53,444 nucleotides of DNA from Candidatus Kapaibacterium sp. (GTDB lineage: Bacteria; Bacteroidota; Ignavibacteria; Kapaibacteriales; UBA4661), in assembly GCA_004292595.1 (NCBI GenBank), contig RDXM01000110.1, positions 1 through 53,444 on the forward strand. Direction: 5' to 3'. The translations under genes and the position numbers were made by a program. A model generated the notes under the pieces. The model made no database searches, had not been told where the DNA came from, and saw only the letters and a program-made list of their open reading frames with translations. Shown here piece after piece: positions 1-53,444 of this stretch. How positions within the stretch are numbered: the first letter of the stretch is position 1; every line of letters begins with the position of its first letter.

Positions 1-97
1 AGAATGCCTGTGCCACTACAAAACTGATAGATACTGGCTTTGGTGGCACAGACATTCCTGTCTGTGAGCTTCAAAAGCATATTTTGCGAAAGTCCTA
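1..97. repeat. Family A palindromic element, copy 1 (cut by window edge)
   Basis: The last 97 bases of a 123-bp element found whole at 7227-7349 and 48767-48889. It ends in TGCGAAAGTCCTA, the right terminal inverted repeat. Inside are two short hairpins: a 6-bp-stem CAGGCA/TGCCTG type, partly visible at the left edge, and CAGACA-TTCC-TGTCTG at 48-63. The element lies just past the stop codon of the DUF1761 gene (110). It codes for nothing and looks like a non-autonomous MITE or paired REP unit. Confidence 0.85.
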
Positions 98-109
98 TTG
101 AAACTATGT

Positions 110-526
110 TCATTTTTCTTCATACTTACGCCACGCACCAAGCATTGCACCACAAACAATAGCATTTATCAGCACTCCACCGCCATTGATAAAACTTAGC
201 CCAATCGGACGAAGCGAAAAAAGGTCGGTTTGTGCGAGCGGAAAAAACGTATATCCAATCCACAGCAAGGCTGCAAGCAAGATTCCATCGCGCACGTTGT
301 CGATATTCAGTTTCGTAAAAATAAATGCCGTAACGTAGCACGAGGCAATTTCACCCGAAATAGAAATAATATACGCAAACACCGATGTTGCCTCGAAATC
401 AATGGCTTGTTTTGCCAAGAGTTGCATCCATTTATTGCGCAAAAGACCGTACCACGTGAGGTCTATGCCTTGCTGCAAAAGAACGACTGCCCAAACGGCA
501 AGGTGATTGATACGGAGTTTTATCAT
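110..526 (-). CDS. DUF1761-family small membrane protein
   Basis: A 138-aa, very hydrophobic protein with about four membrane segments, near residues 8-25, 47-70, 80-97 and 110-132. The spacing and the ending (a glycine-rich last helix followed by GAMLGAWRKYEEK) match the DUF1761 family, which has about 130 residues and no assigned biochemical function. An N-terminal W/Y pair (TWYGLLRNKWMQ) resembles the 'WYSPLLFGKAWM' region of that family. It is probably an inner-membrane protein. The gene stands alone; its 3' end abuts a palindromic repeat at 1-97, and trpG lies upstream on the same strand after a 141-bp gap. The family call is by pattern recall, not search. Confidence 0.7.
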   Translation of the reverse strand: MIKLRINHLAVWAVVLLQQGIDLTWYGLLRNKWMQLLAKQAIDFEATSVFAYIISISGEIASCYVTAFIFTKLNIDNVRDGILLAALLWIGYTFFPLAQTDLFSLRPIGLSFINGGGVLINAIVCGAMLGAWRKYEEK

Positions 527-667
527 AGATTTAGGTGTAGATAAGGTTGTCGATAGTCATTTGTTAAAGATGCTTCGAGAAGCTCAGTATGCGGTTTTAT
601 GCGGACTTCACCCTAATCTTGTCGAAGGGTATGGTTTAGTCTTTTTACAGCCACAATCTTATAAACT

Positions 668-1333
668 CTAATGTTGTAGCCAATTCTGGAGCATCGTTTT
701 TCCATGCTCGGTCAGAACTGATTCTGGGTGAAACTGCACACCGCGCACATCGTATCGTTTATGTCGTAAAGCCATGATAAAACCGTCGTTATCACGGGCG
801 GTAATTTCCAATTCCTCAGGAAAGTTTTCGCTTGCCACCACCCACGAATGATAGCGTCCGACATTCAGCGTCGGCGGCACATTGCGGAAAAGAATATCAT
901 CGGCACAAATGCTGGCAGATGTCGCAAAACCATGAATCACGCGAGAAAGATTCGTGAGTGTGCCGCCAAATGCCTCGCCGATTGCCTGATGCCCCAAGCA
1001 CACGCCAAAAATACTTTTCGTGGGCGCGTATTGCTTGATAAGCTCTGGCATAATTCCTGCTTCCTGTGGAATACCCGGACCAGGCGACAGCACGATTTTA
1101 TCATACTTCTCCACATCAGCAAGTGTGATTTTATCATTGCGAAGAATATCAAGCGTGTGAACGGGAGAATCTGGCTGGGAGCCGCGTGATTGCTGGGCTG
1201 TGGTGTGAGTGTTTCGCTGCGAAATATTTTGATGTGCAATATTTTGGTGCGAATCAATGCCACAAATCTCACGGATGTAGTGTGCGAGATTGTAGGTGAA
1301 AGAATCGTAGTTGTCCAATAACAAAATGTTCAT
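668..1333 (-). CDS. trpG/pabA: Anthranilate/aminodeoxychorismate synthase glutamine amidotransferase
   Basis: A class I glutamine amidotransferase that frees ammonia from glutamine for anthranilate (tryptophan) or 4-amino-4-deoxychorismate (folate) synthesis. Numbered from the ATG at 1333 it has 221 residues. Visible motifs are LLLDNYDSFTYN (residues 4-15), the oxyanion segment SPGPGIP (83-89), the nucleophile in GVCLGHQ (Cys112), and FHPES holding His202 and Glu204. The open frame runs 11 codons upstream, but the family begins at this MNILLLDNYD. Odd: residues about 28-58 are a polar insert not usual in the family, partly built from a 15-bp tandem repeat (HQNIA/HQNIS, 1219-1248). No trpE or pabB lies nearby, so the two pathways cannot be told apart here. 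Confidence 0.92.
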   Translation of the reverse strand: MNILLLDNYDSFTYNLAHYIREICGIDSHQNIAHQNISQRNTHTTAQQSRGSQPDSPVHTLDILRNDKITLADVEKYDKIVLSPGPGIPQEAGIMPELIKQYAPTKSIFGVCLGHQAIGEAFGGTLTNLSRVIHGFATSASICADDILFRNVPPTLNVGRYHSWVVASENFPEELEITARDNDGFIMALRHKRYDVRGVQFHPESVLTEHGKTMLQNWLQH

Positions 1334-1730
1334 TGAGCAATAGCGTAATAATGCGGTGTGGAGCAAAGTTCCTCTCTCTCAAACGAAGAACGAGGCGTAA
1401 TTGGCGAACGAAGATGCAAAAAATATCCTGTGAATGCAAGTGTTTTTCATGCTTGTAGGAATGCAATACGTTAGGAATCAGGTTTCTATGCGGGTTTACG
1501 AAAAAATATTTTGCGAAAACTGTATGAAACGTGTAAATTCCAAGGCTGGACTGGTTGGTAACATACATCAAAAATTTCTTGCATAAATATCATTCTTACA
1601 TTCAAGACTGAAGATTGAACAATCACCAATTTTTTAGGAAAAAATCCGACCGAAACCAGTATTTCTGCTCTGGCAGAGATAGTTCGATGTCTCATATCCA
1701 TTCGTATTATTTATTTTGCTTTTCGTCAAT
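1334..1730. other. Intergenic region, no gene seen
   Basis: A 397-bp gap between the divergent trpG/pabA and chemotaxis genes. It should hold both promoters, but I see no convincing sigma-70 or Bacteroidota-type promoter pair, hairpin or repeat. The first 33 bases are an in-frame upward extension of trpG that is unlikely to be translated, and 1716-1730 is a TTG-started extension of the chemotaxis gene. Confidence 0.5.
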
Positions 1731-4073
1731 ATGCACACTTCGCTTCCTCCTCCGCTCACCACACCGCTCACTACTCCACCACCGACATTTTCAAGCAAAA
1801 CCGCGCAGATAAACAACGTCGTGATACGCTTTCTGAATAATCGCCGTATTGCCGCAAAAATACTTCTTCTTGTTGGACCGCTTGCGCTGCTTTCTTTGGT
1901 GGGCTTGGTGGGTTTAACATGGAATACCTCCACGCAATACCAACGCGCACAAACATTGCGCACGGCAAACAGTATTTCGGATTTTATTATTGCTTCGGCA
2001 GCAGAGCAAGCAAAAGAGCGTGGTTTTACGGCGACGGCACTGTCGAATCCGAGCGATGAGCAGACCCGGAGCAACATTGCTGCTCTGCGCACAAAAGGCG
2101 ACAAACTCTTGGATTCCGCACTTATCGCCGCCCAAACATTAGCAATAAAGAATCCCGAATTAGCACGAAAAATTGCGGCTCTCATGGACAAACGCAGCAA
2201 GCGCGATGCCTTGCGCAAACAATCCGATGCAATGCTTGGCTCGCAAACAGCAAGCGCGGAATACGTCGCCTCGTGGATTGGCGCACAAACCGCACTCATT
2301 ATTGCCGAACGCAGTCTTGCCAATGCCGCGTTTAGCCCCGAAAACCGCTTAGAATCTATTGTGGAGTTGAATGCTCAGATTAAAAATAGTGTCTTGAATG
2401 CAAGCGAATTTGCAGGGCGAGAACGCGCAAACATAGGAACGGTGCTGGCTGGCGGCGCACCTCTTCCTGTTGCGAAGCTGAATATGCTCATGCAATATCG
2501 CGGAACGGTCGAGGAAAATGTTGCCTCTATTGTGGAATTTGGCAAGCGTGAACACGTTGCACCCAGCGTGAAAGCGAGCATTGAAGCAATGCAGAGGACG
2601 TTTCTTGTGGAATTTGAAGCAGTGCGCCAAAAAGTGTATCAGGCGAGCGCAAACGGAGAAGTATATCCACTTACGTCGGCGGAGTGGATTCGCGCCTCCA
2701 CCAAAGGAATCAATAGCATTCTTGCGGTCTCAGAGGCGGTGAGTGCGCAAACGCAGACGCTCGCTGAAGAGGAATGTATAGCAAGCCGCAGAATGGTGGT
2801 GCTGATGTTTGTTGCGTTTGCTCTGCTCCTCGTGATAGCGGTGGTAGCTTTTCTGCTTGCAAGCTCAATTATTACTCGCCTTCAAGCACTAGAGCGGGCG
2901 GCACAAAACATGGCAAGCGGGGATTTTCGCCAAATGCAACTGAACAATGCCCGCGATGAAATTGGTAGCGTTGGTGCGTCGTTTGGCAAGGTGTTGTCTA
3001 TTTTGCAGAACTTCAGCACTTCTCAACAAGAAGTATTACAAAATACTCTGCATGGCAAAATGTCGTCTCGTGCCGACGAAACCCGCTACGAAGGCGGCTT
3101 TCGTGCAATGGTGCGCGGAACAAACGAACTCTTGAATGCGGTACATCGCCCTATCGGTGAGGCGTTGCTGGTGTTAGAACACTTAGCAAACGGTGATTTT
3201 ACTCAGAGCATGAAGGGCGCGTATGAAGGTGACCACGCAAAATTAAAAATGGCAATCAATACCACTGTGGATGCCATTAACGACGCGCTTTCGGGGGTTT
3301 TGATAACAGCACAGCAGATTTTTTATGGCGCGACACAAGTCGCCTCAGCAAGTCAGGCACTTTCGCAAGGAGCGTTAGAGCAAGCGGCTTCGCTGGAAGA
3401 AATCACCAGTTCGCTGCAAATGATTGCTGCGCAAATCTCGCACACCGCACACGAAGCCTCCGCAGCGGCAATGGTAACAGATTCCTCGAAAAACAAGGCA
3501 GAATCTGGCGACGGCGATATGCAACGCCTCATGCAGGCAATGCAAGAAATCAATATTTCCAGCAAAAATATCACAGGAATTATTCGCGTGATTGATGAAA
3601 TTGCCTTCCAAACAAATCTTTTGTCGCTCAATGCCGCTATTGAAGCCGCTCGCGCTGGACGCTACGGTAAAGGATTTGCGGTTGTGGCGGAGGAAGTGCG
3701 CTCGCTGGCTGGACGCAGCGCGAAAGCTGCACAACAAACAGCAGGAATGATTGAAGAAGCCGTGCAAAACGCCGCCATCGGCACTTCTAGCGCCGATGAT
3801 ACGGCAAAAAGTCTGCGAGAAATCGTGAGTGCCTCTGGCAAGGTAGCGATTGTTGTGGGAGAAATTGCGCATTCGGCTCAAGCGCAGGCAGGTGGTATCA
3901 GCGAGATAAATACGGGATTGCATCAAATTGATAAAGTTGTGCAAATGACAGCCGCCAACGCCGAAGAATGCGCCGCCGCCGCACACGAACTCGAAGACCA
4001 AGCCAAGAGTTTACGCCTATTGCTTGAGCGATTTCACCTCATGAATGCGAATGCCAAGAATGCTCATTTTTGA
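1731..4073 (+). CDS. Methyl-accepting chemotaxis protein with NIT sensor domain
   Basis: A transmembrane chemoreceptor that passes an external signal to the CheA/CheW array. Residues are numbered from a TTG at 1716; the first ATG, at 1731, is my preferred start. A Pro/Thr-rich tail precedes TM1 (about 48-69). A long helical periplasmic region (about 90-350), with '[20 protein letters not shown]'-type sequence, fits a nitrate/nitrite-sensing NIT domain. TM2 (about 358-383) is followed by HAMP and a second HAMP-like segment. The C-terminal signalling domain has the hallmark hairpin tip [20 protein letters not shown] followed by [19 protein letters not shown]. No other che genes are in the window. 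The ABC ATPase begins 19 bp downstream. The ligand call rests on overall NIT-like architecture and is uncertain. Confidence 0.88.
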
Positions 4074-4092
4074 ATAGAAAGACCAACAGAAT

Positions 4093-4791
4093 ATGGTTTC
4101 ATTTCTTGAGTTTCAGAATGTTTCGGCTGGATATGGCGAGCAGCGCGTCTTGCAAAATATTTCGTTTCAGCTTCCAACAGCCTGTATTCACGGGCTTGTC
4201 GGGCGAAATGGGCAAGGAAAAACGACATTGCTCAACCTTCTGCGCAAGTATATACGCCCTTTTGAAGGTGAAATACTTTTTTGTGGTGCAGAGCCTCGCA
4301 AGGAAGATATTGCTATGCTTGAGGTAGAGCCATTTTTTTATCCACGCATGACCGGAAGCGAGTATTTACGCCTTGTGCAGTTTGCCAATCCCACCTTTCG
4401 TGCTGAGGCTTGGAATGCAATATTTGATGTGCCGTTGGAAGAGGAAATTGATACATACTCGGCAGGAATGCGCAAGAAGCTCGCGTTTATGGGCGTTGTG
4501 GGCTTGCGTCGCCCGCTTGTATTGCTTGATGAACCGTTCAATAGCCTTGATATTGAAACAAATTACGCTCTCACCGATATTTTGAAGCTGCTCACCGAAC
4601 AAGGAACAACGGTCGTTCTGACTTCGCACATTGTTGAGCCGCTTTTGGCAGTGTCGAACACAATTTTGTATTTGCAGCAGGGCGATACGATTCATCATTT
4701 TTCACAGCAAGAATTCGACCGCATTCACGCATTGATGCGCTCCAAAGAGCATACAAAAAATCTAGCATTGCTGCGCGAAACGATGCAGTGA
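4093..4791 (+). CDS. ABC transporter ATP-binding protein
   Basis: The 232-aa nucleotide-binding subunit of an ABC transporter. It has Walker A (GRNGQGKTT, about residues 37-45), a signature motif in the form YSAGMRKK, Walker B with catalytic Glu (VLLDEPFNSLD) and the H-loop His in LTSHIVEPL. Short size and the SAGM-type signature place it with the ABC-2 export ATPases (CcmA/NatA-like). It begins 19 bp after the chemotaxis gene and may be read through from it. No permease is next to it; the nearest ABC-2 permease is 22 kb away at 26723-27976, so its partner is unknown. Confidence 0.9.
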   Translation: MVSFLEFQNVSAGYGEQRVLQNISFQLPTACIHGLVGRNGQGKTTLLNLLRKYIRPFEGEILFCGAEPRKEDIAMLEVEPFFYPRMTGSEYLRLVQFANPTFRAEAWNAIFDVPLEEEIDTYSAGMRKKLAFMGVVGLRRPLVLLDEPFNSLDIETNYALTDILKLLTEQGTTVVLTSHIVEPLLAVSNTILYLQQGDTIHHFSQQEFDRIHALMRSKEHTKNLALLRETMQ

Positions 4792-4810
4792 TATTGCACA
4801 GAGAGCAGTA

Positions 4811-7057
4811 TTACGTCGGTAGCAACAGCACAAACGTTGCGCCGTTTCCTTCCTCAGACTCGCACCAAATCTCACCATTCATTGCTTCGACAAAACGTTT
4901 GACAATCGAAAGCCCAAGCCCTGTGGAGTGTTCGCCGCCTGTTGGTTGTGCCGAAAGGCGAGCGAATTTGCCAAATAATTTTGTTTTATCTTTTTCCGAC
5001 AAGCCCGGACCCTCGTCCTGAACTTCCATACGCACCATTTGCCGAGAAGGCTTGCTGTTGCTTGTGTAGAGAGCGGTTCGTATGAAAATATTTTTGTCTG
5101 GCGGTGAAAATTTGACTGCGTTTGAGAGAAGATTTTCGATAACTTCCATTGTGCGGTGCTTGTCGGCAAAGGCTTGTATGCCTGTGGTTTCTGGCAAAAA
5201 GTGGAGTGTGATGCTCTTCGCTGCCGCTTTTTCGGTGTAATCACTCACAAGAGCGCGTATTTCCTCATCTATGGAAAAATGCTCGGGCGAAAATTCTACT
5301 TTGCCCATTTCAATCGCGTTGGCATCGAGCAAATTCGTGATGATATTGTGCATCCGCCGCGTGGTTTCTTCGATGCGCTCGAACAAATAATCACGCTGCT
5401 CATTGTCCATTTTATCGCGGTAGCGGCGCATCATGGAGGTATTCATAATAATCGTTTGGAGCGGATTTTTCAAATCATGCACGGCAATTCCCATAAACTC
5501 ATTTTTCTCGTGATTGAGATTTTCTAAGAGCAAATTTTTCTCCTGTAATGCCACATTCGTCATTTCAATTTCAATGGCTTGTTCGTTCAAAATTACCATT
5601 TGACGCTGCATCTCGTCGTTCATTGCTTCGAGTTCGGCGGTGCGCTCACGGACTTTTCGTTCAAGCTGCACATTTGCTTCGTGCTGAACACGCAACGCTT
5701 CGTGCTGTGCTTCTTCTCTCTGAAGCCGCATCAGACGGTAGCGGTCGGCAAGCGCGAAGGCAAAGAGCAAGCCTTCGGTCATCACGCCAATCTCTGCGAT
5801 GTGCGCTGTTACTGGGTTTGCAGGTAGGAGTCCCACGGTTTTTAGCACAAACAAAATATTGCCCGTCAGAAACAATGCCACAGCAAGAAAGAAAAAGCGA
5901 ACACTGGTATTTCCTCGCGCCCAGACGATTGCGCCACTAACGACAAGCAAAACAATGGTAAGAATATTCACCACAACGCTCATCTGCACACACGTCCGAT
6001 AAGAAAAAATAAAGCCACTGCCTATCACGACAACACCAGCAATCATTGATAATATCAAGGCTTTCGCCATCATGGGCGCGTAGCGTTTTACCTGCAAAAA
6101 TTCTCGTGCAAAGACCGATACACCGCAGACCATCATGCCAATCGCAGCACTATTCATGTAATTTGCCCACCACGGAAACTCGCCCCAGAGATACTGCGCC
6201 GCAAAGCCATTCACCACAGCAATATACAAGCTCGCGCCCAGCAAATAGACAATGTAATAAATGTAATACCGAGAGCGCAAACTCAAGAACAGAAAAAGGT
6301 TATAGCAAATAAGCGCAGCCATAGCACCAAAAAAAATGCCATATGCAAATTCCGAACGCCCAAGCTCTTCGCTAAAACTCCTGTGATGATGCAGATAGAA
6401 CGGCACTTGCACCGAGCTTTCCGTATTCACACGCACAAGAAAAATATGCGGCAGAGTATCGCGCATATCAAGCGGAATGGCATATGTGCGCGTGTCCATG
6501 AAGCGCTGGGCAAAAGGCAGCATATCGCCCAAAAGTGCGCGGCGAATAAGCTGGGAGGCTTGTTGTGGCGCGGTATAGTTGCTTGCGGGAATAAACTCAA
6601 ATATTTCGATAGAATCCAACGGCGGATAAGCAATTTCCAACACCCAATCATTCGGTATTGATGGGCTATTGCGCAGAGAAAATGCAAACCAGTAGGTGGG
6701 TTTTGCAAAGCCAAAATTTGGAATATCTTGCGCAGAAGGGCGAAAATTGGCAAGCATTGACGGGCGGCAAACATCAGCAATGCTCAGGCTTTTCGAGGAA
6801 TCAATCAATACAAAAGAGTGCTTTCCCAAAGAAATATTCGACGCAGAGCCGCCCGCTCGAAACGGCAGACGCTCAATCTGCTGCAATTCCAATGCAGGAA
6901 AGACCTCATGCAATGCCGATGCGTTCTGGGCAAGAGCGGAAAAAGACGGAACAATAAAACACATCCACAGAACGCTCGCAGCAGAGAGAGACAGAACACA
7001 ACGCCAGTATTGAAGCGACATTGCAGTGAAATACGAAAGAAAAGAAAGCATAGCCAT
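4811..7057 (-). CDS. 7TMR-DISM sensor histidine kinase
   Basis: A 748-aa membrane sensor kinase. A signal peptide (to about residue 44, ending SALAQ) leads to a periplasmic 7TMR-DISMED2-type sensor (GKPTYWFAFSLRN-like core), then seven membrane helices (about 230-430). A coiled coil (about 435-510) follows, then HisKA with the phospho-acceptor in VHDLKNP (His527), and HATPase_c with the N-box NLLSNAVKFSPP, G1 DEGPGLSEKD, F-box KLFGKFARLSAQPTGGE and G2 STGLGLSIVK. It ends at LLLPT with no receiver domain, and no response regulator adjoins it. Start could be Met1, Met3 (7051) or Met13 (7021). It converges on the ABC ATPase gene with 19 bp between. Confidence 0.93.
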   Translation of the reverse strand: MAMLSFLSYFTAMSLQYWRCVLSLSAASVLWMCFIVPSFSALAQNASALHEVFPALELQQIERLPFRAGGSASNISLGKHSFVLIDSSKSLSIADVCRPSMLANFRPSAQDIPNFGFAKPTYWFAFSLRNSPSIPNDWVLEIAYPPLDSIEIFEFIPASNYTAPQQASQLIRRALLGDMLPFAQRFMDTRTYAIPLDMRDTLPHIFLVRVNTESSVQVPFYLHHHRSFSEELGRSEFAYGIFFGAMAALICYNLFLFLSLRSRYYIYYIVYLLGASLYIAVVNGFAAQYLWGEFPWWANYMNSAAIGMMVCGVSVFAREFLQVKRYAPMMAKALILSMIAGVVVIGSGFIFSYRTCVQMSVVVNILTIVLLVVSGAIVWARGNTSVRFFFLAVALFLTGNILFVLKTVGLLPANPVTAHIAEIGVMTEGLLFAFALADRYRLMRLQREEAQHEALRVQHEANVQLERKVRERTAELEAMNDEMQRQMVILNEQAIEIEMTNVALQEKNLLLENLNHEKNEFMGIAVHDLKNPLQTIIMNTSMMRRYRDKMDNEQRDYLFERIEETTRRMHNIITNLLDANAIEMGKVEFSPEHFSIDEEIRALVSDYTEKAAAKSITLHFLPETTGIQAFADKHRTMEVIENLLSNAVKFSPPDKNIFIRTALYTSNSKPSRQMVRMEVQDEGPGLSEKDKTKLFGKFARLSAQPTGGEHSTGLGLSIVKRFVEAMNGEIWCESEEGNGATFVLLLPT

Positions 7058-7226
7058 TACTTTTTTGAAACATCATCAACAAAAAAACACACAAATGTTA
7101 TCGCTCACGTAAATTGGTAAAAAAAATGGCGTTCTGCAAGGTAAAAGCTAATGTTTGTGAGCAGTTTGCGCGGTATATGCTTGGCTATTGCAGCGTTGTG
7201 AGAGTATGATTTGAGAATATGATTAT

Positions 7227-7349
7227 TAGGACTTTCGCACACCTCACAGGCAAGAATGCCTGTGCCACTATAAAACTGATAGATACTGGCGTTGGTGGCA
7301 CAGACATTCCTGTCTGTGAGCTTCAAAAGCATATTTTGCGAAAGTCCTA
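7227..7349. repeat. Family A palindromic element, copy 2
   Basis: A 123-bp element bounded by TAGGACTTTCGCA and its inverse TGCGAAAGTCCTA, each ending in TA. It contains two nested short hairpins, CAGGCA-AGAA-TGCCTG and CAGACA-TTCC-TGTCTG. These arms can also pair with each other across the spacer to give a long hairpin. It begins downstream of the kinase promoter region and ends two bases before the cobS stop codon. It may end cobS transcripts, but there is no U-tract. Confidence 0.9.
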
Positions 7350-7350
7350 A

Positions 7351-8187
7351 TTATTTTCCCATCATTTCCATCGCTCGCCAGAAAAGCTCCTGCACGTTTT
7401 CTGATTTCATCACCAGAAACATAAGATAACACGCCACTTCCGCCACTTGCTGCGTCGCGCCTAAGCAATCGCCCGTGTAGCCCTGAATCCAGCGTGTGAA
7501 GAAGCGTGCGAGATACCATTTCACAAGAAGAAGCGGAAAAATAAAAAGAATAAGTGCGCCTCCAAACGTGGAAAAAAGCAGGAGAAAGGGAAGCAATCCT
7601 GTCAGGAGTGCAGTTGTGAACTCTCCTGTTGTCATGCGGGTTGCAAGGGGTTTTGCTTTGCTTTCTCCTTCCGAACGTGCGTATTCATGCGTCATTAAAA
7701 ACGATACTGCCGTGAAGCGGCTTGCAGCGTGGGCGGCGACCATCAGAAAACACGCGCTCAGTGTGGAATAGGATTCCGCAATCACCAGCAAACACGCTAC
7801 TTTCAGGGCAAGAATGCCCACAAGCCCGATTGTACCGAATGTTCCCAAGCGCGAGTCTTGCATGATTGCCAGAATGCGCTCTTTCGTCCAGCCGCCCCCA
7901 AAACCATCGCAGGCATCAGCAAAGCCGTCTTCGTGAAATGCACCTGTCAGCAGCACGGTTGCTATCACCGAGAGGAGAATTGCAATAATTTTTGGAACAA
8001 CAAATGCGCTCACAAGCAGCACAGATGCGCCCGCACCGCCGACAATCCAGCCCATAAGCGGGAAGTAGCGCGAAGAATGGTGCAGATATTCTTCTGAATG
8101 GTCCACCCACGCTGGGCAGGGAATACGGGTGAAAAACATCACTGCCGTAAAGAAAAGGCGAATTTCGCGGCGAAGGGAGTGCATCAT
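7351..8187 (-). CDS. cobS: Adenosylcobinamide-GDP ribazoletransferase (cobalamin synthase)
   Basis: The integral membrane enzyme that joins adenosylcobinamide-GDP and alpha-ribazole (phosphate) in the last steps of cobalamin assembly. The family's acidic active-site region is plain: GAFHEDGFADACDGFGGG, followed by DSRLGTFG. Five to seven membrane helices fill the rest. The open frame runs to 8274, but its first 29 codons come mostly from a family C repeat (8218-8320) that gives similar peptides elsewhere; the family-like N-terminus (MMHSLRREIRLFFTAVMFFTRIP) starts at 8187 or 8184, giving about 278 aa. No Shine-Dalgarno is obvious. No other cob gene and no cobalamin riboswitch is visible, so it may serve salvage or a pathway encoded elsewhere. 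Confidence 0.92.
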   Translation of the reverse strand: MMHSLRREIRLFFTAVMFFTRIPCPAWVDHSEEYLHHSSRYFPLMGWIVGGAGASVLLVSAFVVPKIIAILLSVIATVLLTGAFHEDGFADACDGFGGGWTKERILAIMQDSRLGTFGTIGLVGILALKVACLLVIAESYSTLSACFLMVAAHAASRFTAVSFLMTHEYARSEGESKAKPLATRMTTGEFTTALLTGLLPFLLLFSTFGGALILFIFPLLLVKWYLARFFTRWIQGYTGDCLGATQQVAEVACYLMFLVMKSENVQELFWRAMEMMGK

Positions 8188-8217
8188 CGAAAACAGATAA
8201 AGTGTGGTGATAAAGTG

Positions 8218-8320
8218 TACTAAAAGTGGGTAAAAATTGCCTGTCAAAAAGTGAAAAAGCGAGATGTAGTCCACCTCAAAGGTGGACTACATCTGAAGCA
8301 ACAAACCTTTTTTTAGTATA
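8218..8320 (+). repeat. Family C hairpin element, copy 1
   Basis: An element of about 100 bp running from TACTAAAAGTGGG to a T-run and TTTAGTA. Its core is a hairpin with 16-bp arms: AGATGTAGTCCACCTC then its inverse ending GGACTACATCT. It sits immediately upstream of cobS and supplies a false N-terminal extension to that reading frame. The terminal TA-CT/AG-TA arrangement resembles MITEs that duplicate TA. Confidence 0.9.
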
Positions 8321-8455
8321 TCGTAAAGACTCAAGACTATGGCAATAATTTACAAAAAGTTTGTATCTTGAACCTTCATCACGTCTCTTTTTTTGAATAC
8401 GTTTCGGTTTCGCACAAATTTCCTTTTACGCCAACCGTATGCTTCACATTCTACC

Positions 8456-10009
8456 ATGATGTATTTGGAAGAACACCTTCTGGTTGCGAAGAAACTCTCC
8501 TTTCCGCCAGAGATGGAAGCGGAGTTTATCGCTGCACAAAATATCGGTACTGTCAAGGCTCTACACCGTTTTGCGTGGGCAACCTCCGCACTGCTGCTTA
8601 TTTCTGGATTTCTTGATGGTATTTTTTTTGCGCACTATCGCTGGGAGTTTGCGGTTATTCGCATGGCAATGGCGGTGATTGCTTTTGTTGCTATGCGCGT
8701 CTGCTTGGTGCGCCAGAGTTCTCGCCAAGGAAAGGTCGAGCGGCGTGTGCATCTGGTCTGGGGGGTCGTGTTTGTGGCGGGCGCGTTCAATATATTCCAG
8801 TGTTTTATTCGCCCTGAGGATACCGCATACAGCAGTTATGGACTGACCAATGCTGTTTTTATTGCGCTCGGTTTTACTCTTTCGCGGGCATCGTTGGTGC
8901 AAGCGTCTGTTGGTGCGATGTGTATGATTGGTTTTTACAACTTATATGCCATTCCAAGCCAGCTTTTACCACATCCCGACGAATATCGCTTGATTTTTGT
9001 TGGTACGAATATCCGTTTGCTCTTTATTGCTGTTATCATGGCAGTTGTTGGATTTCTGCTCGAGAGCGCACGGCGACAAGATTTTATTAAAACTGCGCTG
9101 CTTGAGCAAGAACGCCAGCGTGTGCAACAGCAAAATAGCGAAATTCTCCACCAACAAGAAGTCTTGGAATCCAGCGCACGCGAGGCAGAACTCGCCAACG
9201 CGCATCTGGTGAATTTGAATAATGAATTGAGGGTCGTGAATGCGGACTTACATCAAGCGAACACCTTCAAAGTGCAGATGCTGTCTGTGGTTTCGCATGA
9301 TTTGAAAAATCCCATTGTCGGAATTTTAGGACTTGCCGAAGCCTTGCAGGACGATCTGCACTCTATGAGCGCAGAGCAGCAGCGGCAATTTCTCGCACAA
9401 ATTCAATCGTCGTCGGTGCGAATGCTGAATTTTATCCAAGAATTATTGGACTCTGCGTCGCTGGAACTTGGTACGGTCAAGCTCCGCAAAGCTCCATTCC
9501 AAGCGGATTCTCTTTGGAATACGGTCCAGCAAGAACTATTGAAAACGCTCCACGACAAACAACAACACATAGTAGCGAGCATAGAACAAGGTATTGTCGT
9601 CATTGCTGATGCCGACCGCGTGTATCAAGTCTTTTACAATCTTCTGTCGAATGCAAGTAAATATTCCCCCAGAGGTGCGCAAATACTGGTCTCGCTCTCG
9701 CGCTTTGGAGCAAACCTGCGTTTTGTGATTCAAGACCAAGGTCCGGGCTTTACCGACGAAGACAAACCCAAACTCTTTGGTATGTTCCAACGGCTTTCTG
9801 CGCAGCCAACAGGCGGCGAAAGCTCGCATGGCGTGGGCTTGGCTATTGTGCGTTTGATTGTCGAAGCACACGGCGGCACGATTCGTTTAGAAGATACACC
9901 ACTTTCGCAGCACACCGCCGCAGGGCAAATGCGCGGCGCGACATTTATTGTGGAAATTCCTCTGCATGGCTCAGGAACGGAGCTTGCTGAAGATGAGCTT
10001 GCTGAATAA
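8456..10009 (+). CDS. Membrane sensor histidine kinase
   Basis: A sensor kinase of about 517 aa. The frame is open from a TTG at 8393, but the tandem ATGATG at 8456/8459 is the likely start (MMYLEEHLLVAKKLSFPPEMEAEF). About six membrane helices form the N-terminal sensor. A coiled coil (LLEQERQRVQQQNSEILHQ) leads to HisKA with SHDLKNP (acceptor His encoded at 9296-9298) and HATPase_c with NLLSNASKYSP, DQGPGFTDEDK, KLFGMFQRLSAQPTGGE and GVGLAIV. No recognised input domain and no response regulator is nearby. It faces away from cobS, with a family C element in the shared upstream region, and is followed by another kinase gene after a family B repeat. Confidence 0.9.
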   Translation: MMYLEEHLLVAKKLSFPPEMEAEFIAAQNIGTVKALHRFAWATSALLLISGFLDGIFFAHYRWEFAVIRMAMAVIAFVAMRVCLVRQSSRQGKVERRVHLVWGVVFVAGAFNIFQCFIRPEDTAYSSYGLTNAVFIALGFTLSRASLVQASVGAMCMIGFYNLYAIPSQLLPHPDEYRLIFVGTNIRLLFIAVIMAVVGFLLESARRQDFIKTALLEQERQRVQQQNSEILHQQEVLESSAREAELANAHLVNLNNELRVVNADLHQANTFKVQMLSVVSHDLKNPIVGILGLAEALQDDLHSMSAEQQRQFLAQIQSSSVRMLNFIQELLDSASLELGTVKLRKAPFQADSLWNTVQQELLKTLHDKQQHIVASIEQGIVVIADADRVYQVFYNLLSNASKYSPRGAQILVSLSRFGANLRFVIQDQGPGFTDEDKPKLFGMFQRLSAQPTGGESSHGVGLAIVRLIVEAHGGTIRLEDTPLSQHTAAGQMRGATFIVEIPLHGSGTELAEDELAE

Positions 10010-10115
10010 ACCAACATATCTGTACTGCAATTTTTTCGCATTCCTCTCAAGTCGTATTTCTCTCAAATCGTATTTCTCTCAAAGGAATGGTAAAAAAATA
10101 AGTGGTTCAAGTCAG

Positions 10116-10195
10116 TAGTGGCACAGACATTCTTGTCTGTGGTCGTCGCCTGAAGCCCGCACCAACACACATAGACAGGAATGTCTGTGCCACTA
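10116..10195. repeat. Family B paired REP-like palindrome, copy 1
   Basis: An 80-bp inverted pair beginning TAGTGGCACAGACATTC and ending in the inverse GAATGTCTGTGCCACTA. Each arm holds its own small hairpin (CAGACA-TTCT-TGTCTG on the left). The spacer CGTCGCCTGAAGCCCGCACC also occurs, slightly changed, in the copy at 52743-52820. It lies between two kinase genes. Arms match those inside family A but in the opposite arrangement. Confidence 0.9.
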
Positions 10196-10252
10196 AATAT
10201 TGTTGAAGTTTATCCATTTAATTTTTGAGCCTTCCAAATACCGTTCGCTCTC

Positions 10253-12553
10253 ATGTTTTCTTTTTTTTCACATTTCTCTCTCTCCGTTTTATGCGCCACA
10301 CGCCGCATAGAATCGAGGGTGCAGACGAGCAATTTTTCTCAAGCCTCATTGATGCTGGCTTTTGGGGGAATACTTTTCTGTGTGATTGCCCTCGCAGCAC
10401 CCGTGCGCCTTCCTGCTCAGAGACAAGCAATAACGCTCCACTTGGATAGTGCGTATCTGCTGCGCAAGGACTATGCACCTCTACAAAAGTATGTGCGTAT
10501 TATCGAAGAAACGCAAGGAGTAATGACCATTGAACAAGCTCTGGAAGCCGAACAGCACGGAAAATTCCTGCCTCTGAGCGAGCAAGCCGTACCACTGAAA
10601 GCGCACACTGCCTATTGGCTGGTAGTGAATCTGGAAAATCATTGCCCTGCGCAAACGCGATGGCTGGTGCATTTGGGCGAAAACGACATTCGGGCAACAG
10701 GGCGAAATAGCTTTATTGATGCGATTGTTGTGGAGAATGGTGTTGTCCAACAACGCAAGTATGCTGGTTATCACCGTCCAGCGCGAGAGCGCGATATTGC
10801 CTTGATACATAATGCTCTTGATATTGACATTCCTGCCAATCGCCCCGTGCAAGTATTTGTGCGCCTTCAACGGCTGTACCATTTTTCGGTGAATCCGACA
10901 ATGCGTCTTCTCCAAGCGCATGATTTTGAACGCTCGTATTTCCGCGCTCGGATGCAACATTTTATGTTTGCGTTTCTTCTGTTGGGTGCATTTGCTATTA
11001 TCACGGTCTTTTATGCCATCTATGGCGTTATTGTGCGGGATAAAGCCTTTCTTTTCTTTGTTATCTATACCTTTGGAATGCTGCTCATTTTTGGGTATTT
11101 ATTTGGCGTTGTTCATCAATTTCTTTTTCCCAATATCCCAGCACTAGAAAATCATCTATTTTTCGTTAGTCTAATTTTTTGCGCGAGCGAATCTCTTTTT
11201 GTGCGCTCATTTCTCAATGTTGAAAGAATTTCCTCGTTTTGGTCGAAACTTCTTTGGCATGGTACAATTTTTTACGTCATTCTTTCTGTTGCTAGCTTTC
11301 TGCACTGGCTTGTGTGGCAAAATTTCCCTCTTGTCAATGGTGTGTTGCTTTTCACAATTCTCTGCACGGTCTTACTGCAATTATCCTTTTCTGCGAGTAT
11401 TGCTCGTGCCAAAACACCGCTTGTTCGCTACGTTCTTATCGGCAATATCGTGCTGCATAGCTCAAATTTGCTTTTTATTTTAACAATGATTTTTCCGCGC
11501 TATCTCGGTATTCCATTTTTATTTGATTTCAACACAGGGCTGTATGTGTCGTGTTTTGGTGCATTGGGGCGGATTTGCTTTTTTGCGCTTGGGTTTGGCT
11601 ATCGGGCAAAGGTCTTGGAGCAGGAGCGTATATCGGCGCAAGAAGACCTTATTCGGCAATTACAACGCAATGAAGAATTACAGCAAAGCGCGAATCAAAT
11701 GCTTGAAGCAAACGTGCTGGAACGCACTCTGGAGCTTGAGAAAGCAAATGAACGCCTCGTGGATGCAAATAAAGAAATTGAACGGCAGATGGCGATTCTC
11801 GAAGAGCAAGCACTCGATATTGAGGTGCGGAATACTTCCATGCATGAAATTAACGAGGAACTGCGCGATGCAAATGAGTTTAAGCTGAAAATGCTTGGTA
11901 TTGCCGCGCATGATTTGAAAAATCCGATTAGCAACATTCTGCTCAGTTCTCAATTACTCGTGCGAAAAGCAACACCAGAAGCAGTGAAGGATTATTCCGA
12001 AAACATACGGGAGTCGAGTGCGCAAATGCTCGCTATTATTGAGGATTTGCTTGAATCGGCAGCAGTAGGTTTAGGCAAAGTACCATTGGCAATTCGCCCC
12101 TTCAATTTGAGCGAGACAGTAGAATATGTTGTTGGGCAGTTTCAAAGTATTGTCGAAGCAAAAAAGCAAACACTGGATGTACTCTGCCCCGACCACTGCC
12201 TGATGCACGGCGATGAGGTGCGTATTCGCCAAGTTCTGGATAATCTTCTCTCCAATGCCAGCAAGTATTCTCCGCTTGAGGGGCGCATAACGCTCACGGT
12301 GCGCAGCATCAACGAACAGGTGCAGATTTCTGTCCACGATTCGGGACCAGGGCTGACCGATGACGATAAATCCAAGCTCTTCGGAATGTTCCAGCGGCTT
12401 TCGGCAAAACCAACAGCAGGCGAGTCATCAAGCGGCGTAGGGCTTGCCAGCGTGAAAAATATTGTCGAGCTGCACGGCGGCAGAATTGAAGTGGTGAGCG
12501 AACGAGGGCGCGGAAGCACTTTTGTGATAACACTACCGCTTGTGGCACAATAA
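10253..12553 (+). CDS. 7TMR-DISM sensor histidine kinase
   Basis: A 766-aa paralogue of the kinase at 4811-7057. An N-terminal signal/anchor region (to about residue 58) precedes a 7TMR-DISMED2-like periplasmic domain (with TAYWLVVNLEN) and seven membrane helices (about 235-440). A long coiled coil (about 450-540) leads to HisKA (AAHDLKNP, His553) and HATPase_c with NLLSNASKYSP, DSGPGLTDDDK, KLFGMFQRLSAKPTAGE and GVGLASVK. The ATG at 10253 follows a pyrimidine-rich stretch with no clear Shine-Dalgarno. It ends 44 bp before the convergent ABC ATPase gene. It has no receiver domain. What it senses is unknown; DISMED2 domains are thought to bind carbohydrates. Confidence 0.92.
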   Translation: MFSFFSHFSLSVLCATRRIESRVQTSNFSQASLMLAFGGILFCVIALAAPVRLPAQRQAITLHLDSAYLLRKDYAPLQKYVRIIEETQGVMTIEQALEAEQHGKFLPLSEQAVPLKAHTAYWLVVNLENHCPAQTRWLVHLGENDIRATGRNSFIDAIVVENGVVQQRKYAGYHRPARERDIALIHNALDIDIPANRPVQVFVRLQRLYHFSVNPTMRLLQAHDFERSYFRARMQHFMFAFLLLGAFAIITVFYAIYGVIVRDKAFLFFVIYTFGMLLIFGYLFGVVHQFLFPNIPALENHLFFVSLIFCASESLFVRSFLNVERISSFWSKLLWHGTIFYVILSVASFLHWLVWQNFPLVNGVLLFTILCTVLLQLSFSASIARAKTPLVRYVLIGNIVLHSSNLLFILTMIFPRYLGIPFLFDFNTGLYVSCFGALGRICFFALGFGYRAKVLEQERISAQEDLIRQLQRNEELQQSANQMLEANVLERTLELEKANERLVDANKEIERQMAILEEQALDIEVRNTSMHEINEELRDANEFKLKMLGIAAHDLKNPISNILLSSQLLVRKATPEAVKDYSENIRESSAQMLAIIEDLLESAAVGLGKVPLAIRPFNLSETVEYVVGQFQSIVEAKKQTLDVLCPDHCLMHGDEVRIRQVLDNLLSNASKYSPLEGRITLTVRSINEQVQISVHDSGPGLTDDDKSKLFGMFQRLSAKPTAGESSSGVGLASVKNIVELHGGRIEVVSERGRGSTFVITLPLVAQ

Positions 12554-12597
12554 AAAAGAGCGACAAAAAAGAGCGACAACAGCCAAGAACTGAGATT

Positions 12598-13311
12598 TTA
12601 TCTAGCACTCGGCGGTATTGCAAAGTCCATCACCCGTATTTGTGCCGAACACAACGCCAAGTCTCGCGCATCGTTTGTTGCCAGCAATGCCGCACCGTTT
12701 CTGCTTTTGTGGAGCAAAATATATTCTTCCACAGCCGAGATGCCCTGTTCATCAAGATTGGTCATTGGTTCGTCAAAAACGAGCAGAGGAGGGTTGTGTT
12801 GCAGGGCGCATATAAACTTGCATCGCTGCTTCATGCCCGAAGAAAATGTGCGAATTTCATCATCTCGGCGTTCCCACAAGTGAAAATGCTGTAAAAGTGC
12901 CTCCGAGCGAGATTTCATCAGGCTCGTAGAGAACCTTTCGCCACGCATCTCGGTAAGAAATTGTAGTAATTCAAGCGGAGTAAATTCTTCGTAGAGCGTT
13001 AGATATGGCGCAACAAAGCCAATATGACGCACAATTTCTTCCTGCGGAATCGGAAGAGTGCCGCCCTGCACAAAGCATTCCACCGAGCCGCTTGCGCACT
13101 GGAGCAGTCCTGCAAGAGCGCGGAGAAGCGTGGTTTTCCCCGAACCATTCTGCCCAGTAATTCCCAGCACTTCACCGTTTTTTACCGACAACGAAAGATT
13201 ACGCCAAACAAGACGGTTGTTGAATTTTTGCGTCAACGCATTGGCTCGTAGCTCAAAGCCCTGAAATGGTGGGCTTTCTGGCGGAAAAAGGATGTTCTGT
13301 TCGATATTCAT
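12598..13311 (-). CDS. ABC transporter ATP-binding protein, CcmA-like
   Basis: A 237-aa ABC ATPase with Walker A GQNGSGKTT (about residues 54-62), signature FSSGMKQR, Walker B LLVFDEPMTNLD and a D-loop. The compact form, the FSSGMKQR signature and the LLRALAGLL segment after Walker A resemble CcmA of the cytochrome c maturation/haem export system. No ccmB, ccmC or other c-type maturation gene adjoins it, so the substrate is not settled. The H-loop region (LLATNDARDLALC) has Asn where His is usual, which may matter for activity. It lies 12 bp downstream of the OmpA-PD40 gene on the same strand and is probably co-transcribed with it. Confidence 0.82.
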   Translation of the reverse strand: MNIEQNILFPPESPPFQGFELRANALTQKFNNRLVWRNLSLSVKNGEVLGITGQNGSGKTTLLRALAGLLQCASGSVECFVQGGTLPIPQEEIVRHIGFVAPYLTLYEEFTPLELLQFLTEMRGERFSTSLMKSRSEALLQHFHLWERRDDEIRTFSSGMKQRCKFICALQHNPPLLVFDEPMTNLDEQGISAVEEYILLHKSRNGAALLATNDARDLALCSAQIRVMDFAIPPSAR

Positions 13312-13323
13312 AGCACAACGGCG

Positions 13324-15354
13324 TTAGTTCTGAGGCGGTTTTGGCGAGGCAACGCCCGTACTTTTCGGCACGGCATTTTTGGCAGCAGGCACGAGCGTTG
13401 CCGACGTGGAAGCCCCTTTGTTACTGGCATTCAGAGGCACAGCATTTTTTTGAGATGCTGTCGCGCTTGTTGCTTTCGGCAGTGCAACAGGCGGAAGTGC
13501 TGATGAAGATGGTGCTGTTCCTTGTTTCACTGTTCCTTGGTTTGCTGTTCCTTGTTTTGCTGGTACTGTCTGCGGGGCAGCACTGGAGCTTGTTTTGGGC
13601 GGAAGCTGCTTCGTTGCTGGTGGTATTGGCGCATCCTCAAGTTTGCGGAAAAAGCTAATTTCGACGCGGCGATTTTTTGAACGTCCTGTTTCGGAGGCAT
13701 TTGCCGCAATCGGTTCTTCTTCGCCAAAGAATTTCAGCGCGAGGCGTTTGCGCTCGCAGCCGAGCGACCACAGATAGTCCAGCACAGCATTGACGCGGCG
13801 TTGCGAAAGGCGTAGGTTGTACTCATATGAACCTCTATCATCAGCAAACCCCGATATTTCTGCTTGATAGCTGGGGTTTGCTTTCAAAAAATCCCATGCT
13901 TTGTCGAGTTCATCCAGATATTTTTCCTCAATCGTAAACTCGTCGGTCTCGAAAAGCGTCGGTTGAATGGTGGGCATGATGGCTTTGCCTGCATTTCCAG
14001 CAAGCGTCGCATTTGTCGCCGTTTTCACTTTCGGCGGACGGGGCGGTACGGGGTCGAGTTCGATATTGAGAATGTATTCGCCTTCGAGAGTATTGCTTGA
14101 GTTCAGCGCAAATTCACGGTTCGCGCCTTTATGTTTGCTGGCAGAGGCGGAAAGCACATATTTTTTATTTGGCTTCAAAAGCGCCGTAAACTCGCCCGTA
14201 ACGCTGTTGCTGCGCACCGAAAGCGAGTAGGCATTTGGGCTTGGAGCGGCACTTGCGTCGTCGCCGCCTGTGGCTGGAACTTCACTGACATCAATCGAGG
14301 ATTCAAGCGGTGCTTGGGTTGTTTTGCTGAGTACTTTTCCCGAAAAAATAATCATTGGCAAGGGCTTCAATTCGCGGGCTTCTGCGCTGGCAAGGTCTGC
14401 TCTGTGAATATCGCCATCGCGCACAAAATAGGCTTCCTTGCCGTCGGGGCTAATAATGAAGCCATATTCGTCGCCTTTGGTATTGAAGGCATCGCCCAAA
14501 TTGTAGAGCGCACTAACTGTGCCGTCGTCGTTGAGCGTTGCTTTGAACATATCCAAGCCGCCAAGCCCGCCGTAGCCATTGGAAGAAAAGTATATCGTTT
14601 TGCCGTCAGGCGCAATAAAAATGGAACGCTCGTTTTTTGGTGTGCTTACGTCGAGTTTTTCAACAGCAGAAAACGAGCCGTCAATCGCACGTCTTGCGTA
14701 GTAAATATCCATGGGCAACTTACGGTCTTTGCCGAGCGTGAACATGAAGAGATTTCCCGACGGCGACCACGATGAGCCATCGGTTGCAATCATGCCGCCA
14801 AATTCATTCATCTGCTCGCGGATAAAGCTCGTTACCGTGCCGCCCAGACCAACGGGCGCATCCCATTTTTTGCCGTGAAATTCTGCCATAAAATACGGAC
14901 CAGCAAGCGATTCCCAGCCTGTGCGAAAACTTTGGTAATAAACGTTTTGCCCATCAGAGGTGATATTTGGCTCATCTTCGCCACTGCCCGTATTGATGCT
15001 TTCGTCCAGTGCTTGGGGCTTTGTCCACTCGCCTTTGACGCGCTCGGAGACGTAAATATCCCCATCCGAGCGGTTTGCAGCGTCATCAAACTGCGACCAC
15101 GACTGCCCGCCACGCTCGGACATGAAGTATAAAAAGCGTCCATTGGGCGTAAGACTGAGATTGACCTCTTTTTGCGGTGAATTAAGCACGTCCATTTTCG
15201 TCACAGAAACGCCTTGCACCGAGAGCATTTTGGGAACAAGTTTTTTCTTCGGTTGCGACAGAAGCAAGGAAGTACGCGCTTCTGCGAGAAGGAACATTGT
15301 ACATATCACGCACAATGTCGCTTTTGAGAAATGTGTCGGAAGAAACAGTTGCAT
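13324..15354 (-). CDS. PD40 beta-propeller and OmpA-domain envelope protein
   Basis: An envelope protein of about 676 aa from the ATG at 15354. A hydrophobic signal segment (CVICTMFLLAEA) leads to WD40-like/PD40 blades, recognisable from repeats such as LSLTPNGRFLYFMSERGG, NITSDGQNVYYQS, IFIAPDGKTIYFSSNGYGG and FIISPDGKEAYFVRDG. Then come a carboxypeptidase-regulatory-like stretch and an OmpA C-terminal peptidoglycan-binding domain (ISGFADDRGSYEYNLRLSQRR, then GRSKNRRVEISF). The last 110 residues are a low-complexity Pro/Ala/Thr/Lys tail with QGTANQGTVKQGT repeats. PD40-OmpA proteins of this layout are common in Bacteroidota near envelope or type IX secretion machinery. The frame extends 19 codons upstream without a better start. 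Confidence 0.88.
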   Translation of the reverse strand: MQLFLPTHFSKATLCVICTMFLLAEARTSLLLSQPKKKLVPKMLSVQGVSVTKMDVLNSPQKEVNLSLTPNGRFLYFMSERGGQSWSQFDDAANRSDGDIYVSERVKGEWTKPQALDESINTGSGEDEPNITSDGQNVYYQSFRTGWESLAGPYFMAEFHGKKWDAPVGLGGTVTSFIREQMNEFGGMIATDGSSWSPSGNLFMFTLGKDRKLPMDIYYARRAIDGSFSAVEKLDVSTPKNERSIFIAPDGKTIYFSSNGYGGLGGLDMFKATLNDDGTVSALYNLGDAFNTKGDEYGFIISPDGKEAYFVRDGDIHRADLASAEARELKPLPMIIFSGKVLSKTTQAPLESSIDVSEVPATGGDDASAAPSPNAYSLSVRSNSVTGEFTALLKPNKKYVLSASASKHKGANREFALNSSNTLEGEYILNIELDPVPPRPPKVKTATNATLAGNAGKAIMPTIQPTLFETDEFTIEEKYLDELDKAWDFLKANPSYQAEISGFADDRGSYEYNLRLSQRRVNAVLDYLWSLGCERKRLALKFFGEEEPIAANASETGRSKNRRVEISFFRKLEDAPIPPATKQLPPKTSSSAAPQTVPAKQGTANQGTVKQGTAPSSSALPPVALPKATSATASQKNAVPLNASNKGASTSATLVPAAKNAVPKSTGVASPKPPQN

Positions 15355-15411
15355 AATTGAGCGTTGATGAAGCGTAGAGGTCAGTTGTAGAAAAGGAAAT
15401 TGTGCAAACAT

Positions 15412-15598
15412 TCAGTTGGTGAACATCAGTTAGTGAACAATGAAAAGACGAATTTCGTTGCCGTTTTTATGAGACAAACTCCTAATTTGCAAGAATTTTT
15501 CGAGATGAGGAAGGTTTTTTGCAACCGAAGGCTAGCATACACCACAAAAGCGCAGTACCAATGCGGAGAAGTATTTGCAGAAATGCCGAAATATTCTT
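15412..15598 (+). other. Transcribed-looking gap: possible small RNA or leader before ispF
   Basis: The gap between the divergent OmpA-PD40 and ispF genes (15355-15696) is 342 bp. A strong plus-strand intrinsic terminator sits inside it at 15599-15632, before ispF, so something should be transcribed into it from the left. A 66-codon frame (15400-15600) ends directly at the hairpin, but its product has no recognisable features. A small RNA or a leader that attenuates ispF fits equally well. Confidence 0.3.
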
Positions 15599-15632
15599 AA
15601 ACTGCCATTCTGTAACGGCAGTTTTTTTTTAG
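15599..15632 (+). terminator. Intrinsic terminator upstream of ispF
   Basis: ACTGCC, a 10-base loop, GGCAGT, then nine T. It points in the plus direction and lies 65 bp before the ispF start, so it cannot serve the minus-strand OmpA gene that starts at 15354. Confidence 0.8.
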
Positions 15633-15696
15633 TATGTTCTTTGTGTGGTATTGGCTTGATACGACGCATATTTTCCACATATTTTTATTTGCTTGT

Positions 15697-16176
15697 ATGG
15701 TTGGTTTTGGATACGATATTCATCGTCTGGCTGAGGGAGAAAGCCTGATTTTAGGCGGCGTTGAGATAGACTCATCGTTTGGCACCGTTGCCCACAGCGA
15801 TGGCGATGTTCTGCTGCACGCCTTGTGCGACGCGCTCTTGGGCGCAGCCGGGCTGGGCGATATTGGCGAACACTTCCCCGATACCGATGCCGCCTACAAA
15901 GGCATTTCCAGTCTTGAACTGCTTCGGCGCGTGATTGCGCTTCTCGAAAAAGAGCAGTATCAGCTTATCAATGTAGATTGTACGCTCGTTTTGGAAAAAC
16001 CAAAAATTCTTCCCTACAAAGCGCAAATGCGCGAGCGCATCGCCGAAGCCTGTTCGTTGCCGTTTCAGCGCGTGTCCTTGAAGGCAACAACGAGTGAGAA
16101 GCTCGGTTTTGTCGGGCAAGGAGAAGGGATTGAGGCGTACGCTGTTTGTCAAATTGAGCCTCTGCGAGGCGCGTAA
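15697..16176 (+). CDS. ispF: 2-C-methyl-D-erythritol 2,4-cyclodiphosphate synthase
   Basis: The fifth enzyme of the MEP isoprenoid pathway, which makes the cyclic diphosphate with loss of CMP; a cytosolic trimer. The 159-aa product starts MVGFGYDIHRL, where Asp7 and His9 are the expected metal ligands. The family motif HSDGDVLLHALCDALLGAAGLGDIG carries the third ligand His, and FPDTDAAYKG, KATTSEKLGFVGQGEGIEA complete it. Length matches the family. The frame is open for 21 codons upstream (to 15634), but that stretch is a hydrophobic run starting just after a terminator and is not family-like. Other MEP genes are not in the window. The ptrB gene follows 50 bp downstream. Confidence 0.96.
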   Translation: MVGFGYDIHRLAEGESLILGGVEIDSSFGTVAHSDGDVLLHALCDALLGAAGLGDIGEHFPDTDAAYKGISSLELLRRVIALLEKEQYQLINVDCTLVLEKPKILPYKAQMRERIAEACSLPFQRVSLKATTSEKLGFVGQGEGIEAYAVCQIEPLRGA

Positions 16177-16226
16177 AATCTTCATTCTAAGCACTACCTT
16201 TTCATTTCTCATGCTGTAATGTCGTT

Positions 16227-18425
16227 ATGAAAGCATCAATGCCATTATCACCACCACAGCGCACATTTTCTCGGTACATTGGTGCAATATTTCTCATTCT
16301 TTGCATCATGCTCCTTTCCATCAGCACACCGTTTCTTGTCTCCATGAGCCACACACCGCATACAAAATCGTTTCCAGCCGATACGCCCCGACCACCCGTT
16401 GCGAAAATTATTCCCAAAACCGACACCACGCACAAGGACATTCGCGTGGATAATTACTTCTGGTTGCGCGATAAAAAAAATCCTGAGGTGATGAAGCATT
16501 TGGAAGCAGAAAATGCCTACACCGAAGCAATCATGAGCGACACACAGCCGTTGCAGGAAAAACTTTTCGCCGAAATGAAGGGGCGCGTGAAAGAAAGCGA
16601 TGTGTCGGTGCCGTACAAAGACAATGGCTATTTTTATTATACCAAAACCCTCGACGGCAAGCAATATCCCGTGTACTGCCGTAAGCAAGGCAGTGCGGAC
16701 GGCAAAGAAGAAGTGATGCTAGATATGAACGCACTCGCCGAAGGGAAAAAATTCCTTCGCTTGGGCGCGTGGAATGTGAGCAGAGACAACAAACTCCTCG
16801 CCTACGGGCTGGATTTCGATGGTTCGCGGCGCTACACGATGTTCGTAAAAAACCTGGAAACAGGAGAATTGCTGAAAGACCAAATTGCAGCCGTTGGCGA
16901 TGGCTTGGTCTGGGGCAATGACAATAAAACGCTCTTTTACAACATCTACGATACTGCACTTCGCTCGTACAAAATCATGCGGCACACACTCGGATTCGAT
17001 GCCAAATCCGACGTAGAAATTTTCCATGAAAAAGATGAAAAATTCGACTGCTCCATCTATAAAACCAACAGCGAGAAATACTTAATTATTGAAACGGCAA
17101 GCAAGCTCACGCACGAATGCTGGTTTATCAACGCCGACAAGCCGAATGATGCTCCGCGCTGCATCGAAGCTCGCAAAGAAGGGCATGAATACTCGGTGGA
17201 ACATCATGGCGACACATTTATCATTCTCACCAACGACAAAGCAAAAAACTTCCGCGTCATGCAAACCCCGCTTGATGCCTACGCGATGAAGAATTGGAAA
17301 GAAGTGATTGCGCATCGTCCGAAAGTGAAAATTGACGATATTGATATTTTTGAAAAATACTTTGTGCTTTCTTGCCGGGAAGCGGGTTTGACGACATTGC
17401 AAGTGTACGACATTGCGAAAAAACAATCGCACAACGTCAAGTTTCCCGAGCAAGCATACGCCTCGTACACGGCTACCAATCCCGACTTTGCGACCACAAC
17501 GCTGCGCTACGGCTATCAATCACCGATTACGCCTGCTTCTGTCTATGATTACGACATGGTAAAGCGTGAAGCAACACTCTTGAAGCGTCAGGAAGTGCCT
17601 GGCGGCTATAACCCTGATAATTACTCGGTGGAACGCGTTTTCGTCAAAGCAAAAGATGGTGCGCACGTTCCCCTTACGGTGATGTACAAAAAAGGCATGG
17701 AGAAAAATAGCGCGAATCCAACGCTCCTCTATGGCTATGGTTCGTATGAAATTTCCATTGACCCAACCTTCAGCCAAACCCGCGTAAGCCTCTTGGATAG
17801 GGGTTTTGTCTATGCGATTGGGCATATTCGCGGCGGCGGCGAAATGGGCAAAGAATGGTACGAAAGCGGCAAGTTTTTGAAGAAAAAGAATACCTTCACG
17901 GATTTCATCGCGTGTGCGGAACATTTGATTGCGCAAAAATACACGAGCAAGGACAAACTCGTGATTCAAGGCGGCTCGGCGGGTGGTTTGCTTATGGGCG
18001 CAGTGATGAATATGCGTCCTGATTTGTGGAAAGGTGTACTTGCAAATGTGCCGTTTGTGGATGTGATAAACACGATGCTCGACGCTTCCTTGCCGCTCAC
18101 AACGGGCGAATACGAGGAATGGGGCAATCCCAACGACAAAAAATATTACGATTACATGAAGTCGTACTCGCCCTACGACAATATCGAAAAGAAAGCATAC
18201 CCGCATCTTCTGATGACCACTGGCTTAAACGATTCGCAAGTGCCGTATTGGGAGCCAGCAAAATTCGCCGCAAAGCTCCGCACCATGAAAACAGACAACA
18301 ATTTGCTGATGATGAAAATTGACATGGGCGTAGGACACGGCGGCTCTTCTGGGCGTTTCGACCGCTTGAAGGAAATTGCCTTCGAGTATGCGTTTGTGCT
18401 AAAAGTTCTTGGTATAACGCAGTAA
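16227..18425 (+). CDS. ptrB: Oligopeptidase B-type S9 serine peptidase
   Basis: A 732-aa prolyl-oligopeptidase-family enzyme, closest by eye to oligopeptidase B, which cleaves short peptides after Lys/Arg. The N-terminal beta-propeller half has the family's opening ([47 protein letters not shown]). The alpha/beta-hydrolase half has the nucleophile in [11 protein letters not shown] (Ser584), Asp669 in [11 protein letters not shown] and His704 in [10 protein letters not shown]. Before the propeller is a hydrophobic segment (about residues 17-39), so the protein is probably exported or anchored, unlike the cytosolic E. coli enzyme. It lies between ispF and fbaB on the same strand. Confidence 0.9.
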
Positions 18426-18529
18426 AGACGCGCCTTGTGGGGATCTCAATTCTTATTGAGGGTCTCACTTTCACCGACTTAAAATCAACGGTTTATTTTT
18501 TCACTCAAAATGTTCAAGGAGTATGCGCA

Positions 18530-19600
18530 ATGGCGTTAATTGATAGCATCCAACAAGCACTGGGCGACAAGGCAGATTTTTATCTGAACCACGTCTCCAA
18601 GACCATTCCGAAGGAACAACTGCATTTGCCGAGCGGCGACGTTGTTAGTTCGGTGTATTCGCATTCCGACCGCAACAACCGCGTGTTGCAAAACCTTCAT
18701 CGCCTCTTGAATACAGGGCGTTTGGCGGGAACTGGCTATACCTCGATTCTTCCTGTGGACCAAGGCATTGAGCATTCGGCAGGCGCGAGTTTTGCAAAAA
18801 ATCCAGCGTATTTCGACCCAGAAAACATCGTCAAATTGGCGATGGAAGGCGGTTGCAACGGCGTAGCTTCTACCTACGGCGTTCTTGGCATGACGGCGCG
18901 GAAGTATGCGCACAAAATTCCGTTTATTGTGAAAGTCAATCACAATGAACTTTTGACCTATCCCAACAAAGCAGACCAAATCTTGTACGGCACAATTCAG
19001 CAGTGCTACGATATGGGCGCGTCCGCCATTGGCGCGACAATTTATTTTGGCTCGGACAATAGCGCACGTCAAATCACGGAAATTGCCGAAGCATTTGCCT
19101 ACGCGCATGAATTCGGCATGGCAACGATTCTTTGGTGCTATGTTCGCAATAATGCGTTCAAATCTGACAAAGATTACCACGTTTCTGCGGATTTGACGGG
19201 ACAAGCAAACCACTTGGGCGTGACCATTCAAGCGGATATTATCAAGCAAAAACTGCCCGAAAACAACGGTGGCTACAAGGCTCTCAACATGGGCAGTTCC
19301 AGCTATGGCAAGCTCGATGAGCGTATGTACACCGAGCTTTCGAGCGACCACCCGATTGACCTTTGCCGCTACCAAGTGGCGAATTGCTACATGGGACGCA
19401 TTGGTCTCATCAATAGCGGCGGCGCGTCTGGCTCGAACGATTTCGCCGAAGCAGTTACCACCGCCGTTGTGAACAAACGCGCGGGCGGCATGGGCTTGAT
19501 TTCAGGGCGCAAGGCATTCCAACGTCCGATGGCAGAAGGCGCGAAGCTCTTGCAATCTATCCAAGATGTGTATTTGTGTAATGAAGTGACGGTTGCGTAA
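18530..19600 (+). CDS. fbaB: Class I fructose-bisphosphate aldolase, FbaB/DhnA type
   Basis: Interconverts fructose 1,6-bisphosphate with glyceraldehyde 3-phosphate and dihydroxyacetone phosphate through a Schiff-base lysine. The 356-aa product starts at 18530 behind an AAGGAG ribosome site; the frame is open 31 codons further but without family similarity. It tracks the E. coli FbaB sequence closely: [91 protein letters not shown]. The Schiff-base lysine is probably Lys239 in DIIKQK by family position. It is followed by its own terminator and is a single-gene unit or the end of the ispF-ptrB run. Confidence 0.95.
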
Positions 19601-19618
19601 ACTCGCAATTATCACGCA

Positions 19619-19656
19619 AAAAGGCTCTTCACTGCGAGGTGGAGAGCCTTTTTTTG
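19619..19656 (+). terminator. Intrinsic terminator of fbaB
   Basis: AAGGCTCT, a loop of about 14 bases, AGAGCCTT, then a run of seven T. It starts about 20 bp after the fbaB stop codon. Confidence 0.92.
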
Positions 19657-19798
19657 TACACGACTTTTGCAAAGATGCTTTCTTCTGGGCAATGATGCGC
19701 TCTCCAATGCACACACTCCACTGTGAAAGAAAACCTATCTTTTTGCTGCTAAATCTGATGGTTTTTTTAGCGGTATTCCAAGGAAGGAGAGTAAAAAC

Positions 19799-19833
19799 AA
19801 AAAGCCCGCAAGTGCTGTACTTGCGGGCTTTTT
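19799..19833 (-). terminator. Intrinsic terminator after tRNA-Pro
   Basis: A symmetric hairpin, AGCCCGCAAGT-GCTGT-ACTTGCGGGCT, flanked by A5 and T5, so it can act in both directions. It begins five bases past the 3' end of the minus-strand tRNA gene. Confidence 0.9.
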
Positions 19834-19837
19834 CGGG

Positions 19838-19911
19838 TCGGGGTGAGAGGACTCGAACCTCCGGCCTCTACGTCCCGAACGTAGCGCTCTACCGGGCTGA
19901 GCTACACCCCG
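19838..19911 (-). tRNA. tRNA-Pro(CGG)
   Basis: Read on the minus strand it folds into a full cloverleaf. The acceptor CGGGGTG pairs with CACCCCG and the D arm is GCTC...GAGC. The anticodon stem CTACG/CGTAG carries loop TTCGGGA, so the anticodon is CGG and reads CCG proline codons. The T arm GGAGG/CCTCT holds TTCGAGT. The discriminator is A, and CCA is not encoded. Confidence 0.95.
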
Positions 19912-20078
19912 TCTTCAAGAAGAGCTTCTGAAAAAGAATCTCGACGTTTTTGAAGAACAGACTTCAAATTTACGCGCCTTTTTCGTAATTTCCAAATACT
20001 TTTTGCGGTAAAATTTCCATCACCAAGACAACAAAAGGGCAGTCAGCATGGCTCTTTCTCGTCAATTTTTTTGTAACA

Positions 20079-22343
20079 ATGACTTCATATAGTTTTAGTT
20101 TGAGTGCCTCGTGGTGGCTGCTTGCCCTCTGTGGCGTGGCGGCTCTCGCGCTTTCCGCATATGTCTATCGCCGAACAAGCCCGCCGATAGCACCTGTGCG
20201 GCGTTTCGTGCTGTTTGCTTTGCGCACAGTGGGTCTATGGATTCTCCTCTTCGCGCTTTTTGAACCCATCGTGAACGTCATTCGCGCAAGCGAGGAAGCA
20301 CCGCGCGTGGAATGGCTCATTGACAATTCCGAATCCATGAGTCTTAGCGATGCCTCACGCAATCGAAAAAGCGACCTTTCTGCCGCGCTCACCGCGCTGA
20401 ACCCTGCATCGTTCAAGGCTTCGTTGCCTGAATTGCTGTTATTCGATGATGCGTTGCAATTCGTTGAATCAAGCGCACTCCCGAGCGTTTTGGCGGATTC
20501 CGTACATTTTCGCGGACAGCTGACCAATCTCGCAAAGCCGCTCCAGAACGTGATTGAACGTGCAGACCGCACCAATACTCGTGCGGTGGTGCTTCTGAGC
20601 GATGGCGTATTTACCGCAGGAGAAAATCCGCTCTATGCCGCACAAATGCTTGGTCGCCCGATATTTGCCGTCGGCGTGGGCGATTCCACCGAGCCGCGTG
20701 ATATGGGCATTCGCTCGCTGCTCACGAATGAAGTTGGCTATGTCGATAGCGAAATGCCTATCAACGTCAATATCGTGGCTTCGGGCTATGCCGAAAGCTC
20801 GGTAAAAGTAATTTTGCGCGACAATGGTGCAATTATTGGCGAACAGACGATTGCTCTCCCGAGCAGCAACGGTGCGCCTCAGACCCGCACTGCCGCTTTT
20901 CTCTACAAACCCAAAGAAGCGGGAATGCGCACACTGCGGGCTGAACTCAAGAATCTACGCGGTGCGGAGGAAGAATTAACCTTGCAAAATAATTCCAGCG
21001 CGGAGTTTGTAAATGTGCTAAAAAATAAGCGCAAAACCATCCTCATTGCTGGACAGCTTTCGCCCGATATTTCCTTTTTGCGCTCTGGTTTGGAGGCGAA
21101 TCAAAACGTGCAATGCGCGGTCTTTGTGGAAGGAAAAAACGGTGAATTTTTGGATGATGCCACAAGCGGAAACACGCCGCAAAGCGCACCAAAGCGTGAT
21201 TTCAAAGAAGAAATTGCCAACGCCGAAGCAATTATTTTGGTGGGATTTCCCGTAACGGTAACGCCGCCAGCCCTGATTGATGCTGTGCGCAGCGAGCTTT
21301 CACGCGGCAAACCGCTTCTTTTCATTGCCTCGCAAGATATGGATTGGGTGAAATTGCAGTCGCTTGAAAACTACCTGCCTTTTTCAACAATTTCTGGCAG
21401 CAAACAAGAAATGCTCGCATTGCCCGATGTCCGCAAACAAGCCCTTGCCAGCCCAGTAATGAAGCTCTCTGGCACCGACGACGACGCTGCTTCTTGGAAC
21501 GCACTGCCGCCGCTTTTCCGCACCGAAACGCTCGTGCGCGTCAAGCCCGGCGCGGAGATTCTCGCTACGCTCAAGCTGAATAATGTTCCCTTGAATGAGC
21601 CGCTCATTGTGCAGCAAAGCATCAATAATACGAAGTCGCTGGCAATTTTGGGTTACGGCTTATATCGCTGGAAATTGCTGGGATTTGCCTCCGATGTGGC
21701 GAAAGGACGCGCTTCGGCAGATATTTTCGGAACGTTCTTTGAAAACGGCTTGCGCTGGCTCTCCACCAACGACCAAGGAAAGTTTGTTCGCATCAAAACG
21801 ACGCGCAAACGCTACGGAAGCGGCGAAAAGGTTGAATTTACGGCGCAGGTGTACGACAAAAGCTACAATCCGCTTGATGCCGCCGATGTGCGCGTTACGC
21901 TGCAAAGCCCGTCCTTGAAGGCGCAGCGCGAGGTCGTGCTGTCCGTACTGGGCGGCGGACGCTATGCCGCAACGGTCGAAGGTTTGGGGCAAGGCGAATA
22001 CAGCTTTACGGGCGTTGCGAGCCTGAATGGTCAAAAATATGGCGAGGATGCAGGACGCTTCAGCGTTGGGGAAATGACGATTGAATATCAGAATATCCGC
22101 ATGAATGCTGCCTTCTTGCGCCGGTTAGCAGAAACAACAGGCGGCAAGTTTTTCACCGCCGAAGAAGTAGCCAAAAACCCTGAAGCCCTGAAGAATGCTA
22201 TCACGCAGCATCGCGGCTTTCAAGCCCGCCCCATAACGCTGAAGAATGACATTGCGCTGTGGAATCTCGCATGGTTGCTTGCTGCGGCACTTTGTTGTTT
22301 TGCGTTGGAGTGGTTTATTCGCAAACGGAGCGGCATGGTTTGA
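20079..22343 (+). CDS. Membrane-anchored von Willebrand A-domain protein, function unknown
   Basis: A 754-aa protein with two N-terminal membrane helices (about residues 9-29 and 43-66) and one near the C-terminus (about 727-746). After the second helix comes a vWA-like fold starting VEWLIDNSESMS, the DxSxS-type metal site, and continuing to RAVVLLSDGVFTAGENPL and IFAVGVGDSTEPRDMGI. A repeated beta-domain region and a Rossmann/amidotransferase-like stretch (KTILIAGQLSPDISFLRSGLE, VRSELSRGKPLLFI) follow. The layout resembles the BatA-like vWA membrane proteins of Bacteroidota, but no batABCDE or moxR genes are adjacent. It ends 14 bp before the convergent modA. Role unknown. Confidence 0.75.
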   Translation: MTSYSFSLSASWWLLALCGVAALALSAYVYRRTSPPIAPVRRFVLFALRTVGLWILLFALFEPIVNVIRASEEAPRVEWLIDNSESMSLSDASRNRKSDLSAALTALNPASFKASLPELLLFDDALQFVESSALPSVLADSVHFRGQLTNLAKPLQNVIERADRTNTRAVVLLSDGVFTAGENPLYAAQMLGRPIFAVGVGDSTEPRDMGIRSLLTNEVGYVDSEMPINVNIVASGYAESSVKVILRDNGAIIGEQTIALPSSNGAPQTRTAAFLYKPKEAGMRTLRAELKNLRGAEEELTLQNNSSAEFVNVLKNKRKTILIAGQLSPDISFLRSGLEANQNVQCAVFVEGKNGEFLDDATSGNTPQSAPKRDFKEEIANAEAIILVGFPVTVTPPALIDAVRSELSRGKPLLFIASQDMDWVKLQSLENYLPFSTISGSKQEMLALPDVRKQALASPVMKLSGTDDDAASWNALPPLFRTETLVRVKPGAEILATLKLNNVPLNEPLIVQQSINNTKSLAILGYGLYRWKLLGFASDVAKGRASADIFGTFFENGLRWLSTNDQGKFVRIKTTRKRYGSGEKVEFTAQVYDKSYNPLDAADVRVTLQSPSLKAQREVVLSVLGGGRYAATVEGLGQGEYSFTGVASLNGQKYGEDAGRFSVGEMTIEYQNIRMNAAFLRRLAETTGGKFFTAEEVAKNPEALKNAITQHRGFQARPITLKNDIALWNLAWLLAAALCCFALEWFIRKRSGMV

Positions 22344-22357
22344 TAGGAGGGTGAAAT

Positions 22358-23161
22358 TTATGGTTTCAAAAAACCATAGCGTGTAAAAATCGTTGCGGCT
22401 TTTGGGGAACACACAAAATCAAGGAAAGAGTGCGCCAATGCCGCTTCCTTACGTGCTTTCATCACCACAGCCGCTTGGCGCAAGGGCGGTGCGAGCGTAG
22501 AGTCTAAGCGGATAATTCTGCCGCCAGAGGACTGAACCGGCGGCGCAAGCGCGAGCGAAAGTGAGATAAAACCACAGTTTGCCGCGCCCATCTGTACAAA
22601 TTGAGCGGCTTGCGCAACATTATCGGCAAACACAACGTTGCCCCAGACCCGCTTCAGAACAAGTGTATCAGCAAAAAAACGATGGAGAAATTCTTCGGCA
22701 CGTTTGCCGTAGGGAGCATGGCGAGGATTGGCAAGCGAAATACGCTGAACGCGAGGATTGGTCAAGTCTTTGGGCGATTGAATGAATGAAGAACGCGCAC
22801 TGCACCACAGCACCACAATTCCTTGCGCATATTCACGTGGTTTTGTAGTTGTCAGCCCAGCATTCGTGAGCTGTTCAGCATATTCGATATTGGCAGAGAA
22901 AAATATATCGAACGGCGCACCTGCGCGAATCTGCGCCACGAAATTCCCCGACGAACCATACACCGCCTCAATCTGCGCATTGTTACTCGTGTTGGAAGAT
23001 TGTTTGCGAAATTCCGCAATCAGTTCTGGCATCGCCCATTGCAGGTCGGAAGCAGCAGCAATGCGCAGTTTCTGGGCATTGCCGCTCGAAATACTCACCC
23101 CAAACAGCACACACACCGCCGTAACAAAGCGCGTGATGAAATATTCCGCGATATTGCTCAT
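22358..23161 (-). CDS. modA: Molybdate-type ABC substrate-binding protein
   Basis: A 267-aa periplasmic binding protein of the ModA family, which delivers molybdate or tungstate to ModBC. A signal peptide (to about residue 29, ISSGNA-Q) is followed by RIAAASDLQWAMPEL, YGSSGNFVAQIRAGAPFDIFFSAN and LANPRHAPYGKRAEEF, all in family positions, and an ending PKAATIFTRYGF. The anion is held in ModA by Ser and Ala/Val main-chain groups in the first two motifs. No modB or modC lies next to it; RMD1-like DUF155 gene is immediately upstream (8 bp gap). The orphan position means the transporter partner must be elsewhere or the protein has another use. Confidence 0.9.
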   Translation of the reverse strand: MSNIAEYFITRFVTAVCVLFGVSISSGNAQKLRIAAASDLQWAMPELIAEFRKQSSNTSNNAQIEAVYGSSGNFVAQIRAGAPFDIFFSANIEYAEQLTNAGLTTTKPREYAQGIVVLWCSARSSFIQSPKDLTNPRVQRISLANPRHAPYGKRAEEFLHRFFADTLVLKRVWGNVVFADNVAQAAQFVQMGAANCGFISLSLALAPPVQSSGGRIIRLDSTLAPPLRQAAVVMKARKEAALAHSFLDFVCSPKAATIFTRYGFLKP

Positions 23162-23169
23162 CGTAGTTT

Positions 23170-23970
23170 TTAGAGCTTATGCCGAAAGAAAATATCGTAA
23201 ACCGAAAGCAAAATCTCAACAAAAATCAAGACCACAACATACCATTCCATGCGGAGTGTACGCTGATTTTGCAAAATATCTAATTCTGTTTCGACGGTGC
23301 TGGAAATGAGATTGAGCTTGCGTTCGATACTATTATGCCGCTCAACAAGCTCGTATTCGTCCTCCAAACGCCCGAAAAGGCGCGTCAATTCTGGCATTTC
23401 CCAGAGCAGTTCGGGCTTTTCGGTGATTTCGACGCGCCCCACCATTTTGTGTTGAATGAGCAAGGTATCGCCGACGTATTGCATGAGCGTTGCTGTTTTA
23501 TCGCGCCCAAAGCGGTGCTGCTGCATCGCGAGCGCAATCGGCTCAATGGCATCAAACGCCCGCGCAATCGTGGTTTCGTAGTGTGCCATGACAACGCTTT
23601 TTGCCAAAATATCGGCGACAATCTGCAAGCGTTCAACGGTGATTTCTCGTGTTGTTACATTGCCATTTTCGACCAATTCGCGCTCGCCCAAGCGCATTTC
23701 TAGGGATTCGCTTTCGGTGCGCTCAAAGGGCTGTTGTACGAAGGCTTCGAGCTGTTTTAGCACTGTTACTTCCTCAAGAGGTTGGATATTGAACATCACC
23801 ACCACGCCATAGCGAAAGAGCGCGAGATAGCCTAGTTCTCCCGACGGAATAAGCAAAGGCGAGAGAGCCAGACGATTGGTCTGCTCCAAATTGCGCGTAT
23901 CTATGCGCTCTCCAAGATACAAAGCTCGTGCTTGGATGGTGCTGCGTTCGCCGAAAAGAGCATGGCTCAT
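23170..23970 (-). CDS. RMD1/DUF155 family membrane protein
   Basis: About 266 aa from the ATG at 23970. The frame is open 15 codons further, but that stretch is a low-complexity repeat (ISHIISHTIFYTMSH) from tandem GTG/CGAAATA-like units. The body shows the DUF155 pattern: an N-terminal beta-domain (GYLALFRYGVVVMFNI), a helical region rich in Glu/Arg (ELTRLFGRLEDEYELVERHNSIERKLNLIS), and a single C-terminal membrane helix after LRMEWYVVVLIFVEILLSVYDIFF. Yeast Rmd1/Rmd8 and bacterial members share this end; the bacterial role is unknown. It is 8 bp upstream of modA and probably in one transcript with it. Confidence 0.82.
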   Translation of the reverse strand: MSHALFGERSTIQARALYLGERIDTRNLEQTNRLALSPLLIPSGELGYLALFRYGVVVMFNIQPLEEVTVLKQLEAFVQQPFERTESESLEMRLGERELVENGNVTTREITVERLQIVADILAKSVVMAHYETTIARAFDAIEPIALAMQQHRFGRDKTATLMQYVGDTLLIQHKMVGRVEITEKPELLWEMPELTRLFGRLEDEYELVERHNSIERKLNLISSTVETELDILQNQRTLRMEWYVVVLIFVEILLSVYDIFFRHKL

Positions 23971-24481
23971 AGTGTAGAAAATAGTGTGCGAAATAATATG
24001 CGAAATAGTGCGCAAAAATCTGCAAAAGGCGTGAAGGCTCGTAAAATACGCAAGAGGAGTGAATTTTCAGAGAAGAAAGTTATCGCTCAGGCGCGGTACC
24101 GATAAGAGAAGATTCATTATTTTGCTCGAACGCAAGATTTGGTCTGGTGTTCAGGGGTATTTTCTTGTTTCTGCTCTTGGGAGCAAGATTGCTTACGAAC
24201 AAGGTATAATCTGGCTTGCAGGTGTTGGCTTTGCACAGGGCAGTGTTTGGCTTTGCAGATTTTTAATTTGTCCCGTGCGATGCAAAAATTTTTATCAAAT
24301 GCAGGAAAAATTGTATCTTAGAGGCTGTGTAGCACCGTTGGAAACGATTCGCAATGTATTTTCATGGGGTTACTCTTCGCCGTTCTTCTCTTCTGAAAGG
24401 GCGGCAAACACTGGTTTTTCACCTGTTCATCGCTCACCTAATGTGTGAAGCACTACGATGAAGCACTACGATTGAAGTATT
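23971..24481. other. Intergenic region between divergent DUF155 and PBP1A genes
   Basis: A gap of about 510 bp. The stretch 23971-24060 consists of degenerate direct repeats around GTGCGAAATA. A 129-codon plus-strand frame (24059-24448) is present but its product is cysteine- and tryptophan-rich with no protein-like pattern, so I do not call it. TTGTATCTTA at 24310 resembles the -10 region seen before the kinase at 8356-8372 (TTTGTATCTTGAA), but no matching -35 is clear. Confidence 0.4.
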
Positions 24482-26710
24482 ATGAAATTTAGCCTTTCCC
24501 AGTTTCCCTTGAAGCCTCGCCCTACCTATTTGACCATTCTTTTTGGGTTGATATTTACGATTGTTGCCAGCGCACTGTTTTCCCTGTATGTTGTTTCGCA
24601 AGGCTTGCCGTCGCTGGAAGAGCTGGAAAATCCTCGTCCAGAATTGGCAACCCGCGTTCTTTCTGCCGATGGCGAGGTGATTGACCAATTCTATCTGAAA
24701 CGCCGCACGTATATGCCCTTCGACAGCATTCCTAAGCCGTTTATTCAAGGCTTGATTGCCACTGAAGACCGTGAGTTCTACAACCACTGGGGCGTTCATG
24801 CCTTTCGCATTGTGAAAGCAACGGTAAAAATTTTCTTGCGCGGGCGTGTGCGCGAGGGAGCATCCACGCTGACGCAGCAATTAGCCCGTAATTTGTACGT
24901 GAACATCGGTTCGGAGCGGTCGCTAACGCGGAAAATTCGTGAGGCAATTACGGCGGTGCAGATTGAGCGCACGTACACGAAAAATGAGATTTTGGAATTG
25001 TACATCAATACCGTCTATTTCGGGCGCGGCGCACACGGCTTGCAAGTAGCGGCGGAGGTATATTTCAACAAAACCCCCAATCAACTGAGCGTGGAAGAAT
25101 GCGCGTTTTTGGTGGGAATTTTACAGCGTCCGAGCTTGCATGAATACTTGAAAAGCTACCAAGCCTCGCTCAATCGGCGCAATGTCGTGCTGTATTCAAT
25201 GGCAGAAGAAGGCTACATTTCGCAAGGGCAGTACAGTATTTTCAAAAAAACACCGATTGCCCTCGAAGCACCGCAAGAATTTACCCAAGACGGCACGATT
25301 GCTCCGCACTTCGTGGAAATGGTGCGTCAGGAATTGCTGAAAACCGATAATAAAGCACTCGCCAGTCTGCGCCGCTACGACCTCTTCCGCGACGGCTTGG
25401 TCATTTACACAACGCTGAATGCACGGATGCAACGCTACGCAAACCAAGCAGTGGAAGACCATTTGAAGCAGTCTCAAAAAGATTTTTCTCGTGCGTGGCA
25501 GTGGAGCAACGAAAAAACCTTGCTCAATGATATTCTCGACAAAACAATCAAAAATCGCCCCGATTACATTAGCGGCAACGAAGCCGAGCGCAGGGCGATT
25601 TTATCTGGCTTGAAGCGCAATGCAAGATATATTGATTCGGTCAAGCAAGAAGCCGAGCGGATTCAAGTCGGCTTTGCTTCGATTGAAGCAGGAACGGGCG
25701 AAATTCGCGCTCTTGTTGGCTCGTCTATTTTTGGAAAACAATCGCGCTATACCTTGAACCGCGTTACGCAAATTCACCGCCAGCCGGGTTCTTCGTTTAA
25801 GCCGTTTGTCTATGCAGCCGCGCTGGATGCAGGTCTTACGCCGTATTCATCCATTGAAAGCGGCTGGCTCTCGCACAAACTGCCCACAGGCAAAACATGG
25901 GAAGTAGAAGGCAGCAAATCTGGTGGTCCGATGTCGTTATCAACAGCACTCAAGTTTTCGGTCAATACGGTGGCGGCTCGCTTAATTACGAACTATGTTT
26001 CGCCGAATGCTGTGATAAAACTCGCCAAACGCTGCGGTATCAAATCCGAACTGATGGCAGTTCCCTCGCTCGCGCTCGGCTCGGGCGAAGTTACGCCAAT
26101 GGAGATGATTTCTGCATTCACCGTCTTTCCGAATGATGGAATGTCGGTCGAACCCTTCGCCATTGCTCGCATTGAAGACCGTTTTGGCAATGTTTTGTAC
26201 GACCACAGCAAGATAGGATTAGCCATTTCCGATGCGATGAATCCTCGCGTAGCCAAGACAATGACGGGAATGATGCGAAATGTCGTCAATAGCGGCACGG
26301 CTTCTCGTGTGCGGGCGTGGTTTCCCTACGAAGCTGCTGGCAAAACAGGCACCACCAACGACTTCGCCGATGCGTGGTTTGTTGGCTTTACGCCACAGCT
26401 TGTTGCTGGCGTGTGGACGGGCTTCGACGACCAACGGATAAAGTTTACTGGCTGGTATGGACAGGGCGGCAGCGCGGCAGCGCCCATTTGGGCGCGGTTT
26501 ATGCAAAAGGTGTACAAAGACCCTATTTTGCAATACGACTCGCGCCGCCGCTTCAAAGGCGTTGATAACGTTGGCGCAAGTAGCGGTCGCTCGTCGTCGG
26601 AGGGAAGAATGGACGAAGGCGGCACAGAATCACCTCTTGAAACCATCGCGCCCAGTGAATCTGCACCCGCGTCTGATTCAACAAAAGCACCTGCGCCGCT
26701 TCGTTTTTGA
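24482..26710 (+). CDS. mrcA: Penicillin-binding protein 1A, bifunctional peptidoglycan synthase
   Basis: A 742-aa class A PBP that polymerises lipid II and cross-links peptidoglycan on the outer face of the inner membrane. One N-terminal helix (about residues 18-40) anchors it. The GT51 glycosyltransferase has its catalytic Glu95 in IATEDREFYNHWG, then GASTLTQQLARNLY, RKIREAITAVQIERTYTKNEILELYIN and YFGRGAHGLQVAAEVYF. The transpeptidase has Ser437 and Lys440 in PGSSFKPF, SxN at 493-495 (SVN) and KTGT at 621-624. A Ser/Pro-rich tail ends the protein. No ribosome site of note. It is monocistronic and ends 12 bp from the convergent ABC permease gene. Confidence 0.95.
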   Translation: MKFSLSQFPLKPRPTYLTILFGLIFTIVASALFSLYVVSQGLPSLEELENPRPELATRVLSADGEVIDQFYLKRRTYMPFDSIPKPFIQGLIATEDREFYNHWGVHAFRIVKATVKIFLRGRVREGASTLTQQLARNLYVNIGSERSLTRKIREAITAVQIERTYTKNEILELYINTVYFGRGAHGLQVAAEVYFNKTPNQLSVEECAFLVGILQRPSLHEYLKSYQASLNRRNVVLYSMAEEGYISQGQYSIFKKTPIALEAPQEFTQDGTIAPHFVEMVRQELLKTDNKALASLRRYDLFRDGLVIYTTLNARMQRYANQAVEDHLKQSQKDFSRAWQWSNEKTLLNDILDKTIKNRPDYISGNEAERRAILSGLKRNARYIDSVKQEAERIQVGFASIEAGTGEIRALVGSSIFGKQSRYTLNRVTQIHRQPGSSFKPFVYAAALDAGLTPYSSIESGWLSHKLPTGKTWEVEGSKSGGPMSLSTALKFSVNTVAARLITNYVSPNAVIKLAKRCGIKSELMAVPSLALGSGEVTPMEMISAFTVFPNDGMSVEPFAIARIEDRFGNVLYDHSKIGLAISDAMNPRVAKTMTGMMRNVVNSGTASRVRAWFPYEAAGKTGTTNDFADAWFVGFTPQLVAGVWTGFDDQRIKFTGWYGQGGSAAAPIWARFMQKVYKDPILQYDSRRRFKGVDNVGASSGRSSSEGRMDEGGTESPLETIAPSESAPASDSTKAPAPLRF

Positions 26711-26722
26711 GAACAACAACGA

Positions 26723-27976
26723 TTATTTTTCGCGCAAAAACTCTAGTATTTCTGGCAAGGTTGGGCGTTTTCCATACACGAGAATCGCAACACGGAATAC
26801 TTTTGCGGCAAAATAAATCACGACTGCTGTGGTAAGAAGAATTGCGCCCAAACTCCCGATAATTTCGAGCGCGGGCGGCTGTTGAATAGCAATGCGCATT
26901 GCCATAATTGTTGGCGCAGTAAACGGAATAAAACTCATTACTTTGGCAATCGTGGAGTTTGGATTTTGCAGCACGACGCTGATAAGGGAAATCGGAATCA
27001 CAAGCAAAATCGTTGCGTAGGAAGTCATCTGCTGGGCTTCTTGGTCGGTGGTTGTGAGCGACCCCAAGCCCAAGAGCAATGAGGCATACAACAAATATCC
27101 ACAGAGAACAAAGATGAGGGTAATCGGCAACGGCGCAAGGATAGACAAGGGAACATCGAAGTACAGAACCATGCCGATTGCCAGCCCGCACCACACCATC
27201 GCTTGCAATATCCCGAGTCCGCTTAAACCCAGAAGTTTGCCCATCATCAGTTCAAATGGCGAACAGGAGGAAATTAGAATTTCCATGATGCGATTGTTTT
27301 TTTCCTCCACCAAACCCCGCACCAGTATTTGCCCCGTCGAGATGACGAGCATAAATAACACAAGCACCGAACCGTAGGCAACGCCAAAGGTTTGCAGAAA
27401 ACTTCCCTCGCTTGCTTCGCCAGATTTTGTTACCCGAATAGACGTGGTTTCGAGCGGTGTTGCGAGAGATTTGTACGTTTCCACGCTGATACCTTTTTCC
27501 ACTGCTCGCTGTTCTGCCAGTGATTTTTCGAGGGCGTTTTCAATCGCAGAAATATCGCGTATATTTCCAACGTTGTCGCTTCGATACTCAATGCTGTGCG
27601 TGGAATCCACATTTTTTGGCACAAGAAACAATCCCGTAAAATCACCTTTGAGAACACGCGGCGTATATTCTTTGAAAAAATCCTCGCGCTTCATAATCTC
27701 TGCATTCACCGAAACAAGCTGATAGGCGGGCTTGCCGTTATCCAAGCGATGTTTTTTTTGCAAGCGTTCTTCTGCCGCTTCGCGCAGCTTCATTGTTTCG
27801 TCGTACACAACAAATTTTTTCGTTTCGCTATCACTTCGGGAAGCGAGCAAACTTGGAACAACACCTGCTGCAATCATAATTGCAGGAGTCAGGACGAGTG
27901 AAATCAAAAAGGCTTTTGTCCGAGCTTTTTCGACAAATTCCCATTGTGCAACAGCAAAAAATTTACGGATGTCCAT
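26723..27976 (-). CDS. ABC-2 type transporter permease (NatB/YhaP-like)
   Basis: A 417-aa permease. The first membrane helix (about residues 22-42) follows the usual opening IRKFFAVAQWEFVEKARTKAFLISLVLTPAIMI. A large extracytoplasmic domain (about 43-200) precedes five or six more helices (about 205-405). The segment LVEEKNNRIMEILISSCSPFELMMGKLLGLSGLGI is the family hallmark. Such permeases normally pair with an ATPase gene in the same operon; here none adjoins it, and the ATPases at 4093 and 12598 are both far away. A family C hairpin element lies between it and the upstream barrel gene. Confidence 0.88.
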   Translation of the reverse strand: MDIRKFFAVAQWEFVEKARTKAFLISLVLTPAIMIAAGVVPSLLASRSDSETKKFVVYDETMKLREAAEERLQKKHRLDNGKPAYQLVSVNAEIMKREDFFKEYTPRVLKGDFTGLFLVPKNVDSTHSIEYRSDNVGNIRDISAIENALEKSLAEQRAVEKGISVETYKSLATPLETTSIRVTKSGEASEGSFLQTFGVAYGSVLVLFMLVISTGQILVRGLVEEKNNRIMEILISSCSPFELMMGKLLGLSGLGILQAMVWCGLAIGMVLYFDVPLSILAPLPITLIFVLCGYLLYASLLLGLGSLTTTDQEAQQMTSYATILLVIPISLISVVLQNPNSTIAKVMSFIPFTAPTIMAMRIAIQQPPALEIIGSLGAILLTTAVVIYFAAKVFRVAILVYGKRPTLPEILEFLREK

Positions 27977-28039
27977 ACTAAAAAAAAGAAAACGGTGGAA
28001 AATTGTAGTGAGAGTATCGCAATCACGAGGAGAAAGCTA

Positions 28040-28141
28040 TACTAAAAAAGGTTTGTTGCTTCAGATGTCGTCCACCTCAAAGGTGGACGACATCTCGCTT
28101 CTTCACTTTTTGATATGTAATTTTTACCCACTTTTAGTATA
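28040..28141 (-). repeat. Family C hairpin element, copy 2 (with covarying arms)
   Basis: Same element as at 8218-8320 in the opposite orientation, ending TACTAAAA/TTTTAGTA. In the hairpin the other copies read GTAGTCCACC...GGTGGACTAC, while this one reads GTCGTCCACC...GGTGGACGAC, so one base pair has changed on both sides. It lies between the ABC permease start (27976) and the barrel gene stop (28168). Confidence 0.92.
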
Positions 28142-28167
28142 TCTGCACAGCTATCTGTACACTCTTT

Positions 28168-31100
28168 TTATTTCTGCCCAAAAGCGCGAAGATTATACGT
28201 GAAGGTCAGCAAGAAATAGCGTTGCAGCACGTTTGTTTGCGTGTCTTCGATGAAGCTGCTCGTTACGTTGCGCGTGATGCTGTTGTTCAAATTCAGCGCA
28301 TCAAACACGGACAATTTCAGCTCGCCATTGCCATCGAAAAAGCGTTTGCCAACGCCGATATTTAGCAAAGGAATAGTTTGGTTGAAGCCACCGACCAAGC
28401 CAACATTGGCGAGATAATTGAAGTCCGCACTAATCAAAAATCCTTCCCAGAAAATCCAGTTCAAGCGAGCATTGATGCTGTGAATGAAGTATTCGTTGTC
28501 GAGTGCGCTTTGAAGCGAATTGCGGACGATATTGTACGAGGTTCTGCCAGAAATATTAAAGTCCAAATTCTCGCTAATGTTACTGCCAATGGCAATTTGT
28601 GGCGTAATGCCGTAGGTATTAGAAGCGTTCAGCGCGTCGTTAATGAGCGACACATCGCGCACATAGCTCCCACCCGCATTCAGACTGATGTTCAGCTTGA
28701 AACCTTGCACAGGCTCCCAAGGAAAATTATAGCCCGCAAATGCCCGCACATTCCAGTAATCGTTGAGATTGGTGTAGCGCGTCAGCTGCGCACCGCGTCC
28801 CAAGCGGATTGCCTCGCCGCCGTTGGTATTCTGAACGGTAGTATCGCGCACGGTAATCAAGGTGGAATTGGCAATTTTATCTGCCGTGTAACTTGCTGAA
28901 ACAAAAGCAAATACGGATGTCGCCGTGCGCATATCGAACAAGCCAATATTTGCGGTAAGATTGTGCGTTACTTCTTGCTTCAGTTCGGGATTGCCCACCG
29001 TCAGACGCACAGGATTCGTATTATCCACGACATTTTGCAGTTGGCGAATACCAGGCGCATTGGTGAAAGCACGGTAATTGACGCGCAGATTCCCTACTGG
29101 TCCCGCAAGCATTGATGCGGGATTGCCCGCACCGAACATCATCATCATTGGACCGCCACCACCACTAGGACCGCTACCACCGCCAAACGGCGCACCACCA
29201 GGACCGCCGCCAAACGGCGGACGACCACCACCACCGCCACCGCCCATAGCGGGCGCATTCCCTAAACGCATGGTGAAAACAAGCGAGGGCAAAACGTTCT
29301 GAAACTCGCGGAAAATCTGGGTTTCGGTGGGAAAGGTTTGATTGACATCCAAGCGAGCATATTGGTAATCCGCACCGACGGACAACGACGCGCCCGTTGA
29401 GAGATTGATACGATACGTCAAACCCGGTCGGTGCGTCGAATACAGGCTGCTTGCGAGGTTCGAGAGCGGTTTATTCAGCAAGCTAAATTCACCAGTTGTG
29501 GGGTTAAAGTCTTTTACTTGGCGGTCAGATTCTGTACGGGTTTGATTGATGTTATAGCTTGCTTGCAGCATACTTTGGGTCGAAAGCGGCTCGGTGTACG
29601 CCACATTACCGCCCAGCGAGAGCGAATTTGAGAGCGAGGGTGCGTTTTGATTGAGATTTTGCACGGCAGAATCAAGATTCATCGTCATTGGATTGAAGCG
29701 ATAAAATATATTCATCGCGTCGTTCCGCGAAACGCCATCATTGCGATTCCATGCGGTGCGTTGGCTGACCGAAAGCGTACGCCCTTCGGCATTAAATCTA
29801 TGTCGCCAGAGCAGTTCGTTATTGACCGAAACGCCTTCGGAGCGAGAATCATTCTCGCGTGTGGAAGCATTCAGTGGTGCGCCGCCCTCGCCCATGCGCG
29901 TCGCATTGGTGCTGAGTGTGGTACGCTGATTATTTTGAAAGGTAATTGTTGGCGTGAGAACAAAGGAATTATTGGAATCCAGCGTGTATTCCAAGCGAGC
30001 ATTGATGCGGTGATTGAGGTTGTTTGACAAACTCGTGCTTTCATCCCGTGTGCGCTGCCCAACGCCTTCGGAAAGAAGTGTTTGGCGCAAAGCATTTTGC
30101 GAAGCGTAGTTATTGGTGAAATTGCCGAAGTACGAAGCTGCAACATCAAAATTTTGTCCCCATTTGTCGGCATAATTCACACCCAGCGAATGCGCCGCCG
30201 TGATGCCATCGCTTTGCGGCACAAGGAAATCACCAGGGCTGCCCACGCCGCCTCCACCGCCGCCTGCGGCTCGCATAGCTGCTCCTGCACCGCTACTCAT
30301 TGCGCCGCCCATCATTGTCCGAACCTGAGTATTCATGCCGCCTCCACCGCCGCCGCCCATTGTTCCCAAAATGTCTTGAATTGAAAAGTTTTGCTGATTG
30401 ATATTATTCGATAAGCCAAGCACAGAAATGCGCCGGTCGCCGCCGAAAAAATTCACATTGCCGCCAGCAGTGTAGCGAGCTTCTGCACCAAGCGCAGAGC
30501 CGCCCGCGCCGCCATAGACCTTGCCAAACTGCCCATTTCGGCGGTCGGGCTTGGTAACGATATTGAGCGTTTTGGTGCGATCGCCGTCGTCGAATCCAGA
30601 AAAGCGGGATTGCTCGGACATTTGGTCAATAACCTGCACACGGTCAATCATATCAGCAGGCAAGTTTTTGAGCGCAGTTCGGGGGTCGTCGCCGAAAAAA
30701 GGTTTGCCATCAACAATGACGCGGCGAATCGTTTCGCCTTGTGCTTTCACCGACCCATCCGATTCTACCTGCACTCCGGGCATTTTGCGCACCAAATCTT
30801 CGGCAACGGCATTCCGCTCGGTTTTGAATTGTGCAGCATTATATTCAACTGTATCGCCTTTTACTTCCGCCCGCGCAGCTTGCTCGGATACTTCAACGGC
30901 ATCGGTTTTGACAGTAACCGATTTCATTACAATCGCTGGAAGCCTTACCGTATCTTGCTTGTCAAGCGTAATGATTTTGCGAAATGCCGAAAATCCCACC
31001 GATGTGGCGATGAGTGTGTATGTTCCTGCACCTTTAACGGGCAAAGCAAATGCACCATCTTTATCCGAAACTGCCCCGCCCGCAAATGTGCTGGGATCCA

Positions 31101-31335
31101 TGCTCATTGTGCGTGGTTGCGACGCGGCGGTTTGGCTTGGCGGCGGCGGCTCAATCGCGCCACGCAAAAGCACAATGCGCACACCAGAAAGTGGTTTTTG
31201 CGTGGAATCGCTCATTCGTCCGAGCAGAGTAAAATTATTGCTGGAAGAGGGGGAGGGACTTTGCGCGGAGAGTGGGGAAGACATTCCAGCAAAAACACAC
31301 GCGCAAACGAGAACAAAACGGTAGAAATAGTGCAT
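28168..31335 (-). CDS. TonB-type outer-membrane beta-barrel with carboxypeptidase-regulatory domain
   Basis: An outer-membrane protein of about 1055 aa. The ATG at 31335 starts a clear signal peptide (MHYFYRFVLVCACVFAGMSSPLSAQ); the frame is open 32 codons further. The order is: CarboxypepD_reg-like beta-sandwich (NFTLLGRMSDSTQKPLSGVRIVLL...GTYTLIATSVGF), plug domain (AEDLVRKMPGVQVESDGSVKAQGETIRRVIVDGKPFFGDDPRTALKNLPADMIDRVQV), and a long barrel ending in aromatic YFLLTFTYNLRAFGQK. It fits the 'outer membrane beta-barrel family' of Bacteroidota. Two extracellular-loop regions are extreme Gly/Met/Pro low complexity (encoded near 30240-30360 and 29120-29250). The substrate is unknown; no SusD-like partner adjoins it. 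Confidence 0.9.
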   Translation of the reverse strand: MHYFYRFVLVCACVFAGMSSPLSAQSPSPSSSNNFTLLGRMSDSTQKPLSGVRIVLLRGAIEPPPPSQTAASQPRTMSMDPSTFAGGAVSDKDGAFALPVKGAGTYTLIATSVGFSAFRKIITLDKQDTVRLPAIVMKSVTVKTDAVEVSEQAARAEVKGDTVEYNAAQFKTERNAVAEDLVRKMPGVQVESDGSVKAQGETIRRVIVDGKPFFGDDPRTALKNLPADMIDRVQVIDQMSEQSRFSGFDDGDRTKTLNIVTKPDRRNGQFGKVYGGAGGSALGAEARYTAGGNVNFFGGDRRISVLGLSNNINQQNFSIQDILGTMGGGGGGGMNTQVRTMMGGAMSSGAGAAMRAAGGGGGGVGSPGDFLVPQSDGITAAHSLGVNYADKWGQNFDVAASYFGNFTNNYASQNALRQTLLSEGVGQRTRDESTSLSNNLNHRINARLEYTLDSNNSFVLTPTITFQNNQRTTLSTNATRMGEGGAPLNASTRENDSRSEGVSVNNELLWRHRFNAEGRTLSVSQRTAWNRNDGVSRNDAMNIFYRFNPMTMNLDSAVQNLNQNAPSLSNSLSLGGNVAYTEPLSTQSMLQASYNINQTRTESDRQVKDFNPTTGEFSLLNKPLSNLASSLYSTHRPGLTYRINLSTGASLSVGADYQYARLDVNQTFPTETQIFREFQNVLPSLVFTMRLGNAPAMGGGGGGGRPPFGGGPGGAPFGGGSGPSGGGGPMMMMFGAGNPASMLAGPVGNLRVNYRAFTNAPGIRQLQNVVDNTNPVRLTVGNPELKQEVTHNLTANIGLFDMRTATSVFAFVSASYTADKIANSTLITVRDTTVQNTNGGEAIRLGRGAQLTRYTNLNDYWNVRAFAGYNFPWEPVQGFKLNISLNAGGSYVRDVSLINDALNASNTYGITPQIAIGSNISENLDFNISGRTSYNIVRNSLQSALDNEYFIHSINARLNWIFWEGFLISADFNYLANVGLVGGFNQTIPLLNIGVGKRFFDGNGELKLSVFDALNLNNSITRNVTSSFIEDTQTNVLQRYFLLTFTYNLRAFGQK

Positions 31336-31505
31336 GGTGAGAGCAAAAGTGTGATGAAGAATCAAGAACCATAGAATACAGAGTAAACGAAGAAATATCC
31401 GTAAAGTTACGGCAAAATCACAGCGTGGCAAGACAGGAAGTTGTTAAAACGGTGTTAATCTTTTGGGGGGACTGTATAGATTTTCTTGTATGAGTGGCTA
31501 TTGCG

Positions 31506-31607
31506 TACTGAAAAAGGTTTGTTGCTTCAGATGTAGTCCACCTTCAAGGTGGACTACATCTCAACTCCTTTACTTTTCGATATGCAATTTTTACCCATTT
31601 TTAGTAT
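31506..31607 (-). repeat. Family C hairpin element, copy 3
   Basis: Same orientation as copy 2: TACTGAAAAAGGTTTGTTGC at the left, a hairpin of GATGTAGTCCACCTT and its inverse, and TTTTTAGTA at the right. It occupies most of the 364-bp gap between the barrel gene (start 31335) and the kinase stop (31700). A weaker look-alike start (CTAAAAAAAGGCTTAGTGCTGTAGATGTA, split here by reading) begins near 31645 but lacks the hairpin. Confidence 0.9.
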
Positions 31608-31699
31608 AGTACTGTGAAGTGTGCAAGAAGTTTTGTGTAAACGCTAAAAAAAGGCTTAGTGCTGTAGATGTATTAGCCGTCGGTCATTATGCGATGCTC

Positions 31700-32662
31700 T
31701 TACACGACGTGTTGTAACGGCAATTCGACAATAAACGTCGCGCCATTGCCATATTCAGATTCCACCCAAATTGTTCCCTCGTGCAAGTCTATGATACGTT
31801 TGGTGATAGCCAAGCCCACGCCGTGCGAGGATTCTCCGCCTGTTGGCGTAGCGGACAAGCGTTGGAAATAACCGAAGAGCTTGGATTTATCCTCGTCGGT
31901 CAAGCCCTGCCCTTGGTCTTGCATGGAAACGCGGAGCATTTTATCGGGAGTTTCCTCCACGCGCACGGTGATTTCTGTTCCTGGCGGCGAGTATTTAACC
32001 GCATTCGAGGCAAGATTTTCTAATACTTGGTGCAGTAAATTTGCATCGAAAAATAGCTGTGGCGCAAAAGAGCCATCGGAGACTTCTGGCACAATAAGAT
32101 GAATTTTTTGCCCTTTTTCTGCCGCCCGCACACGATTTTCCTTCACAACCCGCTCCAATACAGGCATAAAAAGCTGTTTCTTTTTGTCGGTATTCATCTT
32201 TCCCATTTCTAGTGCGGAACTGGCAAGCAAACTGTCAATCAGATGTATCATGCGCTCTGCTGTTTCGCGGATAGAACCAGCCGCTTCGGGAAATTCATTG
32301 GGCGTGATGTCGCCAAGTTCCATGAGTTTGACGATAGCAAGAATCGTTGCAATCGGGCTTTTGAGGTCGTGCGCAACAACGCTCAAAAGCTCGGTTTTGC
32401 GGGTATTCGCGCCTTTGGATTCACTGAGCGCAGCTTTTAGCTCGGTTTGCAAACGAAAGAGCTTCGTTTGCGACACATCGCTAATGCGGGTCATCGCCAT
32501 CATCTGCCGCAACAGGTGATTGTAGCTTGCGCTCAGTCGTCCATATTCTTGATGGAGATCTTTTGCTTCGAGAACGTCTAAAGGCTGCTCGGCAATAGTT
32601 TTTGCAAAGCGAGCAAGGGTTTCTTCCTCACGGAAAACGGAAGAAAGTTCAGTTTCGGGCAT
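31700..32662 (-). CDS. Soluble sensor histidine kinase
   Basis: A 320-aa kinase with no membrane segment. A helical N-terminal region (residues 1-85, no recognised sensor domain) leads to HisKA with VAHDLKSP (His98) and HATPase_c with NLASNAVKYSPPG, DQGQGLTDEDK, KLFGYFQRLSATPTGGE and HGVGLAITK. It ends ELPLQHVV. It lies 111 bp downstream of the large propeller kinase on the same strand and may be in one transcript with it. It has no receiver domain and no neighbouring regulator. Its ATPase domain is strikingly close to that of the other four kinases in this window. Confidence 0.9.
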   Translation of the reverse strand: MPETELSSVFREEETLARFAKTIAEQPLDVLEAKDLHQEYGRLSASYNHLLRQMMAMTRISDVSQTKLFRLQTELKAALSESKGANTRKTELLSVVAHDLKSPIATILAIVKLMELGDITPNEFPEAAGSIRETAERMIHLIDSLLASSALEMGKMNTDKKKQLFMPVLERVVKENRVRAAEKGQKIHLIVPEVSDGSFAPQLFFDANLLHQVLENLASNAVKYSPPGTEITVRVEETPDKMLRVSMQDQGQGLTDEDKSKLFGYFQRLSATPTGGESSHGVGLAITKRIIDLHEGTIWVESEYGNGATFIVELPLQHVV

Positions 32663-32772
32663 ATGGTGATGAGGGAAAAATCAAGGAAAAGAAAAATCAA
32701 GGAAAAATGATACTCGCTGCGATGCGTGTGATGCGTCCGATACGAGGGTGCGGATGAATACCGGCTTTTGCC

Positions 32773-35700
32773 TTAGTCTTCTGGCAGCGCCGCTTCTGGC
32801 GGAATTTCCACGAGCGGAAGCTCGACGATGAAGGTTGCGCCTGCGCCAAGCTCTGTTTCGCACCACACGCGCCCTTGCATTGCTTCAACAACCTTTTTCA
32901 CAATCGACAAGCCCAAACCTGTGGAATGCTCGCCGCCCGTGGGCTTTGCCGAAAGTTTTGCAAATTTTCCAAACAGCTTTTGTTTGTCCTCCACCGACAA
33001 ACCAGGACCCTCGTCTTGAATTTCAATCCGCACGTGCGCTTGCTGCATCGGAACGTGTTCTAGGGCATCTTCCTCGCGGGTAAAGAGCGCGGAGAGCCCA
33101 TCGGTGCTGGAACTGATGATATTCACATAGACATTTTTGCCAAGCGGCGAGTATTTGATAGCATTGGAAATAAGATTTTCCATCACTTGCATAAACGCAT
33201 TACGGTCGGCAAAGGTCATCATTTCATCGGTTTCGGTGTTCAAGTGCAGCGAAATTTCTTTGTCTTTTGCTCGCAAATAGTAGCCTTCGACGACATCGTT
33301 CACGACTTCCACAATGTTCATGGCGATACTATTAAACTTGAATTTCCCGCTTTCAATAGAGTTAATATCCAGCAAATTCAGAATCGTTTCTTTCATGCGC
33401 TTTGCCGTGATGAGAATGTGATCCATCTGCTCGACTATCTCATCTGGTGTCATTTTGTTTTGATATTGCTTGACAATCGAAGAACTCATCATAATCGCCG
33501 TGAGCGGATTCTTCAAATCATGCGCGGCAATGCCCAAAAACTCGTTCTTTTCTTGGTTTAATTGCATGAGCGAATCATTCTGCCGCGTAATTTCGCGATT
33601 GCTCAAAGACAGTGCTGCGGTGCGCTCGCCAACGGTGTGTTCCAATGAATTATTCCGCGATTCGATTGAGCGAATACGCCACTTGTAGCCAATAAAAACC
33701 ACTAAACCGCACAGCAACAGCGCAAGCGTTTTTGCCCACCACGTTTGCCACCAATGCGGATGAATAATCACACGCAAGCTCGCTCCTTCTTCATTCCAAA
33801 CGCCGTCGTAGTTTGTTGCACGGACGCGGAAGGTGTATTCGCCCGCATCAAGATTGGTATAGGTAGCTTCGCGCTTATTTTCTAAATCAATCCATTTATT
33901 ATCAAAGCCTTCCAAGCGACAGGAATACGAGATTTTATGCGGCAAAGTGAACGATAAGGCTGCAAACTCAAAGCTGATAAAGGTGTCGTCCACCGAGAGG
34001 TGCAGTTCGCGGTTTGCAGGCATGAGGCTATCACCCAGAAGCGGCATATCAACTGGCTTGTTAAACTTTTTAAAACTCGTCAGCACGATGCTCGGAACGT
34101 TGAAATTCGTGTGAATGCTATCGGGATGAAAGCGCACAATGCCGTTGATACCGCCAAAATAAAACATCCCGTTTGCAGCTTTGAGGCACGCATCTTGGTT
34201 AAATTCGCTGCCAGCGCGATTGTACAATTCCTCGAAGGTCGTGAATTTGCCTGTGCGCGGGTCGAATTTGCAAATGCCACGCACCGTTCCTAGCCAGAGA
34301 TTGCCGCTTTCGTCTTCCAAAATACCGCAGATATAGTTGTTTGGCAAGCCGTCGCTTTCGCGGAAAGCAGTAAATGTGCCGTTTGTGCGGTCGAATTTAT
34401 TGAGTCCGCCCGACGTTCCTACCCACAGCGTTCCTGTGCGGTCTTCGTGAATGGAGAGAACGTAATCGCTGCTAATGCTGGTTGGGTTCGAGGGATTATG
34501 CCGAAAGTGTAGAAATGATGAGCTTTGTGGGTCGAAACGGTTCAAGCCGCCGCCGCGTGTGCCAATCCACAATACGCCCGAGCGGTCTTCAAAAATCTTG
34601 CGCACCGCATTAGAACTGATGTTTTGTCCCACATTGTTCGCGGCACTACTGGTAGAAGTATTACTCCGAAAGGTAGTAAACGTGCCGTTTGCGCGGTTCA
34701 TGCGAGCAAGACCGTTGTTTGTGCCAACCCAAAAATTGCCGTGTGTATCCTCCAACAGCCCGTAAATGCTATTGTCGGGCAAGGCGTTCGGATTATTCGC
34801 ATCAGCAAAATAACTAGTAAAATCATTGGAAGCCGCATTAAATCTACTCAGTCCGCCCTGTGTTCCTACCCAGAGCATTCCTTGGCGGTCTTTGAGCAAA
34901 GAGCAAATGATATTATTCGCCAAACTCCGCGTATTTGCTGGGGTATTGAAGTAACTGGTAAAAGAATTATCCGTAGGATTAAACCGCGCCACGCCACCAG
35001 AATGCGTTCCAAGCCAGATTTCACCAGCTCTTGGTGAGTTTTTTCCTTCCTCAGCAAATGCCATAACGATATTGCCGCCCGCGCCCGAAGCCTCATTGGT
35101 AAAGGTTTCAAAGCGGTACTCATCTGGATGCGAATAGCTCACACCGCCGCCGTCGGTGCCGACCCACAAGCCGCCTGTACGGTCAAAATAGAGCGATAAA
35201 ATTACGTCATTGCTCAGGCTGTGCGCGTTGCTGTACTCGTGTGCGTGGGAATAGGTATGGCGCAAGGCGCGTCGTTCCTCAAGGCTGGGCTTTTCTGCAT
35301 AGACCGCCAAGCACTCATGAACACCGTCGCCCCCATAGCCAGCCCAGAACACACCGTTTTGCGCGGCACAAAGAGCATTGACACTCGAAGCAGAGCGGGT
35401 TTGGTGAGGCATTGTTGCAATAACCTTACCCGTGCTTGCATCTAGGCGAAAAAGTGCCGTCCCACTTGCAATAATAAGCTCTTCACTCGAAACGCCACTT
35501 GCTCGCACAGGGAATATCATTGCGCGAATGTCAGCATCAGGCAGCAAAGAAGATAGGGCTTGAAAGTCTCGCCATTGCTTGCTCGTGGGGTTGTAGGAAA
35601 ACAAGCCGCGTGCCGTGGCAATCCACAAAACGCCCGATGCATCTGAGAGCAACGCACGAATCATGCCGCTTTTGAGCGGAGAATTTTTCACAGAAAATGC

Positions 35701-36270
35701 CTCTTCCACCTCACCATTGCTGGGATTGACACGAAGCAAGCCTGCGCCTGTGCCAATCCACATCCGTGAAGCATTATCTTCGACAAAGGCATACACATCA
35801 TGTTCTTCAAGACTTCCAAACGCGCTTTTCTGCGCCGCAAATGCAGGAGCAAACGCTCCCGTGAAGGGATTGCGCCGCACCGCACCGCCGCCACGTGTGC
35901 CAATCCAAAGCGTACCAGAGCGGTCTTCGTACAAGGTTTGGATGCAATTATTCGTAAGCGAATGCGCAATATTGCTTTGTTGTTGGCGAAAAACGGTTAG
36001 CGTATAACCATCAAAACGGTTCAGTCCATCCTGTGTGCCAAACCACAGAAAGCCTTGCTTGTCTTGAAGAATAGCATACACCGAGCTTTGCGACAAGCCC
36101 TGCTCAAGCGAAATCTTCCGAAAGCGCATCTGCTCTGCGTTTGCGGTATGTGCCAGAAGAGAAAAAAGGGCAAAACAGAATACGCCACAAAACCGTATAT
36201 AGCACCCCAAAGACGAGGTAATATGCGGTTGTGAGGGCAAACAGAATTTTCTATTGGTATGAAGATTCAT
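32773..36270 (-). CDS. Two-component-propeller sensor histidine kinase
   Basis: About 1165 aa from the ATG at 36270 (the frame is open 25 codons further). After a signal peptide ending LLAHTANAEQ comes a beta-propeller region of roughly a dozen Reg_prop blades of the type FEDRSGVLWIGTRGGGLNRFD. A Y_Y_Y domain (FEFAALSFTLPHKISYSCRLEGFD...GEYTFRVRATNYDGVW) and one membrane helix (WAKTLALLLCGLVVFIGY) follow. The cytoplasmic part has HisKA (AAHDLKNP, His942 in the open-frame count) and HATPase_c (NLISNAIKYSP, DEGPGLSVEDK, KLFGKFAKLSAKPTGGE, STGLGLSIVK). It lacks the receiver and AraC domains that make many of these Bacteroidota sensors hybrids. Probably senses polysaccharide-type ligands by family analogy. 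Confidence 0.93.
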   Translation of the reverse strand: MNLHTNRKFCLPSQPHITSSLGCYIRFCGVFCFALFSLLAHTANAEQMRFRKISLEQGLSQSSVYAILQDKQGFLWFGTQDGLNRFDGYTLTVFRQQQSNIAHSLTNNCIQTLYEDRSGTLWIGTRGGGAVRRNPFTGAFAPAFAAQKSAFGSLEEHDVYAFVEDNASRMWIGTGAGLLRVNPSNGEVEEAFSVKNSPLKSGMIRALLSDASGVLWIATARGLFSYNPTSKQWRDFQALSSLLPDADIRAMIFPVRASGVSSEELIIASGTALFRLDASTGKVIATMPHQTRSASSVNALCAAQNGVFWAGYGGDGVHECLAVYAEKPSLEERRALRHTYSHAHEYSNAHSLSNDVILSLYFDRTGGLWVGTDGGGVSYSHPDEYRFETFTNEASGAGGNIVMAFAEEGKNSPRAGEIWLGTHSGGVARFNPTDNSFTSYFNTPANTRSLANNIICSLLKDRQGMLWVGTQGGLSRFNAASNDFTSYFADANNPNALPDNSIYGLLEDTHGNFWVGTNNGLARMNRANGTFTTFRSNTSTSSAANNVGQNISSNAVRKIFEDRSGVLWIGTRGGGLNRFDPQSSSFLHFRHNPSNPTSISSDYVLSIHEDRTGTLWVGTSGGLNKFDRTNGTFTAFRESDGLPNNYICGILEDESGNLWLGTVRGICKFDPRTGKFTTFEELYNRAGSEFNQDACLKAANGMFYFGGINGIVRFHPDSIHTNFNVPSIVLTSFKKFNKPVDMPLLGDSLMPANRELHLSVDDTFISFEFAALSFTLPHKISYSCRLEGFDNKWIDLENKREATYTNLDAGEYTFRVRATNYDGVWNEEGASLRVIIHPHWWQTWWAKTLALLLCGLVVFIGYKWRIRSIESRNNSLEHTVGERTAALSLSNREITRQNDSLMQLNQEKNEFLGIAAHDLKNPLTAIMMSSSIVKQYQNKMTPDEIVEQMDHILITAKRMKETILNLLDINSIESGKFKFNSIAMNIVEVVNDVVEGYYLRAKDKEISLHLNTETDEMMTFADRNAFMQVMENLISNAIKYSPLGKNVYVNIISSSTDGLSALFTREEDALEHVPMQQAHVRIEIQDEGPGLSVEDKQKLFGKFAKLSAKPTGGEHSTGLGLSIVKKVVEAMQGRVWCETELGAGATFIVELPLVEIPPEAALPED

Positions 36271-36346
36271 GGGCGAATGAACAAAAAAGTGTAACTGGTC
36301 AGGTCGTAACAAATGAGCGAGAAACAATGCTCCAACCGTCTTCAAG

Positions 36347-36408
36347 CGGTAGCGCAGACACTCTTGTCTGCGCCATTTGTTGCACAGACAAGAGTGTCTA
36401 TGCTACCG
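36347..36408. repeat. Short palindrome related to family B
   Basis: A 62-bp inverted repeat. CGGTAGCGCAGACACTCTTG on the left is matched by CAAGAGTGTCTATGCTACCG on the right, with two mismatches. Each arm has its own CAGACA/TGTCTG hairpin, as in family B, but the flanks read GGTAGC instead of AGTGGC. It lies between the kup stop and the kinase start and may end kup transcripts, although there is no U-tract. Confidence 0.85.
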
Positions 36409-36449
36409 AAGTCAGAAGAAGTGTATCCAGGTATTTCTTTGTGCATCGC

Positions 36450-38396
36450 TTACGCTTCCACACGCTTCAGTTTCAAGTATTGATGCGAGTGCGTAGAAAT
36501 CGGAACTTTCTCCACCGTTACCGAACTTAAATCTAATTCAAACTCATCCACAATCGAAATTGAGAAGCGTTTCATAAAGAAGTACGATTCTACAACCAAG
36601 CGCTGAAGAACATTTAAGCGGTCGTATTCGTCCGAAAGGTATTCTTCAAAAACGATAAAACGGAAGTCGCCCGTGATTTGATTGTTCCGAAGCGAGGTGT
36701 AGCGGCTGGACGTATCTACTTCCTCGTTTTTCTCAAGGTCGCAGACGATTTGACGGAAGAAAGCATTGATATGAAGCGGCACACGGAAGCCCAAATGCAG
36801 CGTTACACGGATAACGTCGTTGTCCATGAGCGATTCGACTTCATATTCCATCGTGTACGGGCTGTCGGTGGTTTCGATGTGCAAAAACCAGTAAATATCA
36901 GCTCTCTTGGGTTGTTTTTCGATAATTGAATAGATAATACTTCTGTCCACCTGCGTCGGATACGGCACTTTGTTCAAATACACAAGGTGCGTTGCGTATT
37001 TCGGGACTTCCGTGTCTTGCGACAATTCACGCAAGGTGCTGAGATAATCCTCCAGGCGGACGCTATGCGCAAAGCGAGCAAGAATCAGGCGGGCGTTGTG
37101 CCAAATTACCATCACCATTGCCAGCACAAACGAGATAACAAGCGTTATCCAGCCGCCCTCGTGGAGTTTGCTGAGATTCGCTACCAAAAAGCCGATTTCG
37201 ATTGCCACAAAGACCGTCATAACAAGGATGATGAGCGGAAGGCTATAATCCATGCGGCGCAGGAATTGCGAAAGGAGAATCGTGGTAGAAAGCATCGCCA
37301 GCGTAATGGCAATGCCATATGCAGCCTCCATATGGCTTGATTCCTGAAAGTGCCACATGATGAACATACAGCCTGCCCAAAGAAGCCAGTTTGCGGTCGG
37401 GATGTACATCTGCCCGCGTGATTCAGACGGATAGCGAATGGCAAGGCGGGGCCAGAGGTGTAGCTTGATTGCTTCGCTGAAGAGCGTGAAAGATCCAGTA
37501 ATCAAGGCTTGGCTGGCAATAATCGCGGCGGCAGTTGCAACGCCGATGCCGAAGGGCAAGAACCACGATGGCATAATTGCAAAGAACGGATTGATGCCGT
37601 TCAAGTTCTTGAGACCGCTTGAAATCAGCCACGCGCCTTGTCCTAAGTAATTCAAAATAAGCGCAGACTTCACAAAACCCCATGAAAACTGGATGTTCGG
37701 GCGACCACAATGCCCCAAGTCCGAATACAACGCCTCTGCGCCTGTTGTACAGAGGAACACCGCACCAAGCAGCCAGAAACCCTGTGGGAATGCGGTCAGC
37801 AAGTGATAGGCATAGTACGGATTAAACGCCTTAAACACGGCTGGATACGCCATCATATTCGCCACACCAAGCACTGCCAGCATTCCGAACCACAGCACCA
37901 TGATTGGTCCGAATGCCTTTCCAATTTTCGCCGTTCCGAACTGTTGAACAATGAAAATTCCCGTGATAATTGCCATCGAAATAGCAACGGTCGGCAGCGC
38001 AGGGTCAATAATACGCAAACCTTCAATGGCTGATGAAACCGAGATGGGCGGTGTGATAATGCCGTCCGCGATAAGCGACGCGCCACCGAGCATTGCGGGC
38101 GCGACGAGCCATTTTGCCCGCCGCCGGACGAGTGTGAAGAGCGAGAAAATACCACCTTCGCCGTTGTTATCGGCGCGAAGCGTGATGAGAACGTACTTGA
38201 TAGTTGTTTGCAGCGTCAGCGTCCAAATCACGCAGGACAAGCCGCCCAGTACCAAATCTTCCGTAATCAAGCGGCTTCCAATGATAGCTTTCATCACGTA
38301 CAAGGGCGAAGTGCCAATATCGCCATAAATGATGCCAACCGTGATAAGCAGCCCCGCAAGGCTGAGTTTGTGATGCGAAGAGTGAGTCTGTTCCAT
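36450..38396 (-). CDS. kup: KUP-family potassium uptake transporter
   Basis: A 648-aa potassium/proton symporter of the inner membrane. The N-terminal signature LITVGIIYGDIGTSPLYV (about residues 17-34) is diagnostic. About twelve helices follow to residue 450 (for instance ADGIITPPISVSSAIEGL, GTAKIGKAFGPIMVLWF, NPYYAYHLL), then a cytoplasmic C-terminal domain (HLVYLNKVPYPTQVDRSIIYSI, HIETTDSPYTMEYEV). Length matches the family (about 620-650). It is a single gene; the start is the ATG at 38396. The island with hicBA lies immediately upstream, same strand, 49 bp away. Confidence 0.96.
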   Translation of the reverse strand: MEQTHSSHHKLSLAGLLITVGIIYGDIGTSPLYVMKAIIGSRLITEDLVLGGLSCVIWTLTLQTTIKYVLITLRADNNGEGGIFSLFTLVRRRAKWLVAPAMLGGASLIADGIITPPISVSSAIEGLRIIDPALPTVAISMAIITGIFIVQQFGTAKIGKAFGPIMVLWFGMLAVLGVANMMAYPAVFKAFNPYYAYHLLTAFPQGFWLLGAVFLCTTGAEALYSDLGHCGRPNIQFSWGFVKSALILNYLGQGAWLISSGLKNLNGINPFFAIMPSWFLPFGIGVATAAAIIASQALITGSFTLFSEAIKLHLWPRLAIRYPSESRGQMYIPTANWLLWAGCMFIMWHFQESSHMEAAYGIAITLAMLSTTILLSQFLRRMDYSLPLIILVMTVFVAIEIGFLVANLSKLHEGGWITLVISFVLAMVMVIWHNARLILARFAHSVRLEDYLSTLRELSQDTEVPKYATHLVYLNKVPYPTQVDRSIIYSIIEKQPKRADIYWFLHIETTDSPYTMEYEVESLMDNDVIRVTLHLGFRVPLHINAFFRQIVCDLEKNEEVDTSSRYTSLRNNQITGDFRFIVFEEYLSDEYDRLNVLQRLVVESYFFMKRFSISIVDEFELDLSSVTVEKVPISTHSHQYLKLKRVEA

Positions 38397-38606
38397 AGCG
38401 GCACGGAAAAAGTGTGAGTTTTGTGAAGGGAAATTTTTACATGATTAGCGTTGATTGAATTGCTCGAAACAAGCATGAAAGCTGTTGTTGTCGAGACCAA
38501 TATCCTCTCGAATAATTTTATGCATTGTCCCTATCGGAAGCGGAGAATTACCATGCACCGCAACTGTTGTTCTGCGACCATCCGCGTGAGCTAAACGATG
38601 ATGTGA

Positions 38607-38743
38607 TAACGTTTTGACTGTATTTTGAATACTTTGATTTGAGCAAGGCAGCATGCTGCCTTGTTTCGGAGAATTGAAACTATTCATTTTACAATCGAAA
38701 CGGTATGAGAATTGAAACTATTCATTTTACAATCGAAACGGTA
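38607..38743 (-). mobile_element. Family D palindromic element inserted in hicA
   Basis: Flanked by TGA on both sides (38604-38606 and 38744-38746), fitting a 3-bp target duplication. The ends are inverted repeats: read on the minus strand, TACCGTTTCGATTGTAAAAT at one end against TAACGTTTTGACTGTATTTT from the other, with about 25 of 34 positions paired. The centre holds a perfect 20-bp palindrome, CAAGGCAGCATGCTGCCTTG (38644-38663). One arm is present twice in tandem. Without that 38-bp duplication the element is 99 bp, which with the 3-bp target copy adds 34 sense codons and no stop. No second copy is in the window. Confidence 0.8.
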
Positions 38744-38744
38744 T
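38669..38744. repeat. 38-bp perfect tandem duplication
   Basis: Two identical 38-bp units, 38669-38706 and 38707-38744, each starting GAGAATTGAAACTATTC and ending AATCGAAACGGTAT. They duplicate one arm of the family D insert. Because 38 is not a multiple of three, this is what shifts hicA out of frame. Only two units and no spacer, so not CRISPR. Confidence 0.95.
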
Positions 38745-38822
38745 GAGCCTTTAATCCGCACAATTTCAAACCCTAAGTATGCGAGAAATACAAGCATTTC
38801 TCGTCCTGACATGGAAGGAAAC

Positions 38823-39044
38823 TTAGGCATATGCAGCAACCTCAATATCACGAATACCAACAAACGTCGTTGGTGCTGGCGAGACTTCTTCTTCAAGACA
38901 CAACTCTATCGCCTCGCGGATATTTGCTAAGGCTTCGTCTATTGTCGCGCCAAACGAGTGGCAGCCACGAAACGACGGACACGATACGATAAAAACACCG
39001 TTTTCGTCAATCTCAATGAGAACTGGAAAGTGCTGAGAGCGCAT
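38823..39044 (-). CDS. hicB: HicB-family antitoxin
   Basis: A 73-aa antitoxin from the ATG at 39044 (open frame to 39077, which would overlap the upstream gene's stop). It has the RNase H-like HicB fold: PVLIEIDENGVFIVSCPSFRGCHSFGATIDEALANIREAIELCLEE, where the PxFRGCHSxGxTxxEAxxNIxEAI pattern is diagnostic. It binds and blocks HicA and usually represses its own operon. There is no C-terminal DNA-binding extension. The order hicB-hicA with an 8-bp overlap is typical. Since hicA is broken, hicB is now without its local toxin. Confidence 0.93.
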   Translation of the reverse strand: MRSQHFPVLIEIDENGVFIVSCPSFRGCHSFGATIDEALANIREAIELCLEEEVSPAPTTFVGIRDIEVAAYA

Positions 39045-39057
39045 AAAATCGTGCAAC

Positions 39058-39681
39058 TTATTGGTAATAAAAATCAATCAAATACTGCAACACGCCCAGT
39101 AATTGTGCGAGGTTGCCTGTTGTATAAACATCGGTGTCAATCGTGAGTAACGCGCCATCTAAACGCAGAAATCGCCACGCATTGCCGTTGGTAACAGCTC
39201 CGTGAATAATGTGAATTGGCTCGTTGCGGTCTTCGTTAAAAATGCGAGCGGCGAACATTTCTGCGCCGCATTGCCCAAACCAGCGTTCACTATCAATGTT
39301 GTCATCTTTTGCCTCGAAAATTGCGATAATCGGGGCGGAGATATTACCAGAGAAATGTTTCGTGAGCAAAAAATCACAACGTCCGCGCAAGGAGCGTTCT
39401 TTATCGACATCCAGCGTATTTCCTGAGAAGCAGCGAAAACGTCCTGCGTTCAATGATGCTAATTCCATAAGCACTGGCGCAATCATAAACTCTGATTTCG
39501 CTTTTTCTGAATTAAATGACATGAGATTACTTTTTTTTAACCCGCTTACGAGCCATGCGCTCGGTTCGAGAGAGCGAACTCCCAAACCGAGTTGTTGGAA
39601 GATATTGGAAATACCGCAAATGTCTTCTAGGTGATCCAGCGTGTAATCGGAGTAACTGCGCGGTTTCTTGAGTATTTTCAT
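39058..39681 (-). CDS. PD-(D/E)XK-like protein of unknown function
   Basis: A 207-aa protein with a pattern suggesting a restriction-endonuclease-like fold: Glu64 in KSEFMIAPVLMEL, Asp103 in LRGRCDFLL, then IIAIFEAKDDN with Glu123 and Lys125, and Gln137 in WFGQCGAEMFAA. This is the E-D-ExK-Q series of PD-(D/E)XK nucleases. The following IIHGAVTNGNAWRFLRLDG resembles the HsdR N-terminal family. It has no helicase or methylase partner. It lies 13 bp upstream of hicB on the same strand, so it is probably the first gene of a three-gene operon with hicBA. Cellular role not known. Confidence 0.7.
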   Translation of the reverse strand: MKILKKPRSYSDYTLDHLEDICGISNIFQQLGLGVRSLEPSAWLVSGLKKSNLMSFNSEKAKSEFMIAPVLMELASLNAGRFRCFSGNTLDVDKERSLRGRCDFLLTKHFSGNISAPIIAIFEAKDDNIDSERWFGQCGAEMFAARIFNEDRNEPIHIIHGAVTNGNAWRFLRLDGALLTIDTDVYTTGNLAQLLGVLQYLIDFYYQ

Positions 39682-39722
39682 GGTCTGATAGAGATGGAAA
39701 AATTTTCAAGCACGGAACAAAC

Positions 39723-41648
39723 TTACACCAACTGTTCCTTATACTGTAAACGATACAACTTCGCATACAAGCCATTCCGCGACAAAAGCTCTTGATGATT
39801 GCCTTGCTCGTACACCTTGCCATTATGCAGAACCACGATAGAATCTGCCTTCTGGATGGTCGAAAGGCGGTGCGCAATCACAATGCTCGTGCGCCCTGCG
39901 AGTAGGGTCTGGATGGCACGTTCTATCTGCTGTTCGGTGGCAGTATCTACACTGGATGTGGCTTCGTCCAAAATCAAAATATCGGGATTTGCCGCTAGTG
40001 CGCGGGCAAAGGAAATAAGCTGCTTTTGTCCAACCGAAAGCGTTGAACCGCGCTCCATGACTTGTGTGTCGTAGGTGTCGGGCAATTTTTCAATAAATTC
40101 CGCTGCGCCGACTGCTTCCGCCGCCGCTTGAATCTGTGCGCGAGAGATATTTTGATTGCCCAGCGAAATATTTTCTGCAATGGAGCGCGAAAACAAGAAA
40201 ACATCCTGCAAGACAATAGCCATGCGGCTTCGGAGCGACAACTGCTGAATATCACGGATGCTTCGCCCGTCAATGACAATATCGCCTTCTTGGAACTCGT
40301 AAAAGCGCGTCAGCAGGTTCATCAGCGAGGATTTACCTGCGCCCGTTGCACCGACGATGGCGACGGTTTGTCCTTTTTTCACTTCAAAAGATACATCGCA
40401 AAGAATGTTTTTTGTGCCATCGTAGCTGAAGCACACATTGTCAAACTTCACACCTGCACTGAGAGAGAGCATTGGTGCGGCATTTGGGTTATCCTTCACA
40501 AAAGAATCTTCTTCCAAAAGCTGGAAAATACGCTCGGAAGAAGCCATCGCGCTTTGCAGCGTGTTGTATTTGTCGGAAAGCTCACGGATTGGGCGGAAGA
40601 ACATTTCACCAAACATGGAGAAGGCAATCACCTCGCCAACCGTCATCGTTCCTTGCATGATGTGTCCTGCGGCGTACCAAATCGTGATGGCAAGCGACAC
40701 CGTACTCATCATCTCCACAAACGGAAAAAAGACGGCATAGTGAAATACCGAGCGGATATGCGCTCCCGTGTGTGCGGTGTTGATTTCGTCGAACTCCTTG
40801 CGTTCACGCTCTTCTTGCGAGAAAAGCTGAATAATATTCATGCCTTGAATGTACTCGTTCAAGAAGGCATTCATGCGGGCTACTTGCTGGCGGATTTGGC
40901 GATATTCGCGGCGGACAGCTTTGCGAAAAATGTTCGTTCCAAAGAGCAAAATCGGCACCACGACTATCGTTGCGATGGCAAGCTGCCAGTTGGTGTAGAA
41001 CATCATCACGATAATCCAAAAAATCATGAAGATATTCGCCACCATCATCACCAAGCCAGAGGAAAAGACCTCGTTCAAGACTTCCACATCATTGGTAACG
41101 CGCGTCACCAAGCGACCTATCGGCGTTGTGTCGTAGTAGCGCAAGGATAATTCCTGCAACCGCCGAAAAAGGCGCAGCCGCACGCTCAGAATCGTGGTTT
41201 GTCCGACCCATTGCATGAGCTTGGTGAGGAAGTATTGCAGAAAACCTTGTGCGAGGAGGAGCGAGAAAATAATGAGAATCATGCCAAGCAAGCCATCGCG
41301 GTTGCCTGTTGCAATGTAGTTATCCACCGCATACTGACTGAGCTTTGGGCGAAAGGGAGCGATTGCGGAAACAAGAATGGTCAAGGCAAGAACGCCAATT
41401 ACTTTTTGCTTGTGTGGCTGTAAAAACTCCAAAAGGCGGCGGAGCAGCTTTCCATCAATACCTTTGGCGTTGTCGTCGTCCTGTTGCTGTGTCGTTGTTG
41501 CTGGCTTCGAGGGAAGAGGTGAGGAAAGAGGTAGTTTGTTGCGATTCTGTGCGTGAGGAATGTCATTCGTTGTAGCATCAGTATTTGCGCTAGTGGCAGC
41601 ATGGGTATGTTGCTGTTCCGTTTGCGCTTTCACACCATTGGTATTCAT
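39723..41648 (-). CDS. ABC exporter, fused permease-ATPase (MsbA/MdlB-like)
   Basis: A 641-aa half-transporter that works as a dimer. A polar, Thr/Gln/Asn-rich N-terminal extension of about 70 residues precedes six membrane helices (about 90-375; ...PFRPKLSQYAVDNYIATGNRDG... and RYYDTTPIGRLVTRVTNDVEVLNE are typical coupling regions). The ATPase domain has Walker A GATGAGKSS, Q-loop VLQDVFLFS, signature LSVGQKQ, Walker B ILILDEATSSVD and H-loop IAHRLSTI. The GRLVTRVTND... and 'D-V-F-L-F-S' features fit lipid/multidrug exporters. Substrate unknown. It is 41 bp upstream of the nuclease-like gene on the same strand. Confidence 0.93.
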   Translation of the reverse strand: MNTNGVKAQTEQQHTHAATSANTDATTNDIPHAQNRNKLPLSSPLPSKPATTTQQQDDDNAKGIDGKLLRRLLEFLQPHKQKVIGVLALTILVSAIAPFRPKLSQYAVDNYIATGNRDGLLGMILIIFSLLLAQGFLQYFLTKLMQWVGQTTILSVRLRLFRRLQELSLRYYDTTPIGRLVTRVTNDVEVLNEVFSSGLVMMVANIFMIFWIIVMMFYTNWQLAIATIVVVPILLFGTNIFRKAVRREYRQIRQQVARMNAFLNEYIQGMNIIQLFSQEERERKEFDEINTAHTGAHIRSVFHYAVFFPFVEMMSTVSLAITIWYAAGHIMQGTMTVGEVIAFSMFGEMFFRPIRELSDKYNTLQSAMASSERIFQLLEEDSFVKDNPNAAPMLSLSAGVKFDNVCFSYDGTKNILCDVSFEVKKGQTVAIVGATGAGKSSLMNLLTRFYEFQEGDIVIDGRSIRDIQQLSLRSRMAIVLQDVFLFSRSIAENISLGNQNISRAQIQAAAEAVGAAEFIEKLPDTYDTQVMERGSTLSVGQKQLISFARALAANPDILILDEATSSVDTATEQQIERAIQTLLAGRTSIVIAHRLSTIQKADSIVVLHNGKVYEQGNHQELLSRNGLYAKLYRLQYKEQLV

Positions 41649-42243
41649 AGATGAACCAGCGTAGATAAATAAACCGTGAAGTGGCGTAAAATACGGATTT
41701 TTTTCGTGTTTGCAAGGTGTTTCTCGGAAATGTATTCATCAAAATTTTTATACGACAGACGTGTAATTATGCGCGGTTTGAAGGATTCCATTCTACAATT
41801 TTTTGAGTGGTACTTCTTTCTTTTTTCAGTTCTTGGTTCAGTCTCCCATCAATTTTTATTATTTTTCTCTCTTCTGGCTTGCGGACTATTTGGAAATAAC
41901 ATAAGAATCATGTAGCTTGAGTTTTAGCGGCTTGTAAAGAAGAAAACAAAAATGCACGACGCATTCGTGCCATTACACTAAACTTCTTGCACAAGAGGTT
42001 TCGTGCCGTTATATTTACGCTTTACTAGTAGGGAGTCCTGATTACTCTGTAAATATATCTGTTCGATATACTTCAGTCTTTCCTCTTTGCGTAGGCTGCT
42101 TGACAACAGTGACAACAGAAAGTGCGGCAGAAGTCTGTTCTTTATTTTGTCTGTTCTTTTGACAAGCAAATCACAATCATAGAACTTTTTTAGCATACTA
42201 ATTAGCATACTAAATTTTTCTTCATTTTTTAGGAGTTTGTACA
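41649..42243. other. Intergenic region before the 558-aa membrane protein
   Basis: A gap of 595 bp, AT-rich. It holds a small hairpin GCACGA-CGCAT-TCGTGC (about 41953-41969), and near its end the TTAGCATACTAA tandem pair described separately. A minus-strand 142-codon frame (41978-42406) overlaps the next gene's start and has no family-like sequence; a 79-codon plus frame (41676-41915) is Phe-rich and also unconvincing. I call neither. Confidence 0.45.
42189..42214 (+). promoter_or_regulatory. Tandem TTAGCATACTAA boxes, possible operator
   Basis: Two head-to-tail copies of TTAGCATACTAA sharing no gap (the second followed by A), ending 30 bp before the ATG at 42244. Each box is near-palindromic (TTAG....CTAA), which suits a dimeric DNA-binding protein or a phased promoter element. 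A good ribosome site, AGGAG, lies between the boxes and the start. Confidence 0.45.
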
Positions 42244-43920
42244 ATGAGTTCCCACGGTTCACAATACAAACCAACAGTGGTGCATTATGGATTGTTCTTT
42301 TTCCTCCTCGTTGCCGTTGGTGTCGGTTTCCACTTATTTGCAACGCCTTCTCTGATTCAAGGCTTTGTACTTTCGCAGTTTCACCCTGAAGGTGATAAAG
42401 AAACACTGGTAAAATTCAGCGATGGAGTGCTTGCAACCGCAAAAGCACAAGAGGATAAATCCACAGGCGAGCGCTATATGGAAGAAATCGCTGAAGTTGG
42501 TGGTCAGAAAGAGAAAAAGCGTATTCCGCTCCGCCACACCAAAGGTGATTATATGTACTATGCAACGGTTCCTGTTACTGGCGAACTCATCAACAAGGAA
42601 TTTGTTTTTGACTTCAACACCAGTACGGTCCGTGAGGAAAAGATTACTGTTCCGAAAACCGACCCTGTTACGAAGCAGCCAGTCCTCATGGAGAACGGTA
42701 AGCCTGAACTTATACAGATTGAGAAAGATGGCTACGGGAAGAAAAATGGCGAATGGTTTGTAAAGTGTCCTAAATTGGGCGAAGAGGCTATCATGCTTGA
42801 AAGCTGGGGATTCTTTATTTTGGCATTCGACGTAGGTATGATTCTTGCCATGTTGATTACCATGGTATTGCCGCCAAGTATCGGCTTTATCTCGCAGAAA
42901 TTTGAGCGTGAAATGGCAAATACAAAGACAAAAATTCGCTTGAACACAGGCTTCAACAAAGAAACAGTAGAAATTATCGCACTCCGCGATAGCGAGTTTG
43001 AAGCATTCTACAATGAAAACCCAAACTTCATTAAGCAGATTTTTGCCAAAGTATGGGCGCGGACGCAACCCGACCACGAAATTGCTGCCGTAAAGCAACA
43101 AGGCTCTTCTATGGCAAACGTGATGGCGGCATTCCGCAATGCCTTTGATGCAGAAGTACAAGTTGGTGGTATTTTGGCATTCCGCAACGAAACGCTCTAT
43201 GGTCGTATTCAGGAATCGTATTCGGAAGCCGTAATGACCGAGATTGAGAATTTGAAAGCAGCACAAGATTGGCAAAAATTGCGCTTCAAAATTATGCCCG
43301 CTCTTCGCCTCTACATGGCGCACCACTTCACGGAACGCTATGCGAATAACGTAACGGGTTTTGCGTACGGCGGCGCGGCTATTCTTATCATCGTGGTAGG
43401 TATTCGCGGTTTGAAGTTTATTCCCGCAAACCGCCCTTCGGTGATGCTCATGGCTATTTTGCTTGAGTTTACTCTTCTTGCGCTCATGGCCATTTCGCTC
43501 TTCTACACCGAAGAAGAAGAACGCATGGATAAGATGCTCAAGAAAATGGAAGATTCTGGCAAGAGCCAGCTTTCCTCCCTCAAAGGTATGGCAGAAGATA
43601 TGACGAAAGTAGCTGCTGGCTTGGGCGAAGAAGGTTTGGGCGAGGCAATGAAAAATATGTCGGTGGATATGGGCAAAATCGCAAAAACGCTTGCCGACGA
43701 CATGATGGCAGATGCAATTCGCTCTCGCGTAGAAGAAGCTGTTGAGCGTCATCTCGCAAATGAGGACGATATCAAGAGCGCAGTGAAAGAAGCATTGCCA
43801 GACGTGATTATCAATGCTCTTCGCAATGGCACAGGCGGCAGCTCGCGCAACCAACCAGAGCCAGAAGGCAATGAAATTGATATTGATGCTATTCTTGCTG
43901 CATCAGGACAAAATTCCTAA
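42244..43920 (+). CDS. Four-helix membrane protein of unknown function, GldL-like hairpin
   Basis: A 558-aa protein I do not recognise as a whole. AGGAG lies 8 bp before the ATG. TM1 is about residues 14-36. An extracytoplasmic domain (about 40-190) follows, TM2 (about 193-222), then a cytoplasmic helical domain (225-368), and a TM hairpin (373-421: GFAYGGAAILIIVVGIRGLKF, then VMLMAILLEFTLLALMAISLFY). A long amphipathic region (EEERMDKMLKKMEDSG...SLKGMAEDMTKVAAGLGEEG) and an acidic tail end it. The hairpin has Glu408 inside the last helix and Lys391 at the end of the third, and it is followed by Leu/Met/Glu-rich helix, as in GldL of the type IX secretion/gliding motor. That likeness is by eye only. 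Monocistronic with its own terminator. Confidence 0.7.
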   Translation: MSSHGSQYKPTVVHYGLFFFLLVAVGVGFHLFATPSLIQGFVLSQFHPEGDKETLVKFSDGVLATAKAQEDKSTGERYMEEIAEVGGQKEKKRIPLRHTKGDYMYYATVPVTGELINKEFVFDFNTSTVREEKITVPKTDPVTKQPVLMENGKPELIQIEKDGYGKKNGEWFVKCPKLGEEAIMLESWGFFILAFDVGMILAMLITMVLPPSIGFISQKFEREMANTKTKIRLNTGFNKETVEIIALRDSEFEAFYNENPNFIKQIFAKVWARTQPDHEIAAVKQQGSSMANVMAAFRNAFDAEVQVGGILAFRNETLYGRIQESYSEAVMTEIENLKAAQDWQKLRFKIMPALRLYMAHHFTERYANNVTGFAYGGAAILIIVVGIRGLKFIPANRPSVMLMAILLEFTLLALMAISLFYTEEEERMDKMLKKMEDSGKSQLSSLKGMAEDMTKVAAGLGEEGLGEAMKNMSVDMGKIAKTLADDMMADAIRSRVEEAVERHLANEDDIKSAVKEALPDVIINALRNGTGGSSRNQPEPEGNEIDIDAILAASGQNS

Positions 43921-43937
43921 GCAGAAAAACTAGTCGT

Positions 43938-43976
43938 AAAAAAGGCTGTTCATCAGGAAGATGAGCAGCCTTTTTT
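43938..43976 (+). terminator. Intrinsic terminator of the 558-aa gene
   Basis: GGCTGTTCAT-CAGGAAG-ATGAGCAGCC (one G-T pair) preceded by six A and followed by six T. It starts 18 bp after the stop codon. Confidence 0.93.
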
Positions 43977-44082
43977 ATTGCACAACGTTTCTTGGAAATA
44001 TCGTATTTTGCTCTGTCTGCATCTTTAATTACCTTCAATTGCCAATTCACACAAGCCATTTCTTCTCTTTTTCCTTTTCGCT

Positions 44083-44637
44083 ATGCGCACGTGTTGTTCT
44101 TTTACTGTTCTATTGCTCCTTTGCTTCTTGCTGTCCCTGCCGCTTGCAGCAGCGCACTGGACGACGTATCACCATCGCCATGCTCATCCGATTCATGCAA
44201 GCGTTACGGCACTTGACTATAATGCAACAACAAAATCTTTTGAGCTTTCTTGTAAAATTTTTGCCGATGATTTAGAGACCGTCCTCAAGCAATCAAGCGG
44301 TGTGCAGGTGATGTTAGGCTCGGCAAAAGAGGTAAAAAATATCAATGAAATTCTTGAGCAGTATTTTCGCAAGCATCTCGCGTTTCGAGCCGATGGAAAG
44401 CCACTTGTAGCATGGAAATTCCTTGGAAAGGAGCTGGAAGGCGAAGCTGTGTGGTGTTATATTGAAATTCCAATAAGCAACGTTCTCAACACCATACCAA
44501 AGCAGCTTCACATACAAAACAGCGTCCTTATGGAACTATACGACGACCAAACAAATCTCGTCAATGCACAAATAGGCTCGGTACGGCGTAGCACCTTGCT
44601 TCGGAAGAATAAACAGCAAGAAGTGTTTGAGTTTTAA
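44083..44637 (+). CDS. DUF6702 family exported protein
   Basis: A 184-aa protein with a signal peptide (to about residue 24, LPLAAA-HW). The mature part opens HPIHASVTALDYNATTKSFELSCKIFADDLE and continues HLAFRADGKPLVAWKFLGKELEGEAVWCYIEI and SVLMELYDDQTNLVNAQI, all matching the DUF6702 pattern common in Bacteroidota. Function unknown; it is a periplasmic or outer-envelope protein by its signal. It ends 10 bp from the convergent anti-sigma-like gene. Confidence 0.85.
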   Translation: MRTCCSFTVLLLLCFLLSLPLAAAHWTTYHHRHAHPIHASVTALDYNATTKSFELSCKIFADDLETVLKQSSGVQVMLGSAKEVKNINEILEQYFRKHLAFRADGKPLVAWKFLGKELEGEAVWCYIEIPISNVLNTIPKQLHIQNSVLMELYDDQTNLVNAQIGSVRRSTLLRKNKQQEVFEF

Positions 44638-44647
44638 TGCTAGAACA

Positions 44648-45622
44648 TCATTTACGACGAAGCGTGTCTGCAAGCGGTCTCTGGGGTGAAATACTGCTGG
44701 CGGTGCTATCGGCTTTCTGTGTCGCTGTTGTTGAAACGGCGCGTTTGGCATTCACCGCAGGAAGACTTTTCGATGCTGCGCCAGAGGGCATAAAACTGTT
44801 GTGCATTTGTTGGTTGAGCGGAACACTCGTTTTGATATTTTGCCCGTCGTTGCGCAGTGTAGGAGCGTCATTTGGTGCGCTTTGCGGCTTTGCTTCTGGC
44901 ACGACCATTTCACGTAACGCCTCTGGAGTAGGCTCAGAATAGGGAAGCACATCCTTCGTGGGCATTGCGCTCTTCTGTTCAGGAATTGTTTTCAAAAGCG
45001 CATTATTTTGTGAACGATTGTGCGAGCGCAGGGATTTCTTTGCATCAGAACGTTTTTGTTGTTCGGTGCTGGCTGCAACACCCTTGCGATGCTCAGCAAT
45101 GCTTGTTTGCTCTGCTGTTCCTTCACTGTTGTCCTGAGAAGTGCTTTGTTGCTGGCTTTGTGGCATACTGCTCCGCCACTGCCAGAGGCTCGTACCAATG
45201 CCAAGCCCAATAAGCAGCATAGCTGCAAGCGCGTACCAGCGCGGTGGCAAGCTCTGGTGTAGAAAACGGAGCTTTCCTGCTTTCGGTGCAAATTCAGAGG
45301 GAATTTTGGGCAAAACAGGCGCGAGAAGTACCTCGCGTTCAGATTGCATCAGCTTTTGCAGAAAATGCCATTGTTGCTCAAAAAAAGATACGCGGAATAG
45401 TGACTGCTCGGTCAAAGGTATTTCCGCAGCAGAAATCTGTTGCATCGTTGCCTGCAAACGCTTGTATTCATCACTAATTGCAGGTTTTTTTTTCTGGAGG
45501 TCTTGCCATGCAGCACTCTCGACTGCGGAGAGCGTACCGTCGAGCGCATCAAGCAAAAGGTGTTGTTCCTGGTCGCTCAATGAATCGGCGAAAGCCTTGG
45601 TATTGTGCGGTGTTTGTGGCAT
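44648..45622 (-). CDS. Single-pass membrane protein resembling an anti-sigma factor
   Basis: A 324-aa protein. The N-terminal cytoplasmic part (LLDALDGTLSAVESAAWQDLQKKKPAISDEYKRLQATM) has the pattern of anti-sigma domains without the zinc Cys/His motif. One membrane helix lies at about residues 130-148 (WYALAAMLLIGLGIGTSLW). The C-terminal 175 residues are a low-complexity Ser/Gln/Ala/Lys region presumably outside the inner membrane. No sigma gene is adjacent; the ECF sigma factor at 48014 is 2.4 kb away on the other strand, so pairing is a guess. It follows the HsdR-N-like gene by 34 bp and may be co-transcribed with it. Confidence 0.65.
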   Translation of the reverse strand: MPQTPHNTKAFADSLSDQEQHLLLDALDGTLSAVESAAWQDLQKKKPAISDEYKRLQATMQQISAAEIPLTEQSLFRVSFFEQQWHFLQKLMQSEREVLLAPVLPKIPSEFAPKAGKLRFLHQSLPPRWYALAAMLLIGLGIGTSLWQWRSSMPQSQQQSTSQDNSEGTAEQTSIAEHRKGVAASTEQQKRSDAKKSLRSHNRSQNNALLKTIPEQKSAMPTKDVLPYSEPTPEALREMVVPEAKPQSAPNDAPTLRNDGQNIKTSVPLNQQMHNSFMPSGAASKSLPAVNAKRAVSTTATQKADSTASSISPQRPLADTLRRK

Positions 45623-45656
45623 GGTATTTCACGTGGCAGCATTTCGCTTTTCAATG

Positions 45657-46580
45657 TTATGCTTCGGCTCTTGACCGCTTAGAATTTGCTTGCAGTGCTG
45701 CTTGTGTGTGTAGCGTATCGGCGTTGTGAAGGAATTGCAATACTGTTTCTTTTTCTGGCTTGAAGTCGTGTGCTTTCTCAATTTCTATAATCATCAATTC
45801 CACAAACAGCACCTCAAGCTGGCGCATAAGCTCCGCCCATGCCTGCGCCGCAGCAATGCTGAAGCCATCGTACTTCATCTTTTTTGCTTGTGCGCCTTCG
45901 CTGCTGGTGAGCAACGTGAACTTTGCGAAAAACTTTTGTGCATCTTCCAGCGAAACAGACGCGCCTTTGCGTGTGGCTTCCACGGCGATAAGTTCCGTAA
46001 AAACATCCCCAAACTGCTGCAAAATGCTTGTCCATGCTTGCCATTGCGCTGCTGAGATATTGCTACTTTTCTTTTTCATGCGGTTGGCGCAGATTTTCTC
46101 GGCGCGGGCAAAAGCTGTACCAGAAACGGCAATACGATAGGTGAGAAAGTGCTTTAAGACCTGTTCTGTATCGTCAGGCTCTTGTTCCAAGAGGTTCAGA
46201 TGAGCAAATTCTTTGTCGTTAAACGTGCCGCGCTGATGTGGCGAAAAGAACGACCACCGTACACCGTCGGTCAAAACAGCAATCCGCACATTTTCGGCGG
46301 CAGCGAGCTTCAGAATTTTATCTTGTGTGTCGTGGGTGCTTTCGTCTAAGGGCATCACTAAATGAAGAAATATCATACCATTACTGGGAGTTTGCAAGGC
46401 ATAATCAATCGTTGTGCCAGCAACGAGATGGTCTGCTTGCACTTTGTTGAGGTCGAAAGCATCCCAGCCCAACGAATGCAATATCTTCATAATAACTGCT
46501 TGCTTGAGTTGAAGCGTTGAGTAGGCGGTAATGCGGGAATCTCCGCGCACATTTTCAAGAAAAGTAGCTAATTGCGACAT
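45657..46580 (-). CDS. HsdR N-terminal-like protein with degenerate nuclease motif
   Basis: A 307-aa soluble protein. Residues 20-115 follow the type I restriction HsdR N-terminal pattern (STLQLKQAVIMKILHSLGWD...IDYAL...ENVRIAVLTDGVRWSFFSP). The catalytic ExK that should follow 'IDYAL' is replaced by FLHLVMP, so cleavage is unlikely. The C-terminal half is helical with no recognised domain. No hsdM or hsdS is near. It lies 90 bp downstream of pyrF and 34 bp upstream of the anti-sigma-like gene. It may be a DNA-binding or regulatory relic of the fold. Confidence 0.7.
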   Translation of the reverse strand: MSQLATFLENVRGDSRITAYSTLQLKQAVIMKILHSLGWDAFDLNKVQADHLVAGTTIDYALQTPSNGMIFLHLVMPLDESTHDTQDKILKLAAAENVRIAVLTDGVRWSFFSPHQRGTFNDKEFAHLNLLEQEPDDTEQVLKHFLTYRIAVSGTAFARAEKICANRMKKKSSNISAAQWQAWTSILQQFGDVFTELIAVEATRKGASVSLEDAQKFFAKFTLLTSSEGAQAKKMKYDGFSIAAAQAWAELMRQLEVLFVELMIIEIEKAHDFKPEKETVLQFLHNADTLHTQAALQANSKRSRAEA

Positions 46581-46670
46581 GGGATAGAAACGGCTAAGTG
46601 AAAAAAGTGAAAAACGAGAAGGGAAAATGAGAAATCAGAATGAAAAATTATCGTCAAAATATTTCTGGTA

Positions 46671-47516
46671 TTATCCATTCAAAAAGCTCTCTGCGGCTTT
46701 CCGGGCGGCTTCGGCGAAGTCGTTGCCCGAAGAAGCATAAATAATTGCTCGTGAAGAATTGATAAGACACGGTGCGCCGTTATTGGCGCGGAGAGTTGCA
46801 GCGAGGTCGCCGCCTTGTGCGCCAATACCCGGAATAAGCAACATTTCGTTGGGAATCATCGCCCGAATGGCGGCAAGCTCGGCGGGGTGCGTCGCACCAA
46901 CAACAAAACCACAATTCCGTGCGCTTGGCATGGGAAGCCACGAAAGGCTCGATTGAATCACGTGTTTGTAGAGTTCTTGCGCTGCTTCGGGCTGTTTCTC
47001 GTGCATACTCTTGTTGGTTGCGCTCAGGCGTTGAAAATCCGCCGAACCCGCATTGGATGTGAGCGCGAGAACAAACGTCATATTATCGGTATATTCTAAA
47101 AAAGGCACAAGAGAATCCTTTCCCATGTATGGCGCGACCGTGAGTGCGTCGCAGGAATACCGCTCAAAAAAGGCTTTTGCATATGCTTTCGAGGTATTGC
47201 CAATATCACCGCGCTTTGCATCAGCAATAATCAAGCAATCATCGGGAATACAGGCAAGCGTTTTCTCAAATGCCAGCCAGCCAGATGCACCATATTGCTC
47301 ATAGAACGCAAGGTTGAGCTTGTAGGCTGCCACAACATCGTGGGTTGCTTCGATAATACAGCGATTAAATTCTACCAGAGCGTCCGTAATCAAAGAATCA
47401 GTATTGGTGCGCTCTCTCAGCATTGCTGGCAGCATTTCCAATGCCGTGTCTAAGCCAACGCACAAAGGCGTACTTTTAAGCTGCATAATGCGAGAATACT
47501 TATTCCAGAAGCGCAT
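46671..47516 (-). CDS. pyrF: Orotidine-5'-phosphate decarboxylase, type 2
   Basis: Makes UMP from OMP, the last step of de novo pyrimidine synthesis. The 281-aa length and motifs fit the longer type 2 group: STPLCVGLDTALEMLP near the start, the catalytic lysine in IIADAKRGDIGNTSKAYAKAFF, DALTVAPYMGKDSLVPF, GFVVGATHPAELAAIR and LIPGIGAQGGD with SSRAIIYAS. The start ATG at 47516 gives MRFWNKYSRIM..., which aligns with the usual family opening. No other pyr gene is adjacent. Confidence 0.95.
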   Translation of the reverse strand: MRFWNKYSRIMQLKSTPLCVGLDTALEMLPAMLRERTNTDSLITDALVEFNRCIIEATHDVVAAYKLNLAFYEQYGASGWLAFEKTLACIPDDCLIIADAKRGDIGNTSKAYAKAFFERYSCDALTVAPYMGKDSLVPFLEYTDNMTFVLALTSNAGSADFQRLSATNKSMHEKQPEAAQELYKHVIQSSLSWLPMPSARNCGFVVGATHPAELAAIRAMIPNEMLLIPGIGAQGGDLAATLRANNGAPCLINSSRAIIYASSGNDFAEAARKAAESFLNG

Positions 47517-48013
47517 GAAATCTCTACAATACTAAAACATGGAAAGAAATTACTAGAAATGACTGTTGGCGACACTCCTAACTTAACCATTTTTTGCGAA
47601 AATATTATGCTTCTATGATGCTTCTACAAAAAGAAAATCACCGAGCGCATATTTTATGTATTCCAACGCATCTCTCCTACACAGAGCGCACAGACGCTCA
47701 CGCTCCTCCTGCTTTTCGCGCGCATTTTGCCTGTTCTGCTTGAGCAAATCTATCCTCTGGAAGGCACGAGAAAAAAGAACATGGTGGAAAAAGGAATTTC
47801 TAATGTAACTTGGAACTATTCGGACAAGATTAGCGTTTAACTTATAAAATCAAGGCAAAATTTTCGCCCGTCAAAAATTTTGACCATTTATATTATTTTT
47901 AATTTTTATTGGAACTTTAGGCAAATCCGACTTGTTTAGGCGTATATGAAGATAGTTCTTCGTTTATTAAGATAGTTCGGCATTTATTACACTTTTTCTT
48001 TTCGGAGATAGTT
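47517..48013. other. Intergenic region between divergent pyrF and sigma factor genes
   Basis: A gap of 497 bp that becomes AT-rich toward the sigma gene (47840-48000). A TTGACC at 47879 with an AT-rich stretch 17 bp on could be a promoter, but its -10 is poor. I see no repeat element, hairpin terminator or small gene. Confidence 0.4.
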
Positions 48014-48562
48014 ATGGATTTAGCCATGCAGATTGAGCATCTGTTCAGAACGGACCGAAAAAAGTTTTTAGGATTTATTCGCCAACGTGTTCGCTCGGCA
48101 GAAGAAGCAGAAGATATTTTACAAGATGTGTTTGCAAACGTACTGGCGGCTTCGCAGAATGTCTCGAAGCCAATCGAAAACCTTGCCTCGTGGGTGTTTA
48201 CTTCCGTCAGGAATCGCATTATTGATTCCTATCGCAAAAAACGCACCGAATCCTTTACGGATATGCAATTTCCGCAGTCCGAAGAAGCAAGCGACAACTT
48301 TGAAAGCCTCATCATGGACTACACCGCAGGTCCAGACACGCTCCTCATGCGGGAAACAATATGGGATGCTATTCTCAAAGCTCTCGACGAGCTTCCAGCT
48401 GAACAACGAGAAATCTTTGTCAAAAACGAACTTGAAGGCATCTCCTTCCGACAAATCGCCGATGAATCTGGCGTAAATATCAACACTCTCCTTGCACGAA
48501 AACGCTATGCTGTCTTGCACCTACGCAAAAACTTGCAAGAGCATTACGATTTTGCGCGATGA
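48014..48562 (+). CDS. ECF-family RNA polymerase sigma factor
   Basis: A 182-aa sigma factor with the two ECF regions. Sigma2 is FIRQRVRSAEEAEDILQDVFANVLAA...NLASWVFTSVRNRIIDSYRKKR, where the EDILQDVF and W-(V)-R-N-x-x-D pattern is standard. Sigma4 is DALDELPAEQREIFVKNELEGISFRQIADESGVNINTLLARKRYAVLHLRK, with a helix-turn-helix. GGAG lies about 8 bp upstream of the ATG. There is no adjacent anti-sigma gene, unlike most ECF factors; the anti-sigma-like protein at 44648 is a possible partner. It is monocistronic, with a terminator 160 bp downstream. Confidence 0.93.
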   Translation: MDLAMQIEHLFRTDRKKFLGFIRQRVRSAEEAEDILQDVFANVLAASQNVSKPIENLASWVFTSVRNRIIDSYRKKRTESFTDMQFPQSEEASDNFESLIMDYTAGPDTLLMRETIWDAILKALDELPAEQREIFVKNELEGISFRQIADESGVNINTLLARKRYAVLHLRKNLQEHYDFAR

Positions 48563-48720
48563 TCTTCAACGATACCATTCAAAGATGATACTCAACGGCA
48601 ATATTCTTTGAATTTGCTCACCTTTCCTTCGCACGAAATGTTCTTTTTCAACATCGGTTTGAAATACATCTTCGGCACGATACACCACACCACATAGGTA
48701 CGAACCACAACGAAAAGAGT

Positions 48721-48761
48721 AAACGCGCACCCTTCAGCAATGAACGATGCGCGTTTTTTTT
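48721..48761 (+). terminator. Intrinsic terminator after the sigma factor gene
   Basis: AACGCGCA, an 18-base loop, TGCGCGTT, then a run of T. It lies 160 bp beyond the sigma stop codon; the stretch between holds no convincing gene, so the transcript has a long 3' tail. Confidence 0.85.
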
Positions 48762-48766
48762 ATTCT

Positions 48767-48889
48767 TAGGACTTTCGCAAACCTCACAGGCAAGAATGCC
48801 TGTGCCATTACAAAACTGATGGATACTGGCTTTGGTGGCACAGACATTCCTGTCTGTGAGCTTCAAAAGCACATTTTGCGAAAGTCCTA
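48767..48889. repeat. Family A palindromic element, copy 3
   Basis: A 123-bp element nearly identical to 7227-7349, starting TAGGACTTTCGCAAA and ending TGCGAAAGTCCTA. Differences are few (for example T for C in CTGATGGATA, and GCACATTTT for GCATATTTT). It starts five bases beyond the sigma-factor terminator. Confidence 0.92.
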
Positions 48890-48996
48890 ATTCTTCTTTT
48901 TCTCATGCTGCCGTTCCCGAATCCCGCCTATACTAAAAATGGGTAAAAATTGCATATCAAAAAGTAGATGAGTTCAGATGTAGTCCACCTCAAAGG

Positions 48997-49299
48997 TCAA
49001 TGGCATTACGTTAAGCGTTTTTCCCCCACCCCAACCCCTCTCCCAACTAATCTATGCACACAAGTCTGAAGGGCGCATCAATACGTGTGTTGTGGCTGCC
49101 GCAAATGTAGTCCACCTTTAAGGTGGACTACATTTCACCCGCACAAAACCTGTGTTTGCAGCAAGTAGGCAAAAGATGTGTGCAAAGACTAGCTCTCCCA
49201 GAGGTAGAAGGGCAAGATGTATAGCCAGTTTCTTCACCCTCGCCCTCTGGGAAAGGGTCGCTCGCAGAGCGGGGTGAGGGCTTAACGTAATGCTATTGA
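48997..49299. mobile_element. 303-bp non-autonomous element with 9-bp target duplication
   Basis: Terminal inverted repeats are TCAATGGCATTACGTTAAGC and its inverse (19 of 20 match). The flanks are a perfect 9-bp direct repeat, CCTCAAAGG, at 48988-48996 and 49300-49308. There is no coding frame. The interior contains a CCCACCCCAACCCCTCTCCC stretch, a complementary-type CCCTCTGGGAAAGGG/GGGGTGAGGG stretch, and a family C-like hairpin (49103-49135). A 9-bp duplication fits several transposase families, so the driver is not identified. Confidence 0.9.
49103..49135. repeat. Family C-like hairpin within the 303-bp element
   Basis: AAATGTAGTCCACCTT and its inverse AAGGTGGACTACATTT around a single odd base. 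The arms equal the core hairpin of family C except for the outer bases, but the surrounding 30 bp on each side do not match family C. Confidence 0.88.
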
Positions 49300-49373
49300 C
49301 CTCAAAGGTGGACTACATCTGAAGAAACAAACCTTTTTTCAGTATAGCTGTTGTACAACGCACCCACAAAGCA

Positions 49374-49419
49374 CAAAGCCTTGTCGCAAGCGGTGTTGAA
49401 GGCTTGTGACAAGGCTTTG
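49374..49419 (-). terminator. Inverted repeat downstream of icd
   Basis: CAAAGCCTTGTCGCAAGC pairs with GCTTGTGACAAGGCTTTG (one mismatch) around a 10-base loop, 25 bp beyond the icd stop codon. There is no T-run on the minus strand, so it may be a 3' stabiliser or a weak terminator. Confidence 0.5.
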
Positions 49420-49443
49420 TTATTTGTAATCAACTCTTCTCTG

Positions 49444-50895
49444 TTAGTTTCCTTGCACGGCAGAATACCCTTTTTCACCGTCGAAGCTGCACAGGTTCTC
49501 GGTTTTAATCACATCGAAGCCCGCCGAAACGAGGTTTTGCAAAAGCTGCACGATTTGTTCATGCTGAATCACCGCGCCATCAGCCGTGTAGCGGCAACGC
49601 CAGTGGTCCACGCAGAAGGTTTCGGGCATTCCGTTCGGGAATACTTTCACGCCGCGATTGCTGATAACGTCTAATTTGAGCGAGCCAGCCGCGATTCCTT
49701 CGAGTTGTTTGCCCAAGTCATTCGGTGTGCCGCCTGTCCATTCCAAGAACATATCCACGCCCAAAAGTTCTTTTTTCGGACGTGCTACAACCGATGCAAC
49801 CGTGTGAATATGCGCCAACGCCTTTGCGTTGCTGTAATCCACTTTCTTCAGTTTTTCTGGTGTTTTGCCAAGATTTTTAATCACCGCATCCGCAAATTCT
49901 TTCGTACCGACTTTGGTTTTGCTGGTGCCCTCTTGGAAAATATCGTAGGTGTGTGTGCCTTCTTCGAGCGTTGTGAGCCAAGCGTTGTGAACCCGCGCCG
50001 CTACGTCGCTTTGACCGATGTGGTTCAGCATCATCACGCTACCCAAAAGCAACCCTGACGGATTGGCAAGGTTTTGTCCTGCGCGGCGTGGCGCGGAGCC
50101 GTGAATTGCCTCGAACATTGCGCATTTATCGCCAATGTTCGACGAGCCTGCAAGCCCGACCGAACCTGCGATTTGAGCCGCTACGTCCGACAAAATATCG
50201 CCGTACAAATTCGGCATCACAATCACATCGAATACGTCTGGCGTGTCGGCGAGTTTTGCCGCGCCAATATCCACAATCCACATTTCCTTTTCGATGTCCG
50301 CGTATTGAGCTTCTGCGCCAATTTCATCGAAAATTTTATGGAAAATACCGTCGGTTAATTTCATGATATTGTCTTTGACAAAGCAGGTTACTTTCTTGCG
50401 ACTATTTGCTTTTGCGTACTCAAACGCATAGCGCACAATTTTCTCCGTTCCTGGTCGCGTGATGAGCTTCAAACACTGGTAAACATCGGCAGTTTGGCGG
50501 TGTTCGATGCCTGCGTACAAGTCTTCTTCGTTCTCGCGGACAATCACCACATCCATTGTTGGATGCTTCGTTCTCACGTAGGGCGCGTAGGCAACGCAGG
50601 GGCGCACATTCGCGTACAAACCAAGCACTTTGCGCGTAGTCACGTTCAAACTCTTGTAACCACCGCCCTGCGGCGTGGTAATGGGAGCTTTCAGGAAAAC
50701 TTTCGTGCGCGTGAGCGATTCCCACGACTCTGGTGCGATACCAGCCGCATTGCCGCTTAAATAGACCTTTTCGCCAATGTCAATCGTCTCAATCGCAAGC
50801 TCCGCGCCTGCTTCGGTGATGATGCGCAAGGCAGCATCCATAATTTCGGGACCGATACCGTCGCCATGCGCAACCGTGATGGGAACTGTAGGCAT
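49444..50895 (-). CDS. icd: Isocitrate dehydrogenase, long form with C-terminal extension
   Basis: Oxidative decarboxylation of isocitrate to 2-oxoglutarate in the TCA cycle. The 483-aa protein opens ITVAHGDGIGPEIMDAALRI and has the substrate segment KSLNVTTRKVLGLYANVRP, VIVRENEEDLYAGIEHRQ, NLYGDILSDVAAQIAGSVGLAGSSNIG and ANPSGLLLGSVMML. It is about 140 residues longer than HIDH/IPMDH, with the extra C-terminal domain (TGGTPNDLGKQLEGIA...) seen in the Thermus-type enzyme; cofactor use was not deduced, NADP is likely by that analogy. AAAGGAG lies 6 bp before the ATG. It is a single gene. Confidence 0.93.
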   Translation of the reverse strand: MPTVPITVAHGDGIGPEIMDAALRIITEAGAELAIETIDIGEKVYLSGNAAGIAPESWESLTRTKVFLKAPITTPQGGGYKSLNVTTRKVLGLYANVRPCVAYAPYVRTKHPTMDVVIVRENEEDLYAGIEHRQTADVYQCLKLITRPGTEKIVRYAFEYAKANSRKKVTCFVKDNIMKLTDGIFHKIFDEIGAEAQYADIEKEMWIVDIGAAKLADTPDVFDVIVMPNLYGDILSDVAAQIAGSVGLAGSSNIGDKCAMFEAIHGSAPRRAGQNLANPSGLLLGSVMMLNHIGQSDVAARVHNAWLTTLEEGTHTYDIFQEGTSKTKVGTKEFADAVIKNLGKTPEKLKKVDYSNAKALAHIHTVASVVARPKKELLGVDMFLEWTGGTPNDLGKQLEGIAAGSLKLDVISNRGVKVFPNGMPETFCVDHWRCRYTADGAVIQHEQIVQLLQNLVSAGFDVIKTENLCSFDGEKGYSAVQGN

Positions 50896-51117
50896 TGTAA
50901 CTCCTTTGAGAAATGATGAAAAAATGATGAAAAGTACGAAAAATGTATTCTTGAGAAACGCACAAACTTCTGTTTCCTAGCACGATTGAGGAGGGAAATT
51001 ATTGTAAAAACGCGGCGGAAATAATTCCGAATAAAGTTGTTGCTCAAAAGCCTAGTAAATGCTAGATTCCGCGTCGAATATTTTTGATAGAGTTGCTGGA
51101 AGAAATCCATGCAGCTA

Positions 51118-51217
51118 TACTAAAAACGGGTAAAAATTGCATATCAAAAAGTGAAAGAGTGAGATGTAGTCCACCTTGAAGGTGGACTACATCTGAAGCA
51201 CCAAACCTTTGTCAGTA
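51118..51217 (+). repeat. Family C hairpin element, copy 5
   Basis: TACTAAAAACGGGTAAAAAT at the left, hairpin AGATGTAGTCCACCTT and its inverse, and CTTTGTCAGTA at the right. It lies in the 516-bp gap between divergent icd and the acyltransferase, with a family B palindrome 44 bp further on; the two fill most of that gap. Confidence 0.9.
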
Positions 51218-51261
51218 TAAGTACAGAACGAGACTTTTGAATATCAAATACAATCAGGCTT

Positions 51262-51355
51262 CAGTGGCACAGACATTCCTGTCTGTGTTTTCCACCAAAA
51301 CCTCGCACTAACACCCACAGACAAGCTGAGGGAAGCCCTCAGGTCTGTGCCACTG
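51262..51355. repeat. Family B paired palindrome, copy 2 with exchanged inner hairpin
   Basis: Outer arms CAGTGGCACAGAC and GTCTGTGCCACTG are perfect inverses. The left arm has the usual CAGACA-TTCC-TGTCTG hairpin, but the right arm instead carries CTGAGGG-AAG-CCCTCAG. It ends 56 bp before the acyltransferase start codon and so lies in that gene's leader. Confidence 0.9.
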
Positions 51356-51411
51356 TGAAAAGAGTTTTGTTGTGTACTAAAGTCCATGCAGACACAAAAC
51401 AGGAGGAACAC

Positions 51412-52683
51412 ATGAGCAATGATGCACAACAAAGCCCACAAGCCGCACCACAACAAGCCGCGAAACAACGCCTCACTTTCATTGATATTTTGCGAGGAAT
51501 TGCCTGCGTGTGGATGATTGAAACCCACGTGGTGAATGCTTGTTTGAACTGGGAGCATCGTTCTGGCTGGATTTTCAATGTGTTGAATACGACCAATGGC
51601 TACGTTTCGGTAACGTTTATTTTTTGCGCGGGTGCGGGTTTTTGGCTGGCGGCATCGCGCAAGGCGCAGGAATACAAGGCGTTCGCGCCGTCGTTTTGGC
51701 AATACGTGCGCCGTTTGGGATTTATTTTTCTGATTGCGTATTGGCTGCATATTCCAGAAATTTCGCTGCGAAAATATATCTTGGCAAATGCAGCGCGGCA
51801 AAATATTTTGTTCATTTGCGATGTACTTCATGCCATTGCGCTGGCTTCCTTCCTTGCGTTGGCGGTGTTGCTGCTTGTTCCAACCTTGAAACAACTGCGC
51901 TGGGCGTTTGTGGGATTGGCAATACTGTTCGTTTACGGTGCGCCTTTCGTGTGGCAGTTGGAGCCTGATACGTTTGTGCCGCGTGTGCTGGGTTCGTATA
52001 TTTCGCGCCCACCGGCTGCTGCCTTTCCGCTCTTTCCTTGGTGCGGATATTTTTTCATTGGCGCGTCGCTAACCGCATTTTTCCTTGATTCTCCCGATAG
52101 AAAACGCTTTGCGAAAATTGCCGCAGGCATCAGTTTTGTTGTGCCATTCGTTGTGATGATGGGCGTATTTACGGGCTGGAATCAATGGTTTGCCTACGGT
52201 TGGAATAACGATTGGTTCTTGTGTTCGCCTGGCAATGTGGCGTTTCGCGTGAGCGGCTCGATTCTCCTTTTTTCGATTCTCTACTTGGTGCAAGACCGCT
52301 TCACTGCGTGGACAATCTTCCCAAATTCTCGCTTTGCACAACAACCCTCACACTGGCTGCAACTCATGGGACAAGAATCGCTGTTTGTCTATGTTTTTCA
52401 CCTCATGATTGTTTATGGCTCGCCCGCGAATTTAGGTCTATCCTACTTTGTGAGCGGCGTACTCTATCCCTTTGGCGTGTTTTTGGTAACGTGCGCGGTG
52501 CTGTTTGCGGTGTACGTGGCAATGTCGCAATGGCACGACGTAAAGGTCGTTTCACCCGAAAAACCCAAACGTCTCATTGTTGCTTTCGGCATTTTATTCG
52601 CCACTATTTTTCTCACCGTCACGCCCGAATTTGCGGACATGGCAGAGCTTTGGGCAGCGAAAGTTTTTCATGCTACGCGGTGA
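51412..52683 (+). CDS. Membrane acyltransferase, DUF1624/HGSNAT-like
   Basis: A 423-aa polytopic membrane protein from the ATG at 51412, preceded by AGGAGG; the frame runs 19 codons upstream into a family B repeat. After a polar, Gln/Ala-rich tail the sequence RLTFIDILRGIACVWMIETHVVNACL is the start pattern of the DUF1624/heparan-alpha-glucosaminide N-acetyltransferase-like group, with the conserved His in the first helix region. About ten helices follow; FPLFPWCGYFFIGASLTAFF and GQESLFVYVFHLMIVYG are also family-like. It probably acetylates a sugar or envelope component across the membrane; the substrate cannot be told. Single gene. Confidence 0.82.
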   Translation: MSNDAQQSPQAAPQQAAKQRLTFIDILRGIACVWMIETHVVNACLNWEHRSGWIFNVLNTTNGYVSVTFIFCAGAGFWLAASRKAQEYKAFAPSFWQYVRRLGFIFLIAYWLHIPEISLRKYILANAARQNILFICDVLHAIALASFLALAVLLLVPTLKQLRWAFVGLAILFVYGAPFVWQLEPDTFVPRVLGSYISRPPAAAFPLFPWCGYFFIGASLTAFFLDSPDRKRFAKIAAGISFVVPFVVMMGVFTGWNQWFAYGWNNDWFLCSPGNVAFRVSGSILLFSILYLVQDRFTAWTIFPNSRFAQQPSHWLQLMGQESLFVYVFHLMIVYGSPANLGLSYFVSGVLYPFGVFLVTCAVLFAVYVAMSQWHDVKVVSPEKPKRLIVAFGILFATIFLTVTPEFADMAELWAAKVFHATR

Positions 52684-52742
52684 GGAAACTAGCTTCTTGC
52701 TGCACAGAGTAATTATGAAAATTGAAGGTTCTTTCAGCATGG

Positions 52743-52820
52743 AGTGGCACAGACATTCTTGTCTGTATTTGTCGCCTGAACCCAGCACCAACACTCACAG
52801 ACAGGAATGTCTGTGCCACT
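52743..52820. repeat. Family B paired palindrome, copy 3
   Basis: AGTGGCACAGACATTCTTG and its inverse CAGGAATGTCTGTGCCACT, with the spacer GTCGCCTGAACCCAGCACC shared with 10116-10195. It lies between the acyltransferase stop and the malic enzyme start. Confidence 0.92.
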
Positions 52821-52900
52821 ATTGAAGATTACAGAGATTATTCAAATTAAAGCACCCACCGACCACTAATTTTTTAGACTTTTTTCAGAGAGAGGTTTGT

Positions 52901-53444
52901 ATGAAACAACGTAAAATTCGCGTTGAAGAAGCGTTAGAATACCATTCGTCGGGACGTAAAGGTAAAATTGAAGTTATCCCGACAAAACCCTGCAACACGC
53001 AGTATGAGCTGTCCTTGGCGTATTCTCCAGGCGTTGCAGAGCCGTGCCGTGCTATTGCCGAAAACGAAGAATTGGTCTATGAATACACCGCAAAAGGCAA
53101 TTTGGTCGCGGTGATTTCCAACGGCACAGCCGTCTTGGGGCTAGGAAATATCGGTGCTTCAGCCAGCAAGCCCGTGATGGAAGGCAAGGGAGTCTTGTTC
53201 AAAAAATTTGCTGATATTGATGTGTTCGACATCGAAATCAGTACCCAAGACCCCGAAGAATTTATCACGACGGTTGCCAATCTTGAACCCACTTTTGGTG
53301 GCATCAACCTAGAAGACATCAATGAAATTATCTTAGAAAATAATGGCGGTTATTTGCTGGCGCGGTCGGGTTGTCATGAAGTTCAAAAATGTTTCGTAAG
53401 AGAAAAAGGCGATTTTAAAATAACAGAAGCAACAGATCTTGAAG
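52901..53444 (+). CDS. maeB: Malic enzyme, N-terminal part (runs off window), diverging after residue 140
   Basis: Starts at 52901 with AGAGAGGT about 5 bp upstream. Residues 1-140 are typical of the MaeB group, which decarboxylates malate to pyruvate: [76 protein letters not shown] and [13 protein letters not shown]. The family continues KAPECF..., then the substrate-metal region DDQHGTA. Here the frame stays open but reads [20 protein letters not shown] and on to KITEATDLE at the edge, with none of that. From 53321 the sequence is also more AT-rich. This may be an in-frame insert, a fusion, or an assembly junction. Confidence 0.8.

What the first reader, a model, noticed from the sequence alone, without database searches (positions are those of the whole stretch)
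38445..38830. In-frame palindromic element inside a toxin gene, later broken by a tandem duplication
The hicA toxin is interrupted right after its KGS motif, before the HH that should follow. With the 38-bp duplication removed, the insert is exactly 99 bp plus a 3-bp target copy, adding 34 sense codons with no stop. It has inverted-repeat ends and a perfect 20-bp central palindrome. Rickettsia palindromic elements behave in this way: short palindromes that land in genes and are translated. The second step, a 38-bp tandem copy of one arm, shifted the frame. That gives a datable two-step route: tolerated insertion, then toxin loss while the antitoxin is kept.
Basis: partly seen in the sequence, partly recalled or inferred. 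Interest (0 to 1): 0.82.

Follow-up and report, generated by a model that had tools for sequence, protein, structure and literature searches.

The report
Tiny hairpin transposon interrupting hicA
A toxin gene in an uncultured bacterium is interrupted by one copy of a 99-base mobile hairpin found dozens of times in that genome, and the same hairpin tip also sits inside at least three other families of tiny mobile elements whose ends look unrelated.

Summary
The insert in hicA is real: a 99-bp MITE ("family A") with a 3-bp TNA target duplication (here TGA), seen at 88 places of this draft Kapabacteria-related genome; hicA homologues in three relatives lack it at that site. (1) The 38-bp tandem duplication is probably an assembly artefact: contigs break inside family A at about the same element positions where interior copies look cut or duplicated, and none of 29 interior consensus copies is an exact 99-bp copy with matching target repeats. 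(2) In-phase insertion is not a family habit: two other genic copies run into stops; one of six consensus frames is open. (3) The second step is therefore not datable. Unexpected: the 20-bp apex palindrome sits at the centre of at least four MITE families (A-D) with dissimilar arms and different target duplications (TNA; mostly AWT; TA; 8 bp), found in 6 of 391 genomes sampled from the class, all one family. Elements with D-type ends but no apex exist, suggesting that the apex is dispensable. A second apex palindrome in the window is shared by two further families. These MITEs look modular: transposase-specific arms plus an exchangeable hairpin tip (exchange inferred, not observed).

The parts
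38607..38743 (+). Family A MITE copy (99 bp, plus the repeated 38 bp as assembled); ends TAACG...CGGTA
   Evidence: termini and TSD seen in other copies
38604..38606 (.). Target-site duplication, left copy (TGA)
   Evidence: same TNA rule in other A copies
38744..38746 (.). Target-site duplication, right copy (TGA)
38644..38663 (.). Apex palindrome P1 CAAGGCAGCATGCTGCCTTG, shared with MITE families B, C and D
38669..38706 (.). First copy of the 38-bp tandem repeat (right arm plus one flank base)
38707..38744 (.). Second copy of the 38-bp tandem repeat; probably an assembly artefact
38747..38830 (-). hicA, N-terminal part (MPKFPS...RIKGS; upper end approximate)
   Evidence: likeness to relatives, no Pfam match on its own
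38445..38606 (-). hicA, C-terminal part (HHRLAHADGR...; PF07927)
38823..39077 (-). hicB antitoxin, uninterrupted (PF15919)
8218..8318 (.). Family F MITE with a different apex palindrome (P2); one of four complete copies in the window (others near 28044, 31506, 51118) plus one interrupted at 48935-49345
48996..49300 (.). Nested element of about 305 bp inserted in the P2 apex of a family F copy; it contains a family H MITE (49046-49192, read by eye) whose own apex is also P2 (49105-49133)

Best explanation
The insert is a copy of a recently amplified 99-bp non-autonomous transposon (MITE, family A). It was moved in trans by a transposase that makes 3-bp TNA duplications (inferred; enzyme not found) and landed between the KGS and HH motifs of hicA. 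Family A is one of at least four MITE families in this lineage built as family-specific arms around one apex hairpin, P1. Shown: element ends, target duplications, copy number, dissimilar arms, the identical apex, its restriction to one family in the genomes sampled, and elements with D-type ends that lack the apex. Inferred: P1 passed between MITEs as a module by recombination or template switching at the palindrome, and is kept near-perfect by palindrome correction and/or selection. In hicA the insert separates the conserved Gly-Ser from the His pair and so probably kills the toxin, while hicB stays open. The 38-bp duplication is most likely an assembly error, in which case the gene reads on through the element in the one frame of the consensus that is open.
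For:: high copy number with zero reversed controls. TNA target duplications in A; 26 of 28 interior B copies have matching 3-bp repeats, 23 of the 26 being ATT or AAT; 8 of 10 full-length D copies have an exact 8-bp repeat; 20 of 24 C copies are 95 bp bounded by TA; no pair of families has arm similarity beyond shuffles (A-B 19 of 200 shuffles as high; other pairs 23-199 of 200; one example or consensus per family); three G002 elements with D-type ends and no P1; empty site in three relatives; 38 of 88 A places lie at contig edges; contigs start at element bases 2-9 and end at 91-101; in interior copies the match to consensus starts at bases 2-8 (one at 13) or ends at 92-98 (one at 86) when it is not complete; a second apex (P2) in families F and H.
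Against: No autonomous IS with these ends was found. No direct trace of a module transfer (hybrid element or before/after pair) was seen. Copies that differ from consensus assemble more easily, so some interior anomalies could be real, and a few of the end points are single substitutions rather than breaks (the window's own base 3; L121). The consensus/variant contrast is not significant (4 of 29 against 8 of 21 complete, Fisher p 0.09). In the window both junctions and both TGA copies are present, and the repeat joint has a 3-bp GAG overlap that replication slippage could also give. Three of 60 core places listed (L224, L246, L247) fit none of families A-D by eye. P1 decays in some C and D copies, so it is not under absolute constraint.
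Confidence: 0.66

Rival explanations
1. Rickettsia-palindromic-element-like system: the element inserts in phase in genes and is tolerated as translated protein; the hicA copy was later broken by a real 38-bp duplication.
For: 99 + 3 = 102 bp keeps the frame; the A consensus is open in the frame that hicA uses; RPE descriptions in PMC10969869 and PMC2229807 (passages).
Against: Only 1 of 6 frames of the A consensus is open. Of 50 interior A copies, 1 lies in an open frame with at least 40 codons on each side, and that frame has no Pfam match. The two other genic copies that I recognised (Eco57I-type methylase, VWA protein) run into stops inside the element. The anomalies of this assembly limit this test.
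Confidence: 0.07
2. The 38-bp duplication is real (slippage at GAG), so hicA is frame-broken as assembled.
For: Perfect repeat with 3-bp microhomology; both halves of hicA and both TGA copies lie on one contig; two hicA homologues of the genus look damaged in other ways.
Against: At least 9 of 50 interior A copies show arm duplications of varied extent and many more are cut near the positions where contigs end; family B (89 bp) is clean in 26 of 28; of 11 A copies in G005 and G002 read by eye, 10 have matching target triplets and none an arm duplication.
Confidence: 0.25
3. P1 is itself a mobile palindrome (REP-like) that inserted independently at the centre of each MITE family.
For: Same 20 bp at the centre of four families; another short palindrome of these genomes behaves as an insertion (CTTGAATTCAAG with 3-bp flank repeats).
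Against: 57 of 60 core places listed lie in A-D arms (5 of them assigned by eye after the script left 8 unassigned); no A or B copy without a P1-like core was seen among those read (30 of the 59 B places).
Confidence: 0.15
4. P1 is a functional site (transcription terminator, RNA-processing hairpin or protein-binding site) selected independently in each MITE.
For: Stem of 8 perfect pairs with a CATG loop; changes on both sides of a pair in some C and D cores.
Against: No significant excess at convergent genes (12 of 71 flanked copies against 2 of 30 control gaps, p 0.22, ORF-based gene calls); the terminator scan does not call it; it decays in some C and D copies; the half-site is only weakly in excess in the window (11 against 5.55 expected, 2 of 100 shuffles as high, 2 of the 11 being the palindrome itself).
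Confidence: 0.2

Closest known systems
Bacterial MITEs (NEMIS/Correia, RUP, ERIC, Nezha and others)
   Same: About 100 bp, terminal inverted repeats, short target duplications of fixed length, high copy number, hairpin-forming
   Different: Here one 20-bp apex sits inside four families with different ends and target duplications; I saw no such case in the listings and passages that my searches gave
Rickettsia palindromic elements (RPE)
   Same: Size (about 100-150 bp), palindromic hairpin, frame-keeping length in hicA
   Different: Copies recognised in other genes are out of phase; TNA target duplications
REP/REPIN elements with RAYT
   Same: Short conserved palindrome, high copy number
   Different: P1 lies inside transposon arms with target duplications and lacks the GTAG tag that PMC3733652 describes for REPs (passages); RAYT genes were not looked for
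PATEs and SMRs of Haloquadratum walsbyi (PMC3119063, passages)
   Same: Small elements without transposase, nested insertions, minimal forms of fused ends
   Different: PATEs have near-terminal palindromes and no target duplication; here the palindrome is central and shared between families
QMITE2 of Coxiella burnetii, described in PMC10969869 (passages)
   Same: A palindrome inside a MITE that another mobile element inserts into (compare the nested element in the P2 apex here)
   Different: That palindrome is a GTAG REP; sharing between MITE families with different ends is not described in the passages seen

Membership tests
MITE | Terminal inverted repeats | tested here: met
   Arms 74% complementary over 35 nt; same ends in complete copies
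MITE | Target-site duplication of constant length | tested here: met
   TNA in A: 12 of 50 interior copies complete with matching triplets in this assembly, 10 of 11 in G005 and G002 by eye; matching 3-bp repeats in B 26 of 28
MITE | High copy number and no coding capacity | tested here: met
   126 core places; 99 bp with 1 of 6 frames open
MITE | Partner IS with the same ends | tested here: inconclusive
   None beside the PF01609 matches of G000 and G005 or in 1.27 Mb of held loci, overlaps included; IS copies may be lost from drafts, other transposase families were not searched
Rickettsia palindromic element | Frequent in-frame insertion in genes | tested here: not met
   1 of 50 interior A copies lies in an open frame with 40+ codons each side; 2 of 2 other genic copies recognised hit a stop
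Rickettsia palindromic element | Conserved peptide encoded by the element | tested here: inconclusive
   One open frame in the consensus; no test of selection on it
REP/REPIN | GTAG-tagged palindrome with a RAYT transposase | not tested
   No search for RAYT genes; definition from passages of PMC3733652
HicA toxin | HicA family match and conserved Gly-Ser-His motif | tested here: met
   PF07927 on the C-terminal part, 27.9 bits against a cut-off of 27; no NCBIfam match; homologues read GSHH; the insert separates GS from HH

The most novel reading that the evidence does not exclude
These MITEs are true two-part mobile modules: the hairpin apex (P1 or P2) is a unit exchanged between transposon arms that belong to different transposase families, perhaps through cleavage or template switching at the cruciform, so that one apex can travel with several transposases. 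The 12-bp palindrome CTTGAATTCAAG would be the extreme product of the same palindrome-generating process.
Probability: 0.3. Interest if true: 0.8.

Novelty: new variant of a known kind. Interest (0 to 1): 0.58.

Why it matters
Where the internal motifs of bacterial MITEs come from, capture or change in place, is asked as an open question in the Delihas review (PMC2229807, passages). Here one motif can be followed through four dissimilar sets of transposon arms in closely related genomes, with elements of one end type that lack it, which makes capture versus selection testable. It also shows how assembly of a 99-bp repeat can yield duplications and frameshifts that read like evolution.

Tried and rejected
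Uptake-sequence idea: the half-site CAAGGCAGCA (up to 1 mismatch) has 11 matches in the window against 5.55 expected, 2 of 100 shuffles as high, and 2 of the 11 are the palindrome itself; rejected as weak. Terminator idea: no significant orientation bias, not called by the scan. Rfam: only a tRNA in the window at gathering threshold. Viral contigs (exact 21-mer), plasmids and phages (element, distant mode): no match. Autonomous partner: not found. A first test of intact against broken copies used too loose a match and called some broken copies complete, the window's among them (p 0.29 for consensus against variant); it was redone strictly (p 0.09). The arm-duplication rule misses some short ones, so 9 is a lower bound. 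A general palindrome-context clustering was uninformative, because dissimilar arms were linked, and is not used. A first fold of family examples used shifted coordinates and is not used; the window element was folded. NCBIfam gave no match for four proteins of the locus. The script labelled one D copy (L212) as C and left 8 of 60 unassigned, 5 of which I assigned by eye.

Full report
What is there. The window is contig 76 of a 4.61-Mb draft genome of 199 contigs. hicB and hicA lie on the minus strand, hicB first. hicA is split after KGS and before HH by 137 bp plus a 3-bp target copy. As assembled this is a 99-bp element between TGA copies, with a 38-bp stretch of its right arm and first flank base present twice. 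The element folds as one long hairpin with the perfect palindrome CAAGGCAGCATGCTGCCTTG (P1) at its tip.

It is a mobile element. A 28-bp core occurs 126 times in the genome with up to 3 mismatches, and the reversed pattern never. The 20-bp core is found at 128 places with up to 1 mismatch. I fetched and parsed 118 distinct places: 88 of family A, to which the window copy belongs, and 30 of a second family, B. Two contig-edge places can be halves of one copy, so 88 may overstate the copies. Complete A copies begin TACCG and end CGGTA between matching TNA triplets. In G005 and G002 I read 11 A copies by eye and 10 have matching TNA triplets. hicA homologues in G007, G001 and G020 run through the site uninterrupted, as GSHH.

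The 38-bp duplication is probably not biology. Of 88 A places, 38 lie at contig edges; of 30 B places, 2 do. Contigs begin at A bases 2-9 and end at bases 91-101. In the 35 interior copies with consensus arms, the match to consensus is incomplete on the left in 16, starting at bases 2-8 (one at 13), and on the right in 18, ending at bases 92-98 (one at 86); a few of these are single substitutions. Of 29 interior copies whose middle is identical to the consensus, 4 count as complete with matching triplets, but each of these differs from the 99-bp consensus near an end, so none is exact; 5 carry arm duplications, the window copy among them; the rest lack an end or matching triplets. Over all 50 interior A copies, 12 are complete with matching triplets and at least 9 carry arm duplications. 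By contrast 26 of 28 interior B copies, 89 bp long, have matching triplets (A against B, p 2e-9). The natural reading is that a 99-bp exact repeat exceeded what the assembly could span while 89 bp did not, and that joints inside A are unreliable. Against this: exact copies cannot be assembled through, so truly variant copies are over-represented among interior ones, and within A the consensus/variant contrast is not significant (p 0.09). I put the artefact at about 0.75.

In-phase insertion is not a family rule. One of six frames of the A consensus is open, and it is the frame hicA uses. Of 50 interior A copies, one lies in an open frame with 40 or more codons on both sides, without a Pfam match. 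A looser test, long open frames on both sides of one strand, gave 9 cases among the 50; by reading the translations two look like single genes. One is an Eco57I-type methylase: its C-terminal domain profile is matched on both sides, below the curated cut-off upstream and well above it downstream. The other is a VWA-domain protein, with Pfam support downstream only. Both genes run into a stop inside the element. hicA itself is too short for these tests. Family B adds 92 bp with its duplication and cannot keep frame.

The apex is shared. In relatives the same 20 bp lies at the centre of two further families, C and D. The four families differ in arms, with no similarity beyond shuffles when one example or consensus per family is compared, and in targets: TNA for A; ATT or AAT in 23 of 28 interior B copies; TA-bounded 95-bp elements for C (20 of 24); an exact 8-bp repeat in 8 of 10 full-length D copies. 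From memory, not from a call, TNA and ANT targets are those of the IS1031 and ISL2 groups of IS5, and TA and 8-bp targets point to other families. Searching by arms rather than by core: the 30 distinct B copies that I read, of 59 places listed, all keep the core with at most 4 mismatches. Of 26 arm-selected C copies, 24 have a stretch with at least 14 of 20 core bases, 5 of them exact. Of 22 arm-selected D-type copies, 7 have the exact core and several have decayed cores. Three copies in G002 have D-type ends with a different interior and no core, which suggests that the core is dispensable for movement. Some C and D cores carry changes on both sides of a pair, as expected of a maintained hairpin or of palindrome correction. 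P1 with up to one mismatch was found in 6 of 391 genomes sampled from the class, all of one family, and exactly in 2 of 395 genomes of a phylum sample, both of the window's genus; G003, G004 and G007 of the same genus have none. It was absent from viral contigs (exact 21-mer), and the element gave no match in plasmids or phages.

A second case. The window holds four complete copies and one interrupted copy of another MITE family (F, about 101 bp; TA on both sides in 8 of 12 copies listed) whose apex, P2, is ATGTAGTCCACCTTNAAGGTGGACTACAT. The same palindrome, with a few mismatches in one of the two copies, is the apex of a different element (H) found in the window and in L122; the window copy of H has the 8-bp flank repeat CTCTCCCA, read by eye. 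In the window, H lies inside a nested element of about 305 bp that has inserted in the P2 apex of an F copy. Shared apices are therefore not unique to P1, though this second case rests on two H copies.

Interpretation. The best reading is a set of MITEs with interchangeable hairpin tips. That movement depends on the arms is inferred from the constant ends and target duplications; the spread of the tip across arms is inferred, not observed. What the tip does, if anything, is unknown: gene orientation, the terminator scan and the half-site count give little or no support for a regulatory role.

hicA. The insert separates the glycine-serine from the histidine pair of HicA, which from general knowledge is close to its active site, so the toxin is probably inactive whatever the 38-bp repeat is (inference). 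hicB is open. In G007 the hicA homologue has an internal stop, and in G001 its C-terminal part is replaced, with hicB open in both. Toxin decay with the antitoxin kept may thus recur in the genus, with draft-assembly caution.

Literature. My searches listed no paper whose title or shown abstract start describes one apex shared by MITE families with different ends. I read passages of PMC10969869, PMC3733652, PMC3119063 and PMC2229807 only; PMC4133298 (mosaic non-autonomous transposons made by TIMEs) was seen only in a listing and may bear on the question. The library lacks most subscription journals.

Change after checking. Confidence in the best explanation was lowered from 0.68 to 0.66 because the absence of the core in D-type elements rests on three copies and the second apex case on two.

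Noticed in passing
G000, G001 and six other genomes of the family; e.g. L376 1467, L126 1085, L050 1560: A 12-bp perfect palindrome CTTGAATTCAAG occurs 12-89 times in 8 of the 10 family genomes searched (1 and 0 in the other two) and 0-1 times in the 11 other genomes. 8 of 32 readable places have identical 3-bp flanks (p 3e-8; 5 of 29 without the three that prompted the test, p 8e-5). It looks like a minimal fused-end insertion or an excision scar.
   Followed up: partly
window 48935-49345: A family F MITE interrupted in its apex palindrome by a nested element of about 305 bp that carries another MITE (H) with the same apex palindrome.
   Followed up: partly
window near 43, 7295, 10117, 48835, 51263, 52743; 83 places in held loci of several genomes: Another repeated sequence, GTGGCACAGACATTCTTGTCTGTG (with an internal palindrome), in many different contexts.
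   Followed up: no
L365 1500: A 35-bp element consisting only of two fused D-type ends.
   Followed up: no
L265, L268: hicA homologues in G007 and G001 also look damaged (internal stop; replaced C-terminus) while hicB is open.
   Followed up: partly
L224, L246, L247: Three P1 copies in arms that fit none of families A-D by eye; L247 has possible inverted ends and may be a fifth family.
   Followed up: no
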